Origin: Hyphomicrobiales bacterium
GTDB taxonomy: Bacteria > Pseudomonadota > Alphaproteobacteria > Rhizobiales > Devosiaceae
DNA length: 41,863 nucleotides
Direction: 5' to 3'
Assembly: GCA_015490455.1 (NCBI GenBank)
Contig: WFXU01000015.1
Location: forward strand, 1 to 41,863
Part shown: positions 1 to 41,863 of the stretch, one piece after another
Numbering within the stretch: position 1 is the stretch's first letter
How the letters are laid out: each line of letters opens with the position of its first letter
Translations under genes and position numbers: made by a program
Notes under the pieces: model-generated
Database searches by the model: none
What the model was told of the DNA's origin: nothing
The model's input: the letters and a program-made list of their open reading frames with translations, nothing else

Positions 1-800
1 GCGGCAGAAGTTTCTTCAATGGTTGCCGCTTGCTTGGTAGTCCTATCGCTTAAATCATTTGCCCCAGCCAATATTTCACCAGTTGCCGACTTTAACCCAT
101 GTGAAGTCTCCTGCAATTGCTTAATAATCTCACTTAATCTGTCGGCGACTATGTTAGTATCTCTTTTTAATTTTTCAAATTCCTCCCCATATTCACCTTC
201 AACACGCTGTGTGAGATCCATATTAGCAAGCGCCGATAAAACTCTGGCTATTTCGGCTATTCCGCGTTTATTTTCCGCCAACATTCTTTCAATTTCATTC
301 ATACTGGTTTCGGCGTTATTTGCGTGCTTTGCCATAACGTCAATAGCCTCATTTATGCCAATAGCGCTTTTACGAAATAATCCCTTTAATCCTGAAAGAA
401 TAATTTTACGATAATAGCGCCCCTCAGCAGATGCCTGCATTGCCAAATGCGCTTCACGGGCAAAAGCATCGCTAACATCGATCGAATCGTTAAAACAATT
501 TATAATATCGCCAACTTCACCTTTTTCATTATGTTCAATAACGCGGTGATGAAAATCTCCATTTTTAACTGCTTTACTCACCTGACCAATTTTTTGAAAA
601 ACTTTCCTAGTTTGTAAAATCATCCTAACTACAAACCAGGCCAAACCAATCTGAAATAAATTAATTGCTACAATAAATAATATCGGTGCCTCAAAAAACT
701 CAAGGACAAAAATTAATATCGCCGTTGCCGCAACAATATAGGCCGCAAAAACTGCTTTATAAAGTGATGAACTATTAGAGAGAGAGAACAAATTCATCAT
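1..800 (-). CDS. Aer-like methyl-accepting chemotaxis transducer, partial (runs off the left edge)
   Basis: The minus-strand frame stays open from the edge to tandem ATG codons at 800 and 797. An AAAGGGG six bases upstream can serve as ribosome-binding site. The protein has two hydrophobic segments (about residues 13-33 and 37-55), then a HAMP-like linker (VKNGDFHHRV), a long helical region with a second HAMP-like stretch (LANMDLTQRVEGEYGEEF), and the start of the MCP signalling coiled coil (GANDLSDRTTKQAATIEETS). The conserved tip that binds CheA/CheW lies beyond the window. There is no periplasmic sensor domain between the membrane helices, so the signal probably comes from the PAS protein encoded just upstream, as in Aer. 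The first 26 bases overlap the end of that gene in another frame. The two could instead be one gene broken by a shift in the TC repeat at 777-787. Confidence 0.8.
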   Translation of the reverse strand, partial: MMNLFSLSNSSSLYKAVFAAYIVAATAILIFVLEFFEAPILFIVAINLFQIGLAWFVVRMILQTRKVFQKIGQVSKAVKNGDFHHRVIEHNEKGEVGDIINCFNDSIDVSDAFAREAHLAMQASAEGRYYRKIILSGLKGLFRKSAIGINEAIDVMAKHANNAETSMNEIERMLAENKRGIAEIARVLSALANMDLTQRVEGEYGEEFEKLKRDTNIVADRLSEIIKQLQETSHGLKSATGEILAGANDLSDRTTKQAATIEETSA

Positions 801-1290
801 AACTAACCCCTTTCTCCTCCAAAATTGAATTTAGCAACGCGGTAGATGCGGCCAGACCTTCTTTGCGATTTTTATATTTTGCTTCTTCATCAAGCAAAGC
901 CTTATAAAGAGGCTTTATTTTTTCTACGGCCTCAGGAAATGGCTTACGTCTATTAGAATGATAGCCGGTAATATTACCTGCCTCATCGCGCGAGGGCGTA
1001 ACATGCGCAAACACCCAATAATGATTATTATTTTTTGTTTTATTTACCACAAATGCAAATATCTCATTTCCTTGCGAAATTTTATCCCAAAGCAACTTAA
1101 AAACACAACGCGGCATAGCTTCAGAACGTAAAATTGAATGAGGCATACCTATTAATTCTTCAATTTTATATTCTGCAATATCCGCACAAGTTTTATTACA
1201 ATAAGTAATCCAACCTTTTTTATCAGTTTTGGAGACGATTAAATCATCCTCTCCCATCACTCTTTCAATTCCTTCCGCTTGCAAACTCAT
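775..1290 (-). CDS. Aer-type PAS domain protein
   Basis: A 171-residue soluble protein made of one PAS domain (about residues 10-125) and a helical tail. It has the Aer-like pattern: DLIVSKTDKKGWITYCN, then a core helix ending MPRCVFKLLWDKI, then NNHYWVFAHVTPSRD and GYHSNRR. PAS domains of this class bind FAD in Aer and report redox or energy state to a chemoreceptor; flavin binding here is inferred from family. The gene ends in a (TC)5T tract (777-787) immediately followed by TAA. The next frame carries an MCP membrane region, so the two proteins probably act as a split Aer, or were one protein before a frameshift. Adding one TC unit would fuse them in frame. The start at 1290 has no strong Shine-Dalgarno. 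Confidence 0.85.
   Translation of the reverse strand: MSLQAEGIERVMGEDDLIVSKTDKKGWITYCNKTCADIAEYKIEELIGMPHSILRSEAMPRCVFKLLWDKISQGNEIFAFVVNKTKNNNHYWVFAHVTPSRDEAGNITGYHSNRRKPFPEAVEKIKPLYKALLDEEAKYKNRKEGLAASTALLNSILEEKGVSYDEFVLSL
777..787 (-). repeat. (TC)5T dinucleotide tract at the PAS/MCP junction
   Basis: On the minus strand TC is repeated five times plus a T, directly before the TAA stop of the PAS gene. The MCP frame continues across it. One extra TC unit would give a single PAS-TM-HAMP-MCP protein, so the tract is a possible slippage site. Confidence 0.8.
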
Positions 1291-1521
1291 AATTCACCTA
1301 AATAGTTACACTTAAAGCCCACCATTAAATATAAGTAAAATCACCAATATAAGGTTAATATATCCTAATTTTGTCACTATTTGCCCTATATATTGCAACA
1401 GGAAAATATTGCATGTTTTCTAAAATAATAGGAAATTTTCATTTATTTTTGAAAAAGTTTGATGGTTTCGCAAGAAAATATTCTAAAATAATGCTAAAAT
1501 ATAAAAATACTGGAGGGGAAA

Positions 1522-2643
1522 ATGATAATTGGCGTTCCTAAAGAAATAAAAAATCATGAATATCGGGTCGGTCTAACGCCTGAAAGCGCTAATGAACTAA
1601 TTAGTGCTGGGCATAGTGTCTTAGTAGAAACTATGGCGGGTGTAGGAATAGGTGCTAATGATGAAGAATATAAAAGGACTGGAGCAAAAATTATCAATAA
1701 TGCTGCCGAAATATTTGCAACAGCAGATATGATTATAAAGGTGAAAGAGCCGCAGGCAAATGAACGTAAAATGTTAAGAGAAGGGCAAATTTTATTTACT
1801 TATCTACATTTAGCTCCCGATATTGCGCAAACTAGGGATTTGATAAATTCTAGGGCCATTTGCATAGCCTATGAAACGGTAACAGATGATAAGGGAGGGT
1901 TGCCCCTATTAAAGCCTATGAGTCAGGTTGCTGGAAGATTATCAATACAGGCCGGCGCTACGACATTAGAAAAATCTCATGGCGGGCGCGGAGTTTTGCT
2001 GGGCGGAGTTCCCGGAGTTGAGCCGGCTAAAGTGCTTATTATTGGCGGAGGGGTTGTTGGTTTTAATGCTGCGCAAATGGCGGTTGGCTTACATGCAGAT
2101 GTAACAATTCTTGATATGAATCCTGATAGGCTTGAATGGCTAGAAAATTATTTTAGCGCCAGAGCGAGGGCTCTTTATTCCTCTAAAACTCTATTAGCCA
2201 GTGAAATTAGCAAAGCTGATCTGATTATTGGTGCGGTTTTAGTACCTGGTGCAGCGGCACCAAAATTAGTTAGCCGCGCAATGTTAAAAACCATGAAAAG
2301 GGGTGCAGTTTTGGTTGATGTAGCTATAGATCAGGGAGGGTGTTTTGAAACTTCCAGACCAACAACACATGATGAGCCAACTTTTATAGTTGATGATATT
2401 GTGCATTATTGTGTTGCTAATATGCCCGGAGCTGTTGCGCGCACCTCAACTTATGCTCTAAACAATGTTACATTGCCATATATTTTGCAGATTGCCAATT
2501 TAGGTTGGAAGCAGGCATTGCTAAATAATGAACATCTTAAGAATGGACTCAATGTTATAATGGGACAAATAAGCTGTGAACCCGTAGCAAAAGAACAAAA
2601 TTTACCCTATGTTGAAGCAGATAAAGCAATTTTTTCAGTTTAA
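1522..2643 (+). CDS. ald: Alanine dehydrogenase
   Basis: Catalyses NAD-dependent oxidative deamination of L-alanine to pyruvate and ammonium, and the reverse reaction. The 373 residues match the usual length of about 371. The N-terminal domain opens with GVPKEIKNHEYRVGLTP. The residues known to bind substrate and act in catalysis are at their standard numbers: Arg15, Lys75, His96 and Asp270. The Rossmann glycine loop IIGGGVVG lies at about 173-180. GGAGGGG sits four to five bases before the ATG, one of the best ribosome-binding sites in the window. The gene stands alone behind about 230 bases of very AT-rich DNA. No Lrp/AsnC-type regulator is beside it, but a decayed LysR-like fragment follows on the opposite strand. 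Confidence 0.97.
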   Translation: MIIGVPKEIKNHEYRVGLTPESANELISAGHSVLVETMAGVGIGANDEEYKRTGAKIINNAAEIFATADMIIKVKEPQANERKMLREGQILFTYLHLAPDIAQTRDLINSRAICIAYETVTDDKGGLPLLKPMSQVAGRLSIQAGATTLEKSHGGRGVLLGGVPGVEPAKVLIIGGGVVGFNAAQMAVGLHADVTILDMNPDRLEWLENYFSARARALYSSKTLLASEISKADLIIGAVLVPGAAAPKLVSRAMLKTMKRGAVLVDVAIDQGGCFETSRPTTHDEPTFIVDDIVHYCVANMPGAVARTSTYALNNVTLPYILQIANLGWKQALLNNEHLKNGLNVIMGQISCEPVAKEQNLPYVEADKAIFSV

Positions 2644-2671
2644 CCAGACTAAATAGTCGAACATAACCTAT

Positions 2672-2925
2672 GCGATTTAATTTATGACGCACTGGAATAA
2701 ATTTGCGCCCCTAATATCGTCAATGAGTGCAAAAATTGTTTTAAGATGGCTGGTACGAGGATAATTAAGGTGATGGACACTAGGAAAAATTAGCAGCATC
2801 TCTTTCAAATCCTTCACCATATAGGCACCGCTAATAGGATCCACACCACGAGAATCGGTTATCTTATCTCAAATCAGATAAGTTACTATGCTTTAACAGC
2901 CAGATCAAACCCCTCAATGAGAACT
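2672..2925 (-). pseudogene. Decayed LysR-type regulator fragment
   Basis: Read leftward, one frame gives [10 protein letters not shown] then a stop, which matches the LysR effector-domain motif EGFDLAVR. After a short gap with stops and a 7-bp hairpin (2863-2869/2876-2882), another stretch of about 55 codons reads GAYMVKDLKEMLLIFPSVHH and then a stretch like the LysR C-terminal YPxxRHLSxKxRxFIDFL pattern (YPRTSHLKTIFALIDDI), ending at TAA about 2672. There is no start codon, no helix-turn-helix and no middle of the effector domain. The first piece overlaps the 3' end of the cold-shock gene. I read it as the remnant of a regulator, possibly once acting on a neighbour. This rests on short motif similarity recognised by eye. 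Confidence 0.45.
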
Positions 2926-3534
2926 CGGCGCTTCGCCCCAGCCATCGGGGCGGATTTCGGCAACCATTAATCCCTTTGGTCCGTTGCCAAAGCGAGCCAA
3001 AACGAATTGACCCGGTCTTAACTCGGTTATACCATAGCGGCGTAAAGTTTCCATATGGACGAATATATCCGGATGGCCTTCGCCTTTTGAAAGAAAGCCA
3101 AAGCCCCTAACACGGTTAAACCATTTTACCTTAAGCCTTTCAAGTTTTGACGTTGGTTCAACTATGACATGAGTCTTAGGCTCGCTCATTTGCGCGGGGT
3201 GGCGTGCAGTCGTTTCGTCCATAGAAATTATGCGAAAAGCCTGCATTCCGCTTGGGCGCTCTAAAGCCTCACAAACAACCCGCGCTCCCTCATAGGCTGT
3301 CTGATAACCATCACGCCTTAGACAGGTAACGTGCAACAAAACATCATCAGATCCATCGTCAGGAACGATAAAACCAAACCCCTTGCCAACATCGAACCAT
3401 TTAATAGAACCGGAAACTTCTATAACGTCCATATTTCCTTTATGCGCAGGCACGTCCAAACTCTCGGCTGACCGATTCTCTTTGGATGCGCCCAATCCTT
3501 CAGTAATCTCATCTGGTGAAAATTTATCCCCCAT
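2914..3534 (-). CDS. Two-domain cold-shock protein
   Basis: 206 residues with two cold-shock (OB-fold) domains. The first is at about 38-105 ([20 protein letters not shown]) and the second at about 132-198 ([14 protein letters not shown]...[11 protein letters not shown]). Each has an RNP1-type motif (KGFGFI, RGFGFL), and the first carries a weaker RNP2-like VLLHV while the second has DIFVHM. Double-domain cold-shock proteins are typical of alphaproteobacteria. They bind single-stranded RNA or DNA and act as RNA chaperones in cold or stationary phase. About 35 residues at the N-terminus are polar and unstructured. The gene is visibly more GC-rich in third positions than its neighbours. The ATG at 3534 follows TATGGGGGATA-type sequence in the leader. 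A LysR remnant overlaps its tail. Confidence 0.93.
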
Positions 3535-4150
3535 AATTGCTATAAACCCCCACTACTACTAATTCAGCCGAATATACCGACATATTACCTCACATCAACA
3601 CTCATCATCTAATGAGCAATAATATAGTAAAACCTTTCATTATTTTGCAATCAAGGGTAAAATACCTACAATAATGATTGCCTAGTTTTCTTTGTTAATC
3701 TTATGCGTTAACCTTATGCGCCACCTCCATTTTGAGCTCTAACTAACTCAAACCAAACGACAAATCCACTACCAGTCTTTTCTATACCAACCCCTTTTAT
3801 ACCAACCTCTCTGGCGGCAACTCCTTTTGATAACAAGCGCACCCAGCATTGTCCGCCGGACAGACCAGCTACCTATCATTAGCAACTGCTCCAACGCCCG
3901 ACATTTGGAAGTGCTGACCCCGCTGATTCGCACTTTGCCTGATTTGAGGGGAAAAGTTAAGAGTTCGTGAGTAAAAAATTCGTTTTTTTGTGAATCCACA
4001 GAAAATTATAACCAATTCACGGTGCTAGTAATATATTTTTCACTAAATTTAACAGACTGAACGATTAATAAATTTTTTACCAAATAAATTAGAGAAAAAT
4101 TGCAATTAAAAAGTTAGCATATTGATTTAGTTTGAAAAAACGTAAAAAAT
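3535..4150. other. Gene-poor intergenic region (616 bp)
   Basis: No convincing gene. It holds two short direct repeats: GTTAAYCTTATGC twice in tandem (3694-3706, 3707-3719) and TATACCAACC at 3783-3792 and 3798-3807. A patch of about 170 bases (about 3810-3980) is clearly richer in G+C than the flanks and open on both strands, but has no recognisable product, start signal or ribosome-binding site. It may be relic coding DNA. The final 150 bases before the lipoprotein gene are extremely AT-rich. Confidence 0.6.
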
Positions 4151-4615
4151 ATGCGAAAATTTGCCTCATCAATTTTTTTAATTCTGACTTTAAGCGCGTG
4201 CGCCCCCTTAGCATTTTTTGCTAATGGCTCAAATCCGGAATATAGGCCATATAAAAGGGATTTTGGCACATTTGTTACTAGTTCACGGGTAAATGCTGTT
4301 TGCCTAAGTCCGACATTAAGATATGTAATATGGGAATTTGAGGGTTATTTTGGCAAAAAGATTGTGATGAATTCTGGCTATCGCACCCCTTGGCATAATG
4401 CGAGTGTGGGGGGGGCTGCAAATAGTTATCATATGAAATGTATGGCTGCTGACTTTTTTATTCCGGGCGTTAGTAAGGATAAATTAATAGCATTTGCTAA
4501 GAGAAATCGCCTAATTGGCGGTTTAGGGTGCTATCCCAATGAAAAATTTATCCATATTGATGTGCGAGAGAAGCCCAGAAGCTATAAAACGGCAGTAGAA
4601 TTTGGTGGATGTTAG
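4151..4615 (+). CDS. Lipoprotein with a peptidase M15-like (YcbK/DUF882-type) domain
   Basis: 154 residues. The N-terminus is a lipoprotein signal with lipobox LSAC (Cys17), so the protein is probably tethered in the envelope. The body is a small M15-type zinc peptidase fold: SGYRTPWHN, then SYHMKCMAAD (His94, Asp101), then FIHIDV (His135 and Asp137). This is the SxHxxxxAxD...HxD pattern that binds zinc and holds the catalytic acid or base. Family members cleave peptidoglycan peptides at D,D- or L,D-bonds; the exact bond here is unknown. A run of eight G (4408-4415) codes for Gly-Gly and would be slip-prone. There is no clear Shine-Dalgarno before ATG 4151. The gene stands alone, upstream of tRNA-Glu on the same strand. 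Confidence 0.85.
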   Translation: MRKFASSIFLILTLSACAPLAFFANGSNPEYRPYKRDFGTFVTSSRVNAVCLSPTLRYVIWEFEGYFGKKIVMNSGYRTPWHNASVGGAANSYHMKCMAADFFIPGVSKDKLIAFAKRNRLIGGLGCYPNEKFIHIDVREKPRSYKTAVEFGGC

Positions 4616-4645
4616 AAAAAAATCCACTACACATAAAAAAGCTAC

Positions 4646-4674
4646 TTGCACAAGTTGAATAAGCAGACTATATG
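4646..4674 (+). promoter_or_regulatory. Sigma-70-type promoter of tRNA-Glu
   Basis: TTGCAC (4646-4651), a 17-bp spacer and TATATG (4669-4674). The predicted start lies about 6 bases before the mature tRNA 5' end at 4687, which fits a stable-RNA promoter. Confidence 0.65.
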
Positions 4675-4686
4675 AAGCTACACTTT

Positions 4687-4761
4687 GCGCCCATCGTCTA
4701 GCGGTCAGGACGCCGCCCTTTCACGGCGGAAACAGGGGTTCGATTCCCCTTGGGCGCACCA
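4687..4761 (+). tRNA. tRNA-Glu (anticodon TTC), CCA encoded
   Basis: The acceptor stem GCGCCCA pairs with TGGGCGC. The anticodon arm is CCGCC-CTTTCAC-GGCGG with anticodon TTC at 4720-4722. The T arm is CAGGGGTTCGATTCCCCTT-like. The discriminator is A4758 and CCA follows at 4759-4761. The sequence is the typical bacterial tRNA-Glu form (CATCGTCTAGCGGTCAGGAC). Confidence 0.98.
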
Positions 4762-4803
4762 TTTTTAGACGCTGATATTACTCCTCATTAACGCCGTGAA
4801 GGT

Positions 4804-4873
4804 TTTTTGGTCTCGCGCCGACGGGCATTTTTGGTCTCGCGCCGACGGGCATTTTTGGTCTCGCGCCGACGGC
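4804..4873 (+). repeat. Three tandem copies of a 24-bp GC-rich repeat beside tRNA-Glu
   Basis: The unit begins GGTCTCGCGCCGACGGGC and ends in ATTTTT. Copies of GGTCTC start at 4809, 4833 and 4857, an exact 24-base period. The first two units are identical; the third ends GGCTGCA instead of GGGCA. The copies are much richer in G+C than the surroundings. There are no spacers, so this is not CRISPR-like. Confidence 0.9.
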
Positions 4874-4988
4874 TGCACGGCCTAACCGCGTCCAAAATCA
4901 GCAAAAACCCACCAAACCATAATAATCTAGGTCAAATTAGCCGTTAGACGACCCATTCAAACAGGCATAGACAAAATAACGGTCAATT

Positions 4989-5026
4989 CCATCAGAATAT
5001 CAGGGCTGATGGAGGTGTCCATCTTG
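4989..5026 (+). repeat. Hairpin repeat, copy A (partner at 41688-41724, inverted)
   Basis: Bases 4991-5026 match the reverse complement of 41688-41723 at 33 of 36 positions. Bases 4989-5012 form a perfect 7-bp stem (CCATCAG/CTGATGG) around the 10-base loop AATATCAGGG. It ends about 65 bases before the likely start of the PfkB gene. It may be an insertion-sequence end, a small palindromic repeat or an RNA element. Confidence 0.75.
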
Positions 5027-5092
5027 CTTGGCGGCAATGAAACTGTTATTCCATATATGCATTGCTTGAGATTTAGTTTTGGGGCTATGCCT

Positions 5093-6418
5093 ATGGCAGA
5101 AAAATCCGAGAATAAGCTTCTACGTTTCTATTCGTTGGCAAAAAAACACCGAATACCTCAAGCTTTTGTCAAATCAATTCCTTATATCGGCTCAACAATT
5201 GATGAATTGATTTTTGGAGATGATCCGAATCCATTAATTGAAAAATTTCACAAAGAATCTGCGGAACGACAATCTGAAATACTTAAAAAGATTGATAACT
5301 TAATTACTAATTCATCTTATAGGCCTGCGCCAATAATAGTTTTTGGTAGTGGGAATACTGAACGAACACTGTATTGTTCAGACGATTTTATAGTTGGTGC
5401 AAAAAATCTTGTAACAGCAAAAGAATTGATAGGTGGAGGCGGTGTTAATTACGCAACACGTCTAATTGCTGCAGGAAATGATACCTTTCCTGTGATAGCT
5501 ATGGGTAATGATCGCGTGGGAGCACTAATTCAGGATCAACTTATCAGAACGGCTAAATCCAGCGGAGTATCAGAAGTTACGAAGAACTTTATTTCTAGGG
5601 ATGATTTATTAGTTAATGGGTTCCAGACAACCCATGCCACTGTATTAATTCATAATAATAAAAGAACTATTTTTTCAGAAAAGCCTGGTAATTATGATAT
5701 TTTACCCACTCACTTTAGAAATTTAATGGATTATATTGATGATTTATTAGAAACGCCACCAAGTGCTGTTATTATTGGCCACTTACGTACTGCAAACGAG
5801 AGTGAAGGTAATCTAACCAAGATGATCATCAATCATTATAAAGATAAATGCCCTATATTTGTTAATTTTGGACAAAGTCAATTGCAAAAGCGACTAGAAT
5901 ATTGGTTGGATGTTATACCGTATATTTTTTCTATGCAGTTTAATATTGGTGAAGTTAGGCAATTTTTTCAAACGGAATTCCCAAAAGGGCGCTTAACTGA
6001 TATAGTAGATTATATCCGAGAAAATTGTATCACCGCTGTTATCACAATTGATCGCTATGGTGCTGTTGCAAATTATCGCGATGGTAAAGAAGGGGTTATT
6101 TTTGCTTGGCCATTAATTGATGACGAGGAGGATGTTAAAGATCCTACTGGAGCCGGTGATGCGTTTGTATCTGGTATGGTCTCCGAAGTCCAAGGTAAAA
6201 ATAAGCTAACATTTCAAGAATATTACTCTGCCATCGAAATTGGCCGCTTATGGGCGGCATATGCGTGTACTACTCTTGGTGGTTCAGCAAAAAGTCCCGA
6301 CAGAAGTGAATTAAATAGATTTCTTAACTTGAGAACTTCAAACTATAAAGCGGTTGAAATTATGGACCGGGCTCGCGCTGAACACATCCTGCGACTTATC
6401 AATATAGCGAATCGTTAG
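5093..6418 (+). CDS. PfkB-family carbohydrate/nucleoside kinase with an extra N-terminal module
   Basis: About 441 residues from ATG 5093, chosen because GGGG lies eight bases upstream; ATG 5087 is possible and the frame stays open back to 5009. The kinase core starts at about residue 80. It has the family's N-terminal glycine motif GGGGVNYATRLIAAG (about 114) and the C-terminal signature DPTGAGDAF (about 350) with catalytic Asp at about 356. PfkB proteins phosphorylate sugars or nucleosides with ATP; the substrate cannot be told here. The first 80 residues (IPQAFVKSIPYIGSTIDELI, then a charged helix EKFHKESAERQSEILKKID) are not part of the usual ribokinase fold. They look like a short hydrophobic helix followed by a coiled coil. 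The gene is isolated, between a hairpin repeat and a palindromic element, so it may be acquired. Confidence 0.88.
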   Translation: MAEKSENKLLRFYSLAKKHRIPQAFVKSIPYIGSTIDELIFGDDPNPLIEKFHKESAERQSEILKKIDNLITNSSYRPAPIIVFGSGNTERTLYCSDDFIVGAKNLVTAKELIGGGGVNYATRLIAAGNDTFPVIAMGNDRVGALIQDQLIRTAKSSGVSEVTKNFISRDDLLVNGFQTTHATVLIHNNKRTIFSEKPGNYDILPTHFRNLMDYIDDLLETPPSAVIIGHLRTANESEGNLTKMIINHYKDKCPIFVNFGQSQLQKRLEYWLDVIPYIFSMQFNIGEVRQFFQTEFPKGRLTDIVDYIRENCITAVITIDRYGAVANYRDGKEGVIFAWPLIDDEEDVKDPTGAGDAFVSGMVSEVQGKNKLTFQEYYSAIEIGRLWAAYACTTLGGSAKSPDRSELNRFLNLRTSNYKAVEIMDRARAEHILRLINIANR

Positions 6419-6445
6419 GGGCAAAACTCATTGATGGTGTTGAAT

Positions 6446-6587
6446 TTGTAAAAGTCATAATTTGATCTGACGGTTATGAATGATCTGGCAGCTAGAGCAC
6501 CTCTGGTTAAGTTTGAATCAAAAACGATTTTACGCGGTTGATTTCTTCCGATTCAAGTGCTCAGAAAGGATTTTATGACTTTTACAA
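6446..6587. repeat. MITE-like nested palindromic element
   Basis: A perfect 15-bp inverted repeat (TTGTAAAAGTCATAA at 6446-6460 and its complement at 6573-6587) encloses further inverted pairs: GAGCAC (6495-6500) with GTGCTC (6557-6562), and TTGAATC (6513-6519) with GATTCAA (6550-6556). Total 142 bp, no coding potential. Clear target-site duplications were not seen. The inner part resembles palindromic intergenic repeats I recall from rhizobia and Brucella. Confidence 0.65.
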
Positions 6588-6662
6588 CCCTTAAATATAA
6601 TATCAAATTTGACCTTCTTCTCCCCTAGCCTTTTTTCCCCCAGCCTTTTTCTCCCCTTTCTT

Positions 6663-7421
6663 TCACCCTTTAGCGGTTTTTTGCTCGCTTTTTTCCTTAG
6701 CAGCTTTTTGTTCTGCACCGGAACTTTTTGCTAATTTTTTGGTTTTTTCCTGATATTCAGGCGAAACAAGCCCCGCAGAAATAATTAATTTAGCAGCCTG
6801 CTCTGTTGTCATATCTAAAATTGTTATTTCACTTTCCGGAATAAATAATAAAAAGCCAGATGTTGGATTGGGGGTAGTTGGCAAAAAACAGCCCTTTACA
6901 TTTTCCCCGTGCACTTTTTGCGCCACTTCACCCTTTGCCTCAGTTGAAATAAAAACTATCGCCCATAGACCTTTACGCGGATATTGAATAAGGCCAACCT
7001 GCTGAAAATTATTCGCCCTTTGCGCCATTACTGCTTCAAAAATCTGCTTTAATGCTCCATATAGGGTTGAAATCATAGGTAGACGCGAAAGTATATTTTC
7101 GCCAAATTGCACCAAAGTTCGCCCAACCAAATTGGCGGCCAAAAAACCCAATAACATTATTGCAACAATAGCAATAACCAGACCAACGCCGGGTATATAA
7201 ACCGGAAGAGCATCAAACGGACTAAATTGAGAAGGAATAATCTGCTTAACAAAATTATCAATGGCACCGATAATCCACCAAGCAATATATAATGTAATGC
7301 CGATGGGGCCGGCTATCATTAGGCCAGTTAAAAAATAATTTGTTAAGCGGCGACCAAAAGTCAGATGAACTAAATGTTCATGCTCATCATGTTTGTCGGT
7401 TTTCTTCTGTTTTTTCGTCAA
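6663..7421 (-). CDS. DUF502 family inner-membrane protein
   Basis: 252 residues. Two membrane helices (about 28-52 and 76-98) are followed by the conserved DUF502 stretch GRTLVQFGENILSRLPMIST, LYGALKQIF and FQQVGLIQYPRKGLWAIVF, then PTTPNPTSGFLLFIPESEI. The last 30 residues are Lys/Glu/Ala-rich and probably disordered. The biochemical role of the family is not established, although it is widely conserved in proteobacteria and plants. The start is TTG at 7421 behind a weak GGGT; no suitable ATG precedes the first helix. It is the last gene of the minus-strand series glmU-glmS-methyltransferase-DUF502, and a palindromic element lies just beyond its stop. Confidence 0.88.
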   Translation of the reverse strand: MTKKQKKTDKHDEHEHLVHLTFGRRLTNYFLTGLMIAGPIGITLYIAWWIIGAIDNFVKQIIPSQFSPFDALPVYIPGVGLVIAIVAIMLLGFLAANLVGRTLVQFGENILSRLPMISTLYGALKQIFEAVMAQRANNFQQVGLIQYPRKGLWAIVFISTEAKGEVAQKVHGENVKGCFLPTTPNPTSGFLLFIPESEITILDMTTEQAAKLIISAGLVSPEYQEKTKKLAKSSGAEQKAAKEKSEQKTAKG

Positions 7422-7509
7422 TTTTTACCCAACTTGTTAAGTCAAAGAATCAAACTCGAATGGTTATATATTTATATATTGATAAAAAAAATTTATCCAT
7501 TCTGAAATA

Positions 7510-8430
7510 TTATTTCCGCCTAATTGTCATCAATAAATATATTTTATCGCGCTTAAAAATATCTGCATCAATTGTATCAAGCCTTATATTGGCCAATTTA
7601 TTTTCAACCACTGGCGCAAATAAATATTCAAAAAATGGGTGGCGTAAAAAGAATTTTTTTGCAGTAAAATCAGCCAGAGGAATAGCAAGATTAGAGGCCA
7701 GTAAATGAGCATATTTTAGGGTTGGTAATATATTATCGGTAATATCAATTTTTTCCACTATTACAAAGCCAGCTTTATTTATGGCGCTCTCAAACTCGGT
7801 AAATATATGCCCAGATCTATTATGTGTTTCCTTATTAATCACAAAATAATCACTCATTATCCAGCGGCCATTTTGCTTAAGCAATTTGTCAACCTGCTCA
7901 ATTCCCCTCTTTATATCGATATATTGAAATGATTCAGAATTAATAACTACATCAAACTGCCCAACATTATCGCAATCCAGCTCTTCAAACATATTATTAT
8001 AAATTTGAATATGCGGCCAATATTTAGCAATATGGCGCACTTGGCTTAAGTTTGGAGTAACTCCGACCACCCTATTGCCCTGTTTATCAAACCGTGCCAA
8101 TAATCCTCCCATACCACATCCAACTTCAATAATTTCTTCTCCTTCTTTAACGCGTGAAACTAAAAGAGAGGCATAATCATCCATAGATTTTTTCAGTAAA
8201 TTAAGCGAAATATCTTCGGCCTTTATTTGAGAATCGGCAAAATAGCCATAATGGAGATAATTATTGCCAAGCAAACTATTATATAAAGCTAACTCAAGAT
8301 CATTTTCAGGATTATGAATATTTCTTTTGTTTTTTCTGGATAAAAAAAGTGAAATTATAGCCTTAATATTTATTAGCCGCCAAACTATTCCCCTTGCTTC
8401 CCCCATTAGCCTCTTTTCCCTTCTTGCCAT
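7510..8430 (-). CDS. Class I SAM-dependent methyltransferase
   Basis: 306 residues. The SAM-binding motif I is EEIIEVGCGMGGLLARF (about residues 97-113), followed by motif II-like NRVVGVTPNLSQVRHI and the acidic post-motif FDVVINSESFQYI. An upstream LHYGYF stretch and the layout recall the cyclopropane-fatty-acid synthase/sterol methyltransferase branch, but the length is shorter and the substrate is unknown. About 45 basic residues precede the domain and may include an amphipathic helix (VWRLINIKAIISLFL). The gene starts 33 bases after glmS on the same strand and probably shares its transcript. A second in-frame ATG at codon 9 has AGAGG closer to it and may be the true start. Confidence 0.82.
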   Translation of the reverse strand: MARREKRLMGEARGIVWRLINIKAIISLFLSRKNKRNIHNPENDLELALYNSLLGNNYLHYGYFADSQIKAEDISLNLLKKSMDDYASLLVSRVKEGEEIIEVGCGMGGLLARFDKQGNRVVGVTPNLSQVRHIAKYWPHIQIYNNMFEELDCDNVGQFDVVINSESFQYIDIKRGIEQVDKLLKQNGRWIMSDYFVINKETHNRSGHIFTEFESAINKAGFVIVEKIDITDNILPTLKYAHLLASNLAIPLADFTAKKFFLRHPFFEYLFAPVVENKLANIRLDTIDADIFKRDKIYLLMTIRRK

Positions 8431-8463
8431 ATTCAGCTCTGATGCATAGACCTTAGATTAGCA

Positions 8464-10290
8464 TTATTCTACCGTCACCGACTTGGCTAAATTTCTTGGC
8501 TGATCTACATCCGTTCCGCGATGAACAGCAACGTGATAGGCTAATAATTGAATGGGAATTGTAGCTGAAATTGGCGCTACAAATTTATCAACCGTAGGTA
8601 AAATTATATTTTCAACATCACTAATAGCGAATTTCTCAATACCCACTTCATCTGTAATAAGAATAATTTTCCCGCCACGAGCACGTACTTCCTGCATATT
8701 AGAAATTGTTTTTTCCATTAATTCATCAAATGGTGAAACAATAATTATTGGCATATTTTCATCAACCAAAGCAATTGGGCCATGTTTAAGTTCGCCCGCC
8801 GCATAGGCTTCGGCGTGAATATAGGATATTTCTTTTAATTTGAGCGCCCCTTCCATTGCAATTGGAAACATTATTCCGCGCCCTAGATAAAGCATATTTG
8901 TTGCTTTAGAAAGATTAACAGAAATTTGTTTAATTTTATCTTCAGACTTCAAAATATCACTAACAATGCGTGGTAAATGAATTAGTGATCTGACCATTTC
9001 TCGCTCTTCTTCTTTGCTTAGAACACCTCTTTTTCTGCCTGCGGCAATAGTTAAAGCAGCCAACACACTTAATTGGGCGGTGAAAGCTTTTGTTGAGGCA
9101 ACCCCAATTTCAGCACCGCAAAGGGTAGGAAAAACAATATCCGATTCACGTGCAATGGTGGATTCGGCAACATTGACAATTGAGGCAATATGCTGTTCAT
9201 TCTCAGCACAATATCTTAGCGCCGCTAATGTATCTGCCGTCTCTCCCGATTGTGAGATGAACAAAGAAAGACCTTTGTTTTCCAGTGGTGGCTCACGATA
9301 GCGAAATTCTGAGGCAATATCAATATCAACTGGCAGTTTGGCATAGCGCTCAAACCAATATTTAGCAACCAGCCCTGCTAAATAAGCAGTGCCACAAGCG
9401 CTGATTGTAATGCGGTTTAATTGCTTAAAATCAAAGGGTAAAGATGTAGGAAGTTCAACTATTTCATTTCCCATATTAATATAATGGGTTAAACTATGCG
9501 CTATTGTTTCAGGTTGTTCGTAAATTTCTTTAGCCATAAAATGGCGATGATTGCCCTTATCAACTTGTGTCGCACTGGCTGAGGAAATTTGCTGCTCTCT
9601 TACCACCTCATTGCCATTAAAATCACGGATTATAGTGGAATTAGGCCCTATTACAGCCCAATCCCCCTCTTCTAAATAGGTTATTTTGTTGGTTAAAGGA
9701 GCAAGGGCGTAAGCATCTGAACCAAAATACATTTCATTTTCTCCCTCGCCAATGGCAAGAGGAGAACCCTGTCTGGCGGCAATTAGCAGCCTGTCATTAT
9801 CTTTGAACAGAAAAACTAAACCAAAAGCACCGCGAAGTTTTTTTAATATATTAGCGACAGCCTTTTGCGGATCATTGCCTCTATCCAATTCACGCGTAAC
9901 CAGCATGGCAACCGGTTCAGTGTCTGTTTGGGTTTTGGGTTCATATCCGTCCTTTTTTAGATCTGCCAATAGTTCTTTATAATTTTCAATTATTCCATTA
10001 TGCACCACCGCAACTTTATCGGTTGCATGAGGGTGGGCATTATTTTCGCTTGGTGCGCCATGCGTTGCCCAACGTGTGTGCCCTACCCCAATAAAGCCAT
10101 CTAATGGCTCTTTGGTTAATTTTTGCTCTAAATTATATAATTTACCCTCAGCCCTGACGGTTTTTATTTTCCCTCCATCAATTGTCGCTATTCCGGCACT
10201 ATCATAGCCGCGATATTCAAGCCTTTTGAGCGCATCCAATAATCTTAATGAAACAGGCGAAGCGCCAATAATTCCCACAATGCCACACAT
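8464..10290 (-). CDS. glmS: Glutamine-fructose-6-phosphate aminotransferase (isomerizing)
   Basis: Makes glucosamine-6-phosphate from fructose-6-phosphate and glutamine, the entry step to UDP-GlcNAc for peptidoglycan and LPS. 608 residues, the normal length. The N-terminal glutaminase starts MCGIVGIIG with the nucleophile Cys2, and contains GHTRWATHG and VVHNGIIENY. Two SIS domains follow (about 285-420 and 455-600), with SQSGETADT, STKAFTAQ and EGALKLKEISYIHAEAYAAGELKHGP. The C-terminus ends LAKSVTVE as expected. Its ATG overlaps the stop of glmU (TAATG), so the two are translationally coupled. No glmS ribozyme is expected or seen, because there is no leader. Confidence 0.98.
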   Translation of the reverse strand: MCGIVGIIGASPVSLRLLDALKRLEYRGYDSAGIATIDGGKIKTVRAEGKLYNLEQKLTKEPLDGFIGVGHTRWATHGAPSENNAHPHATDKVAVVHNGIIENYKELLADLKKDGYEPKTQTDTEPVAMLVTRELDRGNDPQKAVANILKKLRGAFGLVFLFKDNDRLLIAARQGSPLAIGEGENEMYFGSDAYALAPLTNKITYLEEGDWAVIGPNSTIIRDFNGNEVVREQQISSASATQVDKGNHRHFMAKEIYEQPETIAHSLTHYINMGNEIVELPTSLPFDFKQLNRITISACGTAYLAGLVAKYWFERYAKLPVDIDIASEFRYREPPLENKGLSLFISQSGETADTLAALRYCAENEQHIASIVNVAESTIARESDIVFPTLCGAEIGVASTKAFTAQLSVLAALTIAAGRKRGVLSKEEEREMVRSLIHLPRIVSDILKSEDKIKQISVNLSKATNMLYLGRGIMFPIAMEGALKLKEISYIHAEAYAAGELKHGPIALVDENMPIIIVSPFDELMEKTISNMQEVRARGGKIILITDEVGIEKFAISDVENIILPTVDKFVAPISATIPIQLLAYHVAVHRGTDVDQPRNLAKSVTVE

Positions 10291-11642
10291 TAATCAGCCT
10301 TTCTATTTTTTCTAGATTTGGCAATTGCTCTTAATTTATTTGCATATTGAGGTTTATTTACCTGTTTTTGTCTGCTAATTGCCAGCGCGTCTTTTGGTAC
10401 ATTTTCATTAATTACACTGCCAGAAGCAATATATGAGTTTTCGCCAATAGTTATTGGTGCCACTAGGGAGCTATTTGAACCAATAAAGGCTCCCTTTTCA
10501 ATATTAGTGATAGATTTATTCACCCCATCATAATTGCAAGTAATAGTTCCGGCACCAATATTAACTTCCTCCCCTATATTTGCATCACCAATATAGCTTA
10601 AATGATTTATTTTTGCTCCAGATTTAATATTTGCCTGCTTAACTTCAACAAAATTCCCTATTCTGACTTTATCTGCCAATTGAGCGCCCGGGCGCAGTCG
10701 GGCAAAGGGACCAACCACCGTATTTTTGCCAATTGTCGCGCCCTCAATATGTGAAAAAGCACGAATAATAGCCCCATTTCTTATTTTTACTCCCTTACCA
10801 ATAAATACATTTGGCTCAATTATAACATCATTTTCAATTTCACTATCATATGAGAAATAAACGGTTGCAGCGTCAAGCAAGGACACACCCAAATTCATAA
10901 ATTTCTTTCGCAACCTATTTTGGTAAATTTTTTCAGCTATAGATAGTTGCGCCCTATCATTAACCCCTAACACATCTTCATAATCGGCTATTCCATAGCT
11001 AATATTATAACCGAGCTGATTTGCCAAAGGCACTAAATCACCTAAATAATACTCATTTTGCACGTTATTATTATCTATTTTTTCAATAGTTTGCTGTAAA
11101 ATTTGCGCCTTAAAGCCAAGAATACAGCCATTACAAAGATCAATTTTTCTTTGTTCTTCATTTGCGTCCTTATGTTCAATAATATTAAGCAATTTATCCC
11201 CATCAGTAACTAGCCGCCCATATCCGCTAGCATCAGGCGGATAAAATCCCAAAATAGCTCCATCTTTCCCCCCCTCCAATAGATTTATAATAATCCTGAA
11301 ATTTTCTTCTCTTAAAAGCGGATGATCACCATAAACAATCAGAATATTACCATTGACCCTTGTAAAGAGTTTCTTTGCCATTAATACGGCATGCGCGGTT
11401 CCTTTCCTCTCATTTTGTGTAAAAATTTGTGCTTCTCTGGCAATAGAGCTTATATAATCGGTGAGTTGATTATTATTTGGCGACGTAATAATTGCCAAAT
11501 TATCCGCCCCAACATTTTGCGCAGCCCTTATCACATGACCAATAATTGGCAAACCGCCAATCTGGTGTAATAATTTGGGGGTTGCGGATTTCATGCGCGT
11601 CCCATCACCTGCAGCCAAAATAATAATTGTTAATTCGCTCAT
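10290..11642 (-). CDS. glmU: Bifunctional UDP-GlcNAc pyrophosphorylase / GlcN-1-P acetyltransferase
   Basis: Completes UDP-GlcNAc synthesis: it acetylates glucosamine-1-phosphate and then uridylylates it. 450 residues. The N-terminal nucleotidyltransferase has LAAGDGTRMKSATPKLLHQI (about 8-27) and VYGDHPLL. The C-terminal left-handed beta-helix has hexapeptide repeats from about 250 onward, with the acetyltransferase region RLRPGAQLADKVRIGNFVEV, HLSYIGDANIGEEVNIGAGT and NYDG. It is the first gene of the minus-strand cluster and directly precedes glmS. No strong ribosome-binding site is visible before ATG 11642. Some rhizobia have a phosphatase gene divergent from glmU; here the divergent gene encodes a SPOR-like membrane protein. 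Confidence 0.98.
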   Translation of the reverse strand: MSELTIIILAAGDGTRMKSATPKLLHQIGGLPIIGHVIRAAQNVGADNLAIITSPNNNQLTDYISSIAREAQIFTQNERKGTAHAVLMAKKLFTRVNGNILIVYGDHPLLREENFRIIINLLEGGKDGAILGFYPPDASGYGRLVTDGDKLLNIIEHKDANEEQRKIDLCNGCILGFKAQILQQTIEKIDNNNVQNEYYLGDLVPLANQLGYNISYGIADYEDVLGVNDRAQLSIAEKIYQNRLRKKFMNLGVSLLDAATVYFSYDSEIENDVIIEPNVFIGKGVKIRNGAIIRAFSHIEGATIGKNTVVGPFARLRPGAQLADKVRIGNFVEVKQANIKSGAKINHLSYIGDANIGEEVNIGAGTITCNYDGVNKSITNIEKGAFIGSNSSLVAPITIGENSYIASGSVINENVPKDALAISRQKQVNKPQYANKLRAIAKSRKNRKAD

Positions 11643-11754
11643 TGGATTTTAGTAAAACTATTATTCTTATGTTGCAATTAAAAAACGAAAAATCTCTCTC
11701 CTAATAATTTTTCTGATAATTAGCAAATAAATTATATATTTAGATTAATGCTGA

Positions 11755-12624
11755 ATGACGAAAATTATTTTTGATTCGATTTTGGGAAATAAATTGGGCA
11801 AGAACAAAGAATATTATAAAAAAAATGATCGCATAAAGCGGAGCGAAGTAAGGCAGAGCGATGTTAGTTTTTGGGGAATAGCGGCGCTAATTAGCGGCGC
11901 CTTAGCTATTTTTATTGCTAATTTATCCTCCATTTTACCTTCCTCGCTTATTGTTGGTTTACATTCCTCAAAAATTGAAGGGGGAAATATAAATTCTTTA
12001 CGCTCACAATTAAGACAGTTGCAAACGGAAACAACACAAATAAGAACTGAATTTTCTCGCCTTTCGTCCCAATTTACCTTAGCTGAACAGGGACGCGGGG
12101 AAGTAAGACAACGTGTTGGCGCATTAGAAAGCTCTATCCCCGCAATTTTGCAAGCCGTTCCGCCTGGTGTAGCGATAGATAGTTCAATATCAACCGCCAG
12201 CATTAATGATAATGAGGTAAATTATCAGGTTGAGGGAGGTTCGGTTAGCATTACCAACTATTCACTCAACCCAAATGCTGATAAAGATTCCACGCCAATT
12301 TTACTGCAAAGCGAAATGCCACCTAAATTAGTAAGCAAACAAGAGCCAGAAATAAGCTCCGCTTCCGAATTTGGGGTTGCTATTGGCCCCTTTGTTACTG
12401 AATTAGACGCCTATATTGAGTGGAAAGAAATTGAAACAAAAATAGGAACCTTACTGTTAGATCTGAAACCCATCATTTCAGCAAAAAACTCCAATGAGAA
12501 ACAAAGATTAATAGCAGGACCGCTTAATTCATACGCTGAGGCCGAACAATTATGCAGCAGAATAATAAGAGTTGGCATTGAATGTTTACCAATGGCCTAT
12601 GAGGGATTTAACATTGTTAATTGA
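11755..12624 (+). CDS. Membrane-anchored coiled-coil protein with a SPOR-like C-terminus
   Basis: 289 residues, not assignable to a named gene. A basic cytoplasmic N-terminus (about 1-38) is followed by one membrane helix (VSFWGIAALISGALAIFIAN, about 37-60), then a Gln/Arg-rich coiled coil (LRSQLRQLQTETTQIRTEF and onward, about 83-130), a low-complexity linker, and a C-terminal region (about 205-283). That last region reads GVAIGPFVTELDAYIEWKEI ... LIAGPLNSYAEAEQLCSRI, the pattern of a SPOR domain, which binds denuded glycan at the division site. The topology (N-in, C-out) fits that role. It is divergent from glmU. The ATG at 11755 lacks a Shine-Dalgarno. Confidence 0.72.
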   Translation: MTKIIFDSILGNKLGKNKEYYKKNDRIKRSEVRQSDVSFWGIAALISGALAIFIANLSSILPSSLIVGLHSSKIEGGNINSLRSQLRQLQTETTQIRTEFSRLSSQFTLAEQGRGEVRQRVGALESSIPAILQAVPPGVAIDSSISTASINDNEVNYQVEGGSVSITNYSLNPNADKDSTPILLQSEMPPKLVSKQEPEISSASEFGVAIGPFVTELDAYIEWKEIETKIGTLLLDLKPIISAKNSNEKQRLIAGPLNSYAEAEQLCSRIIRVGIECLPMAYEGFNIVN

Positions 12625-12699
12625 GCCTTGACATCACCCAGCTCATTATTGCCCTAGTTAATTAAAATAAATTATGCAGATTAAAATTAAAATATCTCC

Positions 12700-12752
12700 A
12701 GTTTCTGATTCCTGACTTCCAATTTCTGATTTCCGCCTTCCGACTTCTGGAT
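12700..12752. repeat. Short pyrimidine-rich direct repeats
   Basis: A stretch built from variants of TTTCTGATTCC / TGACTTCC repeated about four times, between the SPOR-like gene and clpA. It is low-complexity, with no hairpin of note. Confidence 0.4.
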
Positions 12753-12804
12753 GATAAAATCCCCCACGGACGACTAAAGAGGAAGGAATAAAGGCAATAA
12801 GTTC

Positions 12805-15174
12805 TTATAATTTATTTTTTGCTCTGGTGACTGGCACTCTTGCTGCAATTATGGCTTTTTCTTTCTTTCTTTTAGTGGTTTTTCTTTTGGGGCGAGCTTT
12901 GGTTTGGGGGCTAGTAACAATTTCTAAGCGCGCCTCCTCTCCTTTACCAATAAGGGCGATGGTCGCCAATCCACCCTTTTTTAGCTGGCCAAATAAAATT
13001 TCTTCAGCCAGCGGTTTTTTAACATATTCCTGAATAATGCGCCCTAAAGGTCTGGCGCCCATTGTTTCATCATAACCTTTTTTAGCAAGCCAATTTGCAG
13101 CTTGTTTAGTTAGTTTAATGGTTATATTTTTTTCGGCTAATTGATTTTCTAATTGTAAAATAAATTTTTCAACAATCTTATTTACTGTCTTTTGCGATAA
13201 TTGGCCAAATGAAATTATTGCGTCTAACCGGTTGCGAAATTCAGGAGAAAATACACGATTTATTGCCTCTTCATCGTCCCCTACCTCCCTTTTACGGGCA
13301 AAACCTATCGGCTTTTTAGCCAATTCCATAGCACCGACATTAGAAGTCATTATTAAAATTACATTTCTAAAACTTACCGATTTGCCATTATGATCGGTTA
13401 GTTTGCCATAATCCATAATTTGCAACAAAATATTGAAAAGATCTGGATGAGCCTTTTCAATTTCATCCAACAAAACAACAGAATGGGGATTTTGATCTAC
13501 CCCATCGGTAAGTAAGCCGCCCTGATCAAAGCCAACATAGCCCGGAGGGGCACCAATCAAACGAGAAACAGTATGCGCTTCCATATATTCGGACATATCA
13601 AAACGCAATAATTCAATCCCCATATTGCTGGCTAATTGTCTGGCCACTTCCGTTTTTCCCACTCCTGTAGGACCAGTAAATAAATAAGAACCAATAGGCT
13701 TTCCCGGTTCACGCAAACCGGCACGAGACAGCTTTATTGCAGAAGTTAGTGCATCTATCGCTTTATCTTGGCCAAAAATTGAAATTTTTAGTTTTGCATT
13801 TAGATTGGCTAAAATCTTACTATCAGATTTTGAGACTGAGCGCGGAGGAATACGCGCCATTGAAGAAATTGTTGCTTCAATCTGCGCCACATCTATTATT
13901 TTTTTGCGCTTATTTGGTTTTAGTAATTTTTGCGATGCTCCTGCCTCATCAATTACATCTATCGCCTTATCGGGTAATTTTCTGTCATTAATATAGCGGG
14001 CAGAAAGTTCAACTGCCGCACTTAAAGCAGCATCACTATATTTAATATTATGGAATTTTTCAAAATAGGGTTTAAGCCCCTGCATAATTTTTATGGTATC
14101 AGCAATTGAAGGCTCAACAATATCAATTTTTTGAAAACGGCGCACCAATGCCCTATCTTTTTCAAAAAATTGCCTATATTCTTTATAAGTAGTTGAACCT
14201 ATGCACCTTACTTCACCCGATGCAAGGGCGGGTTTAAGTAAGTTAGATGCATCTAAAGCTCCACCAGAAGTTGAACCTGCGCCAATAATAGTATGAATTT
14301 CATCAATAAATAAAATCGCATTCTTATGGCTTTCAACTTCTTTCATGACCGCCTTTAATCGCTCTTCAAAATCTCCCCTATAGCGCGTGCCAGCAAGTAA
14401 AGAGCCCATATCAAGCGCGTAAATTACCGATTGCGCTAAAATTTCAGGGACCTCACCCTCAACTATTTTTCTTGCTAGCCCCTCTGCAATGGCAGTTTTT
14501 CCTACCCCCGCATCACCTACAAAAATTGGATTATTTTTTGCACGGCGGCATAAAATTTGAATAGAACGCTCTATCTCCTTAGAACGGCCAATTATTGGAT
14601 CTATTTTTCCCTGTTTTGCTTTTTCATTCAGATTTATACAATAATTTTTTAATGCTGATTTACTCTCTTTTTCATTATTTTTAGATTGTGATAATATTCC
14701 CTCTTGCTCCGAATTTTCAGCAGAAAAATTAAGGCCGGATTTCGTAATTCCATGCGAGATAAAATTAACCACATCAAGCCTAGTTACATCTTGTTGCTCA
14801 AGAAAATAGGCGGCATGACTATCGCGCTCATGAAAAATTGCAACTAAAATATTAGCCCCAGTAACTTCCTCGCGTCCAGAAGATTGCACATGAATAACAG
14901 CACGTTGCACAACTCTTTGAAAGGCTGCGGTAGGACGAGCCTCTTTAAGATTTGGCACTCTGATACTATCAAGTTCCTCTTCTATAAAATCCGTCAACTC
15001 CATACTGAGCAGTTCTATATCAACATCACACCCTCTTAAAACATTGACACAGTCCTCATCACTAAGCAAAGCCAGCAATAAATGTTCTAATGTAGCCAAT
15101 TCCTGCGAATTATCGCGGGCAATTTTCATTGCCAAATGTAGTGATTTTTCTAGTCCAGCCGAAAATGAAGGCAT
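12805..15174 (-). CDS. clpA: ATP-dependent Clp protease ATP-binding subunit ClpA
   Basis: Hexameric AAA+ unfoldase that feeds proteins into ClpP. 789 residues. The N-domain (about 1-145) binds ClpS. The first AAA+ module has Walker [10 protein letters not shown] (about 220) and Walker [10 protein letters not shown]. The second has GPTGVGKTE (about 505) and [12 protein letters not shown]. No ClpB-type long middle coiled coil is present, which separates it from ClpB. The C-terminus carries an unusual basic tail of about 30 residues ([16 protein letters not shown]...) beyond the D2 domain; its role is unknown. The gene follows clpS by eight bases on the same strand, giving an adaptor-unfoldase operon. 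Confidence 0.96.
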
Positions 15175-15182
15175 AATTTATC

Positions 15183-15620
15183 CTAATATTGTTTTTCCAT
15201 TATACATTTAAGTGGATGTTGATCTTTCTTAGCCAAATCCATCACCTGAGTAACTTTTGCTTCAGCAACCTCATAGGGAAAAACACCACATTCTCCCATA
15301 CCGTGATTATGAACCGTCAACATTATCATCACCGCCTCTTCATGTGATTTATGGAATAATTCCTGCAAAATATATACAACAAATTCCATTGGCGTATAAT
15401 CATCATTAAGCAATATTACCTTATAAAGCGAAGGGCGTTTGCTCCTTTGTTTTATCTTTGTGGCAATATCGCTGGCAAAATCCCCTTCTTGCTCTATATT
15501 TTCTATTTTGCCGTTTTTTCCACCCCCTTTGCCCTCCTTGCCCCCCTTATCCCCCTTGCTTCCTTCTTCACGTTGGCATTTAATTTGTGATATTAAAAAG
15601 CTGCTCATTTTTCTTTCCAT
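15183..15620 (-). CDS. clpS: ATP-dependent Clp protease adaptor ClpS
   Basis: Delivers N-degron substrates to ClpA. The core (about residues 62-145) is typical: [20 protein letters not shown] with the Asn-Asp-Asp-Tyr-Thr-Pro loop, the second helix [14 protein letters not shown] and [13 protein letters not shown], including the hydrophobic-pocket residues of the family. At 145 residues it is longer than most ClpS. The extra part is an N-terminal stretch of Gly/Lys/Glu repeats ([20 protein letters not shown], about 18-37), low in complexity and probably disordered. ATG 15608 has GGAAAG at suitable spacing and may be the real start. It sits directly upstream of clpA and is probably co-transcribed. 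Confidence 0.94.
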
Positions 15621-15761
15621 TATCTCAGTTCATCAACAGATAATATTTTTAGTAAAAGATAGGCAAAAATAAGCCAACTATGCCCATTTCAACTCTAATT
15701 TAACTCTTAATATTTTTTTGCAAAGAAAAAAATTAAAAAAATAGATAAAATTTTTCTAATT

Positions 15762-15775
15762 TTACAAATTTGTAA
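15762..15775. promoter_or_regulatory. 14-bp perfect palindrome upstream of the D,D-carboxypeptidase
   Basis: TTACAAATTTGTAA reads the same on both strands. It lies in the AT-rich gap between clpS and the carboxypeptidase gene, about 110 bases before the preferred start codon. It could be an operator. In AT-rich DNA such palindromes also occur by chance, so this is tentative. Confidence 0.3.
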
Positions 15776-15886
15776 CTCTGTTTAGGCTAGATTGGCTGGG
15801 TAAGTAATTTGGGACTTATTCAAAACCACTTTAATTTGAAAGATTGTCCCATTTGTGCAGGCTGCGTATCGTCTGGGAGTATTGAG

Positions 15887-17518
15887 TTGAGTAATATTGT
15901 GAGTATGTCTAAGGAAGTAAAATACTCGCATATTTTTATGCATTTTTTGTTGGTTCTTCTTACTTCTTTTTTTCTTTTATCTCTTATTTCTGCTCCCGCA
16001 CAAGCAGCTGTTAAACGTGCCTATGCAGGCATTGTTGTTGATGCCAAAACGGGTAAAACACTCTATGCCCGCGCGGCCGATGCACAGCGTTATCCCGCCT
16101 CAATTGTCAAAGTAATGACGCTTTATATTCTTTTTCAAGAACTTGAGGCAGGTCGCTTAAAACTTTCAACCAAAATGCGCGTCTCAAAATATGCCGCTAA
16201 TGCCGTTCCATCAAAATTAGGTCTAAAGCCTGGCTCCAGCATAAGTGTTGAAAATGCTATCAAGGCACTAATAACCAAGTCCGCAAATGATGTAGCACGC
16301 GTAGTAGCTGAACATATTTCAGGATCAGAAAGTAAATTCGCCCAGCGTATGACAAAAACTGCACGTGCGCTTGGTATGAAAAGAACAGTTTATAAAAATG
16401 CTTCTGGCTTGCCAAATTCCAGACAAATTACCACAGTGCGCGATCAGGCCAGATTGGGAATTGCTATTTATCAACATTTTCCCAAATATTACAAATATTT
16501 TCAGACGAGAATTTTTAGATATAAGGGCAGAAGCTATGGCAATCATAACCGTTTATTGGGAAGAAATGGCATTGACGGAATAAAAACCGGATATATTAGA
16601 GCCTCTGGCTTTAACCTATTGACGGCAGCGAGAAAAAATAATCGTCATATTGTGGTTGTGGCTTTTGGTTTTGATAGTGGCAGTAAAAGAAATGCAACTG
16701 TGGCCTCTCTTGTTAATAAATATTTACCAAAGGCACGACGGGGCAATTATCTTGCACAGGCAAAAATTGCTAAACCAGGTCTAAATGGAGAAATTATTAG
16801 AGTTGCTGTAAAGCCGGTCATACCGCGCCCGCGCTTAGCCAGCCGCATGAATAATCTACCAAAGAATAATCTGCCAAATATGCGGCTTGCTGCAAATATC
16901 CCAGTCCCTGCCCCGCGCCCAATAAATTTATTAATGGCAAGAGAAAAGAAAAACCAACCAGCAATTAGCGCGCCAATAAATCTAGCCACGATAAATAATA
17001 ATCAGCAAAACCGCATTAATCTGGCGCAGAATAATTCCCAAACCTTAATAGACGCAAATAATGATGAACCCATTGATATAATAGGCGCATGGATTAGCGA
17101 TAGGATTGCCTTAAGCGAAAATGACAATAATAATATGGTAATGTTGCCCCCTGTAGGCATTGGCGTTAACGGAAAGACAAATGAGCAGAATAATAGCGTT
17201 ATTGATTTAATGACAAGTGGCTCTATTGCACAAAATACACAACAGCCAAAAAAAGAAGAATTGGCAAAAGAAATTAAAAGTTGGAAAGTGCAAATTGGGG
17301 CTACGAACAGTCAGCAAAGAGCGCAGGAAATGCTTATAAAAGCTAGTGAAGTGCACCAGCCGCTTAAAAATTTACGCGCCCTAGTCGAAATTTCAGAGAA
17401 AAATGGACAAAATTATTATCGCGCTAGATTTGTCGGATTTGGCTCTATTGAGCAGGCGCAACAGGCCTGTAAGAAATTAAATGAAAAAGAAATAAGCTGT
17501 TTAGCAATGAATGGTTAG
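15887..17518 (+). CDS. D-alanyl-D-alanine carboxypeptidase (penicillin-binding protein 5/6 type) with SPOR domain
   Basis: Trims the terminal D-Ala from peptidoglycan pentapeptides. The S11 serine peptidase motifs are all present: SIVK (SxxK), SAND (SxN) and KTG in DGIKTGYIRASGF. A signal peptide precedes them (FLLVLLTSFFLLSLISAPAQA, cleavage before AVKRAY). After about residue 290 comes a long Asn/Pro-rich linker, then a C-terminal SPOR domain (SWKVQIGATNSQQRAQEML ... YRARFVGFGSIEQAQQAC), the usual arrangement in alphaproteobacteria. The start is uncertain: TTG 15887 has GGGAG seven bases upstream, ATG 15905 starts right at the signal peptide, and the frame is open back to TTG 15809. The protein is exported to the periplasm and is expected to act at the septum. 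Confidence 0.93.
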   Translation: MSNIVSMSKEVKYSHIFMHFLLVLLTSFFLLSLISAPAQAAVKRAYAGIVVDAKTGKTLYARAADAQRYPASIVKVMTLYILFQELEAGRLKLSTKMRVSKYAANAVPSKLGLKPGSSISVENAIKALITKSANDVARVVAEHISGSESKFAQRMTKTARALGMKRTVYKNASGLPNSRQITTVRDQARLGIAIYQHFPKYYKYFQTRIFRYKGRSYGNHNRLLGRNGIDGIKTGYIRASGFNLLTAARKNNRHIVVVAFGFDSGSKRNATVASLVNKYLPKARRGNYLAQAKIAKPGLNGEIIRVAVKPVIPRPRLASRMNNLPKNNLPNMRLAANIPVPAPRPINLLMAREKKNQPAISAPINLATINNNQQNRINLAQNNSQTLIDANNDEPIDIIGAWISDRIALSENDNNNMVMLPPVGIGVNGKTNEQNNSVIDLMTSGSIAQNTQQPKKEELAKEIKSWKVQIGATNSQQRAQEMLIKASEVHQPLKNLRALVEISEKNGQNYYRARFVGFGSIEQAQQACKKLNEKEISCLAMNG

Positions 17519-17595
17519 CAAATTGGGTTTTTAGGAGAAATAATTTAAGCAAAGCAAAATGAGTAAATTTGGAGCAAATGTAAGGAGTAGCACCA

Positions 17596-17874
17596 ATGAG
17601 TAATATAACAACTAATGTAACACCATTAACAAAATTAGCTAAATTTGTCGGTAAATCACCGCTTTCATCGGATGATGAAAAAACAAGAAGGGCAGCCTTA
17701 GATAGCCTTAGGGCAAGTTTAGAGCCTAATATTTCGCGTAAAAAAATTTCTGAATTGATTGATATCGTAATGATACGTTCGGCACGAGCCAGAAGAAAGG
17801 GGTGTGCAAGGGTAAATATAGATTTAGACGTATTTAGTCCAGATAATAAGCGCGCTGTTAAGTTGATGCTCTAA
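17596..17874 (+). CDS. Small conserved-looking protein of unknown function
   Basis: 92 residues, not recognised. It has a polar N-terminus, then DDEKTRRAALDSLRASLEPN and KKISELIDIVMIRSARARRK, two probable helices with many basic residues, and an acidic-basic C-terminus. There is no signal peptide or membrane helix. AAGGAG lies nine bases before the ATG, one of the clearest ribosome-binding sites here, which supports a real gene. It follows the D,D-carboxypeptidase gene by 77 bases on the same strand and converges with mipZ, with six bases between the two stops. Confidence 0.75.
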   Translation: MSNITTNVTPLTKLAKFVGKSPLSSDDEKTRRAALDSLRASLEPNISRKKISELIDIVMIRSARARRKGCARVNIDLDVFSPDNKRAVKLML

Positions 17875-17880
17875 AGCATA

Positions 17881-18732
17881 TTAAAGCATATTATTAGCAA
17901 ATGAAAAATCTGTCTCCCCTATAATAGGCAGTTTAAGCGCTTCAACCAGTAAAGCATATTCATTTTGCACATTTTGTTGGGATTTAGCCGAAATTGAGCC
18001 TAAAAAGTCACTATCAACTCTATCAAATACCGTCATGCCAATGGGGAAGAGAGATTTGAAAATCACCCTGTCACTTATGCCATTGGCAAGACGCGCACCC
18101 ATTCTTAGCGCTAGTTTTTCAAGTCCACTATTTATAAAGCGAGAATTTCTTGATGATAGCATAGAGAGCCTGTTTCTGACTAAAATCCAATCAATTGTGC
18201 GCCCATCAATCACCATACGCTCTTTTCTGGCGCGCTGAACAAGGCGCGAATAGTGCCCTAATTCAATAGGATCACCAGTTTTAGGATCTAGCCTTGCCAT
18301 GACATCAAGGTCAATTAAACTATCATTTAGCGGAGTAATAAGAGTATCTGCGAGTGAATGGGATAATCTTGTTAGATGTGTATCAAAACCGGGCGTATCA
18401 ATAATCAGAAAATCTGCCCTTTGTTCGGTTTTTACAACACAGTTGCGGAATAATTCAAATTCCTCCTTATCATTTTCACGAATTGAGTCAGAGCGGGCAA
18501 TTGGCAGATGATAATGTTCAGGCTGCACAATATCAAGGTTCATTTTATGGCACCAATTAAGGCGATTATTCACATATTTGGTTAAAGTTCGCTGCCGACT
18601 ATCAACATCAATTGTAGCAACTTTATATCCCTTATAAAGGAGAAAAATAGCAAGGTGAAAAGCGGTGGTTGACTTTCCCGACCCCCCCTTTTCATTTCCC
18701 AACACAATTACATGCGCACCAGCACCACTCAT
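17881..18732 (-). CDS. mipZ: Division-site selection ATPase MipZ (ParA family)
   Basis: Forms gradients from the poles and inhibits FtsZ assembly, placing the division site at mid-cell in alphaproteobacteria. The deviant Walker A NEKGGSGKSTTAFHL is near the N-terminus, followed by VATIDVDSRQRTLTKYV, the MipZ-specific stretch after the switch I region, and Walker B ADFLIIDTPGFDTHLTRLSH. About 283 residues, close to the usual 270-285. ATG 18732 is preferred over 18738 because AGGGG is six bases upstream. A run of seven G codes the Gly-Gly of the Walker A loop. The gene is monocistronic and converges with the 92-residue unknown. Confidence 0.93.
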   Translation of the reverse strand: MSGAGAHVIVLGNEKGGSGKSTTAFHLAIFLLYKGYKVATIDVDSRQRTLTKYVNNRLNWCHKMNLDIVQPEHYHLPIARSDSIRENDKEEFELFRNCVVKTEQRADFLIIDTPGFDTHLTRLSHSLADTLITPLNDSLIDLDVMARLDPKTGDPIELGHYSRLVQRARKERMVIDGRTIDWILVRNRLSMLSSRNSRFINSGLEKLALRMGARLANGISDRVIFKSLFPIGMTVFDRVDSDFLGSISAKSQQNVQNEYALLVEALKLPIIGETDFSFANNML

Positions 18733-18829
18733 TATCATCCCCTATATGATCCGATTCTATCTTAGCGTGACTATTTGCCATCATGGTTTACAATTGGTTA
18801 ACCCAATTGAACAAATCTTTAAGAATAGT

Positions 18830-19252
18830 CTATATAAGACCTAAATCGGACAATTGTGCGATAAGTTCGTGATTATCTTCTTTCATGCTTAAATCTAAAT
18901 CTTTTGGCGCCTCTTCTGGCAGCAAATAGCGCCAACCCTGAAATGCTCTTTTTGCATGAATTTCGGTTCTGATTAGTTTTGGATCTAAAATAATATCGCA
19001 GCATTTTTTGCCTTCACTATCAATCTGGCTTTGTAAATCAATAATTAGCTGCCTACATTGAATTTTGCCGTTAATTACCCAATAAAGTGATCCTTTACCG
19101 ATAATTTCATCTCTTTTTCTTGGCATCATGCGCGTTCTATGGACATCATATATTCTTTTTTGCTGCTTTTTGCCGGCACGTAATTTTTCTCGATATTCCT
19201 TTAATTGTTGAACTGAATCAATTCCAACGCACAGCTTAATCAGATTTAGCAT
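18830..19252 (-). CDS. DUF1489 family protein
   Basis: About 140 residues from ATG 19252 (MLNLIKLCVGIDSVQQLKEY); the frame is open to 19288, but the family begins at this methionine and CAGGG precedes it. Recognisable family blocks are HRTRMMPRKRDEIIGKGSLY, WVINGKIQCRQLIIDL and AFQGWRYL. DUF1489 proteins are alphaproteobacterial and uncharacterised; they are cytoplasmic, with no signal or membrane segment. The start overlaps the end of the GST gene by 17 bases, implying translational coupling in the mgtE-GST-DUF1489 direction. Confidence 0.88.
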   Translation of the reverse strand: MLNLIKLCVGIDSVQQLKEYREKLRAGKKQQKRIYDVHRTRMMPRKRDEIIGKGSLYWVINGKIQCRQLIIDLQSQIDSEGKKCCDIILDPKLIRTEIHAKRAFQGWRYLLPEEAPKDLDLSMKEDNHELIAQLSDLGLI

Positions 19253-19907
19253 TTTTGCCCTGAATAAAATCAATTTCATCCATTTCAACGACCCATTTTT
19301 CTTTTATAGCCTCGTTATACCAAAGCTTAAAAGCAGGTAGTTCATAAATGGAATCAACATATTGTTTAACAATTGCAGATACCGAAATATCGTAGGTCCT
19401 AAGGCGCGTTGCAAGTGGTGCAAACATAGCATCTGCTGCACAAAATTCTCCAAATAAATATGGTCCACCCGATAAGTTAAGATGTTCACTCCATATTTTT
19501 TCTATCAAATCAAGGTCCTGCTGAATTTCACCAATATTTATCCGATTAGGATAAAAATTACGCAAATTCATCGGCGCTGCATTTCTAATTTTCGTGAAGC
19601 CAGCATGCATAATTGCGCTTACTTCCCGCGCTTTTGCTCTTAATTTTCTATCGGTTGGCCAGATATTTTTGTCAGGAAATTTTTCTGCAATATATTCAAT
19701 TATGGCTATTGTTTCGGCTATTTCCAAATCTTTATCATGCAAAACAGGAACAAACCCATATGGAGTTTTTTTAATTAAATTCTCCTTCCACCCATCACCA
19801 TTAAGAAGTAATAACTCCTCTTCAAAATCAACAGAAAAATGTTTAAGAACCAGCCAGGCTCTTAACGACCAGGAAGAATAATTTTTATTTGCTATTATTA
19901 GCTTCAT
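19236..19907 (-). CDS. Glutathione S-transferase family protein
   Basis: About 223 residues from ATG 19907, chosen over the TTG at 19919 because GAGAG lies six bases upstream. The thioredoxin-like N-domain begins MKLIIANKNYSSWSLRAWLV, with Ser in the position used to activate glutathione in this class, then the cis-Pro block GFVPVLHD and ETIAIIEYIAEKFP. The helical C-domain follows (about 85-220). The SSWSLR motif is typical of a bacterial GST group annotated as GST or maleylacetoacetate isomerase-like; the substrate is unknown. Its tail overlaps the DUF1489 start, and mgtE ends 16-28 bases upstream on the same strand. Confidence 0.88.
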   Translation of the reverse strand: MKLIIANKNYSSWSLRAWLVLKHFSVDFEEELLLLNGDGWKENLIKKTPYGFVPVLHDKDLEIAETIAIIEYIAEKFPDKNIWPTDRKLRAKAREVSAIMHAGFTKIRNAAPMNLRNFYPNRINIGEIQQDLDLIEKIWSEHLNLSGGPYLFGEFCAADAMFAPLATRLRTYDISVSAIVKQYVDSIYELPAFKLWYNEAIKEKWVVEMDEIDFIQGKNAKSD

Positions 19908-19934
19908 AATATCTCTCAAATTGCCTAAATATAA

Positions 19935-21341
19935 TTAGAATAATCCGAACCAAAATGCCGCCAGGCCTAAAAAGGCAAAGAAACCCACAACATCTGTTAT
20001 TGTAGTCACAAATGCGCTTGAGGCAACTGCTGGATCTATCCCTATTTTATTAAGCCCTAAGGGAATTAAAATACCGGCTATTCCCGCTGCTGCCATATTC
20101 ACAATCATTGCCAAAGCGATGACTAACCCCAATGAAATATTAGAAAACCAAATTATTGCTATAATGCCCATAATAAAAGCAAATATTACCCCATTGGCTA
20201 GGCCAACTAAGGCTTCGCGATTTATAAGACGATAAATATTAAATTTATCAATCTCGCGCATTGAAATAGCACGCACTGTAACTGTCATTGTTTGTGTTCC
20301 GGCATTTCCACCCATTGAGGCCACGATCGGCATAAGCACGGCCAGAGCGACCATTTGCTCAATTGTTGCATCAAATAGCGCAATAACTGCGGATGCTAAA
20401 ATGGCGGTGGCTAAATTAACCAATAGCCAGGTCAAGCGGCTTTTAATTGCACTGAAAATACTATCGGAAATATTTTCATCACCAACACCAACTAAAGCAC
20501 GAAAATCCTCATCTGCCTCTTCCTGAATAACATCAACAATATCATCAATTGTCAAAACCCCGACTAAGCGGTTATTCTCATCAACCACCCCAACCTCAAC
20601 TAAATCATAATGTTCAAAAATATGGGCCGCCTCTTCCTGATCCATAGTTGCAGGAATTACTATTATTTCCTTATTCATCAAATCCTGAATTTTTACTTCT
20701 CTCTTAGCGCGTAATAATCTATCAAGCGGCACAATTCCAACCAGATTATAGGTTGGATCTACAACATAAATTTGATGAAATTCATTTGGCAGATTATCTT
20801 CGGATCTTAGCCAATCTATGGTTTTTCCAACCGTCCAAAAGGGCGGAATGGCGATAAATTCAGACTGCATCCGGCGGCCGGCTGATTCTTCCGGATAATC
20901 AAGTGAACGTTTAAGCGACATGCGCTCACTAGGTGGCACTTTGGCTAAAATATCTTCACGTTCACTCTCATCAATATCTTCAAGTATATAAACCGCATCA
21001 TCACTATCAATATCCGCAACACCACGCGCTATTTGTGTATTGGGTAAAGATTCAATCAATGGTAACCGAACGGCTTCATCAACCTCCGTTAGGGCTGAAT
21101 AGTCAAAATCATCACCCAATAAAGAAATAAGTTTTAATCTGTAATCGGCCTTTAATGCCTCAAGCACATCGCCAACATCGGCCGTGTGCACATCGGCCAT
21201 AAGTTGTTTGACCCTTTTTTTATCTGATGAAATAATGGCTTTTTTTATCTCATTAAGCCAATTAGTTGAAATTACACCATTTTCATCATGTAGCTCAGGG
21301 ATAGTAAAATTTTTATCTGCTTGTTTCTGGCTTTGCGACAT
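19935..21341 (-). CDS. mgtE: Magnesium transporter MgtE
   Basis: Mg2+-gated magnesium channel of the inner membrane. 468 residues. The cytoplasmic N-domain (about 45-145) is of the MgtE superhelical type. Two CBS domains follow (about 150-275: HQIYVVDPTYNLVGIVPLDR and EVGVVDENNRLVGVLTIDDI) and then five membrane helices (about 300-468), with the conserved pore block MPIVASMGGNAGTQTMTVTVR. Many acidic residues in the N-domain and CBS region are expected to bind Mg2+ and close the pore. GGAAA lies just before the ATG. No M-box-like leader structure was recognised upstream. Confidence 0.96.
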   Translation of the reverse strand: MSQSQKQADKNFTIPELHDENGVISTNWLNEIKKAIISSDKKRVKQLMADVHTADVGDVLEALKADYRLKLISLLGDDFDYSALTEVDEAVRLPLIESLPNTQIARGVADIDSDDAVYILEDIDESEREDILAKVPPSERMSLKRSLDYPEESAGRRMQSEFIAIPPFWTVGKTIDWLRSEDNLPNEFHQIYVVDPTYNLVGIVPLDRLLRAKREVKIQDLMNKEIIVIPATMDQEEAAHIFEHYDLVEVGVVDENNRLVGVLTIDDIVDVIQEEADEDFRALVGVGDENISDSIFSAIKSRLTWLLVNLATAILASAVIALFDATIEQMVALAVLMPIVASMGGNAGTQTMTVTVRAISMREIDKFNIYRLINREALVGLANGVIFAFIMGIIAIIWFSNISLGLVIALAMIVNMAAAGIAGILIPLGLNKIGIDPAVASSAFVTTITDVVGFFAFLGLAAFWFGLF

Positions 21342-21556
21342 ATTATTTTCCGTGAATCATTTTTTTAATTAAGGGCAAAGGAGAGAATAAAATCAAGCGC
21401 AAATAATTTATCTCCGGATGAAAGTTAAAAGAACCGTAGAAATGCGGATTTATCTTAATATTAGCGCTCTAATTCTCATAATATAGCACTAAGTGGCTTA
21501 TATATACTGGCAGGCTTATATATTGCTTAAATTATTAATTCTGGCCTATGGGGAAA

Positions 21557-21630
21557 TGGAGCGGGTGATGGGAATCGAACCCACATATTCAGCTTGGAAG
21601 GCTGCTGCTCTACCATTGAGCTACACCCGC
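21557..21630 (-). tRNA. tRNA-Gly (anticodon TCC), CCA encoded
   Basis: On the minus strand the acceptor stem GCGGGTG pairs with the 3' CACCCGC-type strand. The anticodon arm is CAGCC-TTCCAAG-like with anticodon TCC, and GTTCGATTCC forms the T loop. The discriminator is T and CCA is encoded at 21559-21557. It follows tRNA-Tyr, probably on one transcript. Confidence 0.97.
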
Positions 21631-21649
21631 TTTTTAGACAATGGTCAAA

Positions 21650-21734
21650 TGGTGGAGGGGGCTGGATTCGAACCAGCGTACGCTAAGCGAACGGATTTAC
21701 AGTCCGTCTCCTTTAACCACTCGGACACCCCTCC
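21650..21734 (-). tRNA. tRNA-Tyr (anticodon GTA), CCA encoded
   Basis: Class II tRNA with a long variable arm. The acceptor stem is GGAGGGG/CCCCTCC, the D arm TGTCCGAGTGGTTAAAGG, the anticodon arm ACGGACTGTAAATCCGT with anticodon GTA, then a variable arm and T arm GCTGGTTCGAATCCAGC. The discriminator is A and CCA lies at 21652-21650. Confidence 0.98.
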
Positions 21735-21958
21735 CCGTCTATTCATTTAGAATAAACAGCAAGTCAATAATATTGAACGGTTTATTCTCAAGAAGAGGCC
21801 TATTTGTCAATATAAAAGTGAAAAAGCTTTTATAAAAATGACAAATTTGCCTAAAAGATTTTCCTTCAACCTATTGTTCAATAATCATAAAACAGTTACA
21901 ACTTTAATTATGGGTAAAAATTATTCAATTTTCAATTATTCTTTCAGAAATTTTATAA

Positions 21959-22702
21959 ATGAACAGAAATAAATTTTTCAAAAAGCAAAAAAATAAGAAT
22001 AATTCTCTATTTTTTATTTATGGTCTTCATTCGGTTCGGGCAGCATTAGCCAATAAGGCGCGTAAAAAACACCGTTTATTAGCTACAACCAATGCTCTTA
22101 TGAAGTTTGAAAATAATGAAGAAATTAAAAATATAAGAATTGAAAAAATAAATGTGCAATATTTAGATAAATTATTGGGTAAAGATGTTGTTCATCAAGG
22201 TGTTGCGCTTGAAGTAGAGCCGCTTGAGTCACTAGAATTATCGGCAATAAGCGGAGCAAAATTGGTTTTATTGTTAGACCAAATAACAGATCCACACAAT
22301 GTAGGAGCAATAATGCGCTCAGCTTCTGCCTTTGGAGCTGATGCTATTATTAGTCCAGCTAGATTTTCATCCAATGAAACAGGTGTCCTAGCTAAATCCG
22401 CCTCAGGGGCATTAGATATTGTGCCATTCATCAGAGTAAATAATTTGGCAAAAACCATAGAAATACTTAAAAATGATGGCTTAAATATTATTGGTTTAGA
22501 TAGTGCAGCTGAAGCCGTTCTCACCCCCAATATGAAATTTGATAGGATTGGTTTGGTGCTGGGAGCCGAAGGGAAGGGGCTTCGCCAAAGAACGCGTAAA
22601 TTATGCGATAAAATAGTTCGACTTGATATGAAGGGCAAAATTAAGAGCCTTAATGTTTCAAACGCCGCAGCCATTGCTCTTTACGCCCTAACAATAGAAT
22701 AG
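21959..22702 (+). CDS. rlmB: 23S rRNA (guanosine-2'-O-)-methyltransferase, TrmH/SpoU family
   Basis: SPOUT-class RNA methyltransferase, most like RlmB, which modifies G2251 in 23S rRNA. 247 residues. An N-terminal substrate-binding domain (FFIYGLHSVRAALANKARKK, about 18-95) is followed by the SpoU knot: LLDQITDPHNVGAIMRSASAFGAD (motif 1), LVLGAEGKGLRQRTRKLCD (motif 2) and LNVSNAAAIALY (motif 3). The GAEGKG and SLNVSNAA motifs bind SAM in the knot. It sits after the two tRNA genes on the opposite strand, with no visible Shine-Dalgarno, and ends in a strong hairpin. Confidence 0.93.
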   Translation: MNRNKFFKKQKNKNNSLFFIYGLHSVRAALANKARKKHRLLATTNALMKFENNEEIKNIRIEKINVQYLDKLLGKDVVHQGVALEVEPLESLELSAISGAKLVLLLDQITDPHNVGAIMRSASAFGADAIISPARFSSNETGVLAKSASGALDIVPFIRVNNLAKTIEILKNDGLNIIGLDSAAEAVLTPNMKFDRIGLVLGAEGKGLRQRTRKLCDKIVRLDMKGKIKSLNVSNAAAIALYALTIE

Positions 22703-22740
22703 GGCTTGGTTACATAATATAAGTGACCAAGCCCTATTTC
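22701..22740 (+). terminator. Hairpin terminator after rlmB
   Basis: AGGGCTTGGTTAC (22701-22713) pairs with GTGACCAAGCCCT (22723-22735), 13 bp with one G-U, followed by a short ATTTC. The T tail is weak, but the stem is long. It also lies beyond the convergent gene's stop and may serve both strands. Confidence 0.7.
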
Positions 22741-22784
22741 CTACAAACAAGGGAAGTTAATATTATATTGAAAATATTTATTTC

Positions 22785-23288
22785 TTAATCATCATGATTT
22801 TTGCCCTTATGATCATCATCTCTTGATCCCATATCAGCATTATCATGATCATTGCTATCATCACTTAGGTGATCACTATCATCCGACTCCATGTCCCTAC
22901 TATCATCTGATCTCATATTACTATTACCCTGATCTTTATCATTTGAGTGATCATTATCATCTTTGCTCATATCATCATCACTTGAGTGATTATTCTTATT
23001 TTTATGATTTTTACTAGAACCTGTGGCATCATCATTAGACTTATCGCCATTTTTGTGCGTATCTTTGGCCTCATTAACGCCACACTTAATTTCACCCTTG
23101 ATTGTAACACCATTATCCGTAGTAAATTGCACCTTATGTTCACTACCTACCGCTTTATCAGCACAAAATTTGGCTAAAGTGGCTTGAGGAATGAGATCAT
23201 TTATATTTGCCATTTGTGCAAGTGCTGGGGCGGATGGTAATAGGAATAATCCAGCAATAGATATAGAAAATATATTTATTTTTCTCAT
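22785..23288 (-). CDS. Secreted Asp/His/Ser-rich low-complexity protein
   Basis: 167 residues. A clear signal peptide (IFSISIAGLFLLPSAPALA, cleavage before QMANI) places it in the periplasm. Residues 26-75 form a small ordered-looking region (NDLIPQATLAKFCADKAVGS ... GEIKCGVNEA) with two Cys that could pair. The last 90 residues are almost only Asp, Ser, Asn, His, Lys and Gly (for example SDDDMSKDDNDHSNDKD), a composition suited to binding divalent cations, but no known metal motif is present. AAAGGA precedes the ATG. It is divergent from another Asp/His-rich secreted protein linked to a two-component system, and the shared gap of 124 bases may coordinate both. No named family is recognised. 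Confidence 0.8.
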   Translation of the reverse strand: MRKINIFSISIAGLFLLPSAPALAQMANINDLIPQATLAKFCADKAVGSEHKVQFTTDNGVTIKGEIKCGVNEAKDTHKNGDKSNDDATGSSKNHKNKNNHSSDDDMSKDDNDHSNDKDQGNSNMRSDDSRDMESDDSDHLSDDSNDHDNADMGSRDDDHKGKNHDD

Positions 23289-23372
23289 AATAATCCTTTC
23301 AAAATATTTCTAATTTTTGATATAACACCAACAAACCATAACAAACCTATCCTGACTAATCGGTGAGTTGAC

Positions 23373-23401
23373 TGTCAGCAAGTTGTCATAAAAAATATGC
23401 T
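23373..23401 (+). promoter_or_regulatory. Candidate response-regulator box and -10 upstream of the PepSY gene
   Basis: TGTCA at 23373-23377 and again at 23384-23388, an 11-bp period as used by OmpR/PhoP-family dimers, then TATGCT (23396-23401) as a possible -10. The repeat sits where a -35 would be. The predicted start leaves only a few bases before ATG 23413. Confidence 0.45.
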
Positions 23402-23412
23402 AAAAGAGTGTA

Positions 23413-23895
23413 ATGAAACGTAGAAAATTTCTCTCAGTATTAAGCCTTATATTTTTGCCGGCAATTTATTTTGCGCAAATTTCGCCTATATTCGCTAGCC
23501 CAAAGGAAGAAATGAACAAGGAACACAACTCTGGTAGTAATAATATGTCTGATGATGAAAGTAATAATAATAATTATGGAAATATGGACAATAACCATAA
23601 TTACGACGATCATGATGACTATGATGACGACCATGATGATGACTATGATGACGACGACCATGATCAGGATAAAGCATTAAAAGCTGTAAAGTCTAAGCGG
23701 GCGATTCCTTATAAAAAAATGCTAAAAATTTTCCGTAAAGATCATTCGGGAAAAATATTAGACGTCTCTTTTGGCTTAAAGAATAATATTTTGCTATATA
23801 GGTTCAAATATATTAATGAAGAAGGGCATGTTCGTATTATTTATTATTATGCCAGCAATGGCGAGCAGGTGAAAAATGCGGATATTATTAATTGA
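23413..23895 (+). CDS. Secreted PepSY-like protein with an Asp/His-rich repeat
   Basis: 160 residues. A basic N-terminus and hydrophobic stretch (FLSVLSLIFLPAIYFAQISP) form a signal sequence. Residues 40-86 are an Asp/Asn/His/Tyr tract (DDHDDYDDDHDDDYDDDDHD) encoded by near-repeated codons (GATGACTATGATGAC recurs) and look able to bind cations. The last 60 residues (YKKMLKIFRKDHSGKILDVS ... YRFKYINEEGHVRIIYYYAS) fit a PepSY domain, found in periplasmic regulators and peptidase inhibitors. The gene overlaps the response regulator by 20 bases and so belongs to that operon. PepSY proteins next to two-component systems are often sensory accessories; that role here is inferred. Confidence 0.82.
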   Translation: MKRRKFLSVLSLIFLPAIYFAQISPIFASPKEEMNKEHNSGSNNMSDDESNNNNYGNMDNNHNYDDHDDYDDDHDDDYDDDDHDQDKALKAVKSKRAIPYKKMLKIFRKDHSGKILDVSFGLKNNILLYRFKYINEEGHVRIIYYYASNGEQVKNADIIN

Positions 23896-24541
23896 AGATG
23901 ATTTACGCATAGCCAATAATATTATCCCCGCCCTTGAAATGTCTGGCTTTGTGGTTGTGCATGAAAAAAACGGCGAAGAGGGCTGGTTTTTGGGAGAAAC
24001 AGAGCCTTTTGACGCTATTATTCTGGATTTAGGCCTACCGGATTTAGATGGTCTGACCATTATTAAACGCTGGCGAAAGGCAAATTGTAACACGCCAGTA
24101 TTAATTCTTACTGCCAGAGGAAATTGGGATGAAAGGGTTGAGGGAATTGATGCAGGAGCAGATGACTATCTCACTAAACCTTATAAAAATGAAGAATTGG
24201 TTGCAAGATTACGCGCTCTAATTCGTCGCGCGAGCGGACATGCTAACCCTATTATTAGAGTAGGCGATTTGGTTCTTGATACCAGACAAATGAGAGTTTC
24301 AAAAAATGGACAACCTATTCCCCTAACCCCATCGGAATATAAGCTGACTGCTTATCTTATGCATAATAATAATAGGGTGGTCGATCAGATGGAATTAACC
24401 GAACATCTTTATGCGCAAGATTTTGAAAGAGATTCTAATTCAATAGAGGTTCTGGTTGGACGGGTAAGAAAAAAACTTGGAGCAAATTCCATCGAAACCA
24501 GGAGGGGATTTGGCTATATTATGAGTAGCAAGGATAAATGA
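23876..24541 (+). CDS. OmpR/PhoP-family response regulator
   Basis: 221 residues. The receiver domain (1-118) has the acidic pair Glu7-Asp8, phosphoacceptor Asp51 in ILDLGLPDLDG, Thr79 and Lys101 in YLTKPYK. The winged-helix DNA-binding domain (about 125-218) contains LTPSEYKLTAYL and SIEVLVGRVRKKLG, then ETRRGFGYIM. It is expected to bind direct repeats about 11 bp apart, as in the candidate site before the upstream PepSY gene. It overlaps that gene by 20 bases and the kinase by 4 (ATGA), so the three are one translational unit. Resemblance to rhizobial FeuP or PhoP-type regulators is possible, but the name is not assigned. Confidence 0.95.
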   Translation: MRILLIEDDLRIANNIIPALEMSGFVVVHEKNGEEGWFLGETEPFDAIILDLGLPDLDGLTIIKRWRKANCNTPVLILTARGNWDERVEGIDAGADDYLTKPYKNEELVARLRALIRRASGHANPIIRVGDLVLDTRQMRVSKNGQPIPLTPSEYKLTAYLMHNNNRVVDQMELTEHLYAQDFERDSNSIEVLVGRVRKKLGANSIETRRGFGYIMSSKDK

Positions 24542-25911
24542 AACAGTTCCCCTTACGTCTAAGACTGTTCACCGCTTCGGCCATCTCTATAATAATCGCC
24601 CTTTTTATTGCCGGTATTAGCATTGCCGCTATTTTCGCCAATCACGTGGAAAATGGAATAACCAAAGATCTTATTTCGCAATTTGATAGGCTAGTAAGCC
24701 TGATTGACGCTAAGGCCAGCCCTCCGGCTTTGAAGGCTCCATTGGCAGATCCTGCTTTTTCTAAACCATATGGCGGTCTATATTGGCAAATTACGGATGC
24801 TAATAATGGAGAAAAAGCGCGCTCACGCTCAATGTGGGATGAAGAATTTATACTTGAAGACAATAAGCTGCTAGATGGTAAATTACATAAGACTGAACTA
24901 ATAGATCCTGAAGGCACATTAGCAATCGCCATAGTTCAACGTTTAACTTTTGATTCTGAAGATGGCTCTAAACGTCTCTTAGATGTAATTATGGCTGAGG
25001 ATTTACTTGCCTTTTATGAGGCAAATGCCGCCTTTAGGCGCGATTTAATCCTCTCTCTTAGTTTGCTAGCCATATTTTTGCTAATAGCGGCCTGGTTACA
25101 AATTGTGCTCGGGCTTTCTCCGCTTAAAATCATAAAAAAGCAGGTCAGCGCAATAAGAAATGGCAGCGCAAAAAGATTGGGTGAAAATCACCCAATTGAA
25201 GTTATGCCTTTGGTTGAAGAGGTGAATGAATTATTAGAGACACAGGAAAAATATATTATTCATGCAAGAGAGCGGGCGGCAAATCTGGCGCATGGCCTAA
25301 AAACTTCGCTAACAGTTTTAAGCAGCGAGGCCGATAATATTCGTAAATTGGGTAATGAAGAAAGCGCTGCAATAATTGAGCAGATTACGGATGATATGCA
25401 AAGCATAATAGATCATCAACTCCGCCTTTCACGCCTAAAAACTCGCTCATCTTCTGAACATTTTCAAACCAAACTGCTTGCCAATATCAAAAAAATAGTT
25501 GCAACCCTAAAAAGAACTCCTAAGGGTAATAAATTAAACTGGAAAATAGAAATTGACAAAGAAATATGTGTTAATATTGAACAGGCTGATCTGTTGGAAC
25601 TTTTAGGCATTTTATTAGAAAATGCCACTAACTGGGCTAAAAATAATATTTTTATTAGGGCAGAAAAGAGAAAAGAAAAAATCTATCTATATATAGAAGA
25701 TGACGGAAAAGGAATTTCTAATAAAAAACTGAAATTATTGGGAAAACGCGGAATAAGACTGGATAGTCAGGGTTCTGGAAGCGGCATTGGTCTGGCTATA
25801 GCTGCAGAGATAGTTGCTATGAATAGTGGAGAGATAAATTTTTCTAAATCTAAACAAGGTGGTCTGTTGGTAAAAATAAGGCTAAATTGCGCAAAAAATA
25901 TTCAGCAATAG
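24538..25911 (+). CDS. Sensor histidine kinase
   Basis: 457 residues. TM1 (about 10-35) and TM2 (about 168-195) enclose a periplasmic sensor of about 130 residues (LDVIMAEDL at its end) with several acidic residues. A HAMP region follows, then the dimerisation helix with phospho-acceptor His252 in ANLAHGLKTSLTVL, the N box LLGILLENATNWA, G1 EDDGKGIS and G2 GSGSGIGLAIAAEIV. It is the partner of the response regulator whose stop its start overlaps. By layout (PepSY protein, regulator, kinase) it probably senses an envelope or cation signal; this is inference. Confidence 0.95.
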   Translation: MKQFPLRLRLFTASAISIIIALFIAGISIAAIFANHVENGITKDLISQFDRLVSLIDAKASPPALKAPLADPAFSKPYGGLYWQITDANNGEKARSRSMWDEEFILEDNKLLDGKLHKTELIDPEGTLAIAIVQRLTFDSEDGSKRLLDVIMAEDLLAFYEANAAFRRDLILSLSLLAIFLLIAAWLQIVLGLSPLKIIKKQVSAIRNGSAKRLGENHPIEVMPLVEEVNELLETQEKYIIHARERAANLAHGLKTSLTVLSSEADNIRKLGNEESAAIIEQITDDMQSIIDHQLRLSRLKTRSSSEHFQTKLLANIKKIVATLKRTPKGNKLNWKIEIDKEICVNIEQADLLELLGILLENATNWAKNNIFIRAEKRKEKIYLYIEDDGKGISNKKLKLLGKRGIRLDSQGSGSGIGLAIAAEIVAMNSGEINFSKSKQGGLLVKIRLNCAKNIQQ

Positions 25912-26000
25912 GGCTAATGGATAATGGCAATATGATAGCAAACTATCTATTAATCTAATAATATAATTTATATTTCCTAATTTGGTTTAGACTTAACATT

Positions 26001-26738
26001 ATGAGAAAAAATAATAAAAGGCCAATCTATTCTGAAACATCTATAGTTGAATGGCTAATTGAAGAAGAGCCGGTTCGCTATGAAAAAGCAGTCAAATTTA
26101 TGCAAAATAGAGTTGCAGCCATTTTGCAAGGCGAAAAAAAAGAATTAATTTGGCTGTTAGAGCACCCTCCCCTTTATAGTGCCGGCACATCTGCTAAAGA
26201 TGAAGATTTGCTAATCTCCGATAAATTACCAGTCTATAAGAGCGGTCGGGGGGGGCAATATACTTATCACGGTCCCGGACAAAGGGTAATTTATATTATG
26301 CTTGATCTTAGGAAAAGAACAAAAGATGTCAGACTATTTATAAGTGAATTAGAGGGTTGGATTATTGATGTTCTAGATGAATTTAATATTAAGGGAGAAA
26401 TAAGAAAAAATAGGGTTGGGGTTTGGGTAAAACAGCCAATGAACGCCAATAATTCAGAGAGCAAGATTGCCGCCATTGGAGTGCGTCTTAAAAAATGGGT
26501 TAGTTTTCATGGCATATCGTTAAATATATCACCAGATTTATCCCACTATCAGGGTATTATACCTTGCGGAATAAATGAATATGGGGTTACTAGCTTTGAG
26601 GATTTAGGCTATATTATTTCTATGGCTGAAGTAGATATTAGTTTAGAGAAAAATTTTATTAAAAGGTTTGGTCCAATCCATAAAATTACAAAAACTAAAA
26701 ACCATAAAACTGCCGACCAGCAGATGGAATCAAGATGA
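26001..26738 (+). CDS. lipB: Octanoyltransferase LipB
   Basis: Transfers octanoyl from acyl carrier protein to lipoyl domains, the first step of lipoate synthesis. 245 residues. Family motifs are [33 protein letters not shown] split across residues 82-103, [28 protein letters not shown] with the catalytic Lys155, and IIPCGI with the acyl-accepting Cys189. Eight consecutive G (26248-26255) code part of the RGGQ motif. It begins the plus-strand operon lipB-rimO-folP-folB-folK; its stop overlaps the rimO start (ATGA). No strong ribosome-binding site is seen before ATG 26001. Confidence 0.95.
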
Positions 26739-28072
26739 CAAAATCCTTAAATATTGGTTTGGTTAGTTTGGGTTGCCCTAAGGCTTTAGTGGATTCTGAA
26801 CATATTATTACTAGTTTGCGGGCGCAAGGATATAGTTTTTCTGCCGACTATGCCGGAGCGGATATTGTTATTGTCAATAGTTGCGGATTTATAAATAGCG
26901 CTAAGGCGGAAAGTCTTGAAGCCATTGGCGAAGCGATTGATAAGAATGGCAAAGTAATTGTTACTGGCTGTCTTGGGGTTGAGGAGCAATTAATTCGTTC
27001 TATTCATCCTAAAGTCCTAGCAATAAGCGGACCGCATCAATATGAAGAAGTTATAAGGGCGGTGCATAAATATTTGCCACCCGAGCCCAATCCATTTACC
27101 AATTTAGTGCCCCAACAGGGGCTAAAACTCACCCCCAAACATTATTCCTATCTAAAAATATCTGAGGGCTGTAATAATAGTTGTAGTTTTTGCATTATCC
27201 CAAATATTCGTGGTCCGCTAAAATCCCGCCCCATTGCTTCAATTCTTTATGAAGCAGAAAGGCTGGTGAAAGCCGGAACAAAGGAATTATTGATAATTTC
27301 CCAAGATACAGGCGCATATGGTATGGATATAAAATATGCCAAATCAAAATATTATGGTAAAGAAATAGAAGCTAAATTTTCCGAACTGGCAAATTATTTG
27401 GCAAAATTAAATATATGGGTGCGCTTCCATTATATATATCCCTATCCACATATAGATGCAATTTTGCCCCTCATGGCAGATTCCAAAATACTGCCCTATC
27501 TGGATATTCCATTTCAGCATGCTTCACCCAAAATATTAAAATCTATGCGCCGCCCGGCCAATCAGGAAAAAACACTGAACAGAATCAAAAAATGGCGCAA
27601 AATTTGTCCTGATTTAGCTATTCGTTCAACCTTCATTGTTGGCTTTCCCGGAGAAAGTGAAGAGGATTTTGAATTTTTACTGGACTGGATCAAAGAAGCT
27701 GAGATTGACAGGATTGGCTGTTTCGAATATGAACCAGTTGATGGAGCAAAGGCCAATCAGTTGGGAAATCAAATAGATCCGAAAATTAAGTCTGAGAGAT
27801 ATGAACGGCTGATGCAGGTTGCGCAAGATATCAGTGCCAAACGTCTCGCTTTGCGTGTTGGTCAAGTTACAGAATTATTGGTTGATAAAATAGATTTTGC
27901 AAATAACAGGGCAATTGCCCGCTCAAAATGGGATGCGCCAGATATAGATGGAGTAGTATATATTGAAGGAATTAAATCAATCAAGGAAGGTGATTTTTGT
28001 CAGGTAAAAATTACTGCTTCTGATAATTATGATCTTTGGGGAATAAAGGTAAAAAATAATGGACAAACATAA
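26735..28072 (+). CDS. rimO: Ribosomal protein S12 methylthiotransferase RimO
   Basis: Radical-SAM enzyme that methylthiolates an Asp of ribosomal protein S12. 445 residues. The N-terminal UPF0004 domain has the auxiliary-cluster cysteines Cys14, Cys50 and Cys79. The radical-SAM core has GCNNSCSFC with Cys146, Cys150 and Cys153. A C-terminal TRAM domain (about 380-440, [13 protein letters not shown]) holds the substrate. The family markers [12 protein letters not shown] and [11 protein letters not shown] fit RimO rather than MiaB. It overlaps lipB by 4 bases and folP by 14. Like LipA, RimO attaches sulfur with a radical-SAM mechanism, so its place next to lipB may be more than chance. Confidence 0.96.
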
Positions 28073-28898
28073 GGAATATAAAGTCAAAATTGGCAGAAGA
28101 GTGCTAAAATTAGGAAGCAGTCCTACAATTATGGGAATTTTGAACGTAACGCCAGATAGTTTTTCTGACGGAGGATTGCATAAAGGCCCCTATAGTGCAC
28201 TTGAACATGCGAGAAAAATGCTTATGCAAGGAGCACATATTATTGATGTAGGGGGCGAAAGCACCAGACCAGAAGCGGTTAAGGTTTTTAAGCAAGAAGA
28301 ACTTGATAGAATTATGCCCTTCCTGACTTTAATTAAAGAACATGAACCAAATGCTATTATTTCAATTGATTCATATAAAGCGGAGGTTGCCAAACAGGCA
28401 GTTCTGAATGGGGCAAAAATTGTCAATGACGTAAATGGCTTGCAGGGCGAGCCGGAAATGGCAGAAATTGTAGCCGATTTTGATGTAGCGGTTATAATCA
28501 TGCATTGGGATAAAAAACGCAATAGACATAAGGATATAATGGGTGAGATAAAGCGTTTTTTTGAGAAAAGCCTAAAAATCGCGCAAAAAGCAAGAATAAA
28601 GAAGGAAAGGATAATTTTGGATCCAGGCTTTGGTTTTGCCAAATCCTTTAAGGAAAATTATGAAATTTTACGTCGTTTGGAGGAATTACACAATCTTGGT
28701 TTTCCTATTCTGATTGGCACTTCTAACAAATCAATGATAGGTCATTTACTCGATATTGAGGTGCATGAAAGGCTGGCTGGAACCATTGCTACTAATATTA
28801 TTGGCTATGAAAAGGGGGCGCATATTTTTAGGGTGCATAATATTGAAAAAAATATGCAAGCCCTAAAAGTTGCCCATGCAACTAAATATGGCCCCTAA
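28059..28898 (+). CDS. folP: Dihydropteroate synthase
   Basis: Condenses p-aminobenzoate with dihydropterin pyrophosphate in folate synthesis; it is the sulfonamide target. 279 residues. The two signatures are [14 protein letters not shown] (about 27-40) and [11 protein letters not shown] (about 60-70). Further marks are [34 protein letters not shown] and [10 protein letters not shown], and the C-terminal RVHNIE of the pABA/pterin site. The start overlaps rimO by 14 bases, with AAAGG upstream of the ATG. folB follows after 18 bases. Confidence 0.96.
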
Positions 28899-28916
28899 CA
28901 AAGTGCTAAGACAGAA

Positions 28917-29301
28917 ATGCATAAGAAACATCTATTTTCTGATAAAATAATAATTAAAAATATGGGTTTTTACGCTTTTCATGGCGCAAAAGCTGAAGAA
29001 AATAGGCTGGGGCAACGTTTTTTTATCGATTTGGAATGTGGAATAAATTTAGCTAAAGCCGGAAAATCCGATGATGTAAATGATACTATCTCTTATGCCG
29101 ATATATATCAGAGCGTAAAACAAAGCACTGAGGGAACTAAATATAAATTAATAGAGGCGTTGGCACATAATATTGTCAAGCAATTATTTACGCAATTTAC
29201 CCCCATAAAAAGTATAAAAATTACCGTTCGTAAACCCGAAGCACCCATTCCGACAATAAGTGGAGAAGTTGCAATTCAGATTTTTAGGAAGCGAAAAGAA
29301 A

Positions 29302-29309
<8 letters not shown>
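28917..29309 (+). CDS. folB: Dihydroneopterin aldolase
   Basis: Cleaves dihydroneopterin to 6-hydroxymethyl-dihydropterin. 130 residues, the usual size. The sequence IIIKNMGFYAFHGAKAEENR starts the fold, followed by GQRFFIDLECGINL, DTISYADIYQSV, YKLIEALAHNIV and VRKPEAPIP. The conserved Glu of the aldolase site lies in EALA and the conserved Lys in VRKPEAP. It sits between folP and folK, completing three consecutive folate steps in one operon. Its stop overlaps the start of folK by 8 bases. Confidence 0.95.
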
Positions 29310-31024
<1,715 letters not shown>

Positions 31025-31132
31025 TCATTAACAAAATCAGTTAGATTGATAATCAAAAATAAAATAAAGTGAAACAAATTTTACTCTTATATGCAATATA
31101 ATATATAATTATGCAATATAATCGGCAAAGAG

Positions 31133-32767
<1,635 letters not shown>

Positions 32768-32810
32768 TTATCTTAAACATAAAAATTGCTGATTCGAAGC
32801 TAATTTTTCT

Positions 32811-32846
32811 TTTTTTACAAAAAAGGGGGGAATTATATTCCCCCTT
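32811..32846 (-). terminator. Rho-independent terminator after secG
   Basis: On the minus strand AAGGGGGAA pairs with TTCCCCC(C)TT around a short A/T loop, followed by a run of six T. The position is 10-45 bases beyond the secG stop. Stem and T tail are both strong. Confidence 0.85.
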
Positions 32847-32855
32847 AATTATATT

Positions 32856-33278
32856 CTAATTAGTTGGTGCGCTAGGTGTATTATTTGTCGGGATGGGAAG
32901 ATTGGGAGCGTCAATTTCGGTCTGATTTTGCCCTTCTTCGCTTGATGATGCCCCTTCCTCCTGAGTTGGAGCGGATATATTGTCCAGCGCATCAAGCACT
33001 GTGGCGGGTGCCTCCCCATCTGTGGCAGCACTATCCAAAATTGAACTTGTGCCCCGTTCTACATCATTAATAATGGTCAGGCCAATTGCGGTAGCCATAA
33101 ATAAGGCCCCTAAAATTGCCGTCGTGCGGGTTAAAATATTAGCAGAAGAGCGAACCTGAGAAAATCCGCCATTATTACCACCAGTGCCAAGCGCTCCACC
33201 TTCTGAACGTTGCAGCAAAATGACCGCAATCATCGCCAACACAATCAATAAATAAATAACAATAAGAATATTAGCCAT
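32856..33278 (-). CDS. secG: Preprotein translocase subunit SecG
   Basis: Small membrane subunit of the SecYEG channel that assists SecA-driven export. 140 residues. TM1 (VIYLLIVLAMIAVILLQRSE, about 6-25) leads into the family motif LLQRSEGGALG and GGFSQVRSSANILTRTTAIL, then TM2 (about 53-70). The C-terminal 60 residues are Asp/Glu/Ala/Pro-rich and disordered, as in many alphaproteobacterial SecG proteins. It is the second gene in the minus-strand run; tpiA ends 113 bases upstream. Confidence 0.94.
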   Translation of the reverse strand: MANILIVIYLLIVLAMIAVILLQRSEGGALGTGGNNGGFSQVRSSANILTRTTAILGALFMATAIGLTIINDVERGTSSILDSAATDGEAPATVLDALDNISAPTQEEGASSSEEGQNQTEIDAPNLPIPTNNTPSAPTN

Positions 33279-33390
33279 TTTTCTTTCTGATAAATTTACT
33301 TTGTCAGCTTCCTACACCTAAAATAGAACAAATGCCACATATTTTTAAGTAAAATTTATGGCAAAATAATATATTGGACAATTATATAAT

Positions 33391-34155
33391 TCAAATTTCA
33401 TCTAACGCCTTGATAATTTTTATAAATTCACTTGTCTTAAGACTAGCACCGCCAACAAGACCACCATTTACATTTTTTATAGATAAAATATTCTTAGCAT
33501 TATCTGGTTTCATTGAGCCGCCATAAAGAATAGGATATTGCATACCATGTTCGCCAAATAAATTAACAAGCTGTTCTCTTATTTTTTGGTGCATTTCTTT
33601 TATTTCATCTAAAGTTGGAACCAAACCGGTGCCAATAGCCCAAATTGGCTCATAAGCAATGATTATTTTATTATTTTTTGCCTCTGAAGGCAGTGAATTC
33701 TTAATTTGCGAAAGCACTTTTTCAACCGCCATATTGGCTTTTCGCTCTTTCTCACTTTCACCAACACAAATTATCGGAGTTAATTTAGCCCTGAAAGCAG
33801 CTCCTACCTTTTTTTGCACAATTTCATCAGTTTCCCCATGTTCCATTCGCCTCTCAGAATGGCCGAGAATAACATAAAGCGCCCCGCAGTCGGCCAACAT
33901 TTCTGCACTAATATCGCCAGTATGCGCCCCCCTTTCCTCCCAGTGGCAATTTTGTCCACCAAAAGAAATTTGACCATATTTTGCGCATTTTTTTGCCATA
34001 TTGAGCAAAGTTGCAGGCGGACAGATAATAATATGGCCTGCCTTATGCTGCATTTGCTCCAACATATTGTCAAGATTGCTAATTTCTGCCAATTGCTCAA
34101 TCAACCCGTTCATTTTCCAATTGCCGGCAATTATCGGCACAATAGTTCCATTCAT
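33391..34155 (-). CDS. tpiA: Triose-phosphate isomerase
   Basis: Interconverts dihydroxyacetone phosphate and glyceraldehyde-3-phosphate. About 254 residues from ATG 34155 (MNGTIVPIIAGNWKMNG), preferred because GGGGAG lies four bases upstream; the frame is open to TTG 34176. Catalytic residues are visible: Lys in AGNWKMN, His in VILGHSERR, and Glu in IIAYEPIWAIGTG. The phosphate loop is YGGSMKPDN and GGLVGGASL. It is divergent from ppiD across about 230 bases, the common alphaproteobacterial arrangement. Confidence 0.97.
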   Translation of the reverse strand: MNGTIVPIIAGNWKMNGLIEQLAEISNLDNMLEQMQHKAGHIIICPPATLLNMAKKCAKYGQISFGGQNCHWEERGAHTGDISAEMLADCGALYVILGHSERRMEHGETDEIVQKKVGAAFRAKLTPIICVGESEKERKANMAVEKVLSQIKNSLPSEAKNNKIIIAYEPIWAIGTGLVPTLDEIKEMHQKIREQLVNLFGEHGMQYPILYGGSMKPDNAKNILSIKNVNGGLVGGASLKTSEFIKIIKALDEI

Positions 34156-34382
34156 AAATCTCCCCTTTATTGGCATTATTCCCTAAAATTTCTCTATTCA
34201 TAAAATATATTTCACCGATATATAGACAGAAAGACTTTATTGTCTTAATCCCACATGCAAATATATTTTACAATATTGCTTAATTGTAATAGTGATCAAA
34301 GGCTGAATATAAAGGATAATATTTCAAAGCTAACAGCTTAGTAATATAACGCTATTTATTGGAGCAGTTAAGGGAACAAATT

Positions 34383-36260
34383 ATGCTTGATAATTTAAGA
34401 AATTTTGCAAGAACATGGCCGGGTAAAATTTTGGGCATATTTATGCTAATCGGTCTTGCCGGCTTTGGTATGAGCGGAGTTTTTACTTCAATCAGCTCCA
34501 ATATTGTTGCAAAGGTGGGAAAAGAAGAAATAAAAACGCGCGATTTCCAGCGCCTTTATTCGCGCCAGCTAAATGAGGTAGCTTCTCAAATCGGCTCTAT
34601 TCCAACTCCCGAGCAGGCAATAGGTTTTGGCATAGCTTCTTCTGTATTAAATAGTCTGGCGGCAGAAGCATCGCTTAACGGATTGGGCAAAAAATTTAGA
34701 CTTGGAGTTTCCGATAGAAAACTTGGCGAACTTGTGCGCCAAGACCCTGCCTTTAATAATGCGCTTGGCTCATTTGACGCGCAAAGTTTTAGAAATGCTC
34801 TTAGAAGTGCCGGCTGGACTGAAAAAGAATATTTTGAAATGCAAACTAAATCTGCTATCCGGCAACAGCTTATTTTGGCGCTTTTTAGCATTGATGCTCC
34901 AAAAGGTGCAAAAGAGCTTGCCACACATTTTAGCGATGATAGGCGAAATGTAGAATATTTCATAATATCCAGAGATAATATATTACCGCCCCCAGAGCCA
35001 ACAAAAGAGCAAATCAAACAATATCTTACAGAGAATGAAAAAGATTTTCAAACAGAGCCCAAACGAGAAGTTGCAATTTTGCTTCTTTCTCCAGAAGCCA
35101 TAGGCAAAAATATTAATATTTCCGAACAAGAGCTTTTAGAAGAATATGAACGCACAAAAGCCAATTTTAACCGTCAGGAAACAAGAACCATACTGCAACT
35201 TGCCCTTAATAGCGACATTTTAGTCAATTTATTTACAACCGCTAAAGAAGCTAATTTGGATTTTAATGACATTATAGCGCAAAATAATCTAACTCCAGAA
35301 AAAATTGGAACTTTAGCAAAATCAGAAATTATTGACAGCGAATTGGCAGAAAAAGCCTTTTCGCTAAATATAGGCGAATATGCGATTATTCCGGGAATTG
35401 GCGGCAAAAGAGTCATTTATGTTGAGAAAATAAATGAGGGGGGAATAATTGATTTTGCCAAAGTAAAAGACGATATAAAGAAAAATCTACAGCTTAAACA
35501 AGGGCGCGCTTTATATATTGAATATCTCGACCAGATTGAAGAACAACGCGCTGCCTTTGTTCCGCTAAAAAACATTGCAGATAAATTTAATCTAGAACTT
35601 AAAATAATTAAAATAACTCAAAGCGGAAAAGGTCTGGAAGAAATAAGAGAAATAAAGGAAGAACATTATACAAAAATTGCTTCAGCCATATTTAGCGCAA
35701 AAAAAGACGCGCTTGCACCATCAGTATCTTTAGGCGCCAACCAAAATTTATGGTTTGATATTTTAACTATTGAACCAGCACGCAGCAAAACTCTTATTGA
35801 AGCGAGCGAAGAAATAAAGCAAATTCTAATTAAAAAGGCAGAGCAAAAAGAGCTTAAAAAAATTGCTGACAGGCTCGTTGACAGAATTAAAAATGGTGAA
35901 GATTTTGCCCAAATTGCCCTTTCAGGACAATTTCCCTTATTGCAGGCCAATAATATTTCAAGATTATCAACAAATGATAATTCCCTAACAAGAGAGGTAA
36001 TATCCGCCATGTTTGCAGGAGATGTCAATCATTTTGGATCGGCCTTAGATGCTGATGGGAATTATGTTATTTTTAAGGTGCTCGAAATAATTGAGGCAGA
36101 TAAGGAAAATGCAGAAGTGAATGAATTTATCGATAATTCTTTCGCCAATTCAATCTATTCTGAATTCGTCAACGCCCTAAGAGAAGAAGCAGGCCTAAAA
36201 ATAAACCAACAAACCCTAAACCAGATTATATCACCAAATAATAATAGATTTGGCGGTTAA
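34383..36260 (+). CDS. ppiD: Peptidyl-prolyl isomerase PpiD/SurA-like, membrane anchored
   Basis: About 625 residues from ATG 34383 (MLDNLRNFARTW), chosen because AAGGGA is close upstream; the frame is open to TTG 34359. One N-terminal membrane helix (GKILGIFMLIGLAGFGMSGV) anchors a periplasmic chaperone. The SurA-like N-domain begins ISSNIVAKVGKEEIKTRDFQ and a parvulin-like rotamase region follows (about 230-370), although its active-site residues look poorly conserved. PpiD helps proteins leaving SecYEG to fold. It starts the plus-strand run into trpE, two bases from the trpE ATG, so trp expression probably depends in part on its promoter. Confidence 0.9.
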   Translation: MLDNLRNFARTWPGKILGIFMLIGLAGFGMSGVFTSISSNIVAKVGKEEIKTRDFQRLYSRQLNEVASQIGSIPTPEQAIGFGIASSVLNSLAAEASLNGLGKKFRLGVSDRKLGELVRQDPAFNNALGSFDAQSFRNALRSAGWTEKEYFEMQTKSAIRQQLILALFSIDAPKGAKELATHFSDDRRNVEYFIISRDNILPPPEPTKEQIKQYLTENEKDFQTEPKREVAILLLSPEAIGKNINISEQELLEEYERTKANFNRQETRTILQLALNSDILVNLFTTAKEANLDFNDIIAQNNLTPEKIGTLAKSEIIDSELAEKAFSLNIGEYAIIPGIGGKRVIYVEKINEGGIIDFAKVKDDIKKNLQLKQGRALYIEYLDQIEEQRAAFVPLKNIADKFNLELKIIKITQSGKGLEEIREIKEEHYTKIASAIFSAKKDALAPSVSLGANQNLWFDILTIEPARSKTLIEASEEIKQILIKKAEQKELKKIADRLVDRIKNGEDFAQIALSGQFPLLQANNISRLSTNDNSLTREVISAMFAGDVNHFGSALDADGNYVIFKVLEIIEADKENAEVNEFIDNSFANSIYSEFVNALREEAGLKINQQTLNQIISPNNNRFGG

Positions 36261-36262
36261 AA

Positions 36263-37774
36263 ATGAGTAATATTGAATATGCTGACTTTGCAAAAAATTA
36301 TGATAGGGGCATGGGGCAAATTTTATGGCGGCGTATAGTTGCCGATCTTGATACGCCCGTTGGCGCTTTTCTAAAATTATCAAAAAATAAGAAAAATAAT
36401 TTTCTACTGGAATCTATTGAGGGTGGTGTAACAAAGGGGCGATTTTCAATTATTGGGCTTGACCCTGATATAATATTGAAAGTTGCGCAAAAAAGAGTGG
36501 AAATAAGCCACCAGGCTCCGCACGGACAAGAAAATTTTGCCATTTGGGAAATAAAACCGCTTGATGCACTACGCGAATTAGTCAGACAATCGCAACTAAA
36601 AATCCCCCAAGAACTCCCCTCAAATGCTGCCGGAATATTTGGTTATTTGGGCTATGATATGGTTCGGCATATGGAAAATTTGCCAAATGAAAATAAGGAT
36701 GAGCTAAATCAGGCCGATGCAATTTTAATGCGTCCTTCATTATTGGCAATTTTTGATAATTTAAGGGATGAACTATATCTAAGTGCGCCAATTTATAAAA
36801 AAGAAGAAATCAGCGCCAAACAAGCATGGGAGAATGCGCAAAATAAGATTGATGAAGCAATTTTACGCCTGGCAAATAATATTGAGCGCCAGGAAGTTCC
36901 AACCTTTATTAAGAATATAAATATCACCTCTAATACTTCCAAAGAAGAATTTTTCTCAATGGTTGAAAGGGCAAAAGAATATATAAAAGCGGGTGATATA
37001 TTTCAGGTTGTGCTTAGCCAGCGTTTTAGTAGTGAATTTTCTCTTCCCCCCAGCACTCTTTATCGCGCATTAAGACGCACTAACCCCTCCCCCTATATGT
37101 ATTTTTTACAGTTTGAGGATTTTTCTATTGCCGGCTCAAGCCCTGAAATATTAGTCAGATTAGATAAGGATAAAAAAATAACAATCCGCCCAATAGCCGG
37201 CACCAGAAAACGCGGTAAAACCCCAAAACGTGATAAAGAATTAGCCAAAGAACTGCTAAATGATCCAAAGGAACTGGCCGAACATTTAATGCTGCTTGAT
37301 TTGGGGCGCAATGATGTTGGAAGAGTTGCAAAAATCGGGTCGGTAAAAGTAGATGATAAATTCTTTTTGGAATATTATTCACACGTAATGCATATTGTTT
37401 CTAATGTTGTTGGTATTTTAGAAGATAATAAGGATTTTGTTGACGCGTTAAGCGCCGGCTTTCCCGCTGGGACAGTATCGGGGGCACCCAAAGTTCGGGC
37501 AATGGAAATAATTGATGAATTAGAAAAAGCAAAACGCGGAATTTATGGCGGCTGTGTCGGCTATTTTGGCGCCGATGGAACTATGGATAGTTGCATAGTT
37601 TTACGCACTGCCATTCTAAAGAACAATAAATTATATGTGCAGGCAGGTGCCGGCATTGTTGCCGATTCAAAACCGCAATTAGAGCAATTGGAATGTGAAA
37701 ATAAAGCCAGAGCCCTATTTAGCGCCGCACAAGAAGCCATCCGTTTTGCCCATGAAAGTGAGATTGGGCAATGA
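36263..37774 (+). CDS. trpE: Anthranilate synthase component I
   Basis: Makes anthranilate from chorismate with ammonia from TrpG. 503 residues. The N-terminal domain holds the tryptophan feedback site region (LLESIEGG, with the Ser of the LLES motif). The chorismate-binding domain has GDIFQVVLSQRFS, NPSPYMYFL, IAGSSPEILVR, RPIAGTRKRGK, DLGRNDVGRVAKIG, and AGFPAGTVSGAPKVRAME with GIYGGCVGYFG. The start is two bases after ppiD, so there is no room for a trp leader peptide. The stop overlaps trpG by 4 bases. Some rhizobia fuse TrpE and TrpG; here they are separate. Confidence 0.96.
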   Translation: MSNIEYADFAKNYDRGMGQILWRRIVADLDTPVGAFLKLSKNKKNNFLLESIEGGVTKGRFSIIGLDPDIILKVAQKRVEISHQAPHGQENFAIWEIKPLDALRELVRQSQLKIPQELPSNAAGIFGYLGYDMVRHMENLPNENKDELNQADAILMRPSLLAIFDNLRDELYLSAPIYKKEEISAKQAWENAQNKIDEAILRLANNIERQEVPTFIKNINITSNTSKEEFFSMVERAKEYIKAGDIFQVVLSQRFSSEFSLPPSTLYRALRRTNPSPYMYFLQFEDFSIAGSSPEILVRLDKDKKITIRPIAGTRKRGKTPKRDKELAKELLNDPKELAEHLMLLDLGRNDVGRVAKIGSVKVDDKFFLEYYSHVMHIVSNVVGILEDNKDFVDALSAGFPAGTVSGAPKVRAMEIIDELEKAKRGIYGGCVGYFGADGTMDSCIVLRTAILKNNKLYVQAGAGIVADSKPQLEQLECENKARALFSAAQEAIRFAHESEIGQ

Positions 37775-38367
37775 AGAAAAAAATACTAGTTATCGATAAT
37801 TATGATAGTTTCACCTATAATTTAGTCCACTTGATAGGCAAATTAAATGTAAAAATAGAAGTTTTTAGAAATGATAAAATTTCTCTCTCTCAAATTAGGC
37901 AAATGAACCCATTTGCGATATTTATTTCACCCGGACCATGCACGCCGACAGATGCCGGAATTTGTATTGATATTATAAAATCTTTCAAAGAAGAAATTCC
38001 AATTTTTGGCGTTTGTCTGGGCATGCAATCAATAGCGCAAGCTTTGGGAGGAAAAATAATTAACGCCCCAACCCTAATGCACGGAAAAATTTCACAAATT
38101 TATCACCAGCAAAAGACAATATTTGCCGGCATAAAAAACGGCTTTATTGCAACTCGCTACCATTCTTTGATAGTTGAAAGAAAAACATTACCAGACGAAT
38201 TAGAAATAATCGCCCAGACAAGTGACAATATAATAATGGGGCTGGCTCATAAAAAATATCCTATTTTTGGGGTGCAATTTCATCCCGAAAGCATATCCTC
38301 ACAATTTGGATTAAATATAATAGAGAACTTTATGAAAATAGCTAATAAATCTAAGTCAGAGAAATAA
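37771..38367 (+). CDS. trpG: Anthranilate synthase component II (glutamine amidotransferase)
   Basis: Supplies ammonia from glutamine to TrpE. 198 residues, class I amidotransferase. The N-terminus is VIDNYDSFTYNLVHLIGKLN, the oxyanion region ISPGPCTPTDAG, and the nucleophile Cys in FGVCLGMQSIAQALGG. The His and Glu of the triad lie in VQFHPESI. The sequence LMHGKISQIYH has the TrpG/PabA-type HGK. It may also serve p-aminobenzoate synthase (PabA) if no second copy exists; folate genes are nearby but on another transcript. It is coupled to trpE by a 4-base overlap. Confidence 0.95.
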   Translation: MKKKILVIDNYDSFTYNLVHLIGKLNVKIEVFRNDKISLSQIRQMNPFAIFISPGPCTPTDAGICIDIIKSFKEEIPIFGVCLGMQSIAQALGGKIINAPTLMHGKISQIYHQQKTIFAGIKNGFIATRYHSLIVERKTLPDELEIIAQTSDNIIMGLAHKKYPIFGVQFHPESISSQFGLNIIENFMKIANKSKSEK

Positions 38368-38368
38368 A

Positions 38369-39382
38369 ATGAACATTGGAAATATTATTGAAAAATTAGC
38401 GCAAAGACAAAATTTGAGCAAAGAAGAAATGAGCTTTGCTATGAATGAAATTATGAGCAATAAAGCTAGCGCGGTTGAAATATCTGCCCTTTTAATGGGA
38501 CTAAGGGTAAAGGGAGAAACTATTGAAGAGATAGCGGCTGCGGTTGCTGTTCTAAGAGAAAAAATGCTCCCCGTTAAAGCGCCAGAAAATTCTATAGATA
38601 TTGTCGGCACTGGCGGAGATGGAAAGGGAACCCTTAATATTTCAACCGCAAGCGCCATTATAGTTGCAGCATCTGGTGTGCCCGTTGCTAAACATGGCAA
38701 TAGGGCGCTTTCGTCAAAATCCGGTAGCTCCGAAGCCCTACAAGCGCTTGGAGTTAAACTGGATTTAAGCGCAGATGAAATAGCAAATTGTATCAAACAG
38801 GCCAATATTGGTTTTATGTTTGCTCCCAACCACCATCCGGCTATGAAATATGTCGGCCCCATCAGATCGGAACTAGGAATAAGAACAATTTTTAACCTGC
38901 TAGGGCCACAGACAAACCCGGCCAAAGTCAAACATTATCTCTTAGGCGTATATGATAAAAAATGGGTTGAACCAATAGCCCACGCCCTAAAGGAAAATGG
39001 AGCTATTTCAGCTTGGGTAGTGCATGGGAATGATGGACTAGATGAAATAACAACTACAACAACAACTTATGTTTGTCAGCTAAGAAATAATAAAATTACC
39101 TCCCTCACTATCAGTCCAGAAGATGCAGGACTACCTTTCGCCAACCCCAAAGATTTGACCGGTAAAGATCCACAATATAACGCCAACAAACTCTTATCTC
39201 TATTAAAGGGTGAAAAATCTCCCTATCGAGATATTGTGCTGTTTAATGCAGCAGCCAGCTTTATCATTGCAGGCAAGGTTGATAATCTGAAAGATGGAGT
39301 GAAATTAGGGGAAAAAATTATTGACGAAGGACTAGCCAAAAATACATTAGAAAAATTAGTCAAGGTCTCAAATAATGGCTAA
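38369..39382 (+). CDS. trpD: Anthranilate phosphoribosyltransferase
   Basis: Joins anthranilate to phosphoribosyl pyrophosphate. 337 residues. The PRPP and anthranilate sites are marked by DIVGTGGDGKGTLNISTASA, VPVAKHGNRALSSKSGSSEAL, and IRSELGIRTIFNLLGPQTNP. The gene starts right after the trpG stop (38367) and overlaps trpC by 8 bases, so the trp run is tightly coupled. The sequence DGLDEITTTTTTYV contains a run of threonine codons (ACAACTACAACAACAACT), a mild microsatellite. Confidence 0.96.
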   Translation: MNIGNIIEKLAQRQNLSKEEMSFAMNEIMSNKASAVEISALLMGLRVKGETIEEIAAAVAVLREKMLPVKAPENSIDIVGTGGDGKGTLNISTASAIIVAASGVPVAKHGNRALSSKSGSSEALQALGVKLDLSADEIANCIKQANIGFMFAPNHHPAMKYVGPIRSELGIRTIFNLLGPQTNPAKVKHYLLGVYDKKWVEPIAHALKENGAISAWVVHGNDGLDEITTTTTTYVCQLRNNKITSLTISPEDAGLPFANPKDLTGKDPQYNANKLLSLLKGEKSPYRDIVLFNAAASFIIAGKVDNLKDGVKLGEKIIDEGLAKNTLEKLVKVSNNG

Positions 39383-40169
39383 TATTCTTAAAAAAATTAT
39401 TGATTATAAAAAAAATGAGGTTGCAAAAGAAAAAGCGCAACTTACTTTGAACGAAATTGAAGCGCGGGCAAAAAGAGCTGATGAGACGCGTGGATTTGAG
39501 GCGGCTTTGCGCTCAAAAATCAATCAGGGCAATTTTGCTCTAATCGCAGAGATAAAAAAAGCCAGCCCATCTAAGGGGTTAATTCGTAAAAATTTTAACC
39601 CCAACAAAATTGCCAAATCTTATGAAAAGGGCGGCGCCTCTTGCCTTTCTGTTTTGACCGATAAACCTTCTTTTCAGGGAGCACCACAATATTTGATAGA
39701 AGCAAGAAATTCCTGCGCCCTGCCCGTCTTACGTAAAGATTTTATAATAGATAATTACCAAATTGCTCAGGCACGCAGTTGGGGAGCAGATGCTATTTTA
39801 CTCATTATGGCAGTGCTTGATGTGGGTTTAGCCGGCGAATTAGCCAGCTATGCTAATAATGATTTAGGCATGGATATCTTATGCGAAGTGCATACTTATG
39901 AAGAATTAGATAAGGCACTAGCATTAGATTTCACCATGATAGGAATAAATAACCGCAATCTTAAATCATTCACAACCGATTTATCTATCAGCGAAAATCT
40001 TGCCAAAAATATTCCTCCCGATAGAATAATCATTGCCGAAAGCGGGATTAACTCGCATGCTGATTTATTACGTCTAGAAAAATCCAATATTAGATCTTTT
40101 CTGGTCGGAGAAAGCCTTATGCGCCAGGAAAATATTGAAAAAGCAACCAGACAATTATTAAATCCATAG
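39375..40169 (+). CDS. trpC: Indole-3-glycerol phosphate synthase
   Basis: Closes the indole ring of the tryptophan pathway. 264 residues, monofunctional, without a fused TrpF. The barrel motifs are ALIAEIKKASPSKGLI with the catalytic Lys, YEKGGASCLSVLTDKPSFQG, LPVLRKDFIIDNYQ, ADAILLIMAVL, GINNRNLKSF and IIAESGI. trpF, trpB and trpA are not in the window. It ends the run; the next plus-strand gene is lexA. In related genomes I recall moaC and moeA lying between trpC and lexA; they are missing, and a non-coding repetitive region lies there. Confidence 0.96.
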   Translation: MANILKKIIDYKKNEVAKEKAQLTLNEIEARAKRADETRGFEAALRSKINQGNFALIAEIKKASPSKGLIRKNFNPNKIAKSYEKGGASCLSVLTDKPSFQGAPQYLIEARNSCALPVLRKDFIIDNYQIAQARSWGADAILLIMAVLDVGLAGELASYANNDLGMDILCEVHTYEELDKALALDFTMIGINNRNLKSFTTDLSISENLAKNIPPDRIIIAESGINSHADLLRLEKSNIRSFLVGESLMRQENIEKATRQLLNP

Positions 40170-40205
40170 GCTGCTAATTGCTATTTCACAAAATAAATTA
40201 TTTTC

Positions 40206-40251
40206 TTTACAGAACATAACAAGAACCTATATAATGGTTCCGCATATGTTC
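40206..40251 (+). promoter_or_regulatory. SOS-type promoter with two LexA boxes
   Basis: TTTACA (40206-40211), an 18-bp spacer and TATAAT (40230-40235). GAAC-ATAACAA-GAAC (40212-40226) lies between -35 and -10, and GTTC-CGCATAT-GTTC (40237-40251) starts just past the -10 over the predicted start. Both fit the alphaproteobacterial LexA site (GTTC-N7-GTTC on either strand) exactly. LexA bound here would shut the promoter. The downstream gene is lexA, but about 650 bp away. Confidence 0.82.
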
Positions 40252-40256
40252 CGATT

Positions 40257-40608
40257 CGCAGGGGCGCAGGAAGAGGGGGCGAAGTGAGAGGGGGGCAAGG
40301 GGAGATAGAGAATTAAAGCAAGGGGAACGAAGAGAGAGGGGGAGAGCAGGAAGAGGGAGAGCAGGACAAGGGGGGAAGTAGAAGCGAGGGGAGCAGAGCG
40401 GTGGGGCACCGGAGCCAAAAGGGCAACAGAGCAAGAGGGGGAAGTAGAAACGGAGAGGTAGCAGAAGCGAGGGTGGCAAGCAAGAAGGGGCATTAGACGC
40501 GTGTGGTGGATTGAGGGGCAGCTGGCACAAGGGTAGCAAAAGTGGAGAGGCATTAGATGCTAGTAGTGAATTGAGGGGGTAGAGAGGAAACTATATGGGG
40601 GAGCGGAT
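40257..40608 (+). repeat. Polypurine, G-rich repetitive tract
   Basis: From about 40257 to 40480 the plus strand is nearly all G and A with some C: only nine T in 40261-40480. There are many G4-G6 runs. Internal repeats: GCAGGAAGAGGG at 40266 and 40346, GGGGGAAGTAGAA at 40371 and 40437, and a 30-base unit at 40489-40518 repeated at 40549-40578 (25/30 identical, period 60). No gene is credible in it. Confidence 0.8.
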
Positions 40609-40610
40609 GC

Positions 40611-40720
40611 CTAAAGCATGTCTTAACAAAAGTGGGCACCGGTTTCGGGATAAAAGAGTTGGCACAAAACAAAAAGATAAAGCATGTTAAGTGAATGCAA
40701 ATGAACGCAGCATGCTTTAG
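40611..40720. repeat. Rhizobial-type palindromic intergenic repeat
   Basis: CTAAAGCATG (40611-40620) is an exact inverted match to CATGCTTTAG (40711-40720), and TAAAGCATG recurs at 40678-40686. Between them lies AAAGTGGGCACCGGTTTCGG (40628-40647), which resembles a repeat I recall as widespread between genes in Rhizobium/Sinorhizobium-type genomes. Recognition is from memory. Confidence 0.65.
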
Positions 40721-40894
40721 AGGGGCGGTTATGTGAGGTGAATATATGTGAGAGGCAGCTGTGTGGAGAGAAAATATGTGGAAGGGAAAATATGTGAATA
40801 TTGTTCACTTGCAAAATTTGACCAAAACTAAATATCAAATCCCATCCATTATAGATTAAAAAATATGTTATTTTAAGACGCTAAGGAGGCTAAA

Positions 40895-41617
40895 ATGCTA
40901 ACGCGCAAACAATATGAACTTTTAATGTTTATTCACGAAAGGATGAAAGAGAGCGGTATTCCTCCTTCATTTGACGAGATGAAGGATGCTCTTGATTTAC
41001 GCTCCAAATCTGGCATTCATCGTTTAATAACAGCGCTTGAAGAACGTGGCTTTATCAAACGTTTACCAAATCGCGCTCGGGCGCTTGAGATTGTTAAATT
41101 ACCACAAAGAATGAACCCTTCCCTTAGCACTAATCCGGCAACAAAAAGGGCAAAATTTGAGCCCAGTATTATTGAGGGAAGTTTAGGAAAGAATAATGAT
41201 AGCTCATCTTCAGCCAATATTGAAGAAGACAAAAATATAATTTCCGTCCCCATTATGGGAAAAATTGCTGCCGGAACGCCCATTGAGGCAATCCAATATA
41301 ATATTAGCTCGGTTGATGTGCCTGCCGAAATGCTCGGCAAGGGTGAACATTTTGCCCTTGAAGTTAAGGGAGATTCCATGATTGAAGCCGGCATATTTGA
41401 TGGCGATACTGTTATTATTAATAAGCAGCAAACTGCCGCCAATGGCGATATTGTTGTAGCCCTAATTGATGATGAAGAAGCAACCCTTAAAAGATTACGC
41501 AAAAGGGGAAATTCCATTGCACTTGAGGCAGCCAATAGAGCTTACGAAACCAGAATTTTTGGCCCCGATCGGGTGGTGGTGCAAGGCCGGCTAGTCGGAC
41601 TATTACGTAAATATTAG
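40895..41617 (+). CDS. lexA: SOS repressor LexA
   Basis: Represses DNA-damage genes and cleaves itself when RecA filaments form. 240 residues, within the alphaproteobacterial range. The winged helix-turn-helix is at 1-70 ([40 protein letters not shown]). A polar linker follows (about 70-118). The S24 peptidase has the Ala126-Gly127 cleavage site in [11 protein letters not shown], nucleophile Ser161 in [11 protein letters not shown], and Lys199 in EEATLKR. AAGGAGG lies before the ATG, a perfect ribosome-binding site. No canonical LexA box lies within 200 bases; the nearest two are at 40212-40251, so autoregulation may work through a long leader. Confidence 0.97.
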
Positions 41618-41687
41618 ACCAAACACCATATTTACCGAAAAACTAAAAAAGAAAGGAACAAAATAGCTACAAATCAACAAAATTAAA

Positions 41688-41724
41688 CAAAATGGACACC
41701 TCCATCAACCCTGATATTCTGACG
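41688..41724 (-). repeat. Hairpin repeat, copy B (inverted partner of 4989-5026)
   Basis: The reverse complement of 41688-41723 matches 4991-5026 at 33 of 36 bases. In that orientation two of the three differences (A to G, C to T) fall in the stem and keep pairing as G-U in RNA; the 10-base loop is unchanged. It lies about 70 bases after lexA, on the opposite strand. The rest of 41618-41863 shows no gene. Confidence 0.72.
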
Positions 41725-41863
41725 TGTATTAGTTGAGATTTGTTCTGACATTCTTTATAAATTGTAACTGTATGAGAAAGGATGTTAGAGATTAACAATT
41801 ATCAGAAATATCAATATATTAAAAATTCCTTACGACCAACTCGAAAAATATTGGTAACATGCA

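Follow-up and report, generated by a model that had tools for sequence, protein, structure and literature searches.

The LexA box GTTCN7GTTC is tabulated for Caulobacter crescentus in PMC9578287. In LexA-autoregulated lexA promoters of alphaproteobacteria, the operator lies about 20-100 nt 5′ of the start codon. The locus described here resembles these promoters, with exact GTTCN7GTTC boxes over a sigma-70-like promoter directed towards lexA and with a LexA that scores above the equivalog cut-off, whereas its operator lies about 640 nt 5′ of the start codon. It also has two opposed boxes, an arrangement which is the rule in its family. The pair was not seen at 31 loci assigned by record title to other groups (L102-L104, L106-L133), where one exact box is found at -60 to -111, with a second, unpaired box at L116. 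The kind of regulation is known; the geometry is unusual. Among the matches listed for literature on alphaproteobacterial LexA boxes, lexA leaders and the SOS response of Devosia (titles and opening lines of abstracts of open-access papers), a displaced lexA operator is not described, which is weak evidence of absence.

The DNA comes from an uncultured relative of Devosia, with a genome of 2.0 Mb in 81 contigs. The window, that is, the whole stretch of 41,863 bases that was analysed, is one of these contigs (C15). The closest named relatives of its lexA come from an unclassified Hyphomicrobiales MAG and then mostly from Devosia, Maritalea and Pelagibacterium, genera of the family Devosiaceae. 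By comparison across the family, the usual spacing between operator and lexA is about 20 nt in the relatives, versus about 640 nt here.

Results

Two opposed LexA boxes and a promoter upstream of lexA

The gene order in the window is trpE-trpG-trpD-trpC, followed by a gap of 725 nt and lexA. The flanking genes and the operator region are listed below in window coordinates.

39375-40169, plus strand: trpC (NCBIfam NF001370 above cut-off; tblastn synteny)
40206-40211, plus strand: -35-like hexamer TTTACA (consensus scan)
40212-40226, minus strand: LexA box 1, GAACATAACAAGAAC on the plus strand; exact GTTCN7GTTC inside the -35/-10 spacer
40230-40235, plus strand: -10 hexamer TATAAT (consensus scan)
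40237-40251, plus strand: LexA box 2, GTTCCGCATATGTTC; exact GTTCN7GTTC over the expected start point
40252-40258, plus strand: YGATTC(G) directly 3′ of box 2 and conserved in almost every relative examined
40895-41617, plus strand: lexA (TIGR00498, equivalog; 182 bits versus a cut-off of 111)

Boxes 1 and 2, which are in opposite orientation, are the sole exact matches to GTTCN7GTTC on both strands of the window. Shuffled windows held 0.37 exact boxes on average, and two or more were present in 4 of 100 shuffles. TTTACA-18-TATAAT scored 11/12 and was the top of 12 promoter-like sites in 39500-41863 (shuffles, 5.7) in a scan with an E. coli-type sigma-70 consensus, where a match is not the same as activity and a weaker promoter near lexA could be missed. 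The start point would lie near 40242, as placed from the -10 hexamer. The first-pass annotation had described two exact boxes bracketing a sigma-70-like promoter, with one box in the spacer and the other over the start point, about 650 bp 5′ of lexA and with no canonical box near the gene. The motif and promoter scans bear out this description: the end of box 2 is 643 nt from the start of lexA (40895), and no further LexA box with at most one mismatch is present in 40100-41000.

Between 40236 and 40894 the consensus scan detected no other plus-strand sigma-70-like site of at least 9/12. No plus-strand site resembling an intrinsic terminator, the type of transcript end within the scope of the scan, was found in 40242-40894. 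On the opposite strand, a promoter-like site TTAAAA-17-TATAAT (10/12; 40876-40848, minus strand) lies just 5′ of lexA and faces the purine tract described below.

Motif and protein matches suggest that an SOS system is present in this genome. LexA is encoded (TIGR00498, above the equivalog cut-off), an exact box is located in the ssb/uvrA intergenic region, and recA has two overlapping boxes with 7 of 8 positions some 70-95 nt 5′ of its first ATG. The features of an alphaproteobacterial LexA operator found at the locus are the exact motif, its conservation before an SOS gene, its overlap with a promoter (by consensus only) and the presence of LexA in the genome.

The paired operator is conserved across the family

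Exact single boxes are not enriched genome-wide (18, versus 39 for a reversed control pattern), and single-box enrichment was dropped as evidence. Of the 16 exact boxes outside the lexA gap, 12 fall inside mechanically called reading frames of at least 100 aa. The paired pattern GAACN7GAAC-N8-14-GTTCN7GTTC is present in 128 of 136 family genomes, a count that includes G062, which has no lexA match and whose pair differs in sequence and is possibly no operator of lexA. The control pattern was found in none of the 136 and thus the paired arrangement is far above chance. The pair occurs once per genome, except for two places in G072.

Alignment gave 66 distinct operator sequences, the window included, from 78 of 80 loci examined; the other two, L018 and L072, lack the pair and both come from G028. 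Directly before box 1, TTGCR is found in 63 of the 66 sequences and TTTACA in the remaining three, namely the window and its congeners G002 and G003. The gap between the boxes is 9-12 nt, and that of the window equals the gap in its congeners. The TA of the -10 hexamer is invariant in all 46 sequences with a 10-nt gap, again including the window, and no position of the YGATTC after box 2 deviates in more than two of the 66. The window has the expected base at each of the 16 fixed box positions.

The operator is displaced from lexA in the window

The lexA ATG follows the last base of box 2 at a median distance of 22 nt in 93 genomes, which come from among the pair matches listed and are fewer than the 128. 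The distance is 643 nt in the window, and the next largest value is 96 nt (G023). The 92 other measured genomes lie at 19-96 nt after correction of two of them, G091 (224) and G067 (80), whose protein matches start at residues 68 and 21 and whose distances become about 23 and 20 nt; the median was computed on the uncorrected values. Left out of the distances were G062 and G112 (pair, no lexA match), the second G072 pair, which is on another contig, and G028, which has no pair.

In the same genus, box 2 and the ATG are separated by 56, 54 and 22 nt in G001, G004 and G003, respectively. The order trpC-operator-lexA is common to the window, G001 and G004 (tblastn synteny). A comparison of the trpC-lexA gap with that of relatives, which the first-pass annotation had proposed, showed that the long gap is absent from G001 and G004, and that the operator itself is shared. 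Clear similarity to relatives ends at about 40252-40258, just past box 2. The operator is displaced by about 590 bp relative to G001 and G004, and the extra DNA of about 590 bp is absent from G001, G003 and G004, the congeners in which lexA was found. Since the operator block is shared across the family and lies shortly before lexA in the other genomes with a measured distance, a reading of the operator-promoter as the ancestral autoregulatory unit of lexA, with the intervening DNA as a later addition, is strongly favoured by the sequence comparison. In G003 and G002 a reading frame, which by eye we take to be moeA, ends just before the operator. In G002 the operator is present at the end of contig C91 (L169), the contig stops 10 nt past it, and the assembly yielded no lexA.

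A second displaced operator is seen in G028, from another genus of the family, where the second box is lost. A search with the G028 insert gave no second copy in that genome and no match in G000-G004. Displacement of the operator has probably happened more than once in the family, as judged from these two loci.

Purine-rich DNA between the operator and lexA

The added DNA consists of a 350-nt purine tract, a 110-bp dispersed repeat and a further G-rich stretch. The leader is divided as follows.

40260-40610, plus strand: purine tract, untranslated leader DNA (A116 C38 G165 T32; G on the lexA-sense strand)
40611-40720, plus strand: dispersed repeat of 110 bp with 10-nt inverted ends CTAAAGCATG/CATGCTTTAG and two predicted hairpins
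40721-40795, plus strand: second stretch rich in G and poor in C, with short AAAATATGTG repeats
40796-40894, plus strand: AT-rich leader end with the Shine-Dalgarno sequence AAGGAGG at 40883-40889

The polypurine tract and the palindromic repeat that had been noted between the boxes and lexA are both real, as seen from the base composition and from the 110-bp element with inverted ends. In a 325-kb sample of the genome with 15,662 N-free stretches of 340 nt, purine bias peaks in 40260-40610 (0.80; the next is 0.69), which also has the highest G over C skew (0.63) among those with a GC content of at least 0.35. Four shorter purine tracts were found in the sample. By mechanical gene calls, three of these lie within genes or at gene ends, with the purines on the coding strand, and one is at a contig end. 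At L039:2461-2630 (contig C36), a pyrimidine tract lies 5′ of a minus-strand gene and places purines on the sense strand of that gene, by eye presumably a cobU-like candidate. Within the window, the gene at 15183-15620 (minus strand), which we assume by eye to be a candidate clpS, has an N-terminal part encoded by a purine tract and rich in lysine and glycine.

Tandem Repeats Finder (TRF) detected weak periods of 15-16 nt in the added DNA, and purines also prevail in the short leaders of G001 (37/50 nt after GATTC) and G004 (32/48 nt). In view of these periods and of the purine-rich short leaders, a local duplication of the ancestral leader is a plausible source of the tract. None of the three plus-strand frames of the leader is open throughout. 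Two minus-strand open reading frames that overlap the tract (110 and 108 aa) had no NCBIfam match at E 1e-5, appeared by eye to be of low complexity, and were rejected as genes. G-quadruplexes are likewise unsupported: the G3+N1-7 motif is absent, and shuffles of the first 370 nt averaged 0.72. One candidate R-loop-type G cluster lies at 40261-40302. The predicted fold of the whole leader RNA did not surpass 20 shuffles in stability (z -0.16), and Rfam gave nothing above the gathering score in 39300-41863, the one sub-threshold match being in trpC (19.5 bits versus a gathering score of 50).

Windows of 78 nt with C>G, a measure based on the description of rut sites in PMC6407284, make up 45 of 576 (8%) in the leader and are confined to 40771 to 40817. 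An equal or lower share is seen in 509 of 6126 control stretches, and avoidance of Rho by the leader is thus only suggestive.

The dispersed repeat

Copies of the 110-bp repeat are present elsewhere in the genome on C51, C46 and C16 at 90-95%, with a partial copy on C13; these four further places, together with the hairpins and inverted ends, mark the element as dispersed and palindromic. Among the four congeners it was matched in G001 only, and partially. By its description (an intergenic element of about 100 bp, two predicted hairpins and several genomic copies), 40611-40720 resembles the RIME-type repeats of rhizobia. RIME elements are described in PMC2573895 as intergenic repeats of rhizobia with unknown function. 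A diverged relative of the repeat is found at L018:2441-2589, just 3′ of lexA in G028, and matching changes are seen by eye in both of its inverted ends. In the window, DNA 3′ of lexA is also repetitive: 41640-41760 has 18 genome matches including itself, and the multi-copy repeat is placed at 41685-41863. The last 150 nt of the window recur without a mismatch at the end of contig C14, which suggests that the contig probably breaks at a repeat.

Discussion

The results are best explained if lexA is still repressed by LexA from its displaced ancestral promoter, through a mostly untranslated leader of about 650 nt. We give this reading a probability of about 0.78. Predicted binding of LexA to box 1 in the spacer and to box 2 at the start point would block RNA polymerase. 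Upon DNA damage, RecA-promoted self-cleavage of LexA would free the promoter. The transcript, starting near 40242, would then run through the leader of about 650 nt to the strong-looking ribosome-binding site AAGGAGG (40883-40889). The purine tract and the copy of the dispersed repeat, about 590 bp in all, would have accumulated between the start point and lexA in this lineage, and we infer that this extra DNA is largely neutral.

Such a locus offers a natural test of the distance that can separate a self-repressing regulator from its switch. Should the promoter be active, LexA feedback would withstand a leader about 30 times as long as the operator-to-gene spacing usual in the family, and close relatives with short leaders would allow a comparison of when the SOS response is shut off. 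A LexA-box search confined to the few hundred bases 5′ of each gene would overlook lexA itself in this genome.

The first-pass annotation had left a choice between a long lexA leader and a separate damage-induced RNA. The family comparison favours the former, and no positive support was obtained for the latter. A LexA-repressed non-coding RNA, with lexA read from a closer promoter or from the trp operon, would fit the length of the leader and its lack of a frame open throughout. Read-through from trpC meets no visible terminator, a point that counts against the displaced promoter as the source of lexA transcription. But the operator block is that of lexA itself throughout the family, no plus-strand terminator-like site separates it from the gene, and neither the Rfam search nor the fold (z -0.16) indicates a structured RNA. 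The tract is also absent before lexA in G001, G003 and G004, and PMC6237742 reports that the mitomycin-induced sRNAs of Caulobacter lack an SOS box close to their start sites. A separate RNA is therefore unlikely.

It is quite improbable that the operator is a relic, with lexA under another promoter after the insertion and the boxes decaying, although G028 offers an example: box 1 persists there about 515 nt before lexA, and the place of the second box holds only GCTCCACAGGCATCC. There, displacement appears to have been accompanied by decay of the operator, which counts against assuming that the displaced operator of the window must work. In the window no better promoter is visible downstream. 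The 16 exact box positions, the -10 TATAAT and a box gap as in the congeners also speak, if only weakly, against decay. The fragmented assembly in 81 contigs counts against the preferred reading as well, and the surroundings of lexA are repeat-rich, with the end shared with C14 and the 18 matches behind the gene; the G002 contig, too, breaks off just past the operator. Yet an accidental misjoin would not bring back the gene order trpC-operator-lexA seen in G001 and G004, and the longest exact word shared by the gap and the four other repeat loci is 50 nt. An origin of the extra DNA in misassembly is thus very improbable.

Transcription from the displaced promoter could also be shaped by the leader itself. 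As the leader is G-rich on the non-template strand, an R-loop might form behind RNA polymerase at every firing of the SOS promoter, and as it is C-poor, the transcript might escape Rho; together these would, in this lineage, delay or damp the re-synthesis of LexA as the SOS response is switched off. We consider such a role for the leader doubtful.

Outside the loci discussed above, an exact GTTCN7GTTC lies about 22 bp before the first possible start codon of a gene for a reverse transcriptase-Cas1 fusion on contig C59 (L046:2-1486, minus strand), and may be a chance match.
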